Part shown: positions 1 through 64,000 of the stretch, piece after piece | How positions within the stretch are numbered: position 1 is the first letter of the stretch | How the letters are laid out: each line of letters starts with the position of its first letter | Assembly (NCBI GenBank): GCA_025451235.1 | Contig: JANWKT010000036.1 | Location: 1-64,000 of the forward strand | Length of the DNA stretch: 64,000 nt | Direction of reading: 5' to 3' | Origin: Flavobacteriales bacterium | GTDB taxonomy: Bacteria; Bacteroidota; Bacteroidia; CAIKAF01 | The notes under the pieces: model-generated | What the model was told of the DNA's origin: nothing | Seen by the model: only the letters and a program-made list of their open reading frames with translations | Databases searched by the model: none | Made by a program: the position numbers and the translations under genes

Positions 1-482
1 AATTTAGCGCTTTAGATTATTTACTCAAACCGGTGGAGGTGGAGGATCTGGTGAAAGCAGTTCAAAAGGCCATTAAGAAATGTTTATCGAAAGAGAATAG
101 CCAACCCCAAATTATTAATCTGCTGCGGAATATTCAGGAAGAGAAACCAGAAAGGACGCTGGCAGCGCATAAGAATGAGAAAGTGATCTTTATACGTGTT
201 GACAATATTTGTGCCGTAGAGGCTGATAGTCGCTATTCTCATATTCAAACCATCAATGGGGAAAAGTATACGTTGTCAAAAACCCTGAAAGAATTTGAGG
301 ATTATATGACGGATGATCCTTCCTTTATAAGGATTAACAGGAGTACCATCATTAATACAAAATATATTCGCCATTATTCCAAAGGTGATCCTTGTACCAT
401 CGAGATGCAGAATGAAATGCTTTTTGAAATTTCCCGAAGAAAAAAACAGGAAGTATTGGAGAAACTAAAAAAAAGCAGATAA
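1..482 (+). CDS. LytTR-family response regulator, C-terminal part (5' end outside window)
   Basis: The reading frame is open from the left edge (frame begins at base 3), so the gene starts outside the window. The first visible residues, ALDYLLKPVEVEDL, are the typical end of a CheY-like receiver domain in LytTR regulators, with the conserved Lys-Pro. A LytTR DNA-binding domain follows from about base 165, with motifs such as FIRINRSTIINTKYI near its end. The family receives a phosphate from a partner histidine kinase and binds direct-repeat promoter sites; the kinase is presumably upstream and not visible. The gene is convergent with the next one, with 3 bases between the two stop codons. Confidence 0.9.
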   Translation, partial: FSALDYLLKPVEVEDLVKAVQKAIKKCLSKENSQPQIINLLRNIQEEKPERTLAAHKNEKVIFIRVDNICAVEADSRYSHIQTINGEKYTLSKTLKEFEDYMTDDPSFIRINRSTIINTKYIRHYSKGDPCTIEMQNEMLFEISRRKKQEVLEKLKKSR

Positions 483-485
483 AAC

Positions 486-2603
486 CTATCTTGAAACAAC
501 TATCTTTTTACTAATCATGTTATTTTCATTATATATAGAGGCTATATATAAACCAATAGGAAAATTTGTTATCTCTACTATTGTTTGATTTGAGACAACA
601 GGTACAGTTTTAACCATGTTACCTAGCATATCCCTGATAATAATTGATGAACCTGAAACGTATTCACCCATTGAAAAAATTATATGGTCATTAGCCGGAT
701 TCGGGTATATACTGAAATCAACTAAATTTTCGTTTTCAATGCCTATCATTGAAATGGTGGTTTGGACAGTATTAGTTGTTATGGGTGAATTATAATCAAA
801 GTAGATATGTGCTGTATTGGCTATAATTGTGCCTATTGGTAAAGTACCATTTGGTTTTATTTTATATTGGATGTATCCATGAGAAAGAGGTTCGTTAGTA
901 GTGCTGTCCATTAAGTAAATATTGTAAAAGCTAAACCTGGCTATATTCCCAGCAATATTTATATTAACGGGGTGGCTATAATTTAAAATCTTAAAAGTTG
1001 AAGGGTCCAAATCCGCATCCAAAGTATCTTTAATGTTTATATTAATAGCTGGAGCAGAACCTGTGTTCTGAAAATGAATGGTATAAGTTAACCAATCATT
1101 ATAAGGATATAATACATTACCTGAAGGATAAACTTCTTTAATATTCGGATCAAACGAGGTAGTTACAATTCCACAGTAATAAAGAGAGTTATTCAACAAA
1201 CTCGTTTCTATTCCGCTACTTGTTACCTGGACATCAAAACAAACCAGATCACTGTCGTTAGCCGTTGTATCAGTAGTAAACAGTAAATTAAAAGCGCTGA
1301 GCATATTTAATGTTGAAAAATCAGCTACTGTATAGGTATAAACATTTCCTGCCACAGAAGGTGTAAGACTTCCCATAGCCGGGCCTATATAGGTTACCGG
1401 ACCGTTTACGGTTACCTGCACATTACCGCTAATACCAAATGTGTTACATGGCCCTCCCAGCATATGCATTGCAGCATCACCTGCTCTAATGTTTATATTT
1501 GAAAGCAGTCCTGGGAAATAAATTCCTGATGTGTTGGTTACCGCAAATGCACCCAGATCATAACCAGGTTTACAAATAAGTCCAAAATCCACATTTTGTA
1601 TTGTTGTATCAGGATCCAATAATGTAAAACTACTATCTAAGCCTGGATCCAAACATGATGGTGTAAATGGAGTACCACTGGTATCAATTACTACCTCAAA
1701 ATTCCCTTGCCCGGATTCTAATCCGTATCCATATATCGAGGAATATGTTTGTGACTGAAGTACCGAACTTTCAAACAACTGAATAGGTATGCCTGCTATA
1801 TTTGACTCTGTGCTATCATGAACACAGTTCAAGTTAATATCCATATATATATATCCGGTAATATCTTTATAAATGGGACATCCATTTGGATTAAAAACAC
1901 TGCAATCATCATAAAAATATGGATTTATATCGTAATCAAAGGCAGCATAATATCCATTGCTGGGTATGCATTGAATGCCTGTGGCCCAAGTATGTAATGC
2001 TTGAATGTTCCAATCTATAAGCGGTAAACAAGTTAAGTTGGGGTTTGCACTACAGTATAATTCTTGTAAGCTTGTGGGTAGTTCGGGTAAATATGATAAC
2101 GTATCATTACCACAATATAGAGCAACTAGGTTAGGTGGAAGAGAAGGCAAAACATGAATGGGATTTGAGGAACAATCTAAATATAAAAGTCCAGTAGGTA
2201 AAACGAGTTGGCTTATATGGTTTGTTCCAACCCCCAATAATTCTAAAGTTGAAGGTAATGGAGGTAAGCTGTCTAAATTATTGTTGGTACAATCCAAGGA
2301 AAGAAGGCCAGCTGGTAATGGGGGTAGGTTACTAATAGAATTTACAGGAACCCATAAGGTCTGGAGGTTGTCAAAATATTGTATGGCATCAATATTGGAA
2401 ATCCCAAGATTAAACATACTTATTGTATCCTCGTTTACAATTGCACTGCATGTTGTGTCCATTTGGTTTCCACTCATACAAGCTGGATAATTTGTTTGCA
2501 GATATGTAACAAAAACCGGATCAGGAATAGTTACCCATTGAGCTCTTAGAATATAGAAGTGACTAAGGAGGAAAATAATGGTCAGATAGATCTTTTTCTT
2601 CAT
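486..2603 (-). CDS. Secreted leucine-rich-repeat protein with T9SS sorting domain
   Basis: About 705 residues. I chose the ATG at 2603 because it opens directly into a signal peptide (MKKKIYLTIIFLLSHFYILRAQ region) and a -7 box lies 17 nt upstream; an in-frame ATG at 2651 would add a poorly conserved leader. After the signal peptide come short leucine-rich repeats (NLPPLPAGLLSLDCTNN-like units), an SdrD B-like segment (DITGYIYMDINLNCVHDS), then the conserved DPNIKEVYPSG...YTIHFQNTG domain common in Bacteroidota surface proteins. The last ~80 residues form a type A T9SS C-terminal domain (IYPNPANDHI ... GLYIASI ... KKIVV). It is probably exported and attached to or released from the cell surface. 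The ligand is unknown. Confidence 0.88.
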   Translation of the reverse strand: MKKKIYLTIIFLLSHFYILRAQWVTIPDPVFVTYLQTNYPACMSGNQMDTTCSAIVNEDTISMFNLGISNIDAIQYFDNLQTLWVPVNSISNLPPLPAGLLSLDCTNNNLDSLPPLPSTLELLGVGTNHISQLVLPTGLLYLDCSSNPIHVLPSLPPNLVALYCGNDTLSYLPELPTSLQELYCSANPNLTCLPLIDWNIQALHTWATGIQCIPSNGYYAAFDYDINPYFYDDCSVFNPNGCPIYKDITGYIYMDINLNCVHDSTESNIAGIPIQLFESSVLQSQTYSSIYGYGLESGQGNFEVVIDTSGTPFTPSCLDPGLDSSFTLLDPDTTIQNVDFGLICKPGYDLGAFAVTNTSGIYFPGLLSNINIRAGDAAMHMLGGPCNTFGISGNVQVTVNGPVTYIGPAMGSLTPSVAGNVYTYTVADFSTLNMLSAFNLLFTTDTTANDSDLVCFDVQVTSSGIETSLLNNSLYYCGIVTTSFDPNIKEVYPSGNVLYPYNDWLTYTIHFQNTGSAPAININIKDTLDADLDPSTFKILNYSHPVNINIAGNIARFSFYNIYLMDSTTNEPLSHGYIQYKIKPNGTLPIGTIIANTAHIYFDYNSPITTNTVQTTISMIGIENENLVDFSIYPNPANDHIIFSMGEYVSGSSIIIRDMLGNMVKTVPVVSNQTIVEITNFPIGLYIASIYNENNMISKKIVVSR

Positions 2604-2964
2604 AATACTAAGCTTCTTTTCAAAACTAAGCGGATTTATGGCCAATTCCAAGGTTTGGTAAGAAAACGTAGTAAGCGGTATAAATCATGATCCTGACAGT
2701 AACATCAAGGCCCGCAGCAGGCTGCATGAAGGAAGTAGCCAGGTGCGCCGACTAATTAATTACTTTTTGCACCATGAAACAGGCTGCATGAGCACCAAAG
2801 CCGTATAACGCTTTGGCATACGAACAGCCGCTGTGCCACCTGAACGGCCGTAGGGAAGGGTCCCCCCAATTTAAAATTCTGCATTTATCATTTTATATTT
2901 TTCTACTTAAACCAATTTTATTGAACCGAAAAATGTAAAACGCTAAATTTTAAATGAAAACAAT
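2604..2964. repeat. Gene-free stretch with GC-richer palindromic scraps
   Basis: Apart from the promoter at its left end, I see no gene in this 361-base gap. From about 2690 to 2870 the composition is more GC-rich than the surroundings. CAGGCTGCATGA occurs twice in direct orientation (2718-2729 and 2780-2791), and there are short inverted repeats (for example AAAGC/GCTTT around 2807). It resembles the dispersed palindrome-rich gaps elsewhere in the window. Confidence 0.4.
2621..2651 (-). promoter_or_regulatory. Bacteroidota-type promoter for the LRR/T9SS gene
   Basis: On the minus strand a -7 box TAGTTTTG (2628-2621) fits TAnnTTTG, with TTG about 20 nt upstream (2651-2649). It places transcription start just before the ATG at 2603 and argues against a start at 2651. 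Confidence 0.5.
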
Positions 2965-3168
2965 CTAGTCTTTTACCTCCTCATAATCCGTATACTCTCC
3001 GGCATTCGGGTTGATAAGAGGTTTTTTGGAGGGATCTACAGGATTCTTTTTCTCCATTTGCGAATTTGCATGCATTTTTTTACGTGCATTGTATAACCTC
3101 ACCACAAATTTGAGGATATAAAATGTGCCTACAGCAAATACCAGTATTTTTAAAAGCTTGAGAAGCAT
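2965..3168 (-). CDS. DUF4834 family small membrane protein
   Basis: 67 residues: one hydrophobic N-terminal segment (LLKLLKILVFAVGTFYILKFVV), a basic stretch, then a C-terminus ending GEYTDYEEVKD, which is the hallmark of the Bacteroidota DUF4834 family. Function is unknown; it is probably a single-pass inner-membrane protein. Its ATG overlaps the carB stop codon by one base (TAATG on the minus strand), so translation is likely coupled to carB. Whether that reflects shared function or only operon packing cannot be told from the sequence. Confidence 0.82.
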   Translation of the reverse strand: MLLKLLKILVFAVGTFYILKFVVRLYNARKKMHANSQMEKKNPVDPSKKPLINPNAGEYTDYEEVKD

Positions 3169-5978
3169 TAACGGCTAAGATATAGATTTCTTTCGCTATA
3201 GATCTTGGTAAAGAATTTATCTTTCAATGTATCGATAAAATAAATGGCCTCACCGGTTGATTTCATTTCGGGTCCTAATTCCTTGTTGACATCCTGGAAC
3301 TTGTTGAAAGAGAATACAGGAATTTTGATCGCATATCCTTTGAGCTGAGGATTATATTTGAAATCGGAAAGCTGATGGGTACCCAGCATCATTTTGGTAG
3401 CCCAGTTTACATAAGGCTGTTTGTATGCTTTTGCGATGAAAGGTACAGTACGGCTTGCACGTGGGTTGGCCTCGATCACATATACCTTGTCATCCTTAAT
3501 AGCGAATTGCATGTTGATCAATCCCTTTACTTGCATTCGTTGCGCAATTCTAATAGTATATTCTTCCATTTGTTCCATTACCAATGCGCCCAGGTTATAA
3601 GGAGGCAACACTGCATACGAATCCCCACTGTGTATACCGGCCGGTTCAATATGTTGCATCATGCCGATGATGAGGACATTTTCTCCATCGCAGATGGCAT
3701 CACACTCTGCCTCAATGGTCCTTTCGAGAAAATGATCCAGCAATACTTTATTGTCCGGAAAATCTTTAAAAAGATCGATCACATGCGCTTCGAGCTCATC
3801 TTCGTTGATCACGATCTTCATTTTTTGTCCTCCTAATACATATGAAGGACGAACAAGTAATGGGAATCCCAATTGCCTGCAAAGCTCAATTGCTTCGCTA
3901 GCATTATTAACAGTGCCGAATTCTGGGTATGGGATTCCCATTTCCTTGAGTAACGTAGAAAATCTTCCTCTGTCCTCTGCGAGGTCCAGGCTATCATAGG
4001 ATGTTCCCATGATCTTGATACCATAGCGATGCAGTTTTTCAGAAAGTTTAAGAGCAGTTTGTCCTCCTAACTGAACAATCACCCCTTCTGGTTTTTCATG
4101 TTCAATGATATCGTAAATATGCTCCCAGAAAACTGGTTCGAAATATAATTTATCTGCTGTGTTAAAATCGGTACTTACCGTTTCAGGATTACAATTGATC
4201 ATAATGGTTTCGTAGCCCGCTTCCTTTGCTGCTAAAACCCCATGCACACAACTATAATCAAATTCGATTCCCTGACCTATGCGATTAGGACCACTTCCCA
4301 AGATGATCACTTTCTTTTTATCGGAGACCACAGATTCATTTTCCTCTTCGAAGGTTGAATAATAATAAGGAGTATATGCTTCGAATTCAGCGGCACAGGT
4401 ATCCACCTGCTTGTATACTCTTTTAATTCCTTCTGCCTGGCGCCTGAAATATACTTCACTTTCCAGACATCCAAGTAAATGTGCAATCTGCCGGTCCCCA
4501 TATCCTTTTTGCTTGGCTACTACCAATAGTTCACGCGGAATTTCGCCGATCGTGGTTTTTTGAATTTCTCGTTCTAAAGCTACCAGCTCTTCTATTTGGT
4601 TCAGGAACCAGGGATCAATTTGCGTGGCTTTTTGGATGCTGGCAAACGGAATGCCTAGTTTAAACGCATCGTAAATATGAAAAAGTCTGTTCCAGGTGGG
4701 GTTTTCGAGACTATGAAGGATCTCATCCCTGTTGGTCAATTCCCGGCCGTCGGCACCTAAGCCATTTCTATTGATCTCTAAGCTCTGACAAGCTTTTTGT
4801 AATGCTTCCTGAAATGTTCTTCCAATGCCCATGGCCTCACCCACCGACTTCATCTGTAAACCTAGTTTGCGATCAGCTCCTTTGAATTTATCAAAGTTCC
4901 AGCGTGGAATTTTCACGATCACATAATCCAGGGTAGGCTCAAACAAAGCACTGGTTTTGGTGATGGGATTTTCCAACTCGTCCAGGTTATAACCAATCGC
5001 TAATTTTGATGCAATCCTTGCAATGGGATATCCGGTAGCTTTACTGGCCAGTGCCGAAGAACGGCTAACACGCGGATTGATCTCGATAGCAACAATTTCT
5101 TCTGTTTCCGGATGAACTGCAAACTGAACATTACATCCTCCTGAAAAATTTCCAATACTGCGCATCATTTTGATGGCCAGGTCACGCATATGCTGAAAAG
5201 TAGTGTCGGCTAATGTCATAGCTGGGGCAACCGTAATGCTATCGCCGGTATGTATGCCCATCGGATCGAAGTTTTCAATGGAACAAATGATGACTACATT
5301 GTCGTTGGCATCTCTTAATAATTCCAATTCATATTCTTTCCATCCAAAAATGGATTTTTCTATCAATACTTCGTGAATAGGGGATGCATGAAGCCCCCTG
5401 TTCAACAATTCATCAAATTCTTCTTTTTTGTTCACGAATGCCCCACCTGTTCCGCCCAATGTGAAAGACGGACGGATCACCAGAGGAAATCCAATTTCCT
5501 GTGCGATCTCTTTGCCTTCTAAAAAACTTTGGGCTGTTTTGCTCGGTGCTACCCCAACACCTATTTCGATCATTAGCTGACGGAACAACTCTCGGTTTTC
5601 TGTACGGTCAATGGCTTCAATATCTACTCCTATCAATTTTACCCCGTATTTTTCCCAAACCCCGGCATCTTCGCATTCTTTGCAAAGGTTCAAAGCGGTC
5701 TGGCCACCCATGGTAGGTAATACAGCATCAATTTTTCTTTCCTCGAGGATCTTAACAATATAATCCATTTCCAGTGGCCAGAGGTATACATGATCCGCTG
5801 TAACAGGATCGGTCATAATGGTGGCTGGGTTCGAATTAATAAGAGAAACTTCTATGCCTTCTTCTTTGAGGGATCGGGATGCTTGCGAACCGGAATAGTC
5901 AAATTCGCAGGCCTGGCCAATAATAATGGGGCCACTACCAATAATAAGAACAGATTTAATACTTGGATCTTTAGGCAC
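3168..5978 (-). CDS. carB: Carbamoyl-phosphate synthase large subunit
   Basis: 936 residues. The enzyme makes carbamoyl phosphate from bicarbonate, ATP and glutamine-derived ammonia for pyrimidine and arginine synthesis, with CarA as partner (not in the window). Both duplicated ATP-grasp halves are present: KSVLIIGSGPIIIGQACEFDYSG opens the first and KKVIILGSGPNRIGQGIEFDYS the second, each ending with conserved EINPR / EANPR motifs. The start is GTG (5978), giving the family N-terminus MPKDPSIKSV; no ATG fits. The protein stops right after the second half (GPEMKSTGEAIYFIDT...), so the usual ~130-residue C-terminal MGS-like allosteric domain is absent. Confidence 0.96.
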   Translation of the reverse strand: MPKDPSIKSVLIIGSGPIIIGQACEFDYSGSQASRSLKEEGIEVSLINSNPATIMTDPVTADHVYLWPLEMDYIVKILEERKIDAVLPTMGGQTALNLCKECEDAGVWEKYGVKLIGVDIEAIDRTENRELFRQLMIEIGVGVAPSKTAQSFLEGKEIAQEIGFPLVIRPSFTLGGTGGAFVNKKEEFDELLNRGLHASPIHEVLIEKSIFGWKEYELELLRDANDNVVIICSIENFDPMGIHTGDSITVAPAMTLADTTFQHMRDLAIKMMRSIGNFSGGCNVQFAVHPETEEIVAIEINPRVSRSSALASKATGYPIARIASKLAIGYNLDELENPITKTSALFEPTLDYVIVKIPRWNFDKFKGADRKLGLQMKSVGEAMGIGRTFQEALQKACQSLEINRNGLGADGRELTNRDEILHSLENPTWNRLFHIYDAFKLGIPFASIQKATQIDPWFLNQIEELVALEREIQKTTIGEIPRELLVVAKQKGYGDRQIAHLLGCLESEVYFRRQAEGIKRVYKQVDTCAAEFEAYTPYYYSTFEEENESVVSDKKKVIILGSGPNRIGQGIEFDYSCVHGVLAAKEAGYETIMINCNPETVSTDFNTADKLYFEPVFWEHIYDIIEHEKPEGVIVQLGGQTALKLSEKLHRYGIKIMGTSYDSLDLAEDRGRFSTLLKEMGIPYPEFGTVNNASEAIELCRQLGFPLLVRPSYVLGGQKMKIVINEDELEAHVIDLFKDFPDNKVLLDHFLERTIEAECDAICDGENVLIIGMMQHIEPAGIHSGDSYAVLPPYNLGALVMEQMEEYTIRIAQRMQVKGLINMQFAIKDDKVYVIEANPRASRTVPFIAKAYKQPYVNWATKMMLGTHQLSDFKYNPQLKGYAIKIPVFSFNKFQDVNKELGPEMKSTGEAIYFIDTLKDKFFTKIYSERNLYLSR

Positions 5979-6012
5979 AATAAAATATTTAAAAGAATAA
6001 AAATAAATTGGG

Positions 6013-6020
6013 CAAAAATA
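6013..6020 (-). promoter_or_regulatory. -7 promoter element upstream of carB
   Basis: Minus-strand TATTTTTG fits the Bacteroidota -7 consensus TAnnTTTG and lies 34 nt before the GTG start of carB. The -33 region is a T-run rather than a clear TTTG. Confidence 0.45.
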
Positions 6021-6133
6021 GAAAATCTACCTCTGTAAAAACTGAATGTTGATCTATTGTTGAGAAGTTTAAATAAAAAGGCCGGAATCCTTGCTAGTAT
6101 TCAATCTTTGGTTGAAGTACCCCCTACCTTGTT

Positions 6134-6511
6134 CTAAATAGTCGGATGGGTCCCGTCAACACCCCCATTCATGTTAACGCATTCCATCATTACTTCCCGG
6201 TTTGCTTCCAAAGCCAGTTTTTTATTATTCACCAGGTCGATAATACTGCCTATCCAACAAAGTCCAAAAGTGAACAGATAGAGGATCCCCATTCCTATGT
6301 GTCCATAATAAAATCGTTGGATCCCATGGAAACCCACAGCGAATGGAATAATTCCCAGGATAATTCCGGTTTGGGGATCTTTTCTTTTAAATTTATAAAG
6401 TTCGATAAAGCTGTGTAATTTTTCCGGCGAATAGCCCTGGGTAATATGCTTTAATTCCAGCAGTTCATCACTTTCCAGATTGGGAATAGAATAGAACATG
6501 GCATCACTCAT
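6134..6511 (-). CDS. TM2 domain-containing membrane protein
   Basis: 125 residues. The middle carries a TM2 domain: GIIPFAVGFHGIQRFYYGHIGMGILYLFTFGLCWIGSIID, two hydrophobic helices joined by a short turn with the conserved G-x-x-R-F-Y-x-G pattern. The N-terminus is soluble and charged. TM2 proteins are widespread small membrane proteins without one defined role. The gene stands alone between carB and the divergent ion-channel-like pair. Confidence 0.85.
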   Translation of the reverse strand: MSDAMFYSIPNLESDELLELKHITQGYSPEKLHSFIELYKFKRKDPQTGIILGIIPFAVGFHGIQRFYYGHIGMGILYLFTFGLCWIGSIIDLVNNKKLALEANREVMMECVNMNGGVDGTHPTI

Positions 6512-6609
6512 AATTCTTGTAATTAGCTATGCGAAAATAGCAAATCCCGATTAATTTTAAACTACGGTTTCAAGTAAATGATTATATTCGTAAATAATTA
6601 TTGCAGCAA

Positions 6610-7602
6610 ATGAAAAAGCTATCCTTCCTATTCCTTATCACTTTTGGTATACTGGTAGGTTTTTTCACATCTACTTCGGCTCATGCTCAGGATGCTGCTT
6701 ATGCTCAGGAAGCTGGACCTGATACAGTGAAAGTAGGTTGCTATATCATTAGCTTGCATAATTTTAATTTCCGCGAAAAGGAATACACCGCCAGGTTCTG
6801 GTTATGGATGTTATATGATAGCCCTAATATTGAGTTTCACGATGACGTTGAGATACCCAATGCGAAAACCCTGAATTTTGATGCAATGGTGGATGACAGC
6901 ACAGCAGGGTATAAATGGATCCAGCTAAAGATCACCGCTAACATGAAAGAAACCTGGAATGTAAAGGATTATCCGTTTGATGAGCAAGAGCTGGAAATTA
7001 TTGTGGAGAACTCTAAATATGATGCCAGAACAGTGGTATTCATTCCGGATACGGTGGGGCAGTATTTTGATCCTGATTTTGTTGTAGAGGGTTGGAACAT
7101 CAAGGAGTTTAAGGTGGGTACCGGCATCAGCCATTATGCTACCGGATTTGGAGATGGCTCATTGGATAAACCCGAATCGGATTATAGTAAATTTATTATC
7201 AGCATTAAATTAGAACGATCTGCCTGGGGGTTATTTTTTAAGATTTTCCTTGGAATGTATGTTGCTTTTGCCATTTCATTTGTAAGTTTTTGGGTGGATG
7301 CTGAACATACAGAATCAAGATTCGCATTACCGGTGGGGGGATTATTTGCGGCCGTGGGTAACAAATATATCATTGATTCTTATTTACCTGAATCTTCTGC
7401 TTTTACAACTGTTGATATTCTTCATGGGGCCACCTTCGTCTCGATCTTTATCACCATTGCGTTTGCGGCGCTTTCCTTAAAATATGAGGATGGGGGAAAC
7501 CTCAAGCTATCGCATAAAACGGATAAGATAGTAAGATTGATATTGGGAGTTTCATTCATTGTCTTCAACATTGTTGTTGTTGCTAATTCTATCTATTCAT
7601 AA
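6610..7602 (+). CDS. Pentameric ligand-gated ion channel-like protein, copy 1
   Basis: 330 residues from the ATG at 6610; an in-frame TTG at 6601 adds only three residues. A signal peptide (MKKLSFLFLITFGILVGFF...AHAQ) is followed by a beta-rich extracellular region with the family hallmark W-x-V-x-DYPFDEQELEI and an early ARFWLWMLYD strand. Four hydrophobic segments follow: M1 (WGLFFKIFLGMYVAFAISFV), M2 (FALPVGGLFAAVGNKYIID), an M2-M3 linker SYLPESSAFTTVDILHG very like LP-x-x-P-Y-T-T-x-D in ELIC, then M3 and M4. No Cys-loop, as in prokaryotic members, and the conserved Pro of M1 is missing. It is likely an inner-membrane homopentamer or heteropentamer with copy 2. The ligand is unknown and gating is unproven. 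Confidence 0.72.
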   Translation: MKKLSFLFLITFGILVGFFTSTSAHAQDAAYAQEAGPDTVKVGCYIISLHNFNFREKEYTARFWLWMLYDSPNIEFHDDVEIPNAKTLNFDAMVDDSTAGYKWIQLKITANMKETWNVKDYPFDEQELEIIVENSKYDARTVVFIPDTVGQYFDPDFVVEGWNIKEFKVGTGISHYATGFGDGSLDKPESDYSKFIISIKLERSAWGLFFKIFLGMYVAFAISFVSFWVDAEHTESRFALPVGGLFAAVGNKYIIDSYLPESSAFTTVDILHGATFVSIFITIAFAALSLKYEDGGNLKLSHKTDKIVRLILGVSFIVFNIVVVANSIYS

Positions 7603-7685
7603 CCACACAGAGTTTTTATTTTTTTATTAAACCAATGATTCTTCAATTTGTCAAAAACATTGTTGGTCAATTAACTGCAGTTATT

Positions 7686-8651
7686 ATGAAAAGATCTGTA
7701 TTGCTTTTGCTAAGTGTATTATGCCTTGGGTTGCTGTCACCAGCACAGCGGGTACAAGCCCAAACTCCTGATACCGTTAGGATCGGGTGCTATTTTTTAA
7801 GTTTGCATGATTTTAATTTCAGAGAGAAGGAATATACCGCCCGATTTTGGCTTTGGCTATTGTACGATAATCCGGAAATTGATTTTGCTGATGATGTGGA
7901 GATACCCAATGCAAAATCCGTTCATTTCGATGCCATCATCATCGATAGTACGAACACCAATAAATGGGTTCAGCTCAAAGTCACCTCTGTTATTAAGCAG
8001 CCTTGGCGGGTAAATGATTATCCGTTTGATAAACAAAGGCTCAATATTATTATAGAAAATTCCAAATATGATTCCCGGACAGTGGTATTTGTTCCTGATA
8101 CAATCGGCCAGTTTTTTGATCCTGACTTTGTAGTAGCAGGATGGACGATCACGAGATTTAGTGTAGGTACAGGCACAAGCCACTATGCAACAGGTTTTGG
8201 TGATGGCTCATTGGAAACCCCGCAGTCGGACTATTCAAAAATTATGGTGGAGATCGATATTGAGAGAAACGCATGGGGCCTTTTTTTTAAAATTTTCCTT
8301 GGCATGTATGTTGCGTTCGCTATTTCCTATGTGAGTTTATGGATCGATCCGGAACATGCCGAGTCAAGGTTTGCATTACCTGTTGGAGGATTGTTCACCG
8401 CAGTAGGAAATAAATACATCATCGATTCTTATTTACCCGAATCCTCAGGGTTTACCATGGTCGACATATTACATGGACTTACTTTTGTATCCATTTTTGC
8501 CGTCATTTGTTTTTCGGTAGTCGCATTAACCTACCGAACCAAAGCGGATTTTAAGCAAGGAAACCGAACCAATAAAATCATGCGGGCCTTTTTAGGGATC
8601 AGTTATGTACTCATCAATGCAATGGTGGTGCTTACGGCCATTTATATGTAA
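7686..8651 (+). CDS. Pentameric ligand-gated ion channel-like protein, copy 2
   Basis: 321 residues from the ATG at 7686, chosen because it opens a signal peptide (MKRSVLLLLSVLCLGLLSP...VQAQ); an upstream in-frame ATG at 7635 would add 17 residues. It is a close paralogue of the preceding gene over its whole length, sharing GCYFLSLHDFNFREKEYTAR-like N-terminal sequence, DYPFDKQRLNIIIENSKYD, and an almost identical M1-M2-linker (ESRFALPVGGLF, NKYIIDSYLPESSGFT). The intergenic gap is short, suggesting a tandem duplication transcribed together. It ends 2 bases before the stop of the convergent A2M gene. Confidence 0.72.
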   Translation: MKRSVLLLLSVLCLGLLSPAQRVQAQTPDTVRIGCYFLSLHDFNFREKEYTARFWLWLLYDNPEIDFADDVEIPNAKSVHFDAIIIDSTNTNKWVQLKVTSVIKQPWRVNDYPFDKQRLNIIIENSKYDSRTVVFVPDTIGQFFDPDFVVAGWTITRFSVGTGTSHYATGFGDGSLETPQSDYSKIMVEIDIERNAWGLFFKIFLGMYVAFAISYVSLWIDPEHAESRFALPVGGLFTAVGNKYIIDSYLPESSGFTMVDILHGLTFVSIFAVICFSVVALTYRTKADFKQGNRTNKIMRAFLGISYVLINAMVVLTAIYM

Positions 8652-8653
8652 TG

Positions 8654-11600
8654 TTATTGGATCCTGATGGATTGCAGGGCATTATATCCATTGAGCTGGG
8701 GGAAATACATATTTTCCATCAACGCATTGTTCACGGTATAGGTTCCCTTGAACCTGCATTCAAGTTTGAAGTTCAAATCATACGTGCCTGCAGGAATATT
8801 TTCATAGTAAATCACGATCCTGTCCCTGAAATATTCCCTATGCACTTCGTATGACCGGTGCCACTCATACCTATTGTTCCAGGAGTTGCTGTTAGTTGGT
8901 TTTTCGGCATATGTGCATCCTGCAGGAATAGGTATTTCAAGCGACATATATTGGGCGTCTTTTTTCACCGTAACCTTGGTATGCAACGTAATAAATTTGC
9001 CAGCACGGATATCGGTTACCGGTTGACCGTCCTGCAACCATTCGTTCTTGATGGAGAACAGGTCTTCTTTAACCGCATCAAAAGCCAGCGATTTTTCTTG
9101 TGAATATCCTACGTATATTAACTTGTCGGTAATAATATCAATCGATTGTACATTGGGAGAAACCACGATTTTTCGATAAGTATCCTTCACCTGTATGGTA
9201 TCCTGCTGGTTGATAACAATACGAGGATCTGTTTTACTCAACGTCCCCAGGTAATCATGGAAGAACAACGACATTTTTGCTGAAACCATGGTATTGGCAA
9301 AATGGCCGTTGACCCTTTTTTCCAATAGATATCCCAATACTTTTATCAAGGTATCTTCACCCGTTTTTGATCGTTTCATGATCGATAAGGCCATGGAGGT
9401 CATATAGGTAGCATTGTCGTATAGATAGTATGAATTTACGCCCCAATAATAATTTCCAAAAAGAGTTTCCTTTTTCATCGAAATTAACTCCGAGATATTG
9501 AATGATTGACCATATAGTTGCTTGATTTCCATCACCATTAATTTTTGATAGTCTGTTTTAGGCATCGTAAGTGTATAAATGGTTTTTAGGTCAAACACCG
9601 ATTCCTTAGGAACATTGTATAATCCAGCCAGCTTAATAACAGCTAAAGTATCATCTCTATGCTGAGCATTTTTCAACAAAGCTGGGATGGCCTCCGTTAA
9701 TGTATGTTTTAATTTCACTTCATACCCGTTTTCTTCTGCAAACTTTAAAGCTTCCCCTACTTTTAAGGTCATAAATACATTGGTCTTGGTTTTGTTCCAC
9801 CAGCCCCATCCACCTTCATCGTTCTGGTTTTTTCTAAGAAGGCTGATCATATTTTCTATTTGAAGATCATAGAGGTCTTTTTTCCATCCTTTGGTGGTAA
9901 TACCTGCTGCGCAAATGGCCGTTACCAGTTTGGAACTGATCTGTTCGTTGCAGGCATGTCGATAGTGAAACAATAAATAATCTGCTTCCTTTACCAATAG
10001 GTTATCAAAACCATTAAAAACTTCGATCTCTAACTCCTTCTGCCCATCAATACTATCGATCCGGATGCTGGCATTTTTCCATGCCGGAAACATTTTTCCT
10101 ACCGAAACATTGATCCCTTTTTTATACACGGGGATCACTCTTTTTTCTCCATCGATATAACCATTCGATAATATTGTTGAAAAAGAAAGTCGGATAGAAT
10201 CTCCTCCACTTGCCCATAAAGTTTTTTTATGAATATAGAAATCTTTAAAATTCGTATCCACCTGCATCAGATTTACCTCTCCCATCGATAGTTTATTTTT
10301 TGTATCCAAATGGATCGAAGTATAATTCATCACTTTGTTCACTACTTCAAAGCTGTCCCCCTCGATCACAAAATCTGGAAGATATAAACTGGCTACCACC
10401 GGTTTGAATGATTTGGTATGCACTGTTACCTGTCCACTCAGGCCCTTGGGATGCATGGCGAGAATATAGGTTTCCCAGGAAGTGATATTTTCAGGAAACC
10501 TTACCTGGCAGGAAGCGGTTCCATTTTGTTGGCTGATGAGGTTGGGTTGCCAGATGGCATTGTCCGCAAAAAAAGTTCGGATCTTATTGGCTTCATAAAT
10601 AGCATCCGGATTCAGGTCATGCGAAAAATTGTATCCTGCCACATCCAGGTTAACAATACCTCCCATCATATCTCCAAACTTGGCCGGTGTTCCTCCGGTA
10701 ATAACTCCGGGGAGGGTAAGCAAGGAGGTGGTAAGATCGTTTTCGGCTTTTGTTTTTACACCGTCTATATAAAGGTAGTCCTCTGTTCTGCCACTGGTAA
10801 AGTAAAGATTGGCAGAAGCGTTTGCAACTCCTAACGATGAATATGATTGAACCGTTGTAATGTCAATTGACTCAATAGTAGTAATTGTATTAACAACATA
10901 TTCATTCAGTTCCATCAATGACCCATCGAGGTAAACAATATTGAATTCTCCTTTTGCAGCAAGTTGAATACCCGAAAAAATAACTGGAGCATACCCAACA
11001 CAGGAAAATACAATGCTGATGTCATCACCGGGTGGGACGTGTATCATGTATTTACCATCCAGATCTGTATTGGTCCCACCTAGCACCACACCGTTTCTTT
11101 TAACCATCACAGTAGCAAAAGGTAAAGGCTCCATGGATTCTTTTTCCATCAATACCCCTCTGAAAACAGAACCTAAACCCATGTCAGTATCACTGGGAAA
11201 TAACCCAAACGAAGCAGTTGTATCAATATACTTGAGCAATATGCCTTTCCCATTAGTAAAAAAACTATCTTGTAAAAGTGGTTGTATCTCGCTGCCGACA
11301 TATATCACACGGTAAGAGCCTGGATCTAGGTTATAGAATTGGTGAATATGACCGCGGTATTTATTTACCTTCTCCGTATATAGGTTCATGAGAATAGTTC
11401 CCGAAGCCTTGAAGTCCTTATCTGCAAAAACAAATTCTACTTTATTCCTGGCCTTACTGGTAGAATAATAGCTGGAGTAGGGATATGCATCAAAGATCCC
11501 GTAAAACTTATCATGATGCCAGGCCATCCAATCGGAATAAGATTGATAGGTATAGGCGATGTCTTCGTTAAACCTAAAAGGTTTGGTTAATACGTGATTG

Positions 11601-14215
11601 CTAATGGGAAATCGAAATTTACCCAGGTCAAGATCGTCTTCCTTGGCTCGCGGCCAATAGGTCCTCTTGTTTTTACTTAATGAATTGGTTAAAAAGCTGG
11701 TCGTGTTGCCATTGAACTGTTCCACATAGGCGCTATCCTCTCCTGTGAACGGACCGAAGTAACAAGATCCTAAAGGTATACTTGGAATACAATAGGTTTC
11801 TTGATAGTTTGAAACAAAAGTAGGGCGTACCCAACCCTCCTTATTATAAAGCGTCATGAATTTCTGTTTCAGTCTGGTCTGCTCAACGGTGGGATCAATC
11901 TCTATTTTTTTTCTATCACCTTTTCTGGCAAAGAATGTCGGTTTAATAACTATATAGGTAATTGAATCATCCGTTAATTGAATGGTTGGAAGATCGTAAT
12001 AAAAATAATCCGTTCTTATTCTATACTGATGTGTACCGGCAGTTGTTTTGATATGATCGGTAGTAGATGCATTGTAGTAAACGATCTCATTATTTTCTTC
12101 CACATATGCAGGAGTTAAAAAGGCCCTGGAATTGTCCAGCAAAATGATTTGGGCAAAGCTGCTTTTTATTCCGGTTGTATTGGGGATCTTATAAATATTG
12201 AATTTATTTTTTGAAATCAAAGAATGATAATAAAACCGGTCTTCAAGCCCAAAGCGGGCTACCCAGGTGGAGTCTACCCGTTTGTTCAACCGGGGTGGGT
12301 TATATTCACTTAGATAGGCTTTGGGTGAGGTACTCATATCAGCAGCCTGCTTTCCAAAGGAAGGAACTGAAGGTACATTGCTCTCCTGGAATGCAGCATT
12401 CACAGATAGAACAGTAAAGTTGGTGTTTTGGAGCGGATTGTTCTTATAATCGTATGAGGAGATATTCAGGGTCATGTGCTCTCCTGGATACACCTTATCA
12501 GGTAGATCATTTTTTATAAAAATGTTTTTATCATCGATCATGAATGATTTGGAGCTAACCAATTTATCTGCGCCTATTTTATATTCATAATAAATCGTTA
12601 CCTGTTCATTTCTTTTAAGTATCATCGTTTGAGTTGATGTTTCCTTTAAACCATGCTTGGTCTCACCTTTTAAACTATACATTTTTACAGGGACCTTCGC
12701 AGGATTATAAAGTGAAAGAAAAAGGGTATCCACCTTCATGACTCCTGTTACCTGAACCGGGAACATGGATGGCTCCATATTTATATATTTTAGTTGGTCA
12801 TCCCATTTTATAAGGAATGAGGATGCGGTTGGATCCAGTTTTACTGAATCTTTTTTATGGATCTTCCATTCAACGGGAGCTACTTCAAAGCTTGGGTACT
12901 TCGAAATTTGAATGGAATCAGCAAGCCCCTTTTGGTCAGAAAAATGTATATACTGATTGGATATATACGTTTGAAAAGGAGCCGGTTTATGATTAATATG
13001 AATGCTGGTTTCAATCTTTTTTAATTCATTATTGCTATTGCGGCAAGTGGCGATCACTTTTAAAGAATAATTAGCCGGATAATTGGTCTTTAGCGAAGAA
13101 GGGAGTTGCAAAATACCATTGTTCAGCTCCTGCATTTTAAAACTTCCCTGATACAGCGTATCGGGGAAATAAACGGAATTGCTAAAGATCTTACCAATAT
13201 AATAGGGCATTGCTATAATATCCACCTCAGCATCAAAGGCTACGTTATGGTTTTTATCGAAGGCATCATATTGAAAATACAAACTATCTTCCTTATAATA
13301 GTTTGTATGAAGTGGTCTGAAATTGTAGTCTATTTCATCGAGCTTATAATCCTCTACCCGAAATGTATTGTGCAGCCCCACATATTCATCTTTCTTTGAA
13401 TAAATATATATATCATAGGTTTTATCTATTTTTAGAGAATCACTCACAATATACTCGTAAACATAGGCTCCAGGTGAAACCGGTTTTAAACTTGCATGAT
13501 GTAGTGGTGATGAGTAAAGTTCACTGATCCTTAGATCGATATCTTTGGTATAGGGCTTTCCATTTTTCTTACATAAATAAACTTTCACTTTCAAGGTATC
13601 ACCCTGTTTATACACGGGTTTGTTCATGGCAACAAATCCTGTCAGATCGTTCAAGCTGTTATTCGAGCTGTAGTCCCCATAATCTCTGTAGGAAGAGGAA
13701 TTAGGATGAAGTGTGAATTGTTGGGTAAGCTTACCGTTCGAAATATACAAGGTTGCACTCTGTCCTCTTTGAGAATATGCATAGCATTCATGATAGGGAT
13801 CATAATGCAATTTTTCAAAGTCCAGAAAAACATCCAGGTCTTTCAATGGTTGATTGGCCCAATCCGTGATCATCACTCCACCGTTCACCGGATAGAATAT
13901 GGGTTTTACCTTCCAGGGAAAAACAGCAAACAAATCAAAATAGGTCCTGGTACCTTCTATCCATACCAATAAATAAGCCCCCGGCTTTTTATAAGAGGTA
14001 CGGAAGCCTGATACATCCTTATACGGAATAGTATCTATAGGGATGGTGTTGCATATTTTTGCCAGATTTTTTTCGAGGTATTTCTCGTTGTAAAGTTTAA
14101 AATGGGCCTGGTCAATTGCGTATAAATATCCAACATCACCATGTTGTTGCGAATGCTGAGCGAATAAATGAATGCTCAGAGCTAGGAAAAAAGTTATTAG
14201 AAATCCCTTCTTCAT
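8654..14215 (-). CDS. Giant alpha-2-macroglobulin-like protein with CarboxypepD_reg / TonB-plug-like insert
   Basis: 1853 residues with an N-terminal signal peptide (MKKGFLITFFLALSIHLFAQ). The N-terminal third has macroglobulin-type domains, including an MG2-like NKPVYKQGDTLKVKVYL motif near residue 200 and FRVEDYKLDE after it. At about residues 1018-1110 sits a carboxypeptidase-regulatory-like domain (LPFATVMVKRNGVVLGGTNT, GYAPVIFSGIQL), followed to ~1215 by a segment resembling a TonB-receptor plug (DYLYIDGVKT, LTLPGVITGG). The A2M core then resumes (AIWQPNLISQQNGTASC, FPENITSWETY), with a candidate thioester C-N-E-Q (Cys1422, Gln1425) and a GGWGWW helical-domain motif. Bacterial A2M proteins trap proteases in the periplasm; the insert suggests a surface or receptor-linked variant. 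The fusion is one uninterrupted frame. Confidence 0.85.
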   Translation of the reverse strand: MKKGFLITFFLALSIHLFAQHSQQHGDVGYLYAIDQAHFKLYNEKYLEKNLAKICNTIPIDTIPYKDVSGFRTSYKKPGAYLLVWIEGTRTYFDLFAVFPWKVKPIFYPVNGGVMITDWANQPLKDLDVFLDFEKLHYDPYHECYAYSQRGQSATLYISNGKLTQQFTLHPNSSSYRDYGDYSSNNSLNDLTGFVAMNKPVYKQGDTLKVKVYLCKKNGKPYTKDIDLRISELYSSPLHHASLKPVSPGAYVYEYIVSDSLKIDKTYDIYIYSKKDEYVGLHNTFRVEDYKLDEIDYNFRPLHTNYYKEDSLYFQYDAFDKNHNVAFDAEVDIIAMPYYIGKIFSNSVYFPDTLYQGSFKMQELNNGILQLPSSLKTNYPANYSLKVIATCRNSNNELKKIETSIHINHKPAPFQTYISNQYIHFSDQKGLADSIQISKYPSFEVAPVEWKIHKKDSVKLDPTASSFLIKWDDQLKYINMEPSMFPVQVTGVMKVDTLFLSLYNPAKVPVKMYSLKGETKHGLKETSTQTMILKRNEQVTIYYEYKIGADKLVSSKSFMIDDKNIFIKNDLPDKVYPGEHMTLNISSYDYKNNPLQNTNFTVLSVNAAFQESNVPSVPSFGKQAADMSTSPKAYLSEYNPPRLNKRVDSTWVARFGLEDRFYYHSLISKNKFNIYKIPNTTGIKSSFAQIILLDNSRAFLTPAYVEENNEIVYYNASTTDHIKTTAGTHQYRIRTDYFYYDLPTIQLTDDSITYIVIKPTFFARKGDRKKIEIDPTVEQTRLKQKFMTLYNKEGWVRPTFVSNYQETYCIPSIPLGSCYFGPFTGEDSAYVEQFNGNTTSFLTNSLSKNKRTYWPRAKEDDLDLGKFRFPISNHVLTKPFRFNEDIAYTYQSYSDWMAWHHDKFYGIFDAYPYSSYYSTSKARNKVEFVFADKDFKASGTILMNLYTEKVNKYRGHIHQFYNLDPGSYRVIYVGSEIQPLLQDSFFTNGKGILLKYIDTTASFGLFPSDTDMGLGSVFRGVLMEKESMEPLPFATVMVKRNGVVLGGTNTDLDGKYMIHVPPGDDISIVFSCVGYAPVIFSGIQLAAKGEFNIVYLDGSLMELNEYVVNTITTIESIDITTVQSYSSLGVANASANLYFTSGRTEDYLYIDGVKTKAENDLTTSLLTLPGVITGGTPAKFGDMMGGIVNLDVAGYNFSHDLNPDAIYEANKIRTFFADNAIWQPNLISQQNGTASCQVRFPENITSWETYILAMHPKGLSGQVTVHTKSFKPVVASLYLPDFVIEGDSFEVVNKVMNYTSIHLDTKNKLSMGEVNLMQVDTNFKDFYIHKKTLWASGGDSIRLSFSTILSNGYIDGEKRVIPVYKKGINVSVGKMFPAWKNASIRIDSIDGQKELEIEVFNGFDNLLVKEADYLLFHYRHACNEQISSKLVTAICAAGITTKGWKKDLYDLQIENMISLLRKNQNDEGGWGWWNKTKTNVFMTLKVGEALKFAEENGYEVKLKHTLTEAIPALLKNAQHRDDTLAVIKLAGLYNVPKESVFDLKTIYTLTMPKTDYQKLMVMEIKQLYGQSFNISELISMKKETLFGNYYWGVNSYYLYDNATYMTSMALSIMKRSKTGEDTLIKVLGYLLEKRVNGHFANTMVSAKMSLFFHDYLGTLSKTDPRIVINQQDTIQVKDTYRKIVVSPNVQSIDIITDKLIYVGYSQEKSLAFDAVKEDLFSIKNEWLQDGQPVTDIRAGKFITLHTKVTVKKDAQYMSLEIPIPAGCTYAEKPTNSNSWNNRYEWHRSYEVHREYFRDRIVIYYENIPAGTYDLNFKLECRFKGTYTVNNALMENMYFPQLNGYNALQSIRIQ

Positions 14216-14377
14216 GCAGGTTATTTAACGTGAAGTTATATGTTAAATTGGTACAACCATCTAACAAAAACGTTCATTTATCAGAATATTCTCATACAGC
14301 CTGCCTATGCCAGGCCCGGGCGGCTCCGGCAGCAAGGAATCCTGTTTGTTGGTGCTTGGCTGCAACCATGTCTGCAT

Positions 14378-14393
14378 TAGCCAGGCCTGGCTA
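14378..14393. repeat. 16-bp perfect palindrome
   Basis: TAGCCAGGCCTGGCTA is its own reverse complement. It lies in the divergent gap between the A2M gene and the hydrolase, within a GC-rich patch (about 14295-14395) that also holds GCCCGGGC. The role is unknown; it may be one of the dispersed palindromic elements of this genome. Confidence 0.5.
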
Positions 14394-14411
14394 GGGATGG
14401 TCAATATAATA

Positions 14412-14445
14412 TTTGAGATTTTAGACATCCAAAATCGTAGATTTG
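14412..14445 (+). promoter_or_regulatory. Promoter-like element directly before the hydrolase ATG
   Basis: TTTG at 14412-14415 and TAGATTTG at 14438-14445 match the Bacteroidota -33/-7 elements, with a slightly long 22-nt spacer. Only 3 nt separate the -7 box from the ATG at 14449, so the transcript would be leaderless or nearly so. Confidence 0.4.
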
Positions 14446-14448
14446 TGC

Positions 14449-15267
14449 ATGCTTTTTGAGTACAATGGATATGTAGTCAGTTACGAAAAATGGGGTTCAG
14501 GTCCTGAAGTGCTGCTTGCCTTTCATGGATTTGGACAATCTGCCTCCATTTTTTCGAACATAGCCCCTGCTCTTGAAAAAAAATATACGGTCTATGCCTG
14601 CTCTCTCTTTTACCATGGTGATAGTAAATTGCCCGACCATGTTCTGCCTGGTGAACCATTGCCTCCTGAATTTTTAAAAGAAGGAGTTCTTGAATTTTGC
14701 CGCCAGCACGGAATCGGAAATTTTAGTTTAATGGGGTATAGTTTGGGTGGTCGGCTGGTATTAAAACTATTGGAGATGATTCCGGAACGCATCAATTCAT
14801 TGTTATTGCTGGCGCCTGATGGAGTAAAAAAAAGCAGGTGGTATTATTTTGCCACGCATCATTTTATAGGCAAGCGTCTTTTTAGAAAAGCCGTATACAA
14901 ACCCAAACTCCTGTTTACCACGGTAAATTTATTCAGTGGCTTGGGCATTATCAAAAAGAAGATGAAAAAATTTGTCTATTCTCAATTCTCCGATGAGGAG
15001 AACAGGTTTAAAATTCTTCATGTATGGAATACCTATTCTATCATTACACCTTCCGTTCGAAAAGTAAAGGCAACCATCCAGGAGTATCATATAAAAACAT
15101 TGATCTTTACCGGAACTTACGATCCGGTGTTGAACGAGGAGATCGGATATATTCTATCTCATGGACTGGAGGAGGAGGTAAAATGGATAAAAATAAAAGC
15201 CGGTCACGATCTTCTAAAACCTGCGTATTCGGATCTGATCGCTCAGGAACTGAATTGGTTGGTCTAA
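14449..15267 (+). CDS. Alpha/beta hydrolase
   Basis: 272 residues from the ATG at 14449 (an in-frame TTG lies at 14443). The fold is clear: LLAFHGFGQSASIF is the oxyanion-side HG motif, GYSLGGRLVL carries the nucleophile elbow G-x-S-x-G (Ser in GYSLGG), TGTYDPVL supplies the acid strand Asp, and KAGHDLLKP the catalytic His. There is no signal peptide, so it is cytoplasmic. Substrate unknown; related proteins include esterases and ring-cleavage or menaquinone-pathway hydrolases. It is a single gene, convergent with rpmH. Confidence 0.88.
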   Translation: MLFEYNGYVVSYEKWGSGPEVLLAFHGFGQSASIFSNIAPALEKKYTVYACSLFYHGDSKLPDHVLPGEPLPPEFLKEGVLEFCRQHGIGNFSLMGYSLGGRLVLKLLEMIPERINSLLLLAPDGVKKSRWYYFATHHFIGKRLFRKAVYKPKLLFTTVNLFSGLGIIKKKMKKFVYSQFSDEENRFKILHVWNTYSIITPSVRKVKATIQEYHIKTLIFTGTYDPVLNEEIGYILSHGLEEEVKWIKIKAGHDLLKPAYSDLIAQELNWLV

Positions 15268-15392
15268 CAGCACTTCTAAAAACACTGAATTTCAAGGCGG
15301 ATGAAACCGAAAAGCACAGTTTACTTGCGTAAATGAGCATTTTGAGGTTGAAATCCAACGCAGAAATTCGAAGTTTTTAGAAGCGCGATAAT

Positions 15393-15424
15393 AAAAAACC
15401 CATCCCGACATGGTCAGGATGGGT
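15393..15424 (-). terminator. Intrinsic terminator of rpmH
   Basis: ACCCATCC (15398-15405) pairs with GGATGGGT (15417-15424), loop 11 nt, and on the minus strand the stem is followed by a run of T (complement of 15393-15398). It lies just past the rpmH stop. Confidence 0.8.
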
Positions 15425-15449
15425 CTCGTGGTAATAGGTATTGTATAGA

Positions 15450-15614
15450 TTATTTTTTAGGATAAAATTCGTCGGATACGGTCAATTTATGACGTCCTCT
15501 TCTTCTGCGGGAAGCCAATACTCTGCGACCATTGGCAGATTCCATACGCTTACGGAAACCATGTTTGTTTCTTCTTTTGCGGATCGATGGTTGAAATGTT
15601 CTCTTTGTTGACAT
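15450..15614 (-). CDS. rpmH: 50S ribosomal protein L34
   Basis: 54 residues, read directly from the minus strand: [20 protein letters not shown], followed by [20 protein letters not shown] and a C-terminus [14 protein letters not shown]. This is the universal L34 pattern (KRTFQPS, HGFRKRM, GRRVLxxRRxRGRxxL); the acidic-aromatic tail is typical of Bacteroidota. It has its own promoter and terminator. The usual neighbours in many bacteria (rnpA, dnaA) are not adjacent here; the flanking genes are a hydrolase and an ABC exporter. Confidence 0.97.
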
Positions 15615-15641
15615 AATTCAATGTTTTTCTAAAACGGAAGG

Positions 15642-15672
15642 CAAAAGTAGGGATTTTTGGCTCAAAAACAAA
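15642..15672 (-). promoter_or_regulatory. Promoter of rpmH (TTTG-N19-TACTTTTG)
   Basis: On the minus strand TTTG (15672-15669), a 19-nt spacer and TACTTTTG (15649-15642) match the Bacteroidota housekeeping consensus exactly. The -7 box lies 27 nt before the rpmH ATG. Confidence 0.75.
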
Positions 15673-15774
15673 CAAATCCTGAGCTTTAATGCAAAAACAG
15701 CCGGTCTTATGTCCTTTGTGGTATGTCCTAAGTCCTCTTTTTGGCGGCCAACGGCCCTTCCGCTATACTCCTCG

Positions 15775-15858
15775 CCCTGACCGCCAGGGGCTGTATCTCG
15801 CTGGAAAGCGAGCTTACTTTGCTCGCTCCTTCCAGGGCACAGCCTCTAAGCGTCAGGG
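15775..15858. repeat. 84-nt nested inverted repeat (long hairpin)
   Basis: Four successive stems nest around a 7-nt loop: CCCTGAC/GTCAGGG (15775-15781 with 15852-15858), AGGGGCTGT/ACAGCCTCT (15786-15794 with 15839-15847, one G-T), CTGGAA/TTCCAG (15801-15806 with 15830-15835) and GCGAGC/GCTCGC (15808-15813 with 15821-15826). About 28 base pairs in total, much more GC-rich than the flanking DNA. It lies between rpmH and the ABC exporter. It could be a REP/MITE-like element or a structured RNA. Confidence 0.65.
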
Positions 15859-15921
15859 CTGTGGGGTGTCGCTCCACGGCCTGGCCGGAAGAAAGGAGCA
15901 GGATTAAGACCAAATTTAAGG

Positions 15922-15969
15922 AGTCTTAAGTCTTAACTCAAATAGTCTTAGGTCTTCTTTTTACATTTG
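15922..15969 (+). promoter_or_regulatory. AGTCTTA direct repeats and -7 box upstream of the ABC exporter
   Basis: AGTCTTA occurs at 15922, 15929 and 15944, followed by GGTCTTC at 15951; an inverted copy (TTAAGACC) begins at 15905. The -7 element TACATTTG (15962-15969) follows and sits 18 nt before the ATG at 15988. The layout suggests a regulator site overlapping a promoter. Confidence 0.4.
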
Positions 15970-15987
15970 CTCACTAATTCGCTTCAA

Positions 15988-17811
15988 ATGGCTGGTAGAG
16001 GTAGTCGCAATAAATCACAGGATGATCTTCCCAAGGCAAGATTTTCGAGGGAGAATTTCAAGAAATCTTTTCGCTTATTCAAATATGTAACCAATAACAA
16101 ATGGCTGTTCGTTGCAGGTATTTTTTTTCTTTTGGGAACTGCTGGGGTTGGATTAATGTTTCCGGTAGTGGCCGGTAAAATGTTTGGATTTTTTGGTGAG
16201 ACCAAAACCCCTGTTCAACAATTAAAGATTGAGATCAACAATGCCGGACTTGCACTTCTTATATTATTGGTTGCCCAAGGTTTCTTTTCGTTTGGCAGGG
16301 TATATATGTTCACCAGGATCACCGAAAAAATATTAAAAGGACTTCGGTTAGATCTTTTTGGCAAGCTGGTACAGATGCCCATGAGTTTTTATTCTAAAAA
16401 TAAAGTGGCTGAATTAAGCAGTCGTGTTTCAACGGATATAAATGTAATTTCCGAAGCATTTACAACGAATATTGCGGAAGTGGTTAGGCAAACGATAGTA
16501 GGGGTAGGTGGATTGGTTATTTTAATGACACTCACTTCCTGGGATATTGCTAAATGGTTTTTAATGGTTATTCCACCTATAGCTTTGATCACTATGCTCT
16601 ATGGGAGAAAGATCCGTAGATATTCAAAGAATTATCAATCAAAAATTGCGGAATCGAATGTAGTGGTGCTGGAAGCATTAACGGGTATTGCAAGCGTAAA
16701 ATCATTTGTCAACGAAAACTATGAGATCAGCAGATATGATAGGATCACGAATGAAATAAAAAATTTCGGGATCAAATATGGAATCATGCGTGGAGGATTT
16801 TTTGCTTTTATTGTTACCTGTGTTTTCGGATCGGTGTTTTTTATTTTGTATCAAATGTTACAGCTAAAGTTGGATAATAAAATTTCACCCACCGAATTTG
16901 GTCAGTTCATGATGCTCTCTTTTTTCATCGCCGGGTCATTAGGCGGGTTACCCGAACAATTGGCATCCATTCAAAGAGCATTAGGAGCAACTGATCGGGT
17001 ATTTGAGATCATTGACGAGGAACAGGAAAAACTAGACCTGAACTATAAAACGAATGAACATACAACACGATTAAGAGGAGACCTTGAATTTAAAAGTATT
17101 CAGTTCACCTATCCCACACGAAAAGACATTATCGTTTTGCGGAATGTAACCTTTAGTGCCACTGCCGGACAAACCATTGCGGTTGTGGGCAGCAGCGGTA
17201 GCGGAAAATCTACCTTGGCATCCTTGGCTTTGCGTTTTTACGAACCTGATAGTGGTGAATATTTGATCGATGGAAAACCATCCACCTCATATGAGTTAAC
17301 GGAACTTCGTGATCAAATGGCCATTGTTCCACAAGACGTTTTATTGTTTGGAGGTAGTATCAAGGAAAACATCCTATATGGAAAACCATTAGCTACTGAA
17401 GCAGAAATGATCGAAGCAGCTAAACAAGCCAATGCATATCATTTCATTATGGAATTTCCTGAGAAATTTGATACGGTGGTTGGCGACAGGGGAATTCAAT
17501 TGTCTGGCGGCCAACGTCAACGAATTGCTATTGCCAGAGCGGTTTTAAAAAACCCCTCCATCCTTATTTTGGATGAGGCCACCAGTAGCCTGGATAGTGA
17601 AAGTGAAAGATTGGTTCAGGAAGCCCTGGATAAATTAATGGTTGGCAGAACTTCGATTGTCATTGCACATCGTTTATCCACCATTAAAAATGCAGATAAG
17701 ATCGTTGTATTGCAAAAAGGAGAGATCGTTGAAATGGGAACTCATCATGAGTTGGTTCAAGATGTCCATGGAATTTATCGCCACCTAAGCGAATTGCAAT
17801 TTGGTATATGA
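15988..17811 (+). CDS. ABC exporter, fused permease and ATPase
   Basis: 607 residues from the ATG at 15988; an in-frame TTG at 15967 overlaps the promoter box and is rejected. The N-terminal half has six predicted membrane helices of the type I exporter (MsbA/ABCB-like) fold. The C-terminal ATPase has Walker A GSSGSGKST, signature LSGGQRQRIAIARA, Walker B ILILDEATSSLD and the switch His in IVIAHRLSTI. It works as a homodimer exporting lipids, peptides or drugs; the substrate is not evident. Its stop overlaps the start of the M23 lipoprotein gene by ATGA, so the two are translationally coupled. Confidence 0.93.
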   Translation: MAGRGSRNKSQDDLPKARFSRENFKKSFRLFKYVTNNKWLFVAGIFFLLGTAGVGLMFPVVAGKMFGFFGETKTPVQQLKIEINNAGLALLILLVAQGFFSFGRVYMFTRITEKILKGLRLDLFGKLVQMPMSFYSKNKVAELSSRVSTDINVISEAFTTNIAEVVRQTIVGVGGLVILMTLTSWDIAKWFLMVIPPIALITMLYGRKIRRYSKNYQSKIAESNVVVLEALTGIASVKSFVNENYEISRYDRITNEIKNFGIKYGIMRGGFFAFIVTCVFGSVFFILYQMLQLKLDNKISPTEFGQFMMLSFFIAGSLGGLPEQLASIQRALGATDRVFEIIDEEQEKLDLNYKTNEHTTRLRGDLEFKSIQFTYPTRKDIIVLRNVTFSATAGQTIAVVGSSGSGKSTLASLALRFYEPDSGEYLIDGKPSTSYELTELRDQMAIVPQDVLLFGGSIKENILYGKPLATEAEMIEAAKQANAYHFIMEFPEKFDTVVGDRGIQLSGGQRQRIAIARAVLKNPSILILDEATSSLDSESERLVQEALDKLMVGRTSIVIAHRLSTIKNADKIVVLQKGEIVEMGTHHELVQDVHGIYRHLSELQFGI

Positions 17812-18416
17812 AATATATAACAACCCTTATTATTCCAGTTGCATTGTTCATCGCTTGCGGAACAACCAGCAAGAATGTAATGATCAACGGAGAGCCCCCA
17901 AAAGAAGATCTTCCCACTTTTATATATGATTCAAATTATATAGCGGTCAAATTCCGAAATCCCGTGGGCAATCCTCCAGGCCGTGGATATTATGATGCCA
18001 ATCCATTTATGAATAAGACGCATTTAGGAGAGGATTGGAATGGAACAGGAGGAGGGAATTCTGATTTGGGTGATACAGTATATGCCTGCGCCAATGGTTA
18101 TATCCACTTCGCCGAGGATGTGCAAGGAGGCTGGGGAAAAGTAGTGCGGATCTTGCATCAACTACCTAAAGGAGTTCGATACAAGGAAGTAGAGAGTTTA
18201 TATGCGCATTTTGATCAGGTATTTATAAAAAAGGATACCTATATAAAACTAGGAACTCCCATTGGTACCATCGGAACAGCCAATGGAATTTATCCGGCCC
18301 ATTTGCATTTCGAAATGAGACACGATATAACGATGGAGATCGGGGGTGGATATAGTTCAGATACTTCAGGTTACCTGAATCCGAAGCAATTCATTAAAAA
18401 TTTCAATGCAAGGTGA
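17808..18416 (+). CDS. M23 family peptidase lipoprotein
   Basis: 202 residues. A lipoprotein signal peptide ends in FIACG (Cys17). The M23 (LytM) zinc site is recognisable: HLGEDWN gives H-x(3)-D and HLHFE the H-x-H. A Gly-rich segment (DVQGGWGKVVRILHQ) and YAHFDQV fit the fold's core strands. Members cut peptidoglycan cross-links or act as divisome activators; with all metal ligands present this one is likely active, at the periplasmic face. Start overlaps the ABC exporter stop (ATGA). Confidence 0.85.
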   Translation: MKYITTLIIPVALFIACGTTSKNVMINGEPPKEDLPTFIYDSNYIAVKFRNPVGNPPGRGYYDANPFMNKTHLGEDWNGTGGGNSDLGDTVYACANGYIHFAEDVQGGWGKVVRILHQLPKGVRYKEVESLYAHFDQVFIKKDTYIKLGTPIGTIGTANGIYPAHLHFEMRHDITMEIGGGYSSDTSGYLNPKQFIKNFNAR

Positions 18417-18420
18417 TCTC

Positions 18421-19113
18421 CTATTGCTTAATAAACCTCATGCTCACCGTTGATCCGTTTTTATAAGAGATTAAAGCCGTATAATTACCCGTTTTTAGCT
18501 GATCAATATTGACCCATCCATTTGAAAATCTATTCGGATAAATATCATCGACCGTTTCACCTTTCATTCCTATCATTTTAATATGGCTGATCAATTCAAT
18601 TTCTTCCTGCCTGAGGTATAGATATTGTAAAGCCGGGCACGGGAAGAGAATATTGGATTTTGTTTCAGTGATGGGTGGTTCCAAACCTATGAAACCTATA
18701 CAGTTTGCTTGAATGACGATACTATCGGTGTCAGCAACAGCAACATTCATGGCAGGCCAGATAATGATATAATTCATAGGTCCGGTTCTGATTTCGTTCG
18801 GCTGAATATCAATAGGAATGGTATCAAGGAACAGATCTGTGACCAATTCATTTACCGTATCCTGCAAAAATACACGTGGTGGTGCGAATACAGATTGCAT
18901 GGAGTCGGTCAGGTAATAATAAAATATATCACCGGTCAATGAATCAGGATTACCAGTAACCCTTACACGAACCTGGAAATTGGTAATACCACCAATTTCC
19001 ATTGAGTCGACCTGTGCTGCGAAGTCAATGGAAAGCACAGTTGTAAGCTGAGCATTTACCTTAGCAGTCATTAGGCCAAGGGCGCAAACAACTATCAACA
19101 AAATTTTCTTCAT
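18421..19113 (-). CDS. Secreted protein with T9SS-type C-terminus
   Basis: 230 residues from the ATG at 19113, which opens a signal peptide (MKKILLIVVCALGLMTAKVNAQ). The body is beta-rich with repeated DSLTGDIFYYYLTDSM-like stretches and no recognised enzyme motif. The end (KGETVDDIYPNRFSNGWVNI, then GNYTALISYKNG) resembles a shortened T9SS sorting domain, though the usual YPNP box is missing. Function unknown. Its stop lies 4 bases from that of the convergent M23 gene. Confidence 0.7.
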   Translation of the reverse strand: MKKILLIVVCALGLMTAKVNAQLTTVLSIDFAAQVDSMEIGGITNFQVRVRVTGNPDSLTGDIFYYYLTDSMQSVFAPPRVFLQDTVNELVTDLFLDTIPIDIQPNEIRTGPMNYIIIWPAMNVAVADTDSIVIQANCIGFIGLEPPITETKSNILFPCPALQYLYLRQEEIELISHIKMIGMKGETVDDIYPNRFSNGWVNIDQLKTGNYTALISYKNGSTVSMRFIKQ

Positions 19114-19135
19114 CATATGAACGTTTTTAAAAATG

Positions 19136-19169
19136 CAAAAAACGAAGAACCACAATTGTGGTTCTTCGT
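19136..19169 (-). terminator. Strong intrinsic terminator, 28-bp perfect palindrome
   Basis: A perfect 28-bp palindrome (19142-19169; half-site ACGAAGAACCACAA) is followed on the minus strand by six T (complement of 19136-19141). It terminates the T9SS gene at 19188-20981 just before the next gene in the same direction. Confidence 0.85.
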
Positions 19170-19187
19170 AAAATTAGCAAAATGATT

Positions 19188-20981
19188 TTAATGCTGAACA
19201 CATATTTTCTTGGTTATACTATTTTCTCCAGCATCCACTTGCAGCAAATACAATCCATTTGGAATATGTTTCACCGATATCGGATACATATTAGCCGCAT
19301 TGTTCAAAACCTCAACTACTTTTCCGTTCAGATCAAAGATCTTTACCGCGGTGATGGTTTCCAATTCAATTCCATTCATAAAAATAAAGTGATCCGCAGG
19401 TGAAGGATAGATCACCATCGATCCAAGAGGGGATTCATCAATTCCAGATGGATTCATTACGTTGATATTTGAAGTAGTATTTGTAACCACCGCTGCATTT
19501 TGATCGAAGAAGATATGAGCTGTATTTTCTATTTCAGAATTTAAGGCCAATCCAGGGTTTTCATCGATGGAATACATAATATAGCCTTGACTCAATTGAT
19601 CGTCTACGCTCTGAGGAACCAGGTAGATATTAGGGAAACTGAATATAACTTCACGGGTACTTGGGTTAATACTATAGCTTCCAGCATGGCTTTGCGATAC
19701 CACTCTGAACGAGGAAAGGTTTAATAAAGTGCTAATAGTATCCTTGATGCTAATATGATAAGCATCATCATTTCCCATGTTTTGGAAGCGGATTGTATAA
19801 ACAATTTCATCCTGGGTATTTACATCAATTAGATGAGGAACGTTGGTAGATTTATCATTAGGATCCCATGAATTCCTTACTTCAGAATTGAAAGTATAGG
19901 TGTTGTTGATTGGATTAACATCAGTGGCGGAAGTTGAAGTTACGTCCGCCTGAAATGCCAAGGGCGTTAAAGCAGGAGTGCCTCCAGGAACCGTAAAATA
20001 TACCCTGAAATTAAATTGACCAAATGGAACACTAACACCTGTCCATGAAATATTTCCCGGAGTAATAACTCCTCCTGGTAAAGTGGAAGAGAAAACGGTT
20101 AACATCGGATCAAAATCGAGAGAAATATCGGTGGTAGCTGGGCTGCCATTGCAGGAAGCATTGGTAATGGATATAGCAGCATAACCATCACTTAAACCTG
20201 CTCTGAATCCCCATCCTGTTCCCCATATAGCGGCATCATAATAGGTGGAGACACCACAGTCAAGTAAGAACTGATATTGCTGTGGTAAGGATCCCAGACC
20301 TGATACACTGTAATTGCCGGAAATAGGAGCGATCGTTGTCATGCCCGTCGAAGATAACCAGGATGGATCTACTTCCAACGTATAAGATGGCTGGTTTACA
20401 TCTACATTCGACATCACACCATAACCAAATGCATCTGTGGTGCTGAAGTAATTAACCATTCCTGAAGTAAGATTTAAATCAACTCCAGGCATGGGCAAAT
20501 CCTGCCAGTCGAACACTCCATCACCATCATCCAAATAAGCCGTTGTCATCACCGTTCCGCATAAATTGCTCATATTAAATTGAAAAGTATCAGCGCTTGA
20601 AAAACCATAATTATCCATGCTGGTAACAATAACGGTATAACTTCCAACCGTAGAATAATTATGTCCAACGTAAAAAGGACTAACGTACCCATTGCTTCCT
20701 CCTGATTGGATAGGAATATTAAGATAAGGACTGGTATTACCATCTCCCCAATCAACATTCACATCCAGGTTATCTCCGGGAAGATATATACCGTTATTAT
20801 TCCATGAGATACTTCCATCAATGGTTTCACTCAGGCAGATGTTGGCCCCTGGAATACTGTCTTCATTGAAATATGCAAACAGCCCAATAAATTGTGCATG
20901 GGATTGTTTGCTAATAGCCATAGAAGCCAATAGTAGAATAAACATTGCGCCGGTTGTAATTTTTGTTTTCATTGTTTTCAT
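19188..20981 (-). CDS. Secreted multidomain T9SS protein (PKD-like and conserved repeat domains)
   Basis: 597 residues from the ATG at 20981 (signal peptide MKTMKTKITTGAMFILLLAS...SHAQ). The upstream in-frame ATG at 21050 lies beyond a -7 promoter box at 21012-21005, so the shorter start is preferred. An Ig/PKD-like N-terminal region (VDWGDGNTSPYLNIP, YSTVGSYTVIVTS) is followed by a DSDGDGVFDWQDLPMPGV-like calcium-type segment, then a SWDPNDKST...VYTIRFQNMGNDDA domain and a type A T9SS sorting domain (MVIYPSPADHFIF ... NGLYLLQVDAG). Probably a surface or released adhesin-like protein. Confidence 0.88.
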   Translation of the reverse strand: MKTMKTKITTGAMFILLLASMAISKQSHAQFIGLFAYFNEDSIPGANICLSETIDGSISWNNNGIYLPGDNLDVNVDWGDGNTSPYLNIPIQSGGSNGYVSPFYVGHNYSTVGSYTVIVTSMDNYGFSSADTFQFNMSNLCGTVMTTAYLDDGDGVFDWQDLPMPGVDLNLTSGMVNYFSTTDAFGYGVMSNVDVNQPSYTLEVDPSWLSSTGMTTIAPISGNYSVSGLGSLPQQYQFLLDCGVSTYYDAAIWGTGWGFRAGLSDGYAAISITNASCNGSPATTDISLDFDPMLTVFSSTLPGGVITPGNISWTGVSVPFGQFNFRVYFTVPGGTPALTPLAFQADVTSTSATDVNPINNTYTFNSEVRNSWDPNDKSTNVPHLIDVNTQDEIVYTIRFQNMGNDDAYHISIKDTISTLLNLSSFRVVSQSHAGSYSINPSTREVIFSFPNIYLVPQSVDDQLSQGYIMYSIDENPGLALNSEIENTAHIFFDQNAAVVTNTTSNINVMNPSGIDESPLGSMVIYPSPADHFIFMNGIELETITAVKIFDLNGKVVEVLNNAANMYPISVKHIPNGLYLLQVDAGENSITKKICVQH

Positions 20982-21004
20982 ACTCTTTTGATTAATTAAT
21001 GACT

Positions 21005-21012
21005 CAAAATTA
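21005..21012 (-). promoter_or_regulatory. -7 element for the T9SS gene 19188-20981
   Basis: Minus-strand TAATTTTG fits TAnnTTTG and lies 23 nt before the ATG at 20981; a TTTT run about 19 nt upstream may act as the -33 element. Confidence 0.45.
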
Positions 21013-21049
21013 CTTTGCCAACAGCCCATATAAAACACGATTTTGATCA

Positions 21050-21082
21050 TTTCTTACCATATCAAAAAAATGTTTATATTTG
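21050..21082 (+). promoter_or_regulatory. Promoter for the cytoplasmic helical-repeat gene
   Basis: TATATTTG at 21075-21082 matches the -7 consensus, with TTTC (21050-21053) 21 nt upstream as a near-consensus -33 element. The ATG at 21128 is 45 nt downstream. Confidence 0.5.
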
Positions 21083-21127
21083 TATATGACTGTTTATATG
21101 TACTTTATAAAATTTTAATCTTACATC

Positions 21128-22582
21128 ATGAACACCTTGTTTGAGCTCGTCAATAGCCTGGATAGCAAAACTTTGGGCCATGTTCAGCGCAGAATAGGAG
21201 AGCCGGATTCAAAAATGGCCATCCTCCTAAAAATGTATAGGAGCAGCCAGTCAAAGGGCATACCTGATGATGAGAAGATCGCTTCCCGGTTATATCCAGG
21301 CGAAAAAGGAGCGTTGAACGCATTGTACAGGTTAAAGTCCCGGCTAACTCACTTCATCGATCAATTATTGATTGATGTACATTCAGCAGAAGGTGAGGAT
21401 TTTTTTATCGCCGAGCGACATCTCATGCTCTTCCATATCTTTAAAAGAAAAGAATTGTTTAACCTGGCCAACCATCATTTAAAAAAAGCGGAAAAAGCAG
21501 CGGTGGCCAAGGAGCAATATTCATTATTAGATATTATCTACAACGAATTCATCATCTTCAGCAGAGATTTTTTACCCATTGATCCGGAAGATTATTTACA
21601 AAAACGAAGAGCAAATGAAGAAATGCTTCATCACATCAAAACGATTGATGAAATTCTGGCGACCATTTCTTATCGATTAAGGATCACACAAAACATGTCG
21701 GTGAAGCTGAACATTACCGAAGAAATTGAAAATGCCCTCGGGAAATTTGCTGGTGATGAAGCTATTTTTAAATCGGTTCAATTTAAAATTAAATTCTATA
21801 AAACCATTAGCCAGATCCTTGTTCAACAAAAAAAATATGAAGAACTGGAAAAGTACCTCCAAATTACTTTCGAAGATTTTTCGAATACCGGCATATTTAA
21901 TAAGCAAACCCACGACATAAAAGTGGAACAATTGGTGTACTGGGGAAACGCATTGCTGATGCAACGTAAGTACGATAAGGCGATTGAAAAAAGTAAAATG
22001 CTGGAGGCAGCGTTAACGGAAAACCAGGGTGTTTTATTTGATAAGTACATTTACTTTGTTTACCAGTTGCAGATCAATTCATATGCCGTGATCGATCTGG
22101 ATAGATCGGTGGAGCTTTTACAGGAGGTGGTGACGTCCAAAAAACTGATCTCGGACGCTTATTGGTTATTGATCAATTATGCGAACCTTGCTTTTAGCTA
22201 TTTTGTACAGAAAAAATTTAAACAGGTGATCAAAACCATACAAACCATTTACCGAAGCGATTTTTTTGAGAATACGGATATTCACATGAAAGCACAGTTA
22301 GCCATATTAGAAATGCTTACCTGGTACGAATTGGATCAACCGGATAATTTTGATTACCGGTTCAAGCAAATTGAAAAGTCCTTTAAATCGGAATGGAAAG
22401 GCTATGAAGGAATAGATAGGGATCTGCTCACCATGGCCCAGTTAATGCTAAATACACCTGGTTATAAACACAATGCTCAGCTAAAAGCAATGGCGGATGA
22501 ATACTTGAACGCCAATGCCAACAATGAGAACAGGATATTCAATTATGATGATTGGATCATAGAAAAAACAGGAAGAAGATAG
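21128..22582 (+). CDS. Hypothetical cytoplasmic alpha-helical repeat protein
   Basis: 484 residues with no signal peptide or membrane segment. The whole sequence is strongly helical and patterned like divergent tetratricopeptide repeats (for example LVYWGNALLMQRKYDKAIEKSK and YANLAFSYFVQKKFKQVIKTIQ, each a classic A/B helix pair). I recognise no family. It stands between two divergent or convergent T9SS genes with its own promoter and terminator. Such proteins usually mediate protein-protein contacts; no partner is indicated by the context. Confidence 0.8.
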   Translation: MNTLFELVNSLDSKTLGHVQRRIGEPDSKMAILLKMYRSSQSKGIPDDEKIASRLYPGEKGALNALYRLKSRLTHFIDQLLIDVHSAEGEDFFIAERHLMLFHIFKRKELFNLANHHLKKAEKAAVAKEQYSLLDIIYNEFIIFSRDFLPIDPEDYLQKRRANEEMLHHIKTIDEILATISYRLRITQNMSVKLNITEEIENALGKFAGDEAIFKSVQFKIKFYKTISQILVQQKKYEELEKYLQITFEDFSNTGIFNKQTHDIKVEQLVYWGNALLMQRKYDKAIEKSKMLEAALTENQGVLFDKYIYFVYQLQINSYAVIDLDRSVELLQEVVTSKKLISDAYWLLINYANLAFSYFVQKKFKQVIKTIQTIYRSDFFENTDIHMKAQLAILEMLTWYELDQPDNFDYRFKQIEKSFKSEWKGYEGIDRDLLTMAQLMLNTPGYKHNAQLKAMADEYLNANANNENRIFNYDDWIIEKTGRR

Positions 22583-22614
22583 AAAAGCTATAGATATACC
22601 CTTAGCTAAAAATA

Positions 22615-22644
22615 AAAAAGCCGGTTCAGTTGAACCGGCTTTTT
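22615..22644. terminator. Bidirectional intrinsic terminator
   Basis: AAAAAGCCGGTTCA pairs with TGAACCGGCTTTTT across a 2-nt centre, giving a GC-rich stem with A-run and T-run on either side. It serves both convergent genes ending at 22582 and 22663. Confidence 0.9.
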
Positions 22645-22662
22645 CTACAAAAAGGAAATCAA

Positions 22663-24513
22663 TTAATTTTTGATAATTTGTTTTGTTACATGCTGACCAT
22701 TGATATCAGCATTTAAAATATACATACCATTGGCTAAACCTTCAAGACTTAACACAGCATTTGTATTTACATTATTAAATACTCTAACGGTTTGTCCAAC
22801 TGAATTCACCAGACTAACTGTTACATTTTGCGCATTGGCAAAAGTTACATTGATAACATCTGTTGTTGGGTTTGGATAAACATTAAAGTTGTTAGTATTG
22901 TTGTCTTCGATACCAGAGGAAGCATCCTGAATATTGATCTTGTCAATATACATATTGTTTCCGTAAGCACTGGTACCTTTAAATCTAACAAAGAAGTTGG
23001 TAGCTGACCCATATGCTGACAAGTCTACAGTTTCAGTATGCCATTGTGCAGTTGTTGGCGTAAATGCACTGGTGGATGGAGTTAATCCATTTGCCAAGGT
23101 AGATCCAGCTTCATTAAATACGCTGGTCCAGTTAGCACCACAATCAGTTGAAACATATACTTCCAATCTATCATTTTCAGAACTGTACTGTCTGTAAGCA
23201 ACATCAAAAGTAAGCGTAGGAGTAGTTAAGGTGGTCATGTTAACCGGCTCAACAATTACGTTACTGATGGTTCCGTTAGCATAAGAATAACAGTCAAATT
23301 TCAAACTTCCACTGTTGGTGGTAACTCTTGTCCAGGTTAAGCTTGGATTTGGATTATCCAATGACCAGTTGGCATATGGGAAAGATGCACTGGTAAATGC
23401 CTGAGACAACGGAGTAGCAGTGGCAGCTCCTGTAAAAATATTGAATGATTTAGAATCCAATCCCATTTGACCGGAAGAACCAGAACCATTTACGTCAGTA
23501 ACCCAAGTTTCAATCGTATGTGATCCAGAAGTTAATCCTGTTAAGGTAGGAATAGCAATAGGAGTGGTAGCTCCAGCAGCTAAACTTCCAGCATAAGGAA
23601 CAGTTTGTGTGGTTCCTCCATCTACACTATAGTTAATGGTAGCAGCGGTAACGGTGTTACTTCCATCATTGGTAAAATCAACAGTAATTCCACTTAAAGA
23701 AGAAGAACAGTTTAAAGAAGAAGTAACGATATTATCAGTTACAGCAAAATCAGATACAGGAAGGTCCGCTTCAGCGGCCTGATGAACTTCTTTTGAAGTA
23801 TTGTTTTGAACGAAAGCTACTATTTCTAATTCCTGGTGGTCATAAATATAATCTACTAAAGGAACAGTGAAACTATAGCTTTGAGTTTCTGCCATGGCCC
23901 ATGAATTTTGGATGGTATAGCCAGAAGTACCGGTGATCATTTTTCTCATTACACTATGAAAAACCGTTTCTCCGTTTGAACCTGGAGCTGATGCAAAGGT
24001 GATGGTCTTTTCAACCAGCAATACATGCAATCTTAAGTTAGCGCCTGAAAACACGGCGGGAGTATTTAAATCTACATCAACAGTAACCGAATCTTTACCT
24101 GCTGTCAATGCTGGGGTGATAGTAATGTTAAAAGGAGAGCTTACACCCCATCTGGTGTCAATCTCTGTCTGGTCAGCATTGGCCAATGCACCAACATAGT
24201 TAGGTCCAGCCCATAGTGTGCCATCAAGCACTCCGCATGGAACACCTGATTGTCCATAATAACCGATTCTTGCATTTGGCTCGGTTGGGTTTTGAGCATT
24301 CATTGGATCAAACCCTGGGAAATACCATTGGTATTTTACAGTGATCACTTTATTGGTATTTCCTGCCATTAATGTATTATAGGCTGGGTTTTGTGAAGCA
24401 CAAGGACCGCAGCTGGCGTTCGAAAATGCTTCAGCCAAACACGTTCTTTGCACCTGCGCTTGAGCCGCTAGCCCAACTACAAGGAAACTCGTAAGTAAAA
24501 GTATACGTTTCAT
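22663..24513 (-). CDS. Omp28-related thioredoxin-fold secreted protein with T9SS sorting domain
   Basis: 616 residues from MKRILLL at 24513; an ATG at 24522 would add three residues. After the signal peptide (ending AAQAQ) is an Omp28-type domain with a thioredoxin-like C-G-P-C (Cys35, Cys38) and SGVPCGVLDG. A CARDB-like middle (SSLNCSSSLSGITVDFTNDGSNT), a MAM-like carbohydrate/adhesion module (FDVAYRQYSSENDRLEVYVS) and a type A T9SS domain (FNVYPNPTTDVINV ... GMYILNADING) follow. Exported; possibly a surface thiol-disulfide protein, but redox activity is untested. 21 nt separate it from the upstream T9SS gene, suggesting an operon. Confidence 0.87.
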   Translation of the reverse strand: MKRILLLTSFLVVGLAAQAQVQRTCLAEAFSNASCGPCASQNPAYNTLMAGNTNKVITVKYQWYFPGFDPMNAQNPTEPNARIGYYGQSGVPCGVLDGTLWAGPNYVGALANADQTEIDTRWGVSSPFNITITPALTAGKDSVTVDVDLNTPAVFSGANLRLHVLLVEKTITFASAPGSNGETVFHSVMRKMITGTSGYTIQNSWAMAETQSYSFTVPLVDYIYDHQELEIVAFVQNNTSKEVHQAAEADLPVSDFAVTDNIVTSSLNCSSSLSGITVDFTNDGSNTVTAATINYSVDGGTTQTVPYAGSLAAGATTPIAIPTLTGLTSGSHTIETWVTDVNGSGSSGQMGLDSKSFNIFTGAATATPLSQAFTSASFPYANWSLDNPNPSLTWTRVTTNSGSLKFDCYSYANGTISNVIVEPVNMTTLTTPTLTFDVAYRQYSSENDRLEVYVSTDCGANWTSVFNEAGSTLANGLTPSTSAFTPTTAQWHTETVDLSAYGSATNFFVRFKGTSAYGNNMYIDKINIQDASSGIEDNNTNNFNVYPNPTTDVINVTFANAQNVTVSLVNSVGQTVRVFNNVNTNAVLSLEGLANGMYILNADINGQHVTKQIIKN

Positions 24514-24534
24514 AGATGTCATTTTAGTTTATAT

Positions 24535-25305
24535 TTATTTTTTGATTATGAATTTGCGTGTTGATACTGGTTTATTATTGACATGGAATGTATAGAAATA
24601 AATTCCTGAATTCAATCCTTCAAGACCAACTATAGACTTGGTAGAATTACTATTGATGTTAAGGGTTTTAACCACCTTTCCAGTAAGGTCAGAAATAACG
24701 ATCACGCCGTTATCCCCAGCCGTATTATATTCGAAGGTAATATGTTCGCTGGCAGGATTAGGATATGCAGCCGTTAAACTAGCTTCCTCTTCATCAATAC
24801 CAACAAAGCAGTCTTCAATAGCTAAACAACTACCTGCATTGAATTTAATATATACTTCGCTGAAATTCGATTGATTGGCATCATCATAGAAACGATACCG
24901 GATCACACTTGCACCCGCTTGGCCCAGTGGTTTGTAATCACCATAAAAATAATTCACGGTATCTCCGGAGGTGATAGGCATAGGGCCTGATATATCTACT
25001 GTAGAACTCCAGCATATATCCCAGCAAAAATAATTATCACTACCTGGTACCAAACATTCTTCATATCTTCTTACCACTGTATTAATGGTCGCACCAGTTT
25101 CATTCACCACATACAATTTACCCTGGATGATAATGGTTGTATCCGAAAAATCATCACAGTATACAACTGTATCTCCAGTTACATCAATACCGGGAGCGGT
25201 TACCAAACCTGGGGCACCACCGGGAGGGGTTAAAATGGTAAAGGTCTGACTGAAAGCGGCAGCACTGATAAAACTCATGATAGCGAACAGGTAGAATTTC
25301 TTCAT
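24535..25305 (-). CDS. Secreted T9SS protein of unknown function
   Basis: 256 residues from the ATG at 25305, which opens a signal peptide (MKKFYLFAIMSFISAAAFSQ); a good promoter 21 nt upstream supports it over the ATG at 25329. The central ~150 residues are beta-rich with paired cysteines (CFWDICW-like around YFCWDICW, AGSCLAIEDC) and no recognised catalytic motif. The C-terminus is a type A T9SS domain (AAYPNPASEHITFEY ... SGIYFYTFHVNNK). It is first in a likely two-gene operon with the Omp28/T9SS gene. Confidence 0.82.
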   Translation of the reverse strand: MKKFYLFAIMSFISAAAFSQTFTILTPPGGAPGLVTAPGIDVTGDTVVYCDDFSDTTIIIQGKLYVVNETGATINTVVRRYEECLVPGSDNYFCWDICWSSTVDISGPMPITSGDTVNYFYGDYKPLGQAGASVIRYRFYDDANQSNFSEVYIKFNAGSCLAIEDCFVGIDEEEASLTAAYPNPASEHITFEYNTAGDNGVIVISDLTGKVVKTLNINSNSTKSIVGLEGLNSGIYFYTFHVNNKPVSTRKFIIKK

Positions 25306-25326
25306 TTTCTTTATAGTTAATTTAAA

Positions 25327-25357
25327 CAAATATAACCTTTGGAATCATTAAATACAA
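25327..25357 (-). promoter_or_regulatory. Promoter for the T9SS/Omp28 gene pair
   Basis: Minus-strand TTG (25357-25355), 20-nt spacer and TATATTTG (25334-25327) match the Bacteroidota -33/-7 consensus; the -7 box ends 21 nt before the ATG at 25305. Confidence 0.6.
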
Positions 25358-25559
25358 GCATGTAAAATGCTCATCCGGTAACAAATCTAAGCTATTATCG
25401 GCAGTATAACCAAGGGGTTTTCGTATTTAAGCATCAGTTTTACCCAAAAATACAAGAATTGGCACACCTTATGCTATGGTATAATCAAAAGGTTAGTGCA
25501 ACTTTGTAGTACGCATTAACAAAACAATTATTAACATTGTCAGGTAAAATTTAAGGATT

Positions 25560-26066
25560 ATGAAACAAATATGCGTTTTGGTTGGGACATTCATTACATT
25601 TTTAGGCGTAAACTTTTCCCAGAACAACATTCCGGCGGTAACTATTCAGGATATTAAGGGTGGATCATTCAATACTGCTGAGTTGCAGAATAATGGCAAA
25701 CCCATTATCATTAGTTTCTGGGCAACATGGTGTAAACCCTGCGTAGCCGAACTTACTGCAATTGCCGAAAATTATGCGGATTGGCAAAAGGAAACCGGTG
25801 TAAAGGTAGTGGCCATCTCTATTGATGATGCCAGAAATGTTGCCAAAGTGGAACCATTTGTGAACGGTAAAGCCTGGGAATACGAAGTATATTGTGATCC
25901 AAATGGTGATTTTAAAAGAGCCATGAGTGTAAATACAGTCCCCCATACCTTCTTGTTGGATGGTAAAGGAAATATTGTTTGGCAACATAATTCATATAAT
26001 CCAGGTGATGAAGATGAGTTACTGGAATTGGTGAAAAAAGTAAGCAAAGGAGAAAAAATAGAATAA
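25560..26066 (+). CDS. TlpA-like thioredoxin-fold disulfide reductase
   Basis: 168 residues. A signal peptide (MKQICVLVGTFITFLGVNFSQ) is followed by a thioredoxin fold of TlpA/ResA type with FWATWCKPCVAEL, active-site C58-K-P-C61, and the conserved cis-Pro loop (NTVPHTFLLDGKGNIVW). It is probably a periplasmic thiol-disulfide oxidoreductase. It is followed by a DUF6029 outer-membrane protein (31 nt gap) and an Omp28-related lipoprotein, an arrangement pointing to one envelope operon. Confidence 0.9.
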   Translation: MKQICVLVGTFITFLGVNFSQNNIPAVTIQDIKGGSFNTAELQNNGKPIIISFWATWCKPCVAELTAIAENYADWQKETGVKVVAISIDDARNVAKVEPFVNGKAWEYEVYCDPNGDFKRAMSVNTVPHTFLLDGKGNIVWQHNSYNPGDEDELLELVKKVSKGEKIE

Positions 26067-26097
26067 ATAGTATTGAGAAAAAGAACTGCAGAGTGTT

Positions 26098-27828
26098 ATG
26101 AAAAAGATTTTGTTGGCCACATGTATTGTGGCCTTTTCCGCTTTATTGAATGCCCAAACCAATACCGATAGTCTTAAAACCAAAAAGAAAAAAGACAAGA
26201 AGGTTCAGGATGGTTCCAATGAAGTAAACTGGGGACAGATCCATGGTAATTTTGGATTTGATGGTCAGTATTATTTCACTGATTCACTTATTGGGGCACC
26301 CACCGTTCCGGAAAAATTCCGGATGAATGGTTTTCTCAACCTGGTTTATACCAATGGTAATTTTTCGGCAGGTGCAAGGTATGAAGCCTATTTGCCAAAA
26401 CCTTTGTTGGGTTTTGATTCGCGGTACGAAGGACAAGGGATCCCTTTTCGATATGCCAGTTATAAGTTAGGAGGATTTGAAGCTACTGCAGGAACCTTTT
26501 ATGAGCAATTCGGGAACGGATTAGTATTGCGAGCTTATGAAGAAAGGTCATTAGGGTTTGATAATTTTATTGATGGATTCAGAGCTAAATATACCCCCAT
26601 TCAGGGAATTACTTTAACAGGTTTAGTAGGTAAACAACGCTTTTTTTGGAAATGGAGTCCAGCCCTCATCAAAGGATTCAATGCGGATATTAATTTCAGC
26701 GATCTTTTCCCTAAACTCACCGAAAAGAAAATTAAACTCATGATAGGGGGAAGTTTTGTTTCCAAATACCAGGACAACGAAGATATTGCCAACCCTCTTA
26801 ATTCCACACAGCAATTGAACCTTCCGTTAAATGTAGGTGCCTGGTCTGGTCGGTTTACATTTGGAGTAGGAAGGTTTACCATGACTTCCGAATTGGCGTA
26901 TAAGATCAACGATCCCAATTATACCAATCGCTATATTTATAAACCCGGATCCGCATTTTATTTTTCGGCTTCCTATTCACAAAAAGGTTTAGGTATAACC
27001 TTACAAGCCAAAAGAATTGAAAACTTTGATTTCCGTTCGGATCGCAACATGACCGGCCAGCCACTTCTCATGAATTTTATCCCTATGCTCAACAAACAGC
27101 ATACCTATGCACTTGCAGCTACCGTTTATCCGTATGCTGTGCAAACCAATGGGGAATTAGGGTTTCAGGCAGATGTAAATTATACCACTCCTAAATGGCT
27201 TAAGAAAAAATATCCTACACAGTTCAACCTGAATTTTAGTATGGTGAATGCATTGGATACAGTGGGTACAGGTGATCTATATGGCTATAGAACGGATGTA
27301 TTCGGTTTTGGAAGACAACTCTACATGGACGCGAATATTGAGATCTCCCAAAAAGTAAGCAAGGCAGTGAAGTTCAATTTTATGTATATGTTTCTATATG
27401 TAGATAAGAACCTGGTGCAAGGTTTTGGAACTACACCCAGGATCATTCAGTCTCATATAATAGTGGCGGATGTGAGTTATAAATTCCTGCCTAAACATAC
27501 CATTCGTTTCGAGGTACAAACCTTGCAAACCAAACAGGAAATGGACCATTTGGATGATAGGACCAATGGTAGCTGGATGATGGGATTGATGGAGTATAGT
27601 TTTTCGCCTCATTTCTTTGCATCCATTATGGACCAGTGGAATTACAACAATCCCAATCCTGATTTCCAGATCCATTATATAACAGGGATGATTGGGTATA
27701 ACAATGGATCCACCCGGATCACCCTTTCTTATGGAAGACAGAGGGCCGGAATTATATGTATAGGGGGAGTATGCCGACAAGTACCTGCATCTAATGGTTT
27801 TACCCTTTCAATTATGAGTAGTTTTTAG
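26098..27828 (+). CDS. DUF6029 family outer-membrane beta-barrel protein
   Basis: 576 residues. Signal peptide (MKKILLATCIVAFSALLNAQ), a Lys-rich segment (KTKKKKDKKVQDG), then a long run of amphipathic beta strands with aromatic ends (NWGQIHGNFGFDGQYYF, GAFYEQFGNGLVLRAYEERS-like GTFYEQFGNGLVLRAYEE) and a terminal aromatic residue (SIMSSF), as in outer-membrane barrels. The pattern fits DUF6029, a Bacteroidota family of unknown function. Located between tlpA-like and Omp28-related genes. Confidence 0.82.
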   Translation: MKKILLATCIVAFSALLNAQTNTDSLKTKKKKDKKVQDGSNEVNWGQIHGNFGFDGQYYFTDSLIGAPTVPEKFRMNGFLNLVYTNGNFSAGARYEAYLPKPLLGFDSRYEGQGIPFRYASYKLGGFEATAGTFYEQFGNGLVLRAYEERSLGFDNFIDGFRAKYTPIQGITLTGLVGKQRFFWKWSPALIKGFNADINFSDLFPKLTEKKIKLMIGGSFVSKYQDNEDIANPLNSTQQLNLPLNVGAWSGRFTFGVGRFTMTSELAYKINDPNYTNRYIYKPGSAFYFSASYSQKGLGITLQAKRIENFDFRSDRNMTGQPLLMNFIPMLNKQHTYALAATVYPYAVQTNGELGFQADVNYTTPKWLKKKYPTQFNLNFSMVNALDTVGTGDLYGYRTDVFGFGRQLYMDANIEISQKVSKAVKFNFMYMFLYVDKNLVQGFGTTPRIIQSHIIVADVSYKFLPKHTIRFEVQTLQTKQEMDHLDDRTNGSWMMGLMEYSFSPHFFASIMDQWNYNNPNPDFQIHYITGMIGYNNGSTRITLSYGRQRAGIICIGGVCRQVPASNGFTLSIMSSF

Positions 27829-27854
27829 TAAATTTGAATATTAGACAAACAAGT

Positions 27855-28775
27855 ATGAGGTTAGTAAAAAATAGAATGTTGATTACCGGGCTGGTATCTA
27901 TGGCATTGTTCATGTTCGGTTGCGATTATATCGATGCACCCTATACTGTGCCTGGACCTAATGGATGTACACAGGCAACGCCTACTTTTACGCCCAGGAC
28001 AAGTCCGGTGCGAAAAGTATTGGTGGAGGAATTTACCGGACATAGATGCGGCAATTGCCCAAGAGGAGCCGAAACCATTGCTACTTTGCAGGGAACCTAT
28101 GGTCAGCAGGTAGTTGCTATAGCCCACCATACATTTAATCTTCCACAGTTTACAGAGCCATTGGCCAATGATACCATTACCAATCCCGAACTACATTATT
28201 TATATGATTTCCGTACTCAGGAATCGAAGGTGATCGATGAGGACTATGGGGTGAACACGATGGGTGTTCCCACCGGATTTGTAAATCGAAGGGATTTTGG
28301 ATCTGGTGTAGTAATGGCTTATACATCTTGGCCTTCGAGGGTGGCGACCGCCTTGTCGGCTCCTCAGCAAATGGATATCCAAATGGTGGCCTATTGGACC
28401 CCTGCAGACAGTAATATCTGTGTTTTTTATTTTGTGGAGGTGTTGGAAAACATGACTGGCAATTTTAAAATTGCTTTATACCTTACTGAAGACAGCATTA
28501 TTAAATGGCAAAAAGATTATAATGTAATTCCCAACGATATTGAGTTCTATGAGCATAAACATATTATGCGCAAAGCGATTAATGGAGTTTATGGAACTTC
28601 AGTTACCACCAATACTTCGGTAATGGATGGAGAAACATTTATTGAAGGATATTCCACCAAAATTGATCCCTCTAAGTTCAATATCAATCATCTCCATGTT
28701 GTAGCTTTTGTGTATGATGATAATAACCTTACCAAGGAAGTCATCCAGGCAGAGGAGATCAAGCTCATACCTTAA
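27855..28775 (+). CDS. Omp28-related lipoprotein with thioredoxin-like CxxC
   Basis: 306 residues from the ATG at 27855; an in-frame TTG at 27834 is rejected. The lipobox MFGC places the lipidated Cys at 23. The Omp28 domain starts with KVLVEEFTGHRCGNCPRGAE (active-site-like C65-G-N-C68), followed by VVAIAHHTFNLPQ and a GVPTGFVNRRDF cis-Pro-like loop. It is an envelope lipoprotein and the third gene of the tlpA-like operon. The redox role is inferred from the fold only. Confidence 0.87.
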   Translation: MRLVKNRMLITGLVSMALFMFGCDYIDAPYTVPGPNGCTQATPTFTPRTSPVRKVLVEEFTGHRCGNCPRGAETIATLQGTYGQQVVAIAHHTFNLPQFTEPLANDTITNPELHYLYDFRTQESKVIDEDYGVNTMGVPTGFVNRRDFGSGVVMAYTSWPSRVATALSAPQQMDIQMVAYWTPADSNICVFYFVEVLENMTGNFKIALYLTEDSIIKWQKDYNVIPNDIEFYEHKHIMRKAINGVYGTSVTTNTSVMDGETFIEGYSTKIDPSKFNINHLHVVAFVYDDNNLTKEVIQAEEIKLIP

Positions 28776-28900
28776 GTTTTAGGGCGGGATCCTGGTAACT
28801 ATAAGAGAAGGGATATCATCTAACCAATAGTCTAACAGTCACTTAAAGGATCTGGAGGAAGCAAAAAACTGGCTCCTTCCTACCCCTCTAGCTCTGCCAT

Positions 28901-28931
28901 TTTGCTTTATTCATTCGTTTATCTATATTTG
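28901..28931 (+). promoter_or_regulatory. Promoter of the rimP-nusA-infB operon (TTTG-N19-TATATTTG)
   Basis: TTTG at 28901-28904 and TATATTTG at 28924-28931 with a 19-nt spacer match the Bacteroidota housekeeping consensus exactly. Transcription would begin a few bases downstream, about 45-50 nt before the rimP ATG. Confidence 0.7.
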
Positions 28932-28951
28932 TGCTGAAATAGACTTGTATG

Positions 28952-28975
28952 AAAGGGGGCAATAGCCCCTTTTTT
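28952..28975 (+). terminator. Terminator-like hairpin in the rimP leader
   Basis: AAAGGGGGC (28952-28960) pairs with GCCCCTTTT (28965-28973) across an AATA loop, with one G-T pair, and the T-run continues to 28975. It sits after the promoter and 10 nt before the rimP ATG. It may end the upstream operon, or act as an attenuator of the rimP operon. Confidence 0.6.
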
Positions 28976-28985
28976 ATTAGAAAAA

Positions 28986-29450
28986 ATGGATAAGCAGACG
29001 ATAGACGCCTTATTGCAGAAAAAGCTGGCAGAGTTGAATCTTTTTTTAGTAGAACTCAATGTTTCGGCCGATAATGTAATCACCGTGTATGCGGATGGAA
29101 TGGAAAATATTTCGGTGGAACAATGTACAGCCATTGCCCGCTATTTAAGAAGTGAGCTGGGAGAAGCGGCCGATAATTTTGAAATTACTGCTTCATCGCC
29201 AGGATTGGATAAACCTTTTCGTCATATGAATCAATATTTGAAGAATATTGGCAAATCGGTAGAAATAATTACAGCAGAAGGGAACAAAATAGAAGGAAAG
29301 ATCAATACGGCCAACGAAAAAGAAGTAGTGATCAATCCTTTTAAAAAAAGGAACCCTAAAAACAAAGCACAAAAACCCGAAGTAAGCGATCAACTTGTTT
29401 CGGTTGAAATGAATAACATTAAGCAAACTAAAAAATTAATAATTATCTAA
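28986..29450 (+). CDS. rimP: Ribosome maturation factor RimP
   Basis: 154 residues, the normal length. It assists maturation of the 30S subunit in the cytoplasm. The N-terminal alpha/beta domain carries the family's VSSPGLDKPFRH-type motif (seen as ASSPGLDKPFRHMNQYLK), followed by an SH3-like C-terminal domain (GKSVEIITAEGNKIEGKI). It is first in the conserved rimP-nusA-infB operon, with nusA starting 10 nt after its stop. Confidence 0.95.
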   Translation: MDKQTIDALLQKKLAELNLFLVELNVSADNVITVYADGMENISVEQCTAIARYLRSELGEAADNFEITASSPGLDKPFRHMNQYLKNIGKSVEIITAEGNKIEGKINTANEKEVVINPFKKRNPKNKAQKPEVSDQLVSVEMNNIKQTKKLIII

Positions 29451-29460
29451 AAGTCAGATT

Positions 29461-30714
29461 ATGGATACAGCGAATTTGATTGAATCGTTTTCCGAATTCA
29501 AAGAAGTAAAGAATATTGACAGGGTTACCCTGCTGAACATTCTTGAGGACGTGATTCGCAATATGATCATTAAAAAATTCGGAGACGCCGATAACTTCGA
29601 TATTATTTTGAACGTAGACAAGGGTGACCTTGAGATTTGGCGTAACCGCGAGATTGTAGATGATGAGTTTGCAGAAGATAGCTTCGATTATGATCCGAAC
29701 AAACATATTGCATTGAAGGAAGCCCATAAAGTGGAACCTGATTTTGAGATTGGCGAGGAGATAACAGATGCCTTTAAACTGGAGGATTTTGGAAGAAGAT
29801 CGGTACAGGCTATGCGTCAGAACTTAATTGCCAAGATCAATGACCTGGAAAAAGACAATGTATTTAAAAAATACCAGGACCGTGTTGGAGAAATTATTAC
29901 CGGTGAAGTTTACCAGGTATGGAGAAAAGAGATCCTTGTTTTGGATGATGACGGAAATGAATTGGTATTGCCTAAAAGTGAAATGATCCCATCTGATTTT
30001 TATAAAAAAGGAGATACATTACGTGCAGTGGTTTTAATGGCTGAAAGAAAGAACAGTAGCTTAGTGATCACCTTGTCCAGGACCTCTCCTATATTTCTTG
30101 AAAAATTATTTGAACAGGAAGTACCTGAAATTTTTGATGGAATTATTACCATTAAAAAGATTGTTCGCCAACCGGGTGAAAGAGCCAAAGTGGCGGTTGA
30201 ATCTTATGATGACAGGATTGATCCGGTAGGTGCCTGTGTGGGTATGAAGGGTTCGAGGATTCATGGTATTGTAAGAGAGCTTCGCAACGAAAATATAGAT
30301 GTAATTAATTTCACCAACAACAACGCATTGTTCATTCAACGGGCATTGAATCCTGCGAAGATCACCAATATTAAACTGGATGAGGAGCGTAAGGCCGCCA
30401 ATGTATATTTAAAGGCCGACCAGGTTTCTTTGGCCATTGGTAAAGGTGGATTGAATATTAAGCTGGCCAGTAAGCTTACCGGATACGAAATTGAAGTATA
30501 TCGCGAAGATGTGGCTGATACTGAAGACGTGGCATTGGATGAATTCCGTGATGAAATCGAAGATTGGGTAATTGATGAATTAAAAGCCATTGGTTGCGAT
30601 ACTGCCAAATCGGTTCTTGAGCTTACCAAGGAAGACCTGGTAAAAAGAACAGACCTGGAAGAAGAGACCATTAACCATGTAATGAGTGTTTTAAAATCAG
30701 AATTTGAAGAATAG
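29461..30714 (+). CDS. nusA: Transcription termination/antitermination factor NusA
   Basis: 417 residues, the usual Bacteroidota length. It binds RNA polymerase and nascent RNA, affecting pausing, termination and antitermination. Visible in order: the N-terminal RNAP-binding domain (to about 130), an S1 domain (GEIITGEVYQVWRKEILVLD), two KH domains (DPVGACVGMKGSRIHGIVREL and VSLAIGKGGLNIKLASKLTGY), and a C-terminal helix-hairpin-helix remnant rather than the full acidic repeats of E. coli. It lies between rimP and infB. Confidence 0.97.
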   Translation: MDTANLIESFSEFKEVKNIDRVTLLNILEDVIRNMIIKKFGDADNFDIILNVDKGDLEIWRNREIVDDEFAEDSFDYDPNKHIALKEAHKVEPDFEIGEEITDAFKLEDFGRRSVQAMRQNLIAKINDLEKDNVFKKYQDRVGEIITGEVYQVWRKEILVLDDDGNELVLPKSEMIPSDFYKKGDTLRAVVLMAERKNSSLVITLSRTSPIFLEKLFEQEVPEIFDGIITIKKIVRQPGERAKVAVESYDDRIDPVGACVGMKGSRIHGIVRELRNENIDVINFTNNNALFIQRALNPAKITNIKLDEERKAANVYLKADQVSLAIGKGGLNIKLASKLTGYEIEVYREDVADTEDVALDEFRDEIEDWVIDELKAIGCDTAKSVLELTKEDLVKRTDLEEETINHVMSVLKSEFEE

Positions 30715-30775
30715 GATTGTTTTGTACATTGATAAAAACTAAAAATAGATAACTTAAGAACGAGAGAATTAAAAT

Positions 30776-33538
30776 ATGTCAGAAACAAAAACTTTAAGAT
30801 TAAGTAAAGTTGCCAAGGAATTGAACGTTGGGCTCCATAATATTGTGGAATTCCTCAGTTCGCATGGTCAGCATATTGAATCTAATCCTAATGCTAAAAT
30901 AGATGAGATTCAATATGAACTTCTTCTTAAAGAGTTTCAATCCGAAAAACTGGAAAAGGAAAAGGTTAAACATGTAAATACAGGAATTTCCGGAAAGGTT
31001 TCGGTTAATCTGGATGAGAAATTAAAGAATGAAAAATACATTGATGCGGAGGACGGAAATGAAGAGGTATTGATCAAGGACGCATCGATGAAAGGGGGCG
31101 AAAAGAAGGAAGAGGAGAAAGTAGTAAAAAGCAAAGTGGAAAGTCCTGAATTGAAAGTAGTAGGGAAAATAGAATTAACGGATAAAAAGAAAACCAAGAA
31201 GACAGAGGAAGCGCCTAAAAAGAAAACAGAAGCAAAAGAAGATGCTACCATCAAGGCGAAGGATGAGAAGAAAACCATAACTACGACCATAGAGAAAGAA
31301 GTAGAGGAAAAAGTGGTTGTAGAACCGGAAGTCGAAGAGAAAGAGATAGAAACGATCAAAGCCCATGTAAAAAAACTGGAAGGCCCCACTATCTTGGGAA
31401 AAATTGAATTACCTAAAGACCAGCCTAAATCGCAGGCCGATCTTTATAAAGATGATATTAAAAAAGAAGGCGAAAAGAAGAAGCGCCAGCGGATTAAAAA
31501 GGATCCGGTAAAAAAAGTAGATACACAGAACTTTAATTATAACAAGGACAACAAAGGAACCGGTGGTGGCGGGTCTACCTTTAAAAAATCAGGACCTCAC
31601 CATAAAGGAACCGGAACGAAGACCATCAAGCCTGAAGTAACGGATGAAGATATCCAAAAACAGATCAAGGAAACCCTGGCACGTTTAAGTGAAAGAGGTA
31701 AATCCAAATCTGTAAAACTTCGGAAGGAAAAACGAGGCCAGATCCGCGAAAAACTGGAAGAAGAAGCTTTGCAGGCAGAAGCGGATAAAAAGATCATTAA
31801 GGTGACTGAGTTTGTTTCGGCACACGAATTAGCCAGTATGATGGACGTATCCGTAACTGAAGTTATTTCGGCTTGTATGAGCCTGGGTCTATTTGTTTCC
31901 ATCAACCAACGTTTGGATGCTGAAACCATTTCTATTATAGCAGAAGAATTTACCTATACAGTCAATTTCGTATCTGCAGAGATCCAGGAATCCATAGAGG
32001 AGGAAGAAGATGACGAAGAGGATCTATCTACCCGTTCTCCTGTAGTAACGGTAATGGGTCACGTAGATCATGGTAAAACCTCTTTGCTCGACTATGTACG
32101 TAAAGCAAATGTAATTGCAGGTGAAGCCGGAGGAATTACCCAGCATATCGGAGCATACAATGTTACCCTCGAAGATGGAAGACATCTTTGTTTTATTGAT
32201 ACTCCGGGTCACGAGGCATTTACAGCCATGCGTGCCCGTGGAGCTCAGATCACAGATATTGCCATTATTGTTATTGCAGCTGATGATAGTGTAATGCCAC
32301 AAACCGTAGAAGCAATCAACCATGCGAAAGCCGCTGGTGTTCCTATCGTATTTGCCATTAATAAAATTGATAAGCCTGGAGCAAACCCTGATAAGATCCG
32401 TGAAGCATTGGCCGCGATGAATTTCTTAGTAGAAGAATGGGGTGGTACTTACCAATGTCAGGAAATTTCAGCTAAACAAGGCCTGCACATCGATAAATTA
32501 TTGGATAAAGTTTTATTGCAGGCTGAATTTTTAGACCTCAAAGCAAATCCTAACCGAAGAGCATCAGGTTCGGTAATCGAAGCTCAGTTGGACAAAGGGA
32601 AAGGATATATCTGTACCGTTCTTATTCAGAATGGAACGTTGCATAAAGGTGATGTAATTTTGGCAGGACCTTATAGTGGAAGAGTGAAGGCCATGTATAA
32701 TGAACGTGATATGCATATTGATGTGGTAGGTCCATCAAGTCCGGTAAGAATTTTAGGATTAACAGGTGCACCGCAAGCAGGAGATAAGTTCAATGTAATG
32801 GAAGATGAACGTGAGGCCCGTGAAATTGCGGCTAAACGTTTACAATTACAACGTGAACAGGGAATGCGTGCTAAAAAACATATTACCCTGGATGAGATTG
32901 GACGCCGGATCGCTATTGGTGATTTCCAGCAATTAAATATTATTATCAAAGGTGATACAGATGGATCGGTAGAAGCTTTATCGGATTCATTGTTGAAATT
33001 ATCTACTCAAAAAATACAGGTAAATGTGATCCATAAATCGGTGGGAGCTATTTCCGAATCCGATGTATTGCTGGCTTCTGCCTCAGATGCGATCATTATT
33101 GGATTCCAGGTGCGTCCTTCGGGAAATGCCAAAAGAGTGGCGGAGAAAGAAGAGATCGACATCCGTACCTATTCAATCATCTACCAGGCCATTGATGAAG
33201 TGAAAGCAGCCATGGAAGGTATGTTAGCTCCTGAATACGAAGAGAAAGTAATGGGAAATATTGAGGTACGTGAAGTATTTAATATTACCAAGGTAGGTCA
33301 GGTAGCAGGATGTTATGTATTGGACGGAAAGATTTCACGCCAGATGAAGATCCGGATTATCCGCGATGGTATTGTGGTGCATACAGGTAAAGTAAGCGCC
33401 TTGAAACGCTTTAAGGATGATGTAAAAGAAGTAACCCATGGGTATGAATGTGGATTATCGATCGAAAAATTTGATAAGATCCAGGTGGGAGATATCATCG
33501 AGGCCTTCGAAGAAGTAGAGATCAAGGCAAAATTGTAA
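30776..33538 (+). CDS. infB: Translation initiation factor IF-2
   Basis: 920 residues. The GTPase places initiator tRNA on the ribosome. It has an N-terminal IF2-N module ([20 protein letters not shown]), a long highly charged Lys/Glu linker (about 60-335), a second IF2-N-type module ([20 protein letters not shown]), then the G domain with [17 protein letters not shown] and NKID motifs, and domains II-IV ending EEVEIKAKL. The low-complexity linker varies between species. It is last in the rimP operon and followed by a strong terminator. Confidence 0.98.
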
Positions 33539-33568
33539 AGAACAATATACTTTTATAACGATTTCGTA

Positions 33569-33595
33569 GGGACACATCATCATGTGTCCCTTTTT
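33569..33595 (+). terminator. Intrinsic terminator of the rimP-nusA-infB operon
   Basis: GGGACACAT (33569-33577) pairs with ATGTGTCCC (33582-33590), 4-nt loop, followed by TTTTT. It lies 30 nt after the infB stop. Confidence 0.9.
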
Positions 33596-33610
33596 ATTTG
33601 GACTGCTTGC

Positions 33611-33997
33611 TTATTCAAAACATGTTCCCTTCGCCGTCATCCACGGATGGATCTCATAAATTAATCTTCCTGCTATAATAGCTGGATCGGTATTGAGTAG
33701 ATCGATCACTTCTTTTTCGGTGGCTACATCAAAAATAAATATACCTCTCATGTTTTGATCGTCTAAAAACGGACCGGCTACCATGAGTTTTTTTTCATTA
33801 TGAAGCCGCTCCATATTATCCATATGCCCTTTTTGTATGGTGGCGGCTGTAGCTGAATCCTGGCTCCGGTTGGGCCCTTTGATGAGGAAAACCATATAAT
33901 ACTGTTTCATGTCCCATTCTTTTTTGGGCTCCGAAGTGGTTTGGGCAACAAGGGATCCAGCAAAGAGGAAGGAGATAACAAAGAATACTTTTTTCAT
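33611..33997 (-). CDS. Exported YCII-related protein
   Basis: 128 residues with a signal peptide (MKKVFFVISFLFAGSLVAQ). The rest is a YciI-like ferredoxin-fold domain: QKGHMDNMERLHNEKKLMVA, GPFLDDQNMRGIFIFDVAT and NTDPAIIAGRLIYEIHPW all fit, including the conserved His and Asp. YciI-like proteins are small, often of unknown catalytic role; export is less common than cytoplasmic forms. It follows the T9SS gene with a 4-nt gap, so it is the third gene of a minus-strand operon. Confidence 0.83.
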   Translation of the reverse strand: MKKVFFVISFLFAGSLVAQTTSEPKKEWDMKQYYMVFLIKGPNRSQDSATAATIQKGHMDNMERLHNEKKLMVAGPFLDDQNMRGIFIFDVATEKEVIDLLNTDPAIIAGRLIYEIHPWMTAKGTCFE

Positions 33998-34001
33998 ATA
34001 C

Positions 34002-35087
34002 TTATTGTTTGATCAACCGTTTTCGCAAATAATATTTTTTACTAAATACCTCCACCGTATAGATACCGGCCGCCATCGTGGAGATATCAATGGTGGAACT
34101 CAAGGGCTGCTGTTTTACGATTCTTCCATATATATCCATGAACCGTACCTGGTAATTTTCCAGATCGTCCTGTAAAAACAATTGGATCATATCCTGAGCG
34201 GGATTCGGATATAGTTGTAGTTGTAAAAAAGGATGTTCTTCAATGGCACCCACATATATTTCAATCGTATCAATACCCAAACAACCCAGAGAATCATAAC
34301 ATTCTGCCCTGTATTCTATAAAGGGCCAAAGATTATCCAGACTTCCCGGAACTCCCCAGCTATAGGTTACACCCGTATCTACTGGTGCCGAACCATTGCT
34401 GATCGTATCTACAAAATAAAAGATACATTGATCGCAGTTGGTGCAATCATGATTAAAAAATACATAACTGGAGAAACCATCCCAATCTGGCCAATTCGGT
34501 TCAAAAGGCGGAAGAAGAATGATAGGAATGGTTACCCCTAGTGATTGCAAAAAATCAGGACATAGCGAAGGGGCTCCTGAAACGGTATAATTCCCTGTTT
34601 GGGTTATTTGGATAATATTACTTGTCTCACCAGGAATAGGATTTCCGCTTTCGTACCAGGTGATATTGGTATCATAGGGCAATCCTAATTCCAATTCTAC
34701 GACTGTCCCAGCGCAATAATACGATTCTCCACTTCCACCTGTCATTACCGCCGGGGTATTGTGGATCACATAGGGAAGAAGGAATACCCACCCATCCACT
34801 AAAACCGTATCACTATTCTCCGTACATGCACTAAGAGTAGCTGCCACATAAAATTGAGAACCCGCATCATTGGAGGTTACCTGCAAACTTTGACTCGTAG
34901 CTCCAGGGATAAGTACTCCATCTTTATACCATTGATAGCTATCATATACCTGCGTGCTGAGCATAATCGTATCATTGGGACATAAGATCGGAGCGGAAGG
35001 ACTGATGGTGGCTGTAAACGGACATTGTGAAAAGACCATTCCAGATGAAACTGCGTAAAATGCAGCCAGTATGATGAGCTTTTTCAT
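34002..35087 (-). CDS. Secreted Ig-like T9SS protein
   Basis: 361 residues with a signal peptide (MKKLIILAAFYAVSSGMVFSQ). Ig-like segments follow (CPNDTIMLSTQVYDSYQWYKDGVLI, then ATSQSLQVTSNDAGSQFYVA), the typical xxYQWYKDG pattern, with a second unit near residue 150 (NITWYESGNPIPGETS). The C-terminus is a type A T9SS domain (LQLYPNPAQDMIQLF ... GIYTVEVFSKK). Its ATG overlaps the stop of the PqiA-like gene by ATGA, so translation is coupled. Confidence 0.85.
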   Translation of the reverse strand: MKKLIILAAFYAVSSGMVFSQCPFTATISPSAPILCPNDTIMLSTQVYDSYQWYKDGVLIPGATSQSLQVTSNDAGSQFYVAATLSACTENSDTVLVDGWVFLLPYVIHNTPAVMTGGSGESYYCAGTVVELELGLPYDTNITWYESGNPIPGETSNIIQITQTGNYTVSGAPSLCPDFLQSLGVTIPIILLPPFEPNWPDWDGFSSYVFFNHDCTNCDQCIFYFVDTISNGSAPVDTGVTYSWGVPGSLDNLWPFIEYRAECYDSLGCLGIDTIEIYVGAIEEHPFLQLQLYPNPAQDMIQLFLQDDLENYQVRFMDIYGRIVKQQPLSSTIDISTMAAGIYTVEVFSKKYYLRKRLIKQ

Positions 35088-35596
35088 TCTATACTTTTTA
35101 TGGGTTTCATCAAAATTAATGCAATTATATTTAATATTACATAAGCTGAAAAATAATAGAATCCAATTTCCAGCTGTGCAGTAAGTACTTTATTAAAACT
35201 AGTATATAAAAAAGCAATGATCACGCCTACACAAAATACATCGGCCATAGCAAACTTGCCTATGAAAGAAGCAAACCTGTAAACACCTGATCTCTGGTTG
35301 AAAAGATAAATGAGGGTAAGAATGGTTTTCAGACTTGGAACTACAATAGCGAAGAGACCAATCAACATTCCTACGAAATACATCTTATGCTCAAACAGCA
35401 TTCTCATGGCTTGAGGAATATTATAGCTTACAGTTTTATTGAATTTTTCCGCAATGGAGTTGCCGAAAAAACTTCCGATCAATCCTCCTCCATCCATTTT
35501 AATATCGATCTTAAAGGTCATAAAAGGATAAATGAGCCCTAAAACAAGGAAAACAAGAGAAGCACAGAGCAAAACGAGACCGATAGCTTTTTTCAT
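35084..35596 (-). CDS. Paraquat-inducible protein A (PqiA)-like membrane protein
   Basis: 170 residues with four hydrophobic segments. The segment GKFAMADVFCVGVIIAFLYT matches the conserved GKWAMxDVFxVxxxxA signature of PqiA/YebS proteins, and VVPSLKTILTLIYLF the preceding P-x-x-K-T helix. It is about one PqiA half (full PqiA has two), an inner-membrane protein associated with envelope lipid transport in Proteobacteria. It is first of a three-gene minus-strand operon. Confidence 0.72.
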   Translation of the reverse strand: MKKAIGLVLLCASLVFLVLGLIYPFMTFKIDIKMDGGGLIGSFFGNSIAEKFNKTVSYNIPQAMRMLFEHKMYFVGMLIGLFAIVVPSLKTILTLIYLFNQRSGVYRFASFIGKFAMADVFCVGVIIAFLYTSFNKVLTAQLEIGFYYFSAYVILNIIALILMKPIKSIE

Positions 35597-35612
35597 ATTT
35601 GGAATATAAAAT

Positions 35613-35620
35613 CAAAAATA
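35613..35620 (-). promoter_or_regulatory. -7 element for the PqiA-like operon
   Basis: Minus-strand TATTTTTG fits TAnnTTTG and lies 16 nt before the ATG at 35596; no clear -33 TTTG is visible. Confidence 0.4.
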
Positions 35621-35738
35621 ATAAAATTGAAGTACAACCCGTAAAGAGTTGATTGTTAGCGGATAATATCGATAATTACCATTATGAAAAGAAAGTTAAT
35701 TAAGTAGTTTTTTATTCCATTCCCAGTCAAAATATTCC

Positions 35739-35746
35739 TAATTTTG
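35739..35746 (+). promoter_or_regulatory. -7 element upstream of sucA
   Basis: TAATTTTG fits TAnnTTTG and lies 19 nt before the sucA ATG. The -33 region has no clean TTTG. Confidence 0.4.
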
Positions 35747-35765
35747 GTCAATTCTACGTGTAAAT

Positions 35766-38504
35766 ATGGATAAGTATTCGTACCTGAGCAATGCCAGCCC
35801 CGAAGCCATAGAGGGCCTCTACCAGCAATATCTTTCCGATCAGGCCAGCCTGGAAGAAGGATGGAGAAAGTTTTTCGAAGGCTTTGAGTTTGCCAGGACC
35901 AGTTATGACATAAAACCCGGGAGTGAAGTGCCTTCTGAATTGTTGAAGGAATTCAAGGTAGTTGCATTGATCAATGGTTATCGCCAGCGTGGTCACCTGT
36001 TTACGCAAACCAATCCGGTTGTACCCCGAAGAAATTATACGCCTACACTTGATATTGAGAATTTTGGTTTGGAGAAATCTGATCTCAATACAGTATTCCA
36101 GGCCGGAAATGAAATTGGCATCGGTCCGGCTACCTTGCAAAAAATTGTGGATCGTTTGGCCAGGATCTATTGCGGACATATCGGACTCGAGTTTTTATAC
36201 ATTCGTGATCCGCAAAAGGTAGATTGGATCAAATCAAAATTCGAATCAATGGTGGATCGACCCACTTTTACAAAACCAAAGCGGGAAGAAATTGTAAAAA
36301 AATTGGGCCAGGCCGTGGGATTTGAAAAATTTCTCCATAAAAAATTTGTGGGTCAAAAAAGATTCTCGCTGGAGGGTGGTGAAAGTATTGTGCCTGCCCT
36401 GGATGTTGCGGTGAAAGAAGGGGCTAACCTGGGCATCGAAGAATTTGTGATTGGGATGGCCCATCGCGGAAGGGTAAATATACTCGGCAATATTTTTAAT
36501 AAACCCTATGAAAAGATCTTCAAGGAATTTGATGGAGATATCTATGATGATGAACGATTCGATGGAGATGTTAAATATCATATGGGTTATAACAATACGG
36601 TGACTACTGAAAACGGTAAAAAAGTTGAAATGAGCTTATTGCCCAATCCAAGTCATCTTGAAACCGTAGGAGCTGTGGCTGTAGGCTTGGCCAGAAGTAT
36701 CATCGATACCAAGTTCCAGGGAGCTTTTGGAAAAGTTTGTCCGGTATTGATCCATGGGGATGCAGCCATTGCCGGACAAGGTATTGTATACGAACTTGTA
36801 CAAATGAGTCGCTTACCAGCGCATAAAACCGGTGGAACTATTCATATGGTGATCAATAACCAGGTTGGTTTTACTACCAGCTATAAAGAGGCCCGAAGCA
36901 GTACTTATTGTACTGATATTGCCAAGGTGGTTTTAGCACCCGTATTCCATGTGAATGCGGATGATGTGGAAGCAGTGGTAATGGCCATGGAATTCGCCAT
37001 GGAATACAGACAAAAATATAGCGAAGATATTTTTATTGACCTGGTGGGATATCGAAAACATGGACATAACGAAGGTGATGAACCCCGATTTACTCAACCC
37101 ATTCTATATAAAGCGGTCGACAAACACCCTGACCCGTTTCAGATCTATACCCAAAAATTAATGGTAGAAGGGATGTTTACGGCAGAGGAGATCAAAAAGG
37201 TGGAGAAGGATTTTAGCGACGAACTGGAGACCGCCCTGGAAAAAGTAAAAGCAGGAAAGGTGGTGGATGCCAAATTATTTTTGGAAGACCTGTACAAAGA
37301 ATTTCGGCAAAGCAATACCAAGGATTTTGAGAAGAGCCCCAAAACTGGTTTGTCTACAAAAAAACTAAATGAACTGGTGTCGAAAATTAATTTTCTTCCG
37401 GAAGGAAAGAACTTTAACCGCAAGATCGTTAAGATCTTTGCTGACCGGGCACAAATGGTGAAGGAAGACCGCCTTGACTGGGCATTGGGAGAGCTATTGG
37501 CTTATGCATCCTTGGTGGATGAGGGGAAACAGGTCCGGTTATGCGGGCAGGATGTGGTAAGAGGAACCTTTAGTCACCGGCATGCCATTGTAAGATTGGA
37601 AGATACCGAGGAAGAATATACTCCTCTCAATAACCTGCATGATAAACAGGCAAAATTTATCATCTACAATTCATTGTTAAGCGAATATGCAGTGCTGGGT
37701 TTTGAATATGGATATGCATTGGGGGTTCCTAACGGACTTACTTTATGGGAAGCACAGTTTGGAGACTTTAACAATGGTGCCCAAATTTTGATCGATCAAT
37801 ACTTAAGTGCGGCGGAAGATAAATGGAAAAATCAAAATGGGTTGGTGCTGCTTTTGCCGCATGGTTACGAGGGGCAAGGTGCAGAACATAGTTCTGCAAG
37901 GCTGGAGCGATTTCTAACCCTTTGTGCCGAACAGAATATGCAGGTGGTGAATTGCACATCCCCGGCGAATTTCTTTCATGTTATGCGCAGGCAGTTAGCC
38001 CGGCCTTTCAGAAAGCCTTTGATCGTCATGAGCCCGAAGAGTTTGTTGCGCCATCCGGAATGTGTAAGCAAGTTGGAAGATTTTACAGGAAGTTTCCAGG
38101 AGACGATTGATGACGATGAAGTGGATCCAAAAACGGTGGAGAAACTTATTTTCTGTAGCGGGAAGATCTATTTTGAATTGTTGGAGGCAAGGAGAAAGAG
38201 TAACCAGAAAAATATTGCGATCGTTAGGGTGGAGCAATTGTTCCCCTGGCCGGTTGAACAAATAAAGGCCATCTTAAAAAAATATGCCAAGGTGGATAAG
38301 ATTGAATGGGTACAGGAAGAACCTGAGAACATGGGTCCATGGGGATATATATTAAGGGTGTTGAGCAAGAGTGAGGAGCGCTTGAATATTCAGGTGATCT
38401 CTCCCCAGGCGAGTGCAAGCCCTGCTACAGGTTCGGCAAAGACTTCGGCGATCCGCCAAAAAGCGGTGATCGAAGCAGCAATCGGAACTGCAATTGAAGC
38501 TTAA
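35766..38504 (+). CDS. sucA: 2-oxoglutarate dehydrogenase E1 component
   Basis: 912 residues. The thiamine diphosphate-dependent enzyme decarboxylates 2-oxoglutarate and reductively succinylates the lipoyl domain of E2. Visible: the N-terminal 2-oxoglutarate DH helical motif (YLSNASPEAIEGLYQQYL), GMAHRGRVNIL, the ThDP/Mg site HGDAAIAGQGIVYE, GHNEGDEPRFTQP, and the C-terminal half including EAQFGDFNNGAQ and HGYEGQGAEHSSAR. Length is in the usual range. It is followed by a lipoyl-like ORF (15 nt) and by sucB. Confidence 0.97.
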   Translation: MDKYSYLSNASPEAIEGLYQQYLSDQASLEEGWRKFFEGFEFARTSYDIKPGSEVPSELLKEFKVVALINGYRQRGHLFTQTNPVVPRRNYTPTLDIENFGLEKSDLNTVFQAGNEIGIGPATLQKIVDRLARIYCGHIGLEFLYIRDPQKVDWIKSKFESMVDRPTFTKPKREEIVKKLGQAVGFEKFLHKKFVGQKRFSLEGGESIVPALDVAVKEGANLGIEEFVIGMAHRGRVNILGNIFNKPYEKIFKEFDGDIYDDERFDGDVKYHMGYNNTVTTENGKKVEMSLLPNPSHLETVGAVAVGLARSIIDTKFQGAFGKVCPVLIHGDAAIAGQGIVYELVQMSRLPAHKTGGTIHMVINNQVGFTTSYKEARSSTYCTDIAKVVLAPVFHVNADDVEAVVMAMEFAMEYRQKYSEDIFIDLVGYRKHGHNEGDEPRFTQPILYKAVDKHPDPFQIYTQKLMVEGMFTAEEIKKVEKDFSDELETALEKVKAGKVVDAKLFLEDLYKEFRQSNTKDFEKSPKTGLSTKKLNELVSKINFLPEGKNFNRKIVKIFADRAQMVKEDRLDWALGELLAYASLVDEGKQVRLCGQDVVRGTFSHRHAIVRLEDTEEEYTPLNNLHDKQAKFIIYNSLLSEYAVLGFEYGYALGVPNGLTLWEAQFGDFNNGAQILIDQYLSAAEDKWKNQNGLVLLLPHGYEGQGAEHSSARLERFLTLCAEQNMQVVNCTSPANFFHVMRRQLARPFRKPLIVMSPKSLLRHPECVSKLEDFTGSFQETIDDDEVDPKTVEKLIFCSGKIYFELLEARRKSNQKNIAIVRVEQLFPWPVEQIKAILKKYAKVDKIEWVQEEPENMGPWGYILRVLSKSEERLNIQVISPQASASPATGSAKTSAIRQKAVIEAAIGTAIEA

Positions 38505-38519
38505 TAAACAAAGAAAAAA

Positions 38520-38762
38520 ATGATCATCGAAATAAAAATACCCGTAATTGATAAAGATGCTGAGGAGTATCGGGTAGCTTTTTGGCTAAAGGAAAATGGA
38601 AGTGTTATTAAAAAAAATGAAGACCTGGTTGAAATTGAATCTGATTTGGACGTGTATATCATACCGGCAGATGAAGATGGGGTTTTGGAAATTGTTGCCG
38701 AAGAAGGCAGCTTCATTAAACCCGATGATGTTATATACAACATAATTATTGACGATAAATAA
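38520..38762 (+). CDS. Single lipoyl-like domain lacking the lipoylated lysine
   Basis: 80 residues covering exactly one biotinyl/lipoyl domain. Aligned by position with the start of SucB it matches well: IPVIDKDAEEYRVAFWLKENG against [21 protein letters not shown], then EIESDLDVYIIP against [12 protein letters not shown]. The modified Lys43 of SucB falls on Leu43 here, and the turn reads SDLD instead of SDKA, so it should not be lipoylated. It lies in the gap between sucA and sucB, in the same direction. It could be a structural or regulatory decoy domain in the complex, or a decayed duplicate of the SucB lipoyl domain. Confidence 0.85.
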   Translation: MIIEIKIPVIDKDAEEYRVAFWLKENGSVIKKNEDLVEIESDLDVYIIPADEDGVLEIVAEEGSFIKPDDVIYNIIIDDK

Positions 38763-38840
38763 TATTATTGAAGATTGTAACGACTGGCAATTGCCCGTTG
38801 CAATCTTATGAGGAATACTAATCATTGAACGAACACTACT

Positions 38841-40076
38841 ATGATCCTAGAAATGAAAGTTCCCAGCCCGGGAGAATCCATCAACGAAGTGCAAATAGCA
38901 CAATGGTTGAAAAAAACAGGAGATTATGTTTTTAAGGACGAAGAAATTGTTTCGGTAGATTCAGACAAAGCCACCCTGGCCATTTCTGCTGAAGAATCAG
39001 GTATTCTGGAAACCCTGGCGAATGAAGGAGACACCGTGGAGGTAGGATCGGTGATCTGTAAGATCAATACAGATGCGAAGGCTCCCGAAGGAACTCCCAA
39101 AAAAGAAGAACCAAAAGTTGAAGCCAAAAAGGAAGAGAAAAAGGAAACGGTAGTGGTGGCTGCTGACGAAAAATCACATGCCAAAGGAACATCTTCACCG
39201 GTTGCTTCCAAAATGATGAAGGAAAACAATATCAGTCCAAATAAAGTGAATGGAACCGGACCTGGAGGAAAAATTACCAAAGCAGATGTATTGGCCTATT
39301 TAGCCAATGGTTTTAGTGCGGAGTCCATTTCGGGTTGGGGAGGAACAAGAGATACTACGCGGCAGAAAATGTCGATGCTGAGAAAAAAGGTAGCGGAACG
39401 TTTGGTATCGGTAAAAAATGAAACTGCTATGCTTACCACATTCAATGAAATTGATATGGGAGCTATGATGGACTTAAGAAAACAATACAAGGAAATTTTT
39501 GAAAAGAAACACGGAGTTGGTTTAGGCTTTATGAGCTTTTTTACCAAAGCCGTTACCGAAGCGTTGAATCAGTTCCCTGCGGTGAATGCAATGATCGATG
39601 GAGAAGAGATTGTTTATCATAATTATGCAGATATTGGAATTGCTGTAAGTGCACCCAAAGGTTTAATGGTTCCCGTGCTTCGCAATGCAGAGACCATGAG
39701 TCTGGCAGAGATCGAAGGGGGCATCAAAACATTGGCCTTAAAAGCACGTGATGGTAAACTATCGATGGATGAAATGACCGGAGGAACATTTACCATTACC
39801 AACGGAGGTGTTTTTGGTTCGTTAATGAGCACACCCATCATCAATCCACCTCAGGTAGCAATTTTAGGAATGCATAAGATCCAGGAAAGGGTAATGGTGA
39901 TCAATGGTGAAATGAAAATACGTCCGATGATGTATGTAGCTTTAAGCTATGACCATCGGATTATTGATGGAAAAGAATCAGTAGGGTTTTTAGTGAAAGT
40001 CAAGGAAATGCTGGAGTCACCGGAAAGAATGATATTTGGAGGTAAAAATCCGAACGAGGTTTTGCTGGGTCTATAG
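38841..40076 (+). CDS. sucB: Dihydrolipoyllysine-residue succinyltransferase (E2 of 2-oxoglutarate dehydrogenase)
   Basis: 411 residues. It forms the core of the complex and transfers succinyl groups to CoA. An N-terminal lipoyl domain has DSDKAT with Lys43 as the attachment site; a Lys/Glu/Ala-rich linker follows (about 80-110), then the E3-binding domain ([20 protein letters not shown] ... [13 protein letters not shown]), and the catalytic acyltransferase domain with [10 protein letters not shown] holding the active-site His. Third in the sucA operon; E3 (lpd) is not in the window. Confidence 0.97.
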
Positions 40077-40432
40077 CTTTCTATTCAAGATTCGTTGTTT
40101 TATCTTTCTATGGTCCTTGTTCAAATTGCATGTTGAATGAAACCATATCATTCATTTGGTCACCCATCTTCCATCGAATATCAAAAAATGGTATTCGTCC
40201 AATAAATTAACCTCATCATATATGCAGGAGTGAAAACAATTAGGTACAACCTATCGTATATTTGAATGATTAGAACCAAATGTTGTGAAAAGGACTTGGA
40301 ATGACCAATGGCTTCGTATTTGCTTGGGCGTTCCAGCTCTCCAAATGAAAAAATTAAAATTTTTATAAATTAATCCTTAGGGTGCGACCTTGCAAAAGGT
40401 GACTGCATCTAAAATGATAGGGATAAGGAGCA
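40077..40432. other. Gene-free stretch between sucB and the glycosyltransferase
   Basis: 356 bases without a supportable gene. I see no convincing hairpin terminator after sucB and no clean promoter; only a weak AATGA/TCATT inverted repeat near 40137. The last bases contain TAAGGAG before the ATG at 40433, an unusually Shine-Dalgarno-like sequence for this genome. Confidence 0.5.
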
Positions 40433-41428
40433 ATGGAACTGAGCATTATTATACCAACCAAAGATAGAGCCAAGGTATTAAAAGATACCCTGGATAGCAT
40501 TGCGGTTATTTTACAGAAATATGGTTCTATTGAAGCCATTGTGGTGAATGATTCCACCACCACAGAGATAGATTATCCATTCATTAAAAATCTAACCATT
40601 CTTCGAAATCCAAAGAATGGAGTTGCTTCAGCACGCAACTTGGGAGCTAGCATGGCTAAATCAGATCAATTGCTTTTTTTGGATGATGATACGGTGATCA
40701 AGCCGGCTCATATAGATCGGGTATTGGAATTTCTTAATGAGTTTCCAGAAGATTGTCTCAATTTGGATTGGGTTTTTCCGGAGAACCTGTTGAGCTTGTT
40801 TAGCGAAATTAAATTTGGCAGGTTTATGATCAACAACGACCTGGTGAGCCTTAAAGGTTGGATGAAGGGACAGGAATATACCCCTCAAACATTTTATGAA
40901 AGATCTTGCATGGCAAGTCAGTTTCTGGCGATGAAGAAATCTGTCTTTATACAAGTAGGCAGATACAACGAACATTTTCCTCATGCCGGATTTGAGGATT
41001 ACGATTTCCAGGAACGATTAAAAAAGAATGGGGTGAAATTATTCCTTGATACCAGGTATACTACTTTGCATAATGAATTTGATCGACTCTCTCCATTAAA
41101 CTGGCTTCAGCGAAGAGAAAGAGAAGGCGAAACCAGGAGAGTTGCGGTGAGTATGTTGAACTATACGGAAAAAAATCCGGAGTATACAACCACCAAGCAA
41201 TTGATCTATCATGTACTTGTGCCATTTAGGAAACCTATTTATTGGTTCACCTATCTTGTTCCCAATACAAAAAGGGTAGATTTTATCTACCATAAACTCA
41301 TACATCTCTTAGCGGGCATTTACCATTTTAAAGGATATAAGCAAAAAAGAAAGGAAAAGGAGGGAGCAGCTTTGTATTCTTCCAGTTACCAGAAAGTGGG
41401 CAAGCTTACTCCTCAAAAATTAAATTGA
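40433..41428 (+). CDS. Family 2 glycosyltransferase
   Basis: 331 residues with no signal peptide. The GT-A fold is recognisable: MELSIIIPTKDRAKVLKDTL, GVASARNLGASMAKSDQLLF, the metal-binding LFLDDDT, and an acceptor-region GFEDYDFQERLKKNG. It transfers a sugar from a nucleotide donor; donor and acceptor are not evident. It stands alone rather than in a polysaccharide cluster. The start is preceded at 5-7 nt by AGGAG, rare here. Confidence 0.9.
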   Translation: MELSIIIPTKDRAKVLKDTLDSIAVILQKYGSIEAIVVNDSTTTEIDYPFIKNLTILRNPKNGVASARNLGASMAKSDQLLFLDDDTVIKPAHIDRVLEFLNEFPEDCLNLDWVFPENLLSLFSEIKFGRFMINNDLVSLKGWMKGQEYTPQTFYERSCMASQFLAMKKSVFIQVGRYNEHFPHAGFEDYDFQERLKKNGVKLFLDTRYTTLHNEFDRLSPLNWLQRREREGETRRVAVSMLNYTEKNPEYTTTKQLIYHVLVPFRKPIYWFTYLVPNTKRVDFIYHKLIHLLAGIYHFKGYKQKRKEKEGAALYSSSYQKVGKLTPQKLN

Positions 41429-41444
41429 TTTTATTATTGACCAC

Positions 41445-41520
41445 CGCATGCGCTCCTCCCAGGGCTTGCATGCCCAGGCTTTACACTCCTAGTCCTCTCC
41501 CGGCTGAGCCGAGATCCGGG
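41445..41520. repeat. Cluster of short palindromes
   Basis: Within a GC-rich 75-bp patch: CGCATGCG (41445-41452), GGGC/GCCC around TTGCAT (41462-41475), CGGCT/AGCCG (41501-41511) and CCCGG/CCGGG (41499-41520). Located between the glycosyltransferase and DUF2625 genes; resembles the other palindromic scraps in the window. Confidence 0.5.
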
Positions 41521-41558
41521 CTATCCGTTTCAATCCAGGAGCATGCCGGTAAATTGAT

Positions 41559-41566
41559 TATTTTTG
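41559..41566 (+). promoter_or_regulatory. -7 element adjacent to the DUF2625 start
   Basis: TATTTTTG fits TAnnTTTG and ends only 4 nt before the ATG at 41571, so the transcript would be leaderless or nearly so. Confidence 0.45.
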
Positions 41567-41570
41567 AACT

Positions 41571-42377
41571 ATGAAAAATATTTTGTTACTCTGCGCCCTT
41601 ATTGCATTCATTTTTTCCTGCGGATCAAAGAACAAAACAGAGATAAATAAAAATGATACGACTAAGGTTGACATGGATTCATCAGAAAATCAGAAGACCA
41701 TGGAACTAATTACACGTCCGGTGGAGGAATTAATCAATAAAGAAGATCCTGCATGGCCGATTGTTTTAGAGTGGAGGGAAAAAGCCACTAACAAGGTGGA
41801 AATACTTCCAAAGGATGATAAAAAAGCCAATGATGCGCTATATCGAACGCAGGTAACAACCCGATCCACCATGGGAGCTGTTATTTACGAATCAGGTGGG
41901 ATTTTGATCGATGATGGCTGGTTGAGAATACTTGGCTCTGGGCACCCTAAACTGGATCGTGATCTACCCAACTGGAACTTTGGAAAATCATATAAAAACT
42001 CATTCCAGGAGCAACCATCGTTTCTTTTGGTTGCAGATGATGTAGTTGGAGGATTTTATGCCATTAACAACGGAGGAATTTCGGAAGAAGGGATCGGTCA
42101 TATTTTTTACTTTGCTCCCGATGTGCTTGGGTGGGAGGATATGGAAATGGGATATTCCGATTTCGTTAGTTGGTGTTTTACGGGGGACTTGAAAACCTAT
42201 TATGAGGAGTTCCGTTGGAAAAGTTGGAAAAATGATCTCAAAAAGGTTAGTGGGACACAGGCTTTTCATCTGTTCCCCCCGTTGTATACCGAAGAAGGGG
42301 AGGATGTTGAAAAAGTGGATAAGGCTGTAGTCCCTGTACAAGAGCTCTGGGATTTTACTTTTGAAAAAGATAAATAG
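41571..42377 (+). CDS. DUF2625 family lipoprotein
   Basis: 268 residues. The lipobox IFSCG gives the lipidated Cys17. The mature part matches DUF2625: ITRPVEELINKEDPAWPIVL, QVTTRSTMGAVIYESGGIL and DDGWLRILGSGHPKLDRDLP, followed by FLLVADDVVGGFYAINNGG. Many DUF2625 proteins lack a signal; here it is exported and lipidated. No function is assigned. It is not evidently linked to the next gene, which has its own promoter-like box. Confidence 0.85.
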   Translation: MKNILLLCALIAFIFSCGSKNKTEINKNDTTKVDMDSSENQKTMELITRPVEELINKEDPAWPIVLEWREKATNKVEILPKDDKKANDALYRTQVTTRSTMGAVIYESGGILIDDGWLRILGSGHPKLDRDLPNWNFGKSYKNSFQEQPSFLLVADDVVGGFYAINNGGISEEGIGHIFYFAPDVLGWEDMEMGYSDFVSWCFTGDLKTYYEEFRWKSWKNDLKKVSGTQAFHLFPPLYTEEGEDVEKVDKAVVPVQELWDFTFEKDK

Positions 42378-42415
42378 GCTCCTCCAAAACTTGGCAAGTT
42401 CTTTCTTCTTTTTTG

Positions 42416-42423
42416 TATTTTTG
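42416..42423 (+). promoter_or_regulatory. -7 element adjacent to the DHCR24-like start
   Basis: TATTTTTG fits TAnnTTTG; TTG at 42391 lies 22 nt upstream. Only 4 nt separate the box from the ATG at 42428. Confidence 0.45.
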
Positions 42424-42427
42424 CAGC

Positions 42428-44059
42428 ATGAGTGAAACAGTGGATCATACCGAAACTGAATACAAACCAAAAGGTTTGTTCGAATATTTTTTAACTCATT
42501 GGCGGGGAACTTTCGCCACTTTCTTTTTATTGCCTATTTCATTTTGGTTTACCTTATGGTTAAAAACCCGCAATAAAATTGTTTTCTGGATGCGATCAGC
42601 CCCCGCCAAACATGATAAAAGAGTGGCCGAAGTACAACGTCAAATAAACGAATGGAGAGAATCAGGAGCCAAAGAAAAATTAACCACAGGCCGTAATGGC
42701 TGGTTCACCATGAGTGAATTGGTCCCCATCTATAAAAAAACAAACCGTAAGATCTTCCTCAACATGTATGATGTATTGGAGATCAACGAAGAAAAAGGAA
42801 CCGTAAGAGTGGAACCACAGGTAAACATGGGACAAATTACCGCAGCCCTCAATCCTAAAGGCTGGACCCTGGCTGTGGTGCCTGAACTGGATGATTTAAC
42901 GGTGGGTGGATTGGTAAATGGTTTTGGGGTTGAAACCAGTTCGCATAAATACGGACTGTTCCAATATATCTGCGAAAGTTTTGAATTGGTAACTGCCGAA
43001 GGAAAATTGATCAAATGCAGCCGGAATGAAAATCCTGAAATGTTTAGCATGATCCCCTGGAGCTATGGAACCCTTGGCTTTTTAGTAGCGGTTGAATTGA
43101 AAATAATTCCGGCGAAAAAATATGTAAGAGTAGAATACCTTCCATTGTTCAACCAAGATGAGATCGTAAAGAAATTTGATACAGAGTGCAGAAAGATCAA
43201 AGAGAATGATTTTGTGGAAGGATTGGTATATAGCAAACATGAAGGGGTGATCATGATCGGCCATATGGTGGATAAAGTAGGGAAGGATGGGAAACGGAAT
43301 CCATTGCGTAGATGGTATAAGCCCTGGTTCTATAAACATGTGCTCAAGATCCTCAACAATAAGAAAACAGTGGTGGAATATGTTCCACTGCGCCAATATT
43401 ACCATCGCCATACCCGGAGTTTGTTTTGGGCAATGGCCGAAGTAATTCCATTTGGGCATAAAGGCTGGCACCGTTTCTTTTTTGGATGGGCCATGGCACC
43501 ACAAATTTCTTTGATGAAATATTTTGAAACGGAAACTACCCGCCGTCTTCGCGAAAAATTTAATGTAGCCCAAGATATGCTCATGCCTATGGATAAACTC
43601 AAAGAATCCATGGACCATTTTCATGACCATTGGGGATTATCGCCGATATGGCTTTGTCCTATGGCCGTGTATGAGCAACCCAATGGATTGGGATTTATTC
43701 ATCCGTACAAAAAAGAAGATGGTACCATCGACGAAATGTTTGTAGATATTGGAGCTTACGGTGTTGGGAAAACCCCAGGCTTTGATGGAAATAAAGCTTT
43801 GCACGAATGTGAACAATTTGTGATCAAACATAAAGGGGTACAGGCCATGTATGCCAAAACATTATTAAGTAAAGAGGATTTTAGAAAAATGTTCGACCAT
43901 TCCTATTATGATATCCTCAGATCTAAACTTCCCTTCAGCGACAAAGCCTTTCCGGAGGTGTATGATAAATTATCGCGGAAGGCAAGGGTATCGGCCATTG
44001 ATTATAAGAAGAACAAGATTCCTGTGGAAGAAAAAGTGCTGGTGGAAAAGAAATCTTAG
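42428..44059 (+). CDS. DHCR24-like FAD-dependent delta(24)-sterol reductase homologue
   Basis: 543 residues from the ATG at 42428 (a TTG at 42413 overlaps the promoter box). Recalled against human DHCR24 the match is strong and colinear: TTGRNGWFTMSELVPIYKKT, VRVEPQVNMGQITAALN, PELDDLTVGGLVNGFGVE, SSHKYGLFQ, GTLGFLVAVELKIIPAKKYV, PLRQYYHRHTRSLFW, and FPEVYDKLSRKAR at the end. An N-terminal hydrophobic segment (GTFATFFLLPISFWFTLWL) would anchor it to the membrane, as in the eukaryotic enzyme. The PCMH-type FAD domain is non-covalent. DHCR24 reduces the side-chain C24 double bond of sterols with NADPH. No sterol-pathway gene is nearby, so the bacterial substrate (sterol, hopanoid or other isoprenoid) is unknown. 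Confidence 0.85.
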   Translation: MSETVDHTETEYKPKGLFEYFLTHWRGTFATFFLLPISFWFTLWLKTRNKIVFWMRSAPAKHDKRVAEVQRQINEWRESGAKEKLTTGRNGWFTMSELVPIYKKTNRKIFLNMYDVLEINEEKGTVRVEPQVNMGQITAALNPKGWTLAVVPELDDLTVGGLVNGFGVETSSHKYGLFQYICESFELVTAEGKLIKCSRNENPEMFSMIPWSYGTLGFLVAVELKIIPAKKYVRVEYLPLFNQDEIVKKFDTECRKIKENDFVEGLVYSKHEGVIMIGHMVDKVGKDGKRNPLRRWYKPWFYKHVLKILNNKKTVVEYVPLRQYYHRHTRSLFWAMAEVIPFGHKGWHRFFFGWAMAPQISLMKYFETETTRRLREKFNVAQDMLMPMDKLKESMDHFHDHWGLSPIWLCPMAVYEQPNGLGFIHPYKKEDGTIDEMFVDIGAYGVGKTPGFDGNKALHECEQFVIKHKGVQAMYAKTLLSKEDFRKMFDHSYYDILRSKLPFSDKAFPEVYDKLSRKARVSAIDYKKNKIPVEEKVLVEKKS

Positions 44060-44124
44060 AATCCCGTCTTGGTCATTTTATTATTGAATGTTTGTATATT
44101 ATTCGAAACCAATTGACAAAAAAC

Positions 44125-44652
44125 ATGTCATCGAAATTGTATTTAGGTCGTTATCAAGAAAAATCGCTGCGAAATCCATATCATGATTATACCTCCGAAT
44201 GTTGGTATATGATTACGATCAATACACACAGCCATAAAAATTATTTTGGAACAATTGCAGAGACGGACAATTGTCCGTCTTTGCTAACCACCGATATAGG
44301 AGATTTTGCGATAAAATGTTGGGAAGATCTTCCGGACCATTATCCACAAATTTTATTGGACGAATTTGTTTTGCTGCCGGATCATTTGCATGGATTGATA
44401 AAATTTACTCCTGACGAGAATTTTCTATTATCACGAAATCAATTCGGAGTTCAATCAAAAAACCTTTTCTCAGCCATTCGTGCATATAAAGCCACGGTAA
44501 AGCGGTATGCCAACGAAAATAAAATTAATTTTCAATGGCAATCAGGATATCATGATAGGATCATTTATACCGAAGAACTTCTCAATAATTGTCGTAATTA
44601 TATTAAACGCAATCTTTCTGCCGCAGATAGAAGTGGTACCCCGCAGCAATGA
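44125..44652 (+). CDS. REP-associated tyrosine transposase (RAYT, Y1/HUH family)
   Basis: 175 residues from the ATG at 44125. The family pattern is clear: ECWYMITINTHSHKNYFG at the start, the HUH metal site LLPDHLHGLI (His87, His89), and WQSGYHDRIIYTEELLNN with candidate catalytic tyrosines (Tyr142, or Tyr148/159). RAYTs cut and move REP palindromes rather than themselves forming classical IS elements. A palindrome recurring elsewhere in the window lies 2 bases after its stop. It follows the DHCR24-like gene in the same direction. Confidence 0.87.
   Translation: MSSKLYLGRYQEKSLRNPYHDYTSECWYMITINTHSHKNYFGTIAETDNCPSLLTTDIGDFAIKCWEDLPDHYPQILLDEFVLLPDHLHGLIKFTPDENFLLSRNQFGVQSKNLFSAIRAYKATVKRYANENKINFQWQSGYHDRIIYTEELLNNCRNYIKRNLSAADRSGTPQQ
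44261..44280. repeat. 20-bp perfect palindrome inside the RAYT gene
   Basis: AGACGGACAATTGTCCGTCT is self-complementary and encodes part of ETDNCPSLL in the RAYT frame without disrupting it. It may be a palindrome inserted into, or tolerated by, the gene. Confidence 0.7.
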
Positions 44653-44653
44653 G

Positions 44654-44671
44654 CCCTGATAGCTATCGGGG
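44654..44671. repeat. REP-like palindrome at the RAYT 3' end
   Basis: CCCTGATAGCTATCGGGG: an 18-nt palindrome with one G-T mismatch, 2 nt after the RAYT stop. The core GATAGCTATCGGG is shared with the perfect palindrome at 52363-52384. Confidence 0.7.
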
Positions 44672-44785
44672 TAGTAAAACTTTACATGCGCTTGGCAGAC
44701 AGCGTAAGCCAGGTGTATGTTTAGTTTTACTTGTGCCGAAGAGCGAGGAGTAAAGCGGATAGCTGCAAAAGGCAGCCAAAAATTC

Positions 44786-45643
44786 CTAATTCTGAAACTT
44801 ATGCACCGTGATATGTTTGCCTAATTGTATCCTGGCAAAATAAGTTCCGCTGGAAAGTTCACCGGTACGAATGGTAAAATCTTTACTGTTTACATCATAG
44901 TATCCTTTTACAAGTCTTCCGTTTATATCTATTATTTCGATGCTATCCATTTTTGCTTTGGGAGAGGTAATGAGTATACCACCATAGGTTTGTTCTATTA
45001 CAATATCCATATCTGCCGCCTGATTAGGAGCACTTAAATGACCACTTACATTGATATCAAAGATAGCAGTATCCACCCCACCAACATTATTAACCGGAAC
45101 AATGCGCAAAGCGGCATCAGGATCGGAGGCCCATGGATCGGCAGCGATATAAGGATCACCCACAAAGTATAATTGAGTGATCAACTCTGCAATGCCGGGA
45201 GCGGTTACCCTGAAATGGATATGACTGGGTCTGTATTGCGCTCCATTTAGGTAAGCACCTGCATGAATGGAGGTAAATTCGTATTGACCTAATGCATCTG
45301 AATATTGAGCACCTCTATATTTAAATTCAGGACTGCTATTATCGTACACCCCGCCATGATCAGCCTGCCATACTTCTATGTATGCATTGGGGAGTGGATT
45401 ACAATCCAGGTCGTAAACGGTTCCTTTATAGATCAGAGGTACTCCGGGTTCGCCTACAATTTGCAGGTTAGAACGAATCGGTGCATTGGCCCTGTAAAAA
45501 GGACCTAATATATCAGCTGTGGTGGGTACACATCCACCACCGGCAAATATATCGTCGGTCATAAATGAGTATCCGATCTTTGGCAGAAGGGTAACAGCGA
45601 TAAACCCTTTTACACTGTTTGAAATAAAACCGCGTCTTTTCAT
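44786..45643 (-). CDS. Exported intradiol ring-cleavage dioxygenase with T9SS-like C-terminus
   Basis: 285 residues. Residues ~45-205 form an intradiol dioxygenase domain: DILGPFYRANAPIR, then AYIEVWQADHGGVYDN with a candidate iron-ligand Tyr, and QYRPSHIHF with the paired His ligands. It would cleave catechol-type rings with Fe(III) and O2. The N-terminus MKRRGFISNSVKGF resembles a twin-arginine signal. The end (SIEIIDINGRLVKGYYDV ... SGTYFARIQLG) resembles a T9SS sorting domain. Extracellular intradiol enzymes are known in fungi; the substrate here is unknown. Confidence 0.83.
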   Translation of the reverse strand: MKRRGFISNSVKGFIAVTLLPKIGYSFMTDDIFAGGGCVPTTADILGPFYRANAPIRSNLQIVGEPGVPLIYKGTVYDLDCNPLPNAYIEVWQADHGGVYDNSSPEFKYRGAQYSDALGQYEFTSIHAGAYLNGAQYRPSHIHFRVTAPGIAELITQLYFVGDPYIAADPWASDPDAALRIVPVNNVGGVDTAIFDINVSGHLSAPNQAADMDIVIEQTYGGILITSPKAKMDSIEIIDINGRLVKGYYDVNSKDFTIRTGELSSGTYFARIQLGKHITVHKFQN

Positions 45644-45746
45644 GGTAAAATATTTATACTAATGTACGCTTGAGTCCTGGTTTTGGACATGTACAATTTT
45701 TCCCAAAGAATGGATATATCAAATGATTTGTGAAATGGCTGTTAAA

Positions 45747-45781
45747 GTAAAAGCCCATGCGGATAAGATCATCCGCATGGG
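45747..45781 (-). terminator. Intrinsic terminator of the S46 peptidase gene
   Basis: CCCATGCGGAT (45754-45764) pairs perfectly with ATCCGCATGGG (45771-45781), 6-nt loop. On the minus strand the stem is followed by CTTTTACTTT. It lies 22 nt past the stop at 45804. Confidence 0.8.
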
Positions 45782-45803
45782 TCTTCAATACTTCGTATAT
45801 CAA

Positions 45804-47954
45804 TTATTGTATCAATTTCAATTCAGCAACGATCCTATCGGCATGGGCCATTTTATCGATGATGAAAATAACATAACGGATATCTACCGAGATGGTGCGG
45901 TTATAATTATCGTCAAAATAAATATCGCCTACCATTCCCTCCCAAACACCGTCGAAAGCAATGCCCACGAGCTCTCCTTTTCCATTGATCACCGGGCTTC
46001 CGCTATTACCACCGGTAATGTCGAGATTGGCCAGGAAACAAACAGGTAACTCACCTTGTTTATTGGCATACTTTCCAAAATCTTTGTTTACCAACAATGT
46101 TTTCAGATCTGCAGGTACATCAAATTCATCATCACCCGGAATTTCTTTTTCAAGGATACCTTTATGTGTGGTATACCAATTATAGCTCATTCCATCTCTT
46201 GGGGCATAAGATTTTACCTGCCCATAGGTTAAACGTAAAGTGGAATTGGCATCAGGATACATAAATGTTCCGGACTTATATTCTCTTAACCCTTGCACAT
46301 ATACCTTCATGAGGGCAGATCTTTTTGTAACCAGTTCACCAATTTTAGGGCGGTAGGTATCTCTTAACTCTAAAATATCCATGGCATACAAAATACCCAG
46401 GTCTTTTTCCAATAGTTCTTTGGTAGGATTTGCTAAAAATTTATTGAGCTTGTTGCTATCAACGAGCATGGTGGTGCCAAAAACCAAAGCGGCATATTGG
46501 TCATATTGATCTCCAGTACCTCCTGAAGGATTGATCCTGGTAAATTCATAGCGGCTCAAGGTTTTTGCCCAATACTCCTGGTTAAGATTTTTTTGCACTA
46601 ACCGTAAAACGGCGGCAAAAGCTTTTTGATCGGCCACCGCCATTTTTTCATATCCTTCGAAATGACCCGCCATTCCTTTTTTGATCTTTGCCACTTCTGC
46701 GTCGATGGCTGCTTGATCGGTTGAGTTTTCCGTCAATAATTTTCTGAGGTCTTTAAAACTTCTTCCAAAGATCCCTATATGCACACCATAATATCCATAG
46801 TTGATATACTGGGTAAATTTGATAATGCTTGCATTTTCCTTCTCCAGCTGATCCAATTCGGTTAATATGGTGCCATATTTTGTTTTTCTGGCTTCATCGG
46901 CATTTACCCATTCGGTAAATCCTTTTTCCATGAGTCTTTTTTGAGTTAAACAAGGTGAATGTTTGATGGCATTGATGGCACCTTCATAGTATTTTTGTGC
47001 ATTCATATAACTGGCATAATCTCCTGAAAGAAAAAGGCGGACATTTACATCTTTCACCATTTCTTCGTTCCACATATCCAGTTTGGTTTTTAAAACGGTG
47101 GCACGCTCAGGATAATCCACTCCTGTTAAAGACTCAATACTGCTGCTGCTTAAATACCGGGTAGTTCTTCCCGGATATCCCATGATCATTACAAAATCAT
47201 TGGGTTGTACTCCTTTTAAATTGATGGGAAAGAAATATTTAGGTTTATAAGGTTTGTTCACCACTGAATAATCAGCCGGTTTATTGTCGGCCCCTGCATA
47301 GATCCTAAACACCGAGAAATCACCTGTATGGCGAGGCCACATCCAGTTATCGGTATCGCCGCCGAATTTTCCAATAGCTGCCGGAGGTGCACCTACAAAG
47401 CGAATATCTTTAAACACCTCATGTACCATTAAATAATATTCATTTCCGAAGAACATAGATTCCACCTTGGCAGTATAATGATTTCCTGTGGTGGCTTCAG
47501 CAATTATTTTTTTGATCTCTGCATCCCTATCTCCGGCACCGGTAACACGGGCAGTAACATCCTGCATATAAACCAGGATAGAAGCAGTAAGACCTGGGAC
47601 CGGTATTTCATCCGATTCGTTTTTTGCCCAATATCCATTGTCGAGGTAGTTATGATCAACGGTACTTAAACCGGCAATGGCATCAAACCCGCAATGGTGA
47701 TTGGTAAATATCAATGCCTTGTCGCTAACAATTTCTCCAGTACAAAATCCACCGAAATGAACGATTCCATCTTTTACGGATGATTGGTTCATATTATAGA
47801 TCTGGTCAGGTTTTAATTTACAACCTTCACCTTTCATATTGTTGATCACTTTATTGATATAAAGTGGCAACCACATTCCTTCGTCGGCACGAACGGAGCT
47901 AACTAAAAAAAGTTGGATGAGTAGAAGTACAAAAATGCGTTTTATATTTTCCAT
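45804..47954 (-). CDS. S46 family dipeptidyl peptidase (DPP7-like)
   Basis: 716 residues with a signal peptide (MENIKRIFVLLLIQLFLVSSVRA) leading straight into DEGMWLP, the family's mature start. The chymotrypsin-like triad is visible: TNHHCG (His86/87) and GGNSGSPVINGKGELVG with the catalytic Ser. In S46 enzymes the residue in FD-x-V/NW decides specificity; here it is Gly (FDGVWEG), as in DPP7 (hydrophobic P1), not Arg as in DPP11 (acidic P1). It acts in the periplasm on peptide N-termini, part of asaccharolytic peptide use in Bacteroidota. Confidence 0.94.
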   Translation of the reverse strand: MENIKRIFVLLLIQLFLVSSVRADEGMWLPLYINKVINNMKGEGCKLKPDQIYNMNQSSVKDGIVHFGGFCTGEIVSDKALIFTNHHCGFDAIAGLSTVDHNYLDNGYWAKNESDEIPVPGLTASILVYMQDVTARVTGAGDRDAEIKKIIAEATTGNHYTAKVESMFFGNEYYLMVHEVFKDIRFVGAPPAAIGKFGGDTDNWMWPRHTGDFSVFRIYAGADNKPADYSVVNKPYKPKYFFPINLKGVQPNDFVMIMGYPGRTTRYLSSSSIESLTGVDYPERATVLKTKLDMWNEEMVKDVNVRLFLSGDYASYMNAQKYYEGAINAIKHSPCLTQKRLMEKGFTEWVNADEARKTKYGTILTELDQLEKENASIIKFTQYINYGYYGVHIGIFGRSFKDLRKLLTENSTDQAAIDAEVAKIKKGMAGHFEGYEKMAVADQKAFAAVLRLVQKNLNQEYWAKTLSRYEFTRINPSGGTGDQYDQYAALVFGTTMLVDSNKLNKFLANPTKELLEKDLGILYAMDILELRDTYRPKIGELVTKRSALMKVYVQGLREYKSGTFMYPDANSTLRLTYGQVKSYAPRDGMSYNWYTTHKGILEKEIPGDDEFDVPADLKTLLVNKDFGKYANKQGELPVCFLANLDITGGNSGSPVINGKGELVGIAFDGVWEGMVGDIYFDDNYNRTISVDIRYVIFIIDKMAHADRIVAELKLIQ

Positions 47955-48017
47955 ATAGCTAATAGTGTTTTAAGGGCTATAAAGGTAGACTTTATTCTGA
48001 AAAATCGAACAGGAATT

Positions 48018-48620
48018 CTAATTGGTAAACGATTTGTAATGAGGCTGTTGGGCAATGGATAGCATCTCCCGGTCCCCCCTAGAATCCCCATAGGCATAAA
48101 TAAGGGTATAGTCTTCGAAGGAGAGGATAGATTGGATCCGGTTCAGCTTTTCCTGTCCATAACAATTCGGAGTGGCAAATTTTCCTGTGATCTTATCATT
48201 GATCACTTCTGGTTCGGTGGCCAATATTTCCATACCAATCTTTTTACACCAGGGGGCCACCCATTCTTTGCCGGAGGCAGTTACTAAAATGAGCCTATGG
48301 TTGTTTTCTTGGTGGACCCTAAGTTGGTCCAAGGCAGATTTTTTCAGCAGGCCAGGTAATACCTGTTCACAAAAATCTTCGCCGGCTTTTTTAAATCTTT
48401 TGTATTCCCAACCTCCAAAAAAATATTTGAACATGATGGATTTGGCCTTGTCATTTCTAATGAGTTTGAGGGCATACAATACCAGCATGGGACTTAATAA
48501 CCACATCCCCAACCAAAAGCTGGGTTTACCATGTGTGAATTTGATGAACTCAATAAAAGTATCCTTCCGTGTGATGGTACCATCAAAATCAAAAAGAGCC
48601 AGTACATTAGTTTTTATCAT
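48018..48620 (-). CDS. HAD-IB family phosphatase
   Basis: 200 residues, cytoplasmic. HAD motif I is LALFDFDGTITRKDTF (nucleophile Asp and following Asp); motif II is LILVTASGKEWV; motif III/IV is IYAYGDSRGDREML. It belongs with the phosphoserine-phosphatase-like HAD-IB subgroup (also lysophosphatidate and similar phosphatases), but a specific substrate cannot be named. Its start overlaps the previous gene's stop by 14 bases, so the two are probably cotranscribed. Confidence 0.87.
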   Translation of the reverse strand: MIKTNVLALFDFDGTITRKDTFIEFIKFTHGKPSFWLGMWLLSPMLVLYALKLIRNDKAKSIMFKYFFGGWEYKRFKKAGEDFCEQVLPGLLKKSALDQLRVHQENNHRLILVTASGKEWVAPWCKKIGMEILATEPEVINDKITGKFATPNCYGQEKLNRIQSILSFEDYTLIYAYGDSRGDREMLSIAQQPHYKSFTN

Positions 48621-49167
48621 CCGGATCTTTCTTCGGTTTAATGGGCTTCGGTTTTTTCTTGGTCAATACTGCTCTTTGATAATTTGTAGGGAAGTAGGTG
48701 GTAACATAAGGGATCTCTTCATCCCCTTTTCCGCTTTTAAAGCTGATCTTTTCATTGTCACTAATCAGTTCCCAGGTAATTTTTCCTTTTTCATAAGTGG
48801 TAATTCCATAGATCACATTGTCCATCACCTCAAAACGCTGGAACATTCTATTTCCCATCAGCACTTCATTGATAATGATCCCATTGTTTTCATCCACTTC
48901 ATACAGGCCTGGGATGCTATCACTTTTGATCAGGTTATATTTTCTCTCATCCCTGTTTTTTCCATCATCATATACAATGGTATATTTCCAGTTGTTGAGG
49001 GTATCGGTTTTAGCCAGGTGAAGTTCCATGTTGAGGCTAACCGTTTTTCCCTTTGGATTTTTTATTTCCAGTACACCATACCAATCTCCCAGCCAATCTT
49101 GTGGAATGTTTTGAGCGAAAAGGAAGGAAGTGGGAAGAAGTAAAATAAGGAGGATGTATTTCTTCAT
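48607..49167 (-). CDS. Exported hypothetical protein
   Basis: 186 residues from the ATG at 49167, which opens a signal peptide (MKKYILLILLLPTSFLFAQ); a longer in-frame start at 49254 would overlap the VanW gene. The mature part opens IPQDWLGDWYGVLEI and continues as a beta-rich domain like small lipocalin-type Bacteroidota proteins. The C-terminus is very basic (KKKPKPIKPKKDPDDKN). No catalytic motif. Overlaps the HAD gene by 14 bases. Confidence 0.75.
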   Translation of the reverse strand: MKKYILLILLLPTSFLFAQNIPQDWLGDWYGVLEIKNPKGKTVSLNMELHLAKTDTLNNWKYTIVYDDGKNRDERKYNLIKSDSIPGLYEVDENNGIIINEVLMGNRMFQRFEVMDNVIYGITTYEKGKITWELISDNEKISFKSGKGDEEIPYVTTYFPTNYQRAVLTKKKPKPIKPKKDPDDKN

Positions 49168-49208
49168 ATGATATATTTGCTTGTAGTAAATGTACAAAAA
49201 AATATTTT

Positions 49209-50960
49209 TTATACCGGTTGACGAAAAATGTTTTTTTCGATCTGCAACATACATGCTCGCTTGAATGCTTCATAATCTCCTACAGGAACAATGGTAAGGT
49301 TCGCTGATTCATTCAAGCCGGCCGCTGTGGTGGTAATAACCGGAATGCCCAGTGCCATTGCTTTCAATACTAACCTGGGTTGGTTTTCGATATAAGTAGG
49401 ATAAAGTACCAAACCAATATCATCAAATATATTTTCTGATGCCGGTTCAGTTTTAATCCCCTGCCAAAACTGATCCGACTCTTTTATGTTTCGGGTAATG
49501 ACGATGGTTAGATCAAGTTCTTTGGCCAATTGTCTTACTTCATAAGCTCCTTTTCTTCCAATGGTGGACGAAGGAAAAAGTATTCGCTTCCCTTTTGTTG
49601 GGGATATATTCGATGGGGAATTCCAGTCAAGCTTGATAGATTTATTGTTGAATATATGGGCAATTTCTGCATGAGGAGTGATGATCTTTCTGGACTTGGT
49701 CAAAGCCATATTTTCAAGATCTAATAAGGATTGGCTGGCCCGGAAATCATTCAGGGTTTTACTTTCACTATTTCTTTCATAAGCCAAGTTGAGTCTTTCA
49801 TGCAATTTTTCAAAAGGAAGCCGGGTCATCAGTACATCAAATGTTCTCCCGGCCAGCACCCCTTCGGCCCATAAAAAAGGAAGCAGGTTTTGCGAAACAA
49901 CCAGGTGGTTACATTCCACAGGTATATATTTGGAGGCGGCTTGTGCTACTTTCTTGTCAAGCCGCAGTTGGGTAGCAAAAATATTTTTATTGGCTTTAGA
50001 GGCGAAACGGGTGCTAAATGCTCTCCTGACCGCAGCCAATGGTAAGGTTTTCACGGAATATCCCGCGGGAATGCTCCATGCATACCTTTGTGTTTTGAAG
50101 AGGCTCTTTTTTGATAAGGGAAGAATGAAAAGATCTTTTTCTTCGGTAATGGATTGAATAAAAGTATCATATTCATTCCATTTTTCATCCAGGATGAAAG
50201 TAGTGATGGACCTTTTTTGTTTTTTTGAAAGCCCTGTGGGATGTTTAAAACATTGAAGATTCCCGCAAGAATAACAATCATTTAATTTGGAGGAGGACAA
50301 GTTAGAAGGAACTTCATCATTACCCATCTCTTTTTTGCCAGAGCTTCTGAATTGAATAATGAGTTTTTCGGAACCCATCTCTGTTTCAATCCTGAAAGGG
50401 TAGGGGGCCTTGAACCGGAGGTCGACATAGTTCCATTTTACAGTTGCATCCCTGTTTTGTTCTGCCAATGATCCTTTGATCACCTTGGTATGTTTATGTC
50501 TTTCGATGATTTGGAATTCTGCTTTGATGGCAGCATCATACAGGGCGTTTGAAAGTTGACAGAGTCCGCCACCTTTTGTAGGAACAATACAACCCTCTCT
50601 TATTTCCCTGCCTACCACATAACCTTTACCAAAATTTGGATTACCCATATGTTTCCAGAAGCTGAAAGTTTTATGGGCAGGTACTTCAATGCCATCAATA
50701 TTTTTGATGGCCAATCGGAGATTTTCAATTTTACCTGCAGTTAGTATCCAGTTTTGGTCATTGTCATCCGGATTCCATAGATCACTTTCCGAAAAAGAGA
50801 TCACCGGTTCATTTTTCAATTGGGAGTTAACTGTAAATTTTCGGTGCTGGTTTCCCAGGTTTTGAACTTTCCGCTTGATGATCAGTAAAAATGATTTCAA
50901 CCGGAACTTAGCATCGTTTACGATGCTATGCTTTTCGGTCAATGCATTTTTTTGCACCAT
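49209..50960 (-). CDS. VanW domain protein fused to a glycosyltransferase-like C-terminus
   Basis: 583 residues, no signal peptide. Residues ~60-215 form a VanW domain: TFSFWKHMGNPNFGKGYVVG, then GGGLCQLSNALYDAA, the conserved GGG-x-CQ-x-S motif. A Cys cluster (CYSCGNLQCFKH) follows near 240. The C-terminal ~130 residues resemble a GT4-type glycosyltransferase nucleotide half: KGKRILFPSSTIGRKGAYEV, then LYPTYIENQPRLVLKAMALG and GIPVITT. VanW is a vancomycin-cluster family of unclear function. It lies between hppD and the exported hypothetical gene. The fusion is one unbroken frame. Confidence 0.78.
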   Translation of the reverse strand: MVQKNALTEKHSIVNDAKFRLKSFLLIIKRKVQNLGNQHRKFTVNSQLKNEPVISFSESDLWNPDDNDQNWILTAGKIENLRLAIKNIDGIEVPAHKTFSFWKHMGNPNFGKGYVVGREIREGCIVPTKGGGLCQLSNALYDAAIKAEFQIIERHKHTKVIKGSLAEQNRDATVKWNYVDLRFKAPYPFRIETEMGSEKLIIQFRSSGKKEMGNDEVPSNLSSSKLNDCYSCGNLQCFKHPTGLSKKQKRSITTFILDEKWNEYDTFIQSITEEKDLFILPLSKKSLFKTQRYAWSIPAGYSVKTLPLAAVRRAFSTRFASKANKNIFATQLRLDKKVAQAASKYIPVECNHLVVSQNLLPFLWAEGVLAGRTFDVLMTRLPFEKLHERLNLAYERNSESKTLNDFRASQSLLDLENMALTKSRKIITPHAEIAHIFNNKSIKLDWNSPSNISPTKGKRILFPSSTIGRKGAYEVRQLAKELDLTIVITRNIKESDQFWQGIKTEPASENIFDDIGLVLYPTYIENQPRLVLKAMALGIPVITTTAAGLNESANLTIVPVGDYEAFKRACMLQIEKNIFRQPV

Positions 50961-51004
50961 TTTACAATAAGGTGGGTTAGTATAAAAGAAATATGTTTAA
51001 GGAC

Positions 51005-52165
51005 CTATAATGTTCCCCGTTTTGCCTGCTCCCGTTCAATACTTTCAAATAAGGCTTTAAAGTTACCGGCTCCAAACCCTTTGGCTCCCATCCGTTGGAT
51101 GATCTCAAAAAACAAGGTAGGCCTGTCTTCAACCGGCTTGGTAAATATTTGCAATAAATATCCTTCCTCATCCGCATCTACCAATATGCAAAGTTCCTGC
51201 AGCTTTTTAATATCCTCTTTCATCATATCCCTGTGTTTTCCCAGGCGGGCAGGAATTTCATCGTAATAAGCTTGGGGTGGGGGAGGTAAAAATTCAATTC
51301 CTCGTTTTTTGAGTTCAGCAACGGTTTTTATAATATCATCAGTGGCGATGGCAATATGTTGTACGCCGGGCGTTTCGTAAAAATCAAGGTATTCTTCAAT
51401 TTGCGATTTTTTCTTTCCTTTGGCCGGTTCGTTAATGGGGAATTTGATCCTGCCATTTCCATTGCTCATTACTTTACTCATCAATGCAGAATATTCAGTA
51501 TGGATCTGCTTATCGTCGAATGAAAGGAAATTTACAAAACCCATTACATCTTCGTACCATTTCACCCAGGTATTCATTTCTCCCCAGCCCACATTACCCA
51601 CCATATGGTCAATGAATTTTAATCCAACGGGAGCTGGATTATAATCGCTTTCCCATTTTACAAACCCTGGTAAAAATACCCCTTGATAATTTTTTCGTTC
51701 TACAAACATATGGATGGTTTCCCCGTATGTATAAATACCTGCACGAACCGTTTCTCCATTCTCATCTTTTTCAACGGTAGGTTCCATATAGGGTTTGGCC
51801 CCTCGTTTTACCGTTTCTTCAAAGGCACTCCTGGCATCTTCTACCCAAAGGGCAATTACTTTTACCCCGTCACCATGTTTTTTTACATGATCACCAATAG
51901 GCGAATCACTTTTCAAAGCAGTGGTCAATACCAGGCGGATCTTGTCCTGTTTAAGCACATACGATACTTTGTCTTTAACACCGGTTTCAAGACCTGAATA
52001 GGCATGAGATTGAAAACCAAAAGCAGTTTTATAAAAATGGGCCGCTTGTTTGGCATTGCCTACATAAAATTCTACATAGTCAGTTCCTAATAAAGGAAGA
52101 AAATCCTGTGCTCCTTCGAATATTTTTTCAAGTCCGTATTCAACGCTTTTTACTTCTTTGCCCAT
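51005..52165 (-). CDS. hppD: 4-hydroxyphenylpyruvate dioxygenase
   Basis: 386 residues. It converts 4-hydroxyphenylpyruvate to homogentisate in tyrosine breakdown. Two VOC domains are present, with the iron ligands in the C-terminal one: FIDHMVGNV (His), VQHIAIATDD (His) and TLFFEIIQRMG (Glu). The substrate-loop sequence GFGAGNFKALFESIE is also conserved. Homogentisate dioxygenase and fumarylacetoacetase are not adjacent. Start at 52165, with a -7 element 86 nt upstream. Confidence 0.95.
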   Translation of the reverse strand: MGKEVKSVEYGLEKIFEGAQDFLPLLGTDYVEFYVGNAKQAAHFYKTAFGFQSHAYSGLETGVKDKVSYVLKQDKIRLVLTTALKSDSPIGDHVKKHGDGVKVIALWVEDARSAFEETVKRGAKPYMEPTVEKDENGETVRAGIYTYGETIHMFVERKNYQGVFLPGFVKWESDYNPAPVGLKFIDHMVGNVGWGEMNTWVKWYEDVMGFVNFLSFDDKQIHTEYSALMSKVMSNGNGRIKFPINEPAKGKKKSQIEEYLDFYETPGVQHIAIATDDIIKTVAELKKRGIEFLPPPPQAYYDEIPARLGKHRDMMKEDIKKLQELCILVDADEEGYLLQIFTKPVEDRPTLFFEIIQRMGAKGFGAGNFKALFESIEREQAKRGTL

Positions 52166-52251
52166 TTTTTTAGTTATTGGTAACTAGTAACTTGTAATTG
52201 GTTTACAGGAATTTTTTTCCGAATTAGCAATTACCGGTTTTGTTTATACTT

Positions 52252-52259
52252 CAAAGGTA
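52252..52259 (-). promoter_or_regulatory. -7 element upstream of hppD
   Basis: Minus-strand TACCTTTG fits TAnnTTTG; a TTTT run about 16 nt upstream is the only candidate for the -33 region. It would give an ~80-nt leader. Confidence 0.35.
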
Positions 52260-52362
52260 CAAATTAAGAGGTTGTAAAACATGATTTTTGTTGGTTTTTT
52301 CGGAGGCCATATCTCCACTATATCCGACGCTCAGGCAGAGGACTGCCAGACTTTCCTCCGTC

Positions 52363-52384
52363 CCTCCCGATAGCTATCGGGAGG
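52363..52384. repeat. 22-bp perfect palindrome (same core as the RAYT-adjacent repeat)
   Basis: The inner 16 bp is CCCGATAGCTATCGGG, extended by complementary flanks to 22 bp. The same core follows the RAYT gene at 44654-44671. It lies in the 314-base gap between hppD and the LuxR-type gene, which holds no coding region. Confidence 0.8.
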
Positions 52385-52417
52385 TAAGCTGTAGCTGCTT
52401 CGCAGGCTACTTGCTCC

Positions 52418-52433
52418 CCTGCCGGCCGGCAGG
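52418..52433. repeat. 16-bp perfect palindrome CCTGCCGGCCGGCAGG
   Basis: Self-complementary and close to the 20-bp palindrome at 62530-62549 (CCTGCCTGCCGGCAGGCAGG), suggesting one repeat family. Confidence 0.7.
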
Positions 52434-52466
52434 CAGGTATCCCTGCTGCTGCAATAAAATAAGTGC

Positions 52467-52474
52467 TATTTTTG
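52467..52474 (+). promoter_or_regulatory. -7 element adjacent to the LuxR-type start
   Basis: TATTTTTG fits TAnnTTTG and ends 5 nt before the ATG at 52480, so the transcript would be leaderless or nearly so. Confidence 0.45.
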
Positions 52475-52479
52475 TCCTG

Positions 52480-52956
52480 ATGAATCAAAGGGCCAAAAAT
52501 AGGTTATATATAATAGGTGTAGGGCTTTTATTGGGTCTTTTGTTTGCCCTTATGCAATGGGCAAGAATAAAATGGGTAACTATTGACAATAGTTTTGAAT
52601 TATATGCCATCCTTGTGGCCGTCATTTTTACAGGTGTAGGTATTTGGGCCGGTAACCAGTTCATGAAAAGAAGGACCAAGATCGTGGAAAAAGTGGTGGA
52701 AGTCGAAAAGACAGTTTTTATTGAATCAGGAGGTGCTTTTAACAAAGAGGAGTTTATTCGAAAAACAGGTATTTCTGATCGGGAATTAGAAGTTTTGGAG
52801 CTAATCGTTAAAGGAGCCAGTAACCAGGAAATTGCTGATCAGCTTTTTTTATCTGTGAGTACAGTTAAGACCCATATCTCCAATATCTTTCTCAAACTCG
52901 AGGTAAACCGAAGGACCCAGGCGGTTCAGAAGGCTCGTTCATGGGGCCTGAGTTAA
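52480..52956 (+). CDS. Membrane-anchored LuxR-type transcriptional regulator
   Basis: 158 residues from the ATG at 52480; an earlier in-frame start at 52288 would read through palindromic DNA and is rejected. Two N-terminal membrane helices (LYIIGVGLLLGLLFALMQWA and YAILVAVIFTGVGIWAGNQF), a short coiled coil (KIVEKVVEVEKTV), then a complete LuxR/GerE helix-turn-helix: ISDRELEVLELIVKGASNQE, IADQLFLSVSTVKTHISNIF. There is no receiver or sensor domain. It is probably a membrane-bound transcription factor; targets unknown, though the DUF4199 gene follows in the same direction. Confidence 0.87.
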   Translation: MNQRAKNRLYIIGVGLLLGLLFALMQWARIKWVTIDNSFELYAILVAVIFTGVGIWAGNQFMKRRTKIVEKVVEVEKTVFIESGGAFNKEEFIRKTGISDRELEVLELIVKGASNQEIADQLFLSVSTVKTHISNIFLKLEVNRRTQAVQKARSWGLS

Positions 52957-53064
52957 TGGTACTTTAGTCCGGTTTTAGATGGTTTCATTAAAATTCATAC
53001 TTTAGTATGATAAAGATCGGGGGCTTATTTTCGTGGTTTGTACCCGAATCAAAAAAATTATCAC

Positions 53065-53601
53065 ATGAGAAAATTTGTCCTTGTTTACGGGAGTATTTCG
53101 GGAGCAATTGTAGCTCTGATGCTCATTATTTCATTCGTTTTTATTATTGGTAATAGTACCGATCCTGCTGATCATGATATGACCGGAGGTATGATCATTG
53201 GTTTTACCGGTCAGTTCCTGGCCCTGAGCTTTATTTTTATAGCGACCCACTCCTATAAAAAAAATGTCCTGGGAGGGCGGATCAAATTCTGGCCCGCATT
53301 TAAAATAGGCTTACTCATTTCTTTGGTGGCTTCTACTATTTATGTTATTACCTGGGTTATTTTGTATAAAACAGGCAGTTCGGCTGTAATGGAGGTTATG
53401 GCTCAGCAAGAGTTGGCTGCAGCCAAACCTGAGGATGTTCCTTCAATTGAAGCACGTTGGGCTTTTTATCGTACGTATCCGGGCCTAATTTTGTGGACCT
53501 ATGTGGAGATATTACCCACAGGAATTTTATTTAGCTTAATTTCTGCACTTATATTTTGGTTAACTGGCAGAAAGAAAAAAGAGAATACAGCCACAGTTTA
53601 A
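53065..53601 (+). CDS. DUF4199 family membrane protein
   Basis: 179 residues from the ATG at 53065; an in-frame TTG at 53038 adds nine residues. Four hydrophobic segments, including FVLVYGSISGAIVALMLIIS, and a soluble loop (AAAKPEDVPSIEARWAFYRT) between the third and fourth. This is the Bacteroidota DUF4199 arrangement; function unknown, inner membrane. Often found next to dolichol-type glycosyltransferase genes in this phylum; here it follows a LuxR-type regulator and precedes VOC genes. Confidence 0.8.
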   Translation: MRKFVLVYGSISGAIVALMLIISFVFIIGNSTDPADHDMTGGMIIGFTGQFLALSFIFIATHSYKKNVLGGRIKFWPAFKIGLLISLVASTIYVITWVILYKTGSSAVMEVMAQQELAAAKPEDVPSIEARWAFYRTYPGLILWTYVEILPTGILFSLISALIFWLTGRKKKENTATV

Positions 53602-53690
53602 ACACCCCAAAAAAAATCATAATAACAAGCAATACCATGACCCTAGTCGCGATAACGGTTAGAGCATGAGCACCCTATAAAAAATATTTT

Positions 53691-54221
53691 ATGCGAACTA
53701 AAAAAATAACTGTACTTATTTTGCTCATCACTATATCCTTTTTCTCAGGTTTTGCATTTAAAACTATGCTCATGAAGCAAGATGCAACATTGGAAACGGG
53801 AAAAGTTACCGGAATAGGTGGTATTTTCTTTAAGTGCAAAGACCCTAAGAAAGTAAAAGAATGGTATAAAACTCATCTTGGTTTCGAAGTAAATGCATAT
53901 GGAGCCGTCTTTGAATGGCGTCAGGGAGCAGATAGTACTCAAAAAGGATTTACCCAATGGAGTCCATTTAACGAGAAAACAAAATACTTCGAACCTTCAA
54001 CTAAGGATTTTATGATCAATTACCGGGTTGAAAATTTGGAAAATCTTATTGACAAACTTAGAAGTGATAGTGTAACTATTTTAGATACCATAGAAACGGT
54101 TAGTTATGGGAAATTTGTCCATATACTTGATATAGAAGGAAACAAAATAGAACTATGGGAACCCAATGATATTGAATTTGATAAGTTGGGTAAAGAGATA
54201 GGAGCGAAAACAATAAAATAA
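53691..54221 (+). CDS. VOC family protein with N-terminal signal or anchor
   Basis: 176 residues. An N-terminal hydrophobic segment (KITVLILLITISFFSGFAF) suggests export or membrane anchoring. The rest is a single VOC (glyoxalase/bleomycin-resistance) domain: VTGIGGIFFKCKDPKKVKEW, YGKFVHILDIEGNKIELWEP, with the typical metal-site positions only partly kept (His in VHIL, Glu in IELWE). It is a paralogue of the gene at 55017. First of three consecutive VOC genes; activity unassigned. Confidence 0.83.
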   Translation: MRTKKITVLILLITISFFSGFAFKTMLMKQDATLETGKVTGIGGIFFKCKDPKKVKEWYKTHLGFEVNAYGAVFEWRQGADSTQKGFTQWSPFNEKTKYFEPSTKDFMINYRVENLENLIDKLRSDSVTILDTIETVSYGKFVHILDIEGNKIELWEPNDIEFDKLGKEIGAKTIK

Positions 54222-54232
54222 ATAACGAAAGG

Positions 54233-55003
54233 ATGTTTACAATTCCACAAACTAAAATTGGCGAGGTATATGCCATCAATATCACCAGCAACGATTTGGA
54301 TCAATCCTTTGCCTTCTATCAAAAGCTTGGATTCAGGGAAATATTCCGTTATGATTTTCCCTTTCCTTTTATGTTGATCACCGACGAAACCATCCTCATC
54401 ATGCTTCGCAAAGATGCCATTCCTTATATAGCTTTATCATACTACGTGAAGAATGTGGAAAATAAGGTGGCTGAATTTGAAAAAGAAGGCATTCAGTTCA
54501 CTGCTTTATCCGAAAAGTTGGATATGATCCAGCGCTTTAGAACCACTTCACCTGATGGGATCAACCTTACATTGGTAACTTTTGTAGAAACCTTTATCAA
54601 GCCAACCGGTGCTACCATGCTTTCATTGGACCCTTCTGATTATATGGATCCTGCAAAATATGGAAACAAAACCATTGGTATGTTCGGTGAATTTGCCCAT
54701 CCGGTAAAAGACCTGGAACTTACCATCGCGTTTTGGAAAAAATTGGGATTCCAAGCCATTGTAAGGCATGCCAATCCATATCCCTGGGCTATTCTTACAG
54801 ATGGCACCTCCGTACTCGGTTGCCATCAATCAACTCATTTCTCGGGGGTGGGTATTACCTATTTTGCAAAAGATATGAGGGATAAGATTGCAGCATTACA
54901 AGAAACTGGATTGCCGGAATACAAGGAATTAATGGGTCCTAATAATATTATTGTTCCTACACCCGAAGGACAGCAAATGTTTTTATTTTCAATGGAAATG
55001 TAA
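54233..55003 (+). CDS. Two-domain VOC family protein
   Basis: 256 residues, no signal peptide. Two glyoxalase-like halves: the first from VYAINITSNDLDQSFAFYQK to TSPDGINLTLV, the second from FGEFAHPVKDLELTIAFWKK to TPEGQQMFLFS. Such proteins are dioxygenase, lyase or resistance-type; the substrate is not indicated. It starts 11 nt after the preceding VOC gene and ends 13 nt before the next, so the three form one operon. Confidence 0.83.
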   Translation: MFTIPQTKIGEVYAINITSNDLDQSFAFYQKLGFREIFRYDFPFPFMLITDETILIMLRKDAIPYIALSYYVKNVENKVAEFEKEGIQFTALSEKLDMIQRFRTTSPDGINLTLVTFVETFIKPTGATMLSLDPSDYMDPAKYGNKTIGMFGEFAHPVKDLELTIAFWKKLGFQAIVRHANPYPWAILTDGTSVLGCHQSTHFSGVGITYFAKDMRDKIAALQETGLPEYKELMGPNNIIVPTPEGQQMFLFSMEM

Positions 55004-55016
55004 CAAAACAATCACT

Positions 55017-55430
55017 ATGAAAAGAGTAACCAGCATTGGAGGAATATTTTTTAAAACAAAAAACCCTCAACAAATAAGAGAATGGTACCGTGATCATTTG
55101 GGTTTCAATATCGATCAGTATGGAACCAGTTTTGAATGGAGAAAGTTAGATAAACCCGACGAAAAAGGCTTTTCGGTGTGGAGTCCGTTTAAGGAAGATA
55201 CACAGTATTTTGCTCCGAGTGAAAAAGAATTCATGGTCAACTTCAGGGTAGAGAACCTGGATGAATTATTGAAACTCTTAAAACAAGAGGGAATCGAACA
55301 AATTGGTGAATTGCAAATATTCGAGTACGGTAAGTTTGCCCATATCATGGATCCGGAAGGGAATAAGATCGAACTCTGGGAGGCCTATGATCAGGAATAC
55401 GATAAAATGGTGGAAAAAACCACTTTTTAA
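55017..55430 (+). CDS. Single-domain VOC family protein
   Basis: 137 residues from the ATG at 55017 (KRVTSIGGIFFKTKNPQQIR). The sequence is clearly paralogous to the VOC part of the gene at 53691: EWYRDHLGFNIDQYGTSFEWR and YGKFAHIMDPEGNKIELWEA. Unlike that copy it has no signal peptide, so it is cytoplasmic. Longer in-frame reading frames begin inside the upstream gene and are rejected. Last of the VOC trio. Confidence 0.85.
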   Translation: MKRVTSIGGIFFKTKNPQQIREWYRDHLGFNIDQYGTSFEWRKLDKPDEKGFSVWSPFKEDTQYFAPSEKEFMVNFRVENLDELLKLLKQEGIEQIGELQIFEYGKFAHIMDPEGNKIELWEAYDQEYDKMVEKTTF

Positions 55431-55474
55431 GATCGTCAAATATCCCATAGGCAGTTAGAAGAGAATTAAAAAAC

Positions 55475-55482
55475 TATTTTTG
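55475..55482 (+). promoter_or_regulatory. -7 element for the small membrane gene 55499
   Basis: TATTTTTG fits TAnnTTTG and ends 16 nt before the ATG at 55499. Confidence 0.45.
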
Positions 55483-55498
55483 TTCGGTATTTGGCCGT

Positions 55499-56077
55499 AT
55501 GAAAAGGATATTTCTATGCATCATATCAGGAATCTTTATATTGGCTGCTTATGGGCAGCAAAGGTATAAGGACCGTCCACGAGTAAAGGTGGAAATAAGT
55601 CCCGATTTGAAAATAGGTTCTACCAACCCGGTCGAACCCCATAAGAATTCCTGGGTGCATTTACCTGTTCAACCTACCATTATTCAATCAAAGGAATGGG
55701 TTCCTCCCAAAATGATTCTTGAACAACTTGTGCCATTGAACCAACAGCCAATAAAATTTAAAAGGCAACCAGTTACATTGAATGTGGAGGTGCATGGCGA
55801 AAAAGCAAGGCCTTTTTTTTACTTGCTGAAATATTCAGATCATTCAAACCTGCTGAAAGCAAACAATGCGCCGGATCAAGTGAGCATGACAGAACAGATG
55901 TTCAAGTTGATCGGTTATATATGTTTTGGCTTGGCTGGAGCTTTTATAGCAGGTATTTTCCTGGGCCTTAACTTTGGTCTTCCTGGTCTGGTGATCGCTT
56001 CTTTTATCGCTATCTTTTTCCTGCTGGTGGCAGGTGTGATATTTTTTGTGGTACTGGCACCTATGTATGGGGAATAA
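55499..56077 (+). CDS. Hypothetical membrane protein, paired copy 1
   Basis: 192 residues. A signal peptide (MKRIFLCIISGIFILAAYG) is followed by QQRYKDRPRVKVEISPD, a soluble region, and two adjacent C-terminal membrane helices (LIGYICFGLAGAFIAGIFLG and LPGLVIASFIAIFFLLVAGV) ending in LAPMYGE. No family recognised. The following gene has the same layout with related ends (Q-K/R-Y...R-V-K-V after the signal; two terminal helices; final G-E), so they are probably paralogues. Confidence 0.75.
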   Translation: MKRIFLCIISGIFILAAYGQQRYKDRPRVKVEISPDLKIGSTNPVEPHKNSWVHLPVQPTIIQSKEWVPPKMILEQLVPLNQQPIKFKRQPVTLNVEVHGEKARPFFYLLKYSDHSNLLKANNAPDQVSMTEQMFKLIGYICFGLAGAFIAGIFLGLNFGLPGLVIASFIAIFFLLVAGVIFFVVLAPMYGE

Positions 56078-56087
56078 TTTTATTTTT

Positions 56088-56095
56088 TATCTTTG
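56088..56095 (+). promoter_or_regulatory. -7 element for the small membrane gene 56111
   Basis: TATCTTTG fits TAnnTTTG and lies 15 nt before the ATG at 56111, so copy 2 may be transcribed separately from copy 1. Confidence 0.45.
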
Positions 56096-56110
56096 ATTCA
56101 TCCTCTTGTT

Positions 56111-56692
56111 ATGATGAGATACAAAAACCTTTCTGTGAAAAAGATACTTGTCCTGGCATTATTGATCGTCACTATAGCGGGGCTTTCTCCGACAGCGATC
56201 GATGCCCAAAAACGTTACCATCATTTCCGAAGGGTGAAGGTATTACCTCCTCCAACCATAGAAGGTACTGCCACCGCAACAGAACATGACTTTACCGAAT
56301 CTGAAACAGAGGAACCCATCACCATCGAGGTTGAAACGCTACCTCATTTGAATATTCAGGAGGAAGTGGAACAAAGCGCAACGGTCCTGGAGGTAGTTTC
56401 ATCTCAGCCTATTCCGGTTAAGCAAACAAAAGGAGATAAGGAGAAGATCCAAAAAAGAAAAACAATATTTGAAACCCATCACAAACCTCAGAGAACCTAT
56501 ATCGACAGTGATGAACTGGATACCATGGCCTATATTTCACTGGTGGCTTTCATCACATTCCTAGGTGCCGTATTTATTAATTTCTTTCTAGGTGGATTCA
56601 GCACGATCGTTATCGTGTTTATTGTATTGAGCGGGGTTTTTGCCGTGGCTACTGCGGTGTTTTTTATATTGGCCAATACCATCGGGGAATAG
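56111..56692 (+). CDS. Hypothetical membrane protein, paired copy 2
   Basis: 193 residues from the ATG at 56111 (a second ATG at 56114 is equally possible; a TTG at 56093 overlaps the -7 box). An N-terminal hydrophobic segment (KKILVLALLIVTIAGLSPTA) is followed by QKRYHHFRRVKVLPPP, an acidic Thr/Glu-rich middle (TEHDFTESETEEPITIEVET), and two terminal helices (YISLVAFITFLGAVFINFFL and FSTIVIVFIVLSGVFAVATA) ending NTIGE. The layout matches the preceding gene. Function unknown. Confidence 0.75.
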   Translation: MMRYKNLSVKKILVLALLIVTIAGLSPTAIDAQKRYHHFRRVKVLPPPTIEGTATATEHDFTESETEEPITIEVETLPHLNIQEEVEQSATVLEVVSSQPIPVKQTKGDKEKIQKRKTIFETHHKPQRTYIDSDELDTMAYISLVAFITFLGAVFINFFLGGFSTIVIVFIVLSGVFAVATAVFFILANTIGE

Positions 56693-56704
56693 CAAAGGGA
56701 CGTT

Positions 56705-57376
56705 TTAAAACACACCACCGATTTTTACATAAACGTTTGCCACATAATGCAGAGCCAGTCTTAAATTTGTATTACCAGTAACCGTTGTATATTCATATGG
56801 TGGGAACACAAAACCAAGTTCGGCCCCATAGTCCAGACTGATCCGGTTAGCAAAAATATGAGTTCGACCTAAGGCATTGTTGATATAACCCGTACCACCA
56901 ACCGTAGCAGGAAATGTACCTAAATGGTTGTTGCCTGGATCGCTTACCGAATAAATCAATGCCCCGGCTTCCAATCTATAATAGGATCCTAGCGGAGCAA
57001 CCCATGATCCCAAATGAGTTTTAAACACTGCTCCTATAGCGCCCCCATCTATGGCAGCACGATTATCTTGAGTTACAACCACCGTATTATAATAATTCGC
57101 TGTATTATAATAATGGGTATTAAAGCCAACACTTGATTTTCTTGATATCATAAAATCCATTCCTAGTTCCAGGCGATAATTCATACCTGAAACGGCATAG
57201 TATTGCTGCGGTTGAACAAGATTAACCGGAAAATTTCCAAATGCAGGAAAGAATTTAATACCTCCTTGCAAATGAACCTTTTTTCCTATGTATCCAGGAA
57301 CCTGGGCAAAGGTGGAGCCTGAAAGAATCAAGGTACAGAAAATACTGAGTATAATGAATGGCCTAAGTCGCTTCAT
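56705..57376 (-). CDS. Hypothetical outer-membrane beta-barrel protein
   Basis: 223 residues with a signal peptide (MKRLRPFIILSIFCTLILSGSTFA). The remainder alternates hydrophobic residues in short strands with Gly/Asn turns (MNYRLELGMDFMISRKSSVG, FNTHYYNTANYYNTVVVT, LRLALHYVANVYVKIGGVF) and ends in Phe, consistent with a small 8-strand barrel. No function can be assigned. It starts 4 nt after the stop of the M48 gene, so it is probably cotranscribed. Confidence 0.75.
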   Translation of the reverse strand: MKRLRPFIILSIFCTLILSGSTFAQVPGYIGKKVHLQGGIKFFPAFGNFPVNLVQPQQYYAVSGMNYRLELGMDFMISRKSSVGFNTHYYNTANYYNTVVVTQDNRAAIDGGAIGAVFKTHLGSWVAPLGSYYRLEAGALIYSVSDPGNNHLGTFPATVGGTGYINNALGRTHIFANRISLDYGAELGFVFPPYEYTTVTGNTNLRLALHYVANVYVKIGGVF

Positions 57377-57380
57377 AAGG

Positions 57381-59627
57381 TTATTTATTTTTTTTCATTC
57401 TTAAGACCATATCATATAACGTACTTCCCATGAGATCCTGCGTACCCCCCGACTTGATTTCCGTGACATCGGAAAAAACGAATTTATTTTGTTCCACATC
57501 ATATACGGTCATATAAACCAGGGTGGTGGTATTCGGCTTGGCCAATACATATATGGTATAAGGCAATAAGAAACCCATCGTTACTACTCCCATTAAGATG
57601 GCAAGTGCCACTCCATATTTTTTCTCCACAAAAGTGAGTACTCCAATATTAGCCAGGTAAGGAGTGTTATATTTAATAGATAGATTTTTGATATCCAAGT
57701 TATCCGTAGGCAACATATTTATTTTACCCGGCAATGAGAGTACCTCGTACATGGCTGTATTCAATAGCGACATATCGTTCAGGTAATCGGCATCATCTTC
57801 GGTAAGTTCCGCAGGGTTGAGTATAGTACTTGTAATTCCAGCCTTCCCGCTTAAATTCACAAAATTATTGTTCAATTCTTTTCGTTTGGTGCTGCTGGCA
57901 TTATAGATCTTATTTTCATTTGATCTCATGTCGACCTTTAGAATTACCGGATTTAATACCAGCATACTTTCAATGTCTCGGGTATCGTCTATTTCATCCT
58001 CGGAATACTTTTTATTCTTCTTCTTATTTTTTAATGCTTCTTCCTTGGCCTCTTCTTCCTCTTCCCATTTTTTATATTGATCCTTGATCAGGGTTTTGAA
58101 CTCATCCTTCTTCAAAGCGCCTACAAAAGCATACTCAATAAAATTACTCACTTTTTTCTTTTTGTTTTTCCCTTTATCCGCATCCTCTCCCTTGATCACA
58201 TTGTACTTGTTCTTCTTTGTGTTGGTAGTATCTGTAACGGATGTTGAATCATTGGATAACGTAGTATTGGTATCGGGATGTTCTGTTTTCAGGGAATAAG
58301 GAGTGAGCTTGTTATACTTACAGGCTTCGAAAACCAGGTCGTTGAGTATATAGGTTACATCCGCATCGTCTTTCGCCTGTTCATGGAGGTTCCAGGCATA
58401 ATGGATGGCCGTATAGTTGATCTCTTTTTTGGTAAGTGCATCCATAAAATAATTTACCTGCTGCGATTCACCTTGCTTTTTCTTATATCCAACATGCACA
58501 GAAGAAAATTTACTTCCGTTGGAATACTTACTTAAACCATAGAGGCTGCGCAATACCACCTTTCTAAGAAAAAGACTGTTCGGGTTTTCTTTTAGTAATA
58601 TATACGCCGCATAAAAGGCCTCCTCATAATTTTTATCGATCAGGTATAACCTACACAGCTCATACCTGGCAATTTTCCGAAAATCCTGAAAGTTAGATGC
58701 TGAAATAACAAAATCTTTCCGACCTGTGTTATTCTTTCCTTGCACCATGTCCTGGATGCCCACGATCCGCTTATCAATGTCAGGATGTGTTCTGTATTTT
58801 TCATCGTTTTCGTTTTTCTTATCCTCTTTATCTTCGATGGGCGATAATTCATCCAAAAAATAGTCTTGAGGAAAAACCAGGTCGGCTGACTCAAGGAAAT
58901 TTTTATCGTATTTTATTTCTTCAAAAGGGAGATAGGAAAATTTAAGCACCTCAAAGGCTTCTACTGCACCGGTATAACTGTATTCCGAATTAGAAAATAA
59001 CTTAAATCCTTCTTCGTCCGCTTCAGTTTCAAGGTCCCTGGAAAAGCTGGCCATTAGAAAGCGTACATCTGTAGAAGAGGTTTTATAATTTCTATAGTCC
59101 CTTACAATGGCACGGTTTTCAATATATTCTGTTCGGCTATGTTTGTTTCTATAATGTATATACTCATGTGAAAGGATCATAGCAATTTGCGCTTCTGAGG
59201 TAACCTGGGCCAGCAAACCGGCAGTTAAGAAAATAAAATTCTTATCCATCGCATAGGCATTCACTTCCTCCGAACGAATGAAGTAAACTCTGATATCTTC
59301 ATCTATGGCATTGGCTTTTAAAACATGCTGGAGAATATTGGTGAGGTATTCTCCCACCGGGTCATTATAAATCACCACTCCACTTCTCAATAACTTATTG
59401 AGAGAGTAGGTGGATTGAAGAATAAAATCTCTTTCATCTTTTTTTGTCCTTTTACTCTTATTGCTGTTGTCATTATTGATGAGATCTTCCTTCATATAAT
59501 CTGAAAGATCCAGGGGGAGTTTACCGGTTGATTTTAAGATCTGATAATTGTCAAAATCGATGGATTGTGAAAATAGTGCCGGGATGGATAAAAGGCAGGC
59601 ATAAAATAGCAACAATACTTTTCTCAT
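57381..59627 (-). CDS. Exported M48 family metalloprotease
   Basis: 748 residues with a signal peptide (MRKVLLLFYACLLSIPALFS). The M48 zinc site is HEYIH (His154, Glu155, His158), with the third ligand in ETEADEEGFKLF. AMDKNFIFLTAGLL upstream is also typical. It is much longer than the core domain: TPR-like helices follow (FYAAYILLKENPNSLF), then a Lys/Glu-rich acidic-basic region, and a C-terminal stretch with one hydrophobic segment (YGVALAILMGVVTMGFLLPY) and DVEQNKFVFSD. Likely a periplasmic or outer-membrane-associated protease of the BepA/YcaL kind. Confidence 0.88.
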   Translation of the reverse strand: MRKVLLLFYACLLSIPALFSQSIDFDNYQILKSTGKLPLDLSDYMKEDLINNDNSNKSKRTKKDERDFILQSTYSLNKLLRSGVVIYNDPVGEYLTNILQHVLKANAIDEDIRVYFIRSEEVNAYAMDKNFIFLTAGLLAQVTSEAQIAMILSHEYIHYRNKHSRTEYIENRAIVRDYRNYKTSSTDVRFLMASFSRDLETEADEEGFKLFSNSEYSYTGAVEAFEVLKFSYLPFEEIKYDKNFLESADLVFPQDYFLDELSPIEDKEDKKNENDEKYRTHPDIDKRIVGIQDMVQGKNNTGRKDFVISASNFQDFRKIARYELCRLYLIDKNYEEAFYAAYILLKENPNSLFLRKVVLRSLYGLSKYSNGSKFSSVHVGYKKKQGESQQVNYFMDALTKKEINYTAIHYAWNLHEQAKDDADVTYILNDLVFEACKYNKLTPYSLKTEHPDTNTTLSNDSTSVTDTTNTKKNKYNVIKGEDADKGKNKKKKVSNFIEYAFVGALKKDEFKTLIKDQYKKWEEEEEAKEEALKNKKKNKKYSEDEIDDTRDIESMLVLNPVILKVDMRSNENKIYNASSTKRKELNNNFVNLSGKAGITSTILNPAELTEDDADYLNDMSLLNTAMYEVLSLPGKINMLPTDNLDIKNLSIKYNTPYLANIGVLTFVEKKYGVALAILMGVVTMGFLLPYTIYVLAKPNTTTLVYMTVYDVEQNKFVFSDVTEIKSGGTQDLMGSTLYDMVLRMKKNK

Positions 59628-59739
59628 GTAACGTGATTTAAATGGATGCTTAAAGGCACAGAAAAAATAAGTATTTAAGGTTTACAAATCAGGTCTTTAC
59701 TCGGGGGCTGGACAAAGATACACATTAGGTTTATTCAGG

Positions 59740-59771
59740 CCAAAATATAGGTGAAAACACCTATATTTTGG
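59740..59771. repeat. Perfect 14-bp inverted repeat with 4-nt loop
   Basis: CCAAAATATAGGTG (59740-59753), AAAA loop, CACCTATATTTTGG (59758-59771), then ATTTTTG. It lies in the divergent gap between the M48 gene and the small lipoprotein, so no upstream gene needs terminating on the plus strand. It may be an operator or a leader hairpin. Confidence 0.7.
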
Positions 59772-59823
59772 ATTTTTGAAAAGATTAACCCTAAATTGGT
59801 TACCAAATTAAACCTTTATACAG

Positions 59824-60012
59824 ATGAAAAGACTCATGATTATCTTAGCCGCTGTAGGACTTATGTCTTTTGCAGCATCTTGCAAAAAATGTTACACTTG
59901 CTCATCGCCTTCTATGCCTGGGAGTTATTGTGATGATGTGTACAATGCTGCACAATTAGATGTTTTAAAAGGAAGTTGTGAAAGTTATAGTGGAACATGG
60001 ACTGCACAATAA
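59824..60012 (+). CDS. Small cysteine-rich lipoprotein
   Basis: 62 residues. The signal peptide MKRLMIILAAVGLMSFAASC gives lipidated Cys20. The mature part is short and Cys-rich (KKCYTCSS, then SYCDDVYNAAQ, KGSCESYSG). No family recognised; a Bacteroidota-type small envelope lipoprotein. A 60-codon frame overlapping it from 59751 is rejected in its favour. It is followed by a bidirectional terminator. Confidence 0.78.
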   Translation: MKRLMIILAAVGLMSFAASCKKCYTCSSPSMPGSYCDDVYNAAQLDVLKGSCESYSGTWTAQ

Positions 60013-60032
60013 TCTATTTTGATGAAAAAACG

Positions 60033-60062
60033 AAAGCCTGGTCATTGGATCAGGCTTTTTTA
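60033..60062. terminator. Bidirectional intrinsic terminator
   Basis: GCCTGGTC pairs with GATCAGGC (one G-T) around an ATTG loop, with AAA upstream and TTTTTT downstream. It lies between the convergent lipoprotein and aminotransferase genes. Confidence 0.8.
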
Positions 60063-60073
60063 TTTTACGATTT

Positions 60074-61408
60074 TTACCTCACCGGTTTCATATTAAAATT
60101 ATCCACTTTCCTGAATACTGCCTCCAACGGTTTACCAATTAATCTTGAAGCGGCATCACCTTTTTCAATAGAATCCTTTACCAGTGGCAAAACCTCACGG
60201 TATGCTTTTAGGGTATAGTCAAGATCTTCCTGGCTATGCATATACATCATATTATGATTACCCTGCCACAAAACCCCTCTTTTTATCATTTCCTGCTGGA
60301 AATAAGCCTTCACCTCCAATGGGTTTGGAACGGTTGCCTCCAGCGTAACTGTTGTTCTGCAGGAATAACCTTTGCATTGGGTATATTGCTTTACTCCCAA
60401 TTCCTCGGCCAATTGATTGTAGGCATTTTTTAGAAAGGTTCCTTTTTCGGCCAGGTTGGCGGGAACATTTTTATTTTTCAATTCCGTTAAAGTTGCCTTT
60501 GTTGCGGCCAATGCCAACGCTTCTCCCCCGAAAGTAGTATAGAAGAAAACATCTTTGGCAAATAACTCCATTACATCTTTCCTTCCGGTTAAGAATGCAA
60601 TGGGCATTCCGTTGGCAACAGCTTTGCTATAACAGGCAAGGTCGGGTTTGATCCCGAAATATTCCTGTGCCCCGCCTAATGCAATTCTAAATCCGGTCCA
60701 CATTTCGTCGAATATCAACAATGTTCCATTGGCTTTGCAGGCTTCGTATACTTCCAATAAGAACTGTTCTTTGGGTTCATCAAAAACAAAAGGTTCTAAA
60801 ATAACGGCCGCTACATCCGCATCCAATGCTTCTTTCAAACTCTCAATATTATTATAATCGAATGTGTAAGTAAGGTCTTTTATTTCCTCCGGGATCCCGT
60901 TGGCCCTACTGGTAGCAGCAATATACCAATCATGCCAGCCATGGTAACCGCAACATAGTACTTTTTTTCTCCCGGTAAATGCACGGGATATTCTCACAGC
61001 TGCACTGGTTACATCCGCACCTGTTTTTGAGATCCGGATCGATTCGGCGTTGGGAATAATATCATGGATCATTTGTGAAACTTCATATTCCAATTCATGC
61101 ATCAACGAAAAAGTGATCCCTTTTTTCAGTTGTTCAATAATCGCGTTGTCGACTGCCTCATAGCAATATCCTAAGGAGAGTGGACCGATGGCAGCGTTCC
61201 AATCTAAGTATTCATTCCCATCTACATCCCAAACCCTGGATCCCTTTCCGCGATCCAGATAAATAGGGCAGACACCCAAGGAGTATTGACCTGGACCCTT
61301 TGCCATGGTAGCGGTTACAGGGGTCATGATCTTTTTTGCTTTTTCGTAAAGCTCTAATGATTTTGTAATGGTTGGGTAATTGGAGTTGAATGAAACGGTA
61401 TTTGCCAT
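60074..61408 (-). CDS. Class III aminotransferase (glutamate-1-semialdehyde aminomutase-like)
   Basis: 444 residues. PLP-dependent fold type I: VWDVDGNEYLDWNAAIGPLS opens the family pattern; VLCCGYHGWHDWYIAATSRA, LLIFDEMWTGFRIALGGAQE and CYSKAVANGMPIAF (PLP-binding Lys) follow. It resembles glutamate-1-semialdehyde 2,1-aminomutases, but the genomic neighbour is a transketolase C-terminal subunit, not haem genes. Such pairs occur in biosynthesis of modified sugars or related surface molecules. 10 nt separate it from the upstream gene. Confidence 0.88.
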   Translation of the reverse strand: MANTVSFNSNYPTITKSLELYEKAKKIMTPVTATMAKGPGQYSLGVCPIYLDRGKGSRVWDVDGNEYLDWNAAIGPLSLGYCYEAVDNAIIEQLKKGITFSLMHELEYEVSQMIHDIIPNAESIRISKTGADVTSAAVRISRAFTGRKKVLCCGYHGWHDWYIAATSRANGIPEEIKDLTYTFDYNNIESLKEALDADVAAVILEPFVFDEPKEQFLLEVYEACKANGTLLIFDEMWTGFRIALGGAQEYFGIKPDLACYSKAVANGMPIAFLTGRKDVMELFAKDVFFYTTFGGEALALAATKATLTELKNKNVPANLAEKGTFLKNAYNQLAEELGVKQYTQCKGYSCRTTVTLEATVPNPLEVKAYFQQEMIKRGVLWQGNHNMMYMHSQEDLDYTLKAYREVLPLVKDSIEKGDAASRLIGKPLEAVFRKVDNFNMKPVR

Positions 61409-61418
61409 GTTTAATTTT

Positions 61419-62378
61419 TTATTCGTCGAATGTGTTTTCTACTACTTGTGATTTTGTATCGGATAAGCTATGTTTTATTTTTAAATGATCCAGTATTTTT
61501 GCGGCCATTTTTTCTCCGGTAAAACCTTCATACTCGAGCACCTCACTTAATAGGCCTGGCTTAAACCAGGTTTTAAGAGCTATGGGTAGTACATCGGCCG
61601 TTGTTCTATTTTTTAAAAACACTTCCGCTAAGATGGAATACAATCCTCCGGTTAAAAAATGATCTTCAATGGTCACCAATAATTGAGAAGAGGTGGCTGC
61701 GTTCAATATATATTTTTCATCGATGGGAGCCAATGAACGCATATTGGCCAGGCCCACTTTTAATCCAAAGGATTCAAGAACTTCTTTTGTTTTTAAAGTT
61801 TGTTCCAGCATCATTCCATATACCATCAGCGTCACATCTTTTCCTTCGGAAATCACTTCTGCTTTTCCGATCTCGAAAGGTGTATGCTGGATAACGGCTG
61901 CTCTTGTATTGGCCCTTAAATAAACCGGAGCGTTATTTTTCCAAATAGATTCAAGCATCAAGATCATATCCTCATTGTCGGCCGGGGCGTATACCTGCAT
62001 GCCCGGGATCCCTCTCATTAACGAAATATCTTCGATGGCCTGGTGGGTGGGGCCATTTCCATCGGACAAGAAGCCGGGAACAAAACTGGTTAGTTTTACC
62101 GGCAGGCCAGAGATCCCTATATCTGTTCGGATGAATTCAAAAGCCCGCATGCTTAAAAAAGAAGCCAATGCATGTACTATTGGTTTTCTTCCTCGCAAAG
62201 CCAAACCTGCTGAAGTACCGATCATGGCTTGTTCTGTAATTCCGGTATCGATAAAACGAGGACCTAAAACTGCTGGTAAATTTCTAATGAGGGCCCGGTT
62301 CTCTGCAGTAACTACTACTATATTTTCATCTGCTAAAGCCAGGTCTTTTAAATACTCTTCGTAACTGGTATACTTCAT
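61419..62378 (-). CDS. Transketolase, C-terminal subunit
   Basis: 319 residues covering the pyrimidine-binding and C-terminal transketolase domains: FIDTGITEQAMIGTSAGLAL (with the conserved Glu that activates ThDP), SDGNGPTHQAIEDISLMRGI, and LLVTIEDHFLTGGLYSILAE. The ThDP-diphosphate-binding N-terminal half is not encoded upstream, where this class of split enzyme usually has it. It would need a partner subunit encoded elsewhere. It is followed by the aminotransferase gene, presumably in one pathway. Confidence 0.9.
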   Translation of the reverse strand: MKYTSYEEYLKDLALADENIVVVTAENRALIRNLPAVLGPRFIDTGITEQAMIGTSAGLALRGRKPIVHALASFLSMRAFEFIRTDIGISGLPVKLTSFVPGFLSDGNGPTHQAIEDISLMRGIPGMQVYAPADNEDMILMLESIWKNNAPVYLRANTRAAVIQHTPFEIGKAEVISEGKDVTLMVYGMMLEQTLKTKEVLESFGLKVGLANMRSLAPIDEKYILNAATSSQLLVTIEDHFLTGGLYSILAEVFLKNRTTADVLPIALKTWFKPGLLSEVLEYEGFTGEKMAAKILDHLKIKHSLSDTKSQVVENTFDE

Positions 62379-62382
62379 GCCT

Positions 62383-62390
62383 CAAAGGTA
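62383..62390 (-). promoter_or_regulatory. -7 element adjacent to the transketolase start
   Basis: Minus-strand TACCTTTG fits TAnnTTTG and ends 4 nt before the ATG at 62378, giving a leaderless or near-leaderless transcript. Confidence 0.4.
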
Positions 62391-62407
62391 ATTTGAAAAT
62401 TTGATAA

Positions 62408-62485
62408 TTACGACCATTTGAGGATGAAATCCATGCCTTCCTTGATAACGAGCCGGTAGGTTTTATAACCCTTGATGAGCTTGGC
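62408..62485 (-). pseudogene. Possible C-terminal remnant of a coding sequence
   Basis: Between two in-frame stops the minus strand reads AKLIKGYKTYRLVIKEGMDF followed by ILKWS and stop, an amphipathic protein-like ending not expected of random intergenic DNA. There is no start codon or family match. It lies next to the palindromes and where an upstream partner of the transketolase gene would be expected, so it may be what remains of a deleted gene. Confidence 0.3.
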
Positions 62486-62499
62486 TTATAGCCAAACCT

Positions 62500-62549
62500 T
62501 ATCGGGAGGGACGCAGAAATAGTTACTAACCTGCCTGCCGGCAGGCAGG
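62500..62549. repeat. 20-bp perfect palindrome plus 14-nt motif shared with 52359-52372
   Basis: CCTGCCTGCCGGCAGGCAGG (62530-62549) is self-complementary. On the minus strand CGTCCCTCCCGATA (62513-62500) repeats the flank of the 52363 palindrome. TTGGCT/AGCCAA (62481-62495) lies just beside it. The gap 62379-62552 holds no other supportable gene. Confidence 0.75.
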
Positions 62550-62552
62550 AAG

Positions 62553-62792
62553 TCAATAAAAAGTTCCAATGACATGGATTGGATAACGCCCAAATTGATA
62601 AAATACAAAGCAAATGCATACAATGAGGACTAAAATGAAAGTAAGACCAAACCTTAAAGCTTTCTCTAATTTTTCCTGATTTTGATCAGTAGGATTGCAC
62701 TTCCAGCGAATGTGATATGGTTCAATTACCAGCAGTAATGGAAAGAAAACGAAAAAGCAAATAAGGAGTATAAGATTATATTTCTTTTTCAT
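62553..62792 (-). CDS. Small two-helix membrane protein
   Basis: 79 residues from the ATG at 62792 (a TTG lies at 62795). Two membrane helices (YNLILLICFFVFFPLLLVIE and FGLTFILVLIVCICFVFYQF) are joined by a charged loop (NPTDQNQEKLEKALR). No family recognised. Its start overlaps the end of the DUF6044-like gene by 17 bases, so translation is probably coupled and the two may act together. Confidence 0.65.
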   Translation of the reverse strand: MKKKYNLILLICFFVFFPLLLVIEPYHIRWKCNPTDQNQEKLEKALRFGLTFILVLIVCICFVFYQFGRYPIHVIGTFY

Positions 62793-64000
62793 CAATTACC
62801 TGATATAAATATAAGTGCCAAAATAAGTCATTTTTTCCAAAATCCTTCTTCAGTTTGAATCCGGAAGTTTCGGGTGATTCTATTTCGATTGCTGAAATTA
62901 GATACTTGCCCCCAAGCTTACTAAAGGCTTCGGAATTCAACTGAATGGGAATGGAGGAATTGATATGTCTTTTATGTTGACCAATACGTTGGCTTATCAT
63001 AAAAGCATCCCAATCAATCCCAAGCTTCGACGAATATACATAGCATCGGTTTCCCCATCCATCAAAATATTGTTGCAATTCCTTGTCTTTTTCCAATTCG
63101 CCAGCAAATATTTTCCTGAATTCCTTTTTATAATTCAGGTCGTATACCGATTGCAATCCATCCAATGTATAAAATCCATTGTATTGTAAAATGGAAGGAT
63201 TCATTCCTATGCAAGCCACTCGGTAATTTTTGGGATCTTCACCTATATGTTCTTTTATCTGGGCGAATTGGTTGGGGGCCATATATTCTTTAAAGGTAGG
63301 TAGGTGATATACCCCAAGCATCCTTCTGTAGTTGTTGAGAATTTCATCGTTGCCAATAGTGGTGGTGAGGATCAAACAAACAATAGAAACAGGAATGATC
63401 TTTTTGAGGAAATTGGTCTCCTGCATTTTTTTGATGATCAAGGCAAATCCGGTAACCCATAATACTGGCAACAAAATATTGAGTCGATTCAACCTGAACG
63501 ATCTGATAAATCCCACCTTATCGCCGATATAATATTCAAAGAAACTGTAAAATGCCTGGAAAACCACAATCCCCAGAATTACCCAAAGGGTATTTCGCAA
63601 AACGGTATCTCCTTTTTTGTAAACAATGATCCCAAGAAGAAGTATGGGCAAGGTGAGCATAGTACCTACGTGGTAATGCAATGTAAAGAACTGGTGCGTA
63701 AAATCCACCAGAGAAGTACCAAGATCCGGTCCGCCAAACATATATAAATGATATGCCTGCCGATGCGAAACAAAACCTGGAGGAGGATCAAATATGAGCT
63801 GGAAAATGGTATAGTTCACCAAAGCATAGGAAAGAGCCAGCAACAGTCCACTCAGCATAAATTGAGGGAACCACTTTCTTTTTCTGATGGCGATATAGAT
63901 CCAGAACAAGGCCACGAACATGAGCAAAGGAATGCCCATCCAAACAATGGATGAATACAAGGGGAAGAGCAACAATAAAATATAATGGTAATATTTGGCT
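62776..64000 (-). CDS. DUF6044-like polytopic membrane protein (5' end outside window)
   Basis: The frame is open to the right edge (the first visible residues are AKYYHYILLLLFPLYSSIVW), so the start lies beyond 64000; a TTG at 63975 is not the true start. At least six hydrophobic segments follow, with a conserved-looking FIRSFRLNRLNILLPVLWVT and a soluble C-terminal third (KNYRVACIGMNPSILQYNGF, YTLDGLQSVYDLNYKKEFRK). This resembles the DUF6044/YkoS group, which includes glycosyltransferase-like GT-C proteins. Function unproven. Confidence 0.7.
   Translation of the reverse strand, partial: AKYYHYILLLLFPLYSSIVWMGIPLLMFVALFWIYIAIRKRKWFPQFMLSGLLLALSYALVNYTIFQLIFDPPPGFVSHRQAYHLYMFGGPDLGTSLVDFTHQFFTLHYHVGTMLTLPILLLGIIVYKKGDTVLRNTLWVILGIVVFQAFYSFFEYYIGDKVGFIRSFRLNRLNILLPVLWVTGFALIIKKMQETNFLKKIIPVSIVCLILTTTIGNDEILNNYRRMLGVYHLPTFKEYMAPNQFAQIKEHIGEDPKNYRVACIGMNPSILQYNGFYTLDGLQSVYDLNYKKEFRKIFAGELEKDKELQQYFDGWGNRCYVYSSKLGIDWDAFMISQRIGQHKRHINSSIPIQLNSEAFSKLGGKYLISAIEIESPETSGFKLKKDFGKNDLFWHLYLYQVIDEKEI

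Follow-up and report, generated by a model that had tools for sequence, protein, structure and literature searches.

A probable sterol delta(24)-reductase of the DHCR24 family in a Bacteroidota genome with sterol-forming genes

Background

An open reading frame in a 64,000-nucleotide stretch of DNA (hereafter the window) from a genome labelled Flavobacteriales had been annotated, from its letters alone, as a bacterial homologue of the delta(24)-sterol reductase DHCR24, and it raises the question of whether this bacterium modifies sterols and of what the substrate would be. Human DHCR24 performs the last double-bond reduction of cholesterol synthesis. Because sterols and fossil steranes are taken as eukaryotic signatures, every bacterial lineage that carries genes for forming and modifying sterols bears on that interpretation. 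The initial annotation regarded the family as mainly eukaryotic, a view that needs qualification: a 2016 survey had already listed homologues in methanotrophs and myxobacteria (PMC4919349), so that the present protein, whose nearest relatives are bacterial, cannot be regarded simply as an enzyme of eukaryotes out of place.

The gene and its resemblance to human DHCR24

The reading frame is intact from an ATG at 42428 to a stop codon ending at 44059, with an in-frame TTG 15 bases upstream of this ATG (Table 1), and its GC content is 0.41 against 0.395 for the window. Its neighbours encode a glycosyltransferase, a DUF2625 protein and a transposase-like protein. The last of these, a REP-associated tyrosine transposase-like ORF at 44092-44652, lies directly downstream and has no match in the same-genus locus L009.

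Pfam recovered only the FAD_binding_4 domain (PF01565) in the 543-residue product; no NCBIfam model scored above its cut-off, the best being a sub-threshold sugar-lactone oxidase, and a sequence search of the Protein Data Bank found neither a close chain nor a solved DHCR24 structure. As these resources were uninformative on the family, the resemblance to DHCR24 was tested by direct alignment. The human sequence used was a provisional one, checked against published residue positions: it has the right letter at 17/17 positions from PMC10795535 and, once a constant offset of 22 is applied, at 20/20 docking positions from PMC10053925. BLASTP aligned residues 15-520 of the reductase with residues 21-515 of this sequence at 242/506 identities (48%; 492 bits, E 6e-175), which bears out the colinear, nearly full-length match claimed in the initial annotation. 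The other FAD_binding_4 proteins of the genome, where they match at all, do so over only 114-279 residues at 20-28% identity, which excludes chance or generic FAD-domain similarity as an explanation.

Table 1. Features of the reductase gene and its product, in window coordinates
Feature	Coordinates	Strand	Evidence
DHCR24-family FAD-dependent sterol delta(24)-reductase (predicted), 543 aa	42428..44059	+	Sequence, alignment to human DHCR24, tree
N-terminal hydrophobic helix, residues 27-45, probable membrane anchor	42506..42562	+	Hydropathy; predicted structure has helix 26-56
FAD_binding_4 match, residues 112-198	42761..43021	+	Pfam PF01565, E 5.5e-15
PELDDLTVGGL, residues 152-162	42881..42913	+	E153, T158, G160, L162 invariant in 30 aligned family members
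SSHKYGLFQ, residues 171-179	42938..42964	+	S172, H173, G176 invariant in 30 aligned family members
PLRQYYHRHTRS, residues 320-331	43385..43420	+	P320, Y324, R327, R330 invariant in 30 aligned family members
FPEVYDK, residues 508-514	43949..43969	+	F508, Y512, D513, K514 nearly invariant

A comparison of individual features with the human enzyme showed that: 1) All four motifs named in the initial annotation are present. 2) The disease-variant sites give a mixed picture, most but not all being kept: human-numbered R94, L167, E191, N294, K306, L324 and Y471 are, and E174 is kept as well; the BfaA-like FAD oxidases used below as an outgroup lack R94, L167, N294 and K306. 3) Four other disease-variant sites (R103, M169, D473 and E480) are changed in the reductase; several of them also vary in other family members, with plant DWF1 or Nannocystis likewise differing from human at several. 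4) Both proteins have the FAD domain and an N-terminal hydrophobic segment. The hydrophobic stretch noted earlier is thus real, though with a mean hydropathy of 1.5 it is borderline as a transmembrane helix. The AlphaFold model (mean pLDDT 83) displays the VAO/PCMH-type flavoprotein fold and matches the folds of lactone dehydrogenase, DprE1 and cytokinin oxidase at 11-17% identity.

Phylogenetic affinities

Bacterial and archaeal genomes scanned for the reductase yielded 42 loci. The closest copy, from a same-genus genome also labelled Flavobacteriales, is 94% identical and has two downstream genes, 80-82% identical, in the same order. Relatives from Methylococcaceae and other Bacteroidota show 55-61% identity (58% for the Methylobacter luteus protein) and further same-family Bacteroidota 53-60%, while more distant ones come from one Polyangiaceae genome (42%), a Myxococcales MAG (37%) and Nannocystis (34-36%). 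One locus labelled Candidatus Competibacteraceae (L035, JACSSC010000011.1) has the same reductase identity as the Bacteroidota-family genome G001, and its label is probably wrong. A plasmid scan recovered only distant relatives. A viral source was rejected: no relative was found in a scan of viral contigs, and the significant structural matches among viral proteins are generic FAD oxidases at 8-15% identity.

A tree rooted on other FAD proteins of this genome had end branches as long as 10 changes per site and told nothing, and a BfaA-like outgroup was therefore used. In the phylogenetic check, which the initial annotation had proposed, the reductase falls in a DHCR24 clade with the human, plant, myxobacterial and methanotroph proteins, split from the bacterial BfaA-like FAD oxidases at 100/100. 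This tree and the full-length alignment together rule out a generic FAD oxidase. Within the clade, the Bacteroidota and methanotroph reductases group together (99/99 without the outgroup, 85/99 with it).

The eukaryotes are represented in this tree by two anchors only: human DHCR24, which was checked against papers, and a presumed Arabidopsis DWF1 sequence, which serves as an anchor alone and is 37% identical to the reductase. Human DHCR24 shows 47-54% identity to these bacterial proteins and 40% to the plant anchor, and a single clade of the human and plant anchors is rejected (AU p 0.003 and 0.0005). The gene lies in a bacterial clade with those of methanotrophs; with only two anchors and long branches, the tree is compatible with the transfer from a eukaryote that had been proposed as well as with the reverse, and with one transfer or several.

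Sterol synthesis genes elsewhere in the genome

The window, on contig C36, lacks sterol synthesis genes, as was originally stated; those that we found lie on contig C1, where oxidosqualene cyclase, squalene synthase and squalene epoxidase are encoded together at C1:70029-75019 (L065 10030-15020). Among solved structures the cyclase has its best match, which spans most of it, in human lanosterol synthase (E 3e-203), far ahead of squalene-hopene cyclase (E 2e-47). The epoxidase matches human squalene monooxygenase (E 2e-82), and the squalene synthase scores 470.6 bits with TIGR01559 against a cut-off of 286.75. The genome search that had been proposed as a check thus recovered the epoxidase and the cyclase; it found no separate squalene-hopene cyclase, the only other PF13243 match being a weak one (30.9 bits) on contig C38. 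A polyprenyl synthetase and a gene of the FA_hydroxylase family are also present near the C1 cluster.

Three positions (human numbering) bear on the likely product of the cyclase. At position 453 lanosterol synthases have Val and cycloartenol synthases Ile (PMC4919349); it is Ile here and in the nine relatives of the order that were examined, and Val in the four methanotroph cyclases. All of these share Tyr at position 381, so that Y381 and I453 of the present cyclase are both cycloartenol-type. At position 449 this genus has Gln where most relatives have His, the majority of the relatives thus showing Y/H/I at the three positions.

No CYP51-type demethylase was found in the genome: its single P450 (L067 1489-2832, contig C8) lacks the CYP51 motif, has other P450s as its best matches and comes closest in NCBIfam to the albaflavenone monooxygenase and pentalenene oxygenase models, below their cut-offs. 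When the P450 of a methanotroph sterol cluster was used as a query, three genomes of the order gave matches, none above 24-26% identity, and this genome was the only cyclase-bearing one among them. Searches for an ERG4/ERG24 reductase and a sterol C24-methyltransferase found none in this genome, though no control matched in either search.

Across genomes the reductase accompanies the cyclase. Among 16 genomes of the order it is present in 9/10 with the cyclase and 0/6 without (Fisher p 0.0009), and in a sample of 395 genomes of the class in 9/11 with it as against 0/384 without, figures that are inflated by the relatedness of the genomes, one genus accounting for all six negatives of the order. 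The same-family genome G012 (locus L074) has a cycloartenol-type cyclase with no DHCR24 match. In all Bacteroidota loci examined, including the present one, the reductase is unlinked to sterol genes and its neighbours are unrelated to sterols.

Proposed reaction

The presence of sterol-building genes in the genome makes it probable that the reductase is a real sterol-modifying enzyme. Taken with the full-length alignment, the tree, the kept residues, the co-occurrence with the cyclase and the methanotroph precedents, this makes it likely that the protein is a membrane-associated, FAD-dependent sterol delta(24)-reductase of the canonical DHCR24 family, which reduces sterols at C24. Against this reading stand the lack of linkage to sterol genes here and in the Bacteroidota relatives examined, the genome G012 with a cyclase and no reductase, and the four changed disease-variant sites; moreover, the double bonds on which enzymes of the DWF1 type act are 24(28) ones, although no sterol C24-methyltransferase was found in a search in which no control matched. 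Family, fold class, conserved residues and the sterol-forming genes here and in relatives are observed, whereas activity, cofactor use, and exact substrate and product we infer as follows. Squalene synthase would convert farnesyl diphosphate to squalene, the epoxidase would convert squalene to 2,3-oxidosqualene, and the cyclase would form from this a cycloartenol-type sterol. The human enzyme is NADPH-dependent and FAD-stimulated (PMC10795535). The bacterial flavin would likewise be recharged by NADPH, and the reduced flavin would donate a hydride to the sterol C24 double bond, so saturating the side chain. As substrate we propose a sterol made by the bacterium itself. Since the genome yielded no CYP51-type demethylase, the cyclase product probably reaches the reductase unmodified, and the expected product is then cycloartanol (24,25-dihydrocycloartenol) or something closely similar, an identification to which we give about even chances. 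It is the weakest step of the scheme, as position 449 of the cyclase is Gln and the FA_hydroxylase gene near the cluster suggests that other tailoring enzymes may intervene.

The initial annotation had left sterols, hopanoids or another isoprenoid as possible targets. With the synthesis genes in the genome, sterols are the most likely of these. Hopanoids lack the sterol C24 double bond, and this, together with the failure to find a squalene-hopene cyclase in the genome, makes them an unlikely target.

Alternative roles

An improbable alternative is that the reductase acts on the double bond of a non-sterol lipid, such as a fatty acid, menaquinone, carotenoid or other isoprenoid. BfaA is an FAD oxidoreductase for which reduction of a lipid C=C bond, toward 10-methylstearic acid, has been proposed (PMC5660069). 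Among the distant bacterial relatives of the reductase, which share 22-24% identity with it across 71-78% of the query, is an FAD oxidoreductase gene on the Variovorax paradoxus plasmid CP063167.1 (L081 1138-3712); it overlaps a gene for a cyclopropane-fatty-acid-synthase-like methyltransferase, a pair resembling bfaA/bfaB (PMC5660069). The absence of linkage between the reductase and the sterol genes of this genome is also compatible with such a role. However, the BfaA-like outgroup, with its different substrate, is only about 23% identical to the reductase and lies outside the DHCR24 clade with full support, while the reductase tracks oxidosqualene cyclase across genomes and has sister proteins encoded in sterol clusters. 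Membership in a BfaA-type family is thus unsupported, given the 100/100 separation and the lack of a fatty-acid methyltransferase gene among the neighbours of the reductase.

The same lack of linkage to the synthesis cluster would also fit an enzyme that acts on sterols scavenged from a host or the environment, for uptake or detoxification rather than in the cell's own synthesis; yet the genome has its own synthesis genes and relatives devoid of the cyclase are also devoid of the reductase, which renders such scavenging very improbable. Least credible is a vestigial gene or assembly contaminant with no role in this genome, to which the transposase-like ORF just downstream might point, as the frame is intact, its GC content is near that of the window and the 94% identical same-genus copy retains the downstream gene order.

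Comparison with known bacterial systems

Reduction of an endogenous sterol at C24 accords with what is known of the methanotroph homologues. Methylobacter luteus, which has a catalogued DHCR24 homologue, makes only C24-saturated sterols, and Methylosarcina lacus, which has none, shows no C24 saturation (PMC4919349). The Methylococcaceae homologues (e.g. MetluDRAFT_1263 of Methylobacter luteus and MCA1404 of Methylococcus capsulatus; PMC4919349) belong to the same bacterial clade as the reductase, share 55-61% identity with it over the full length and likewise co-occur with squalene epoxidase and oxidosqualene cyclase. In contrast to the situation here, where the reductase is unlinked, no CYP51-like gene was found in the genome and cyclase position 453 is Ile instead of Val, several methanotrophs cluster the gene with those for P450, cyclase and epoxidase, and their sterols are partly demethylated; in loci L022, L024, L038 and L039 the reductase gene is followed by these three genes within about 6 kb. 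The Nannocystis C24 reductases are also DHCR24 family members of sterol-producing bacteria, but they form a separate branch at only 34-36% identity. Bsr, an enzyme of the geranylgeranyl-reductase type (PMC12004948), catalyzes the reaction predicted here, bacterial sterol C24 reduction, from an unrelated flavoprotein family; the present reductase has the FAD_binding_4 (VAO/PCMH) fold, and the geranylgeranyl reductase family is absent from its Pfam (only PF01565) and NCBIfam matches.

The reductase, which is probably functional, is thus a further member of an enzyme family already known in bacteria, and the unusually short pathway to which it would belong in this Bacteroidota lineage is of more interest than the enzyme itself. 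The Bacteroidetes of the 2016 survey, Eudoraea and Fluviicola, had the epoxidase and cyclase and no C24 reductase, and Fluviicola made cycloartenol (PMC4919349). The present family appears to go one step beyond these, adding a C24 reductase to the cyclase route. We tentatively propose that an uncultured Bacteroidota family may form cycloartanol, a plant-type sterol with a saturated side chain, by a very short route in which a DHCR24-type reductase acts directly after a cycloartenol-type cyclase, without C14 demethylation; in this proposal a transfer between domains is implied, as human DHCR24 is closer to the bacterial clade than to the plant enzyme. The set of bacterial proteins that resemble the animal type of DHCR24 is also enlarged, and with it the direction of interdomain gene movement can be tested. 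In Methylocaldum sp. 14B (L030) and a Methylococcaceae isolate (L036), the genes near that for DHCR24 include one for a P450 and one for a cyclase that is shorter, at 626-628 aa, shares 36% identity with the cyclase of this genome and is perhaps a squalene-hopene cyclase.
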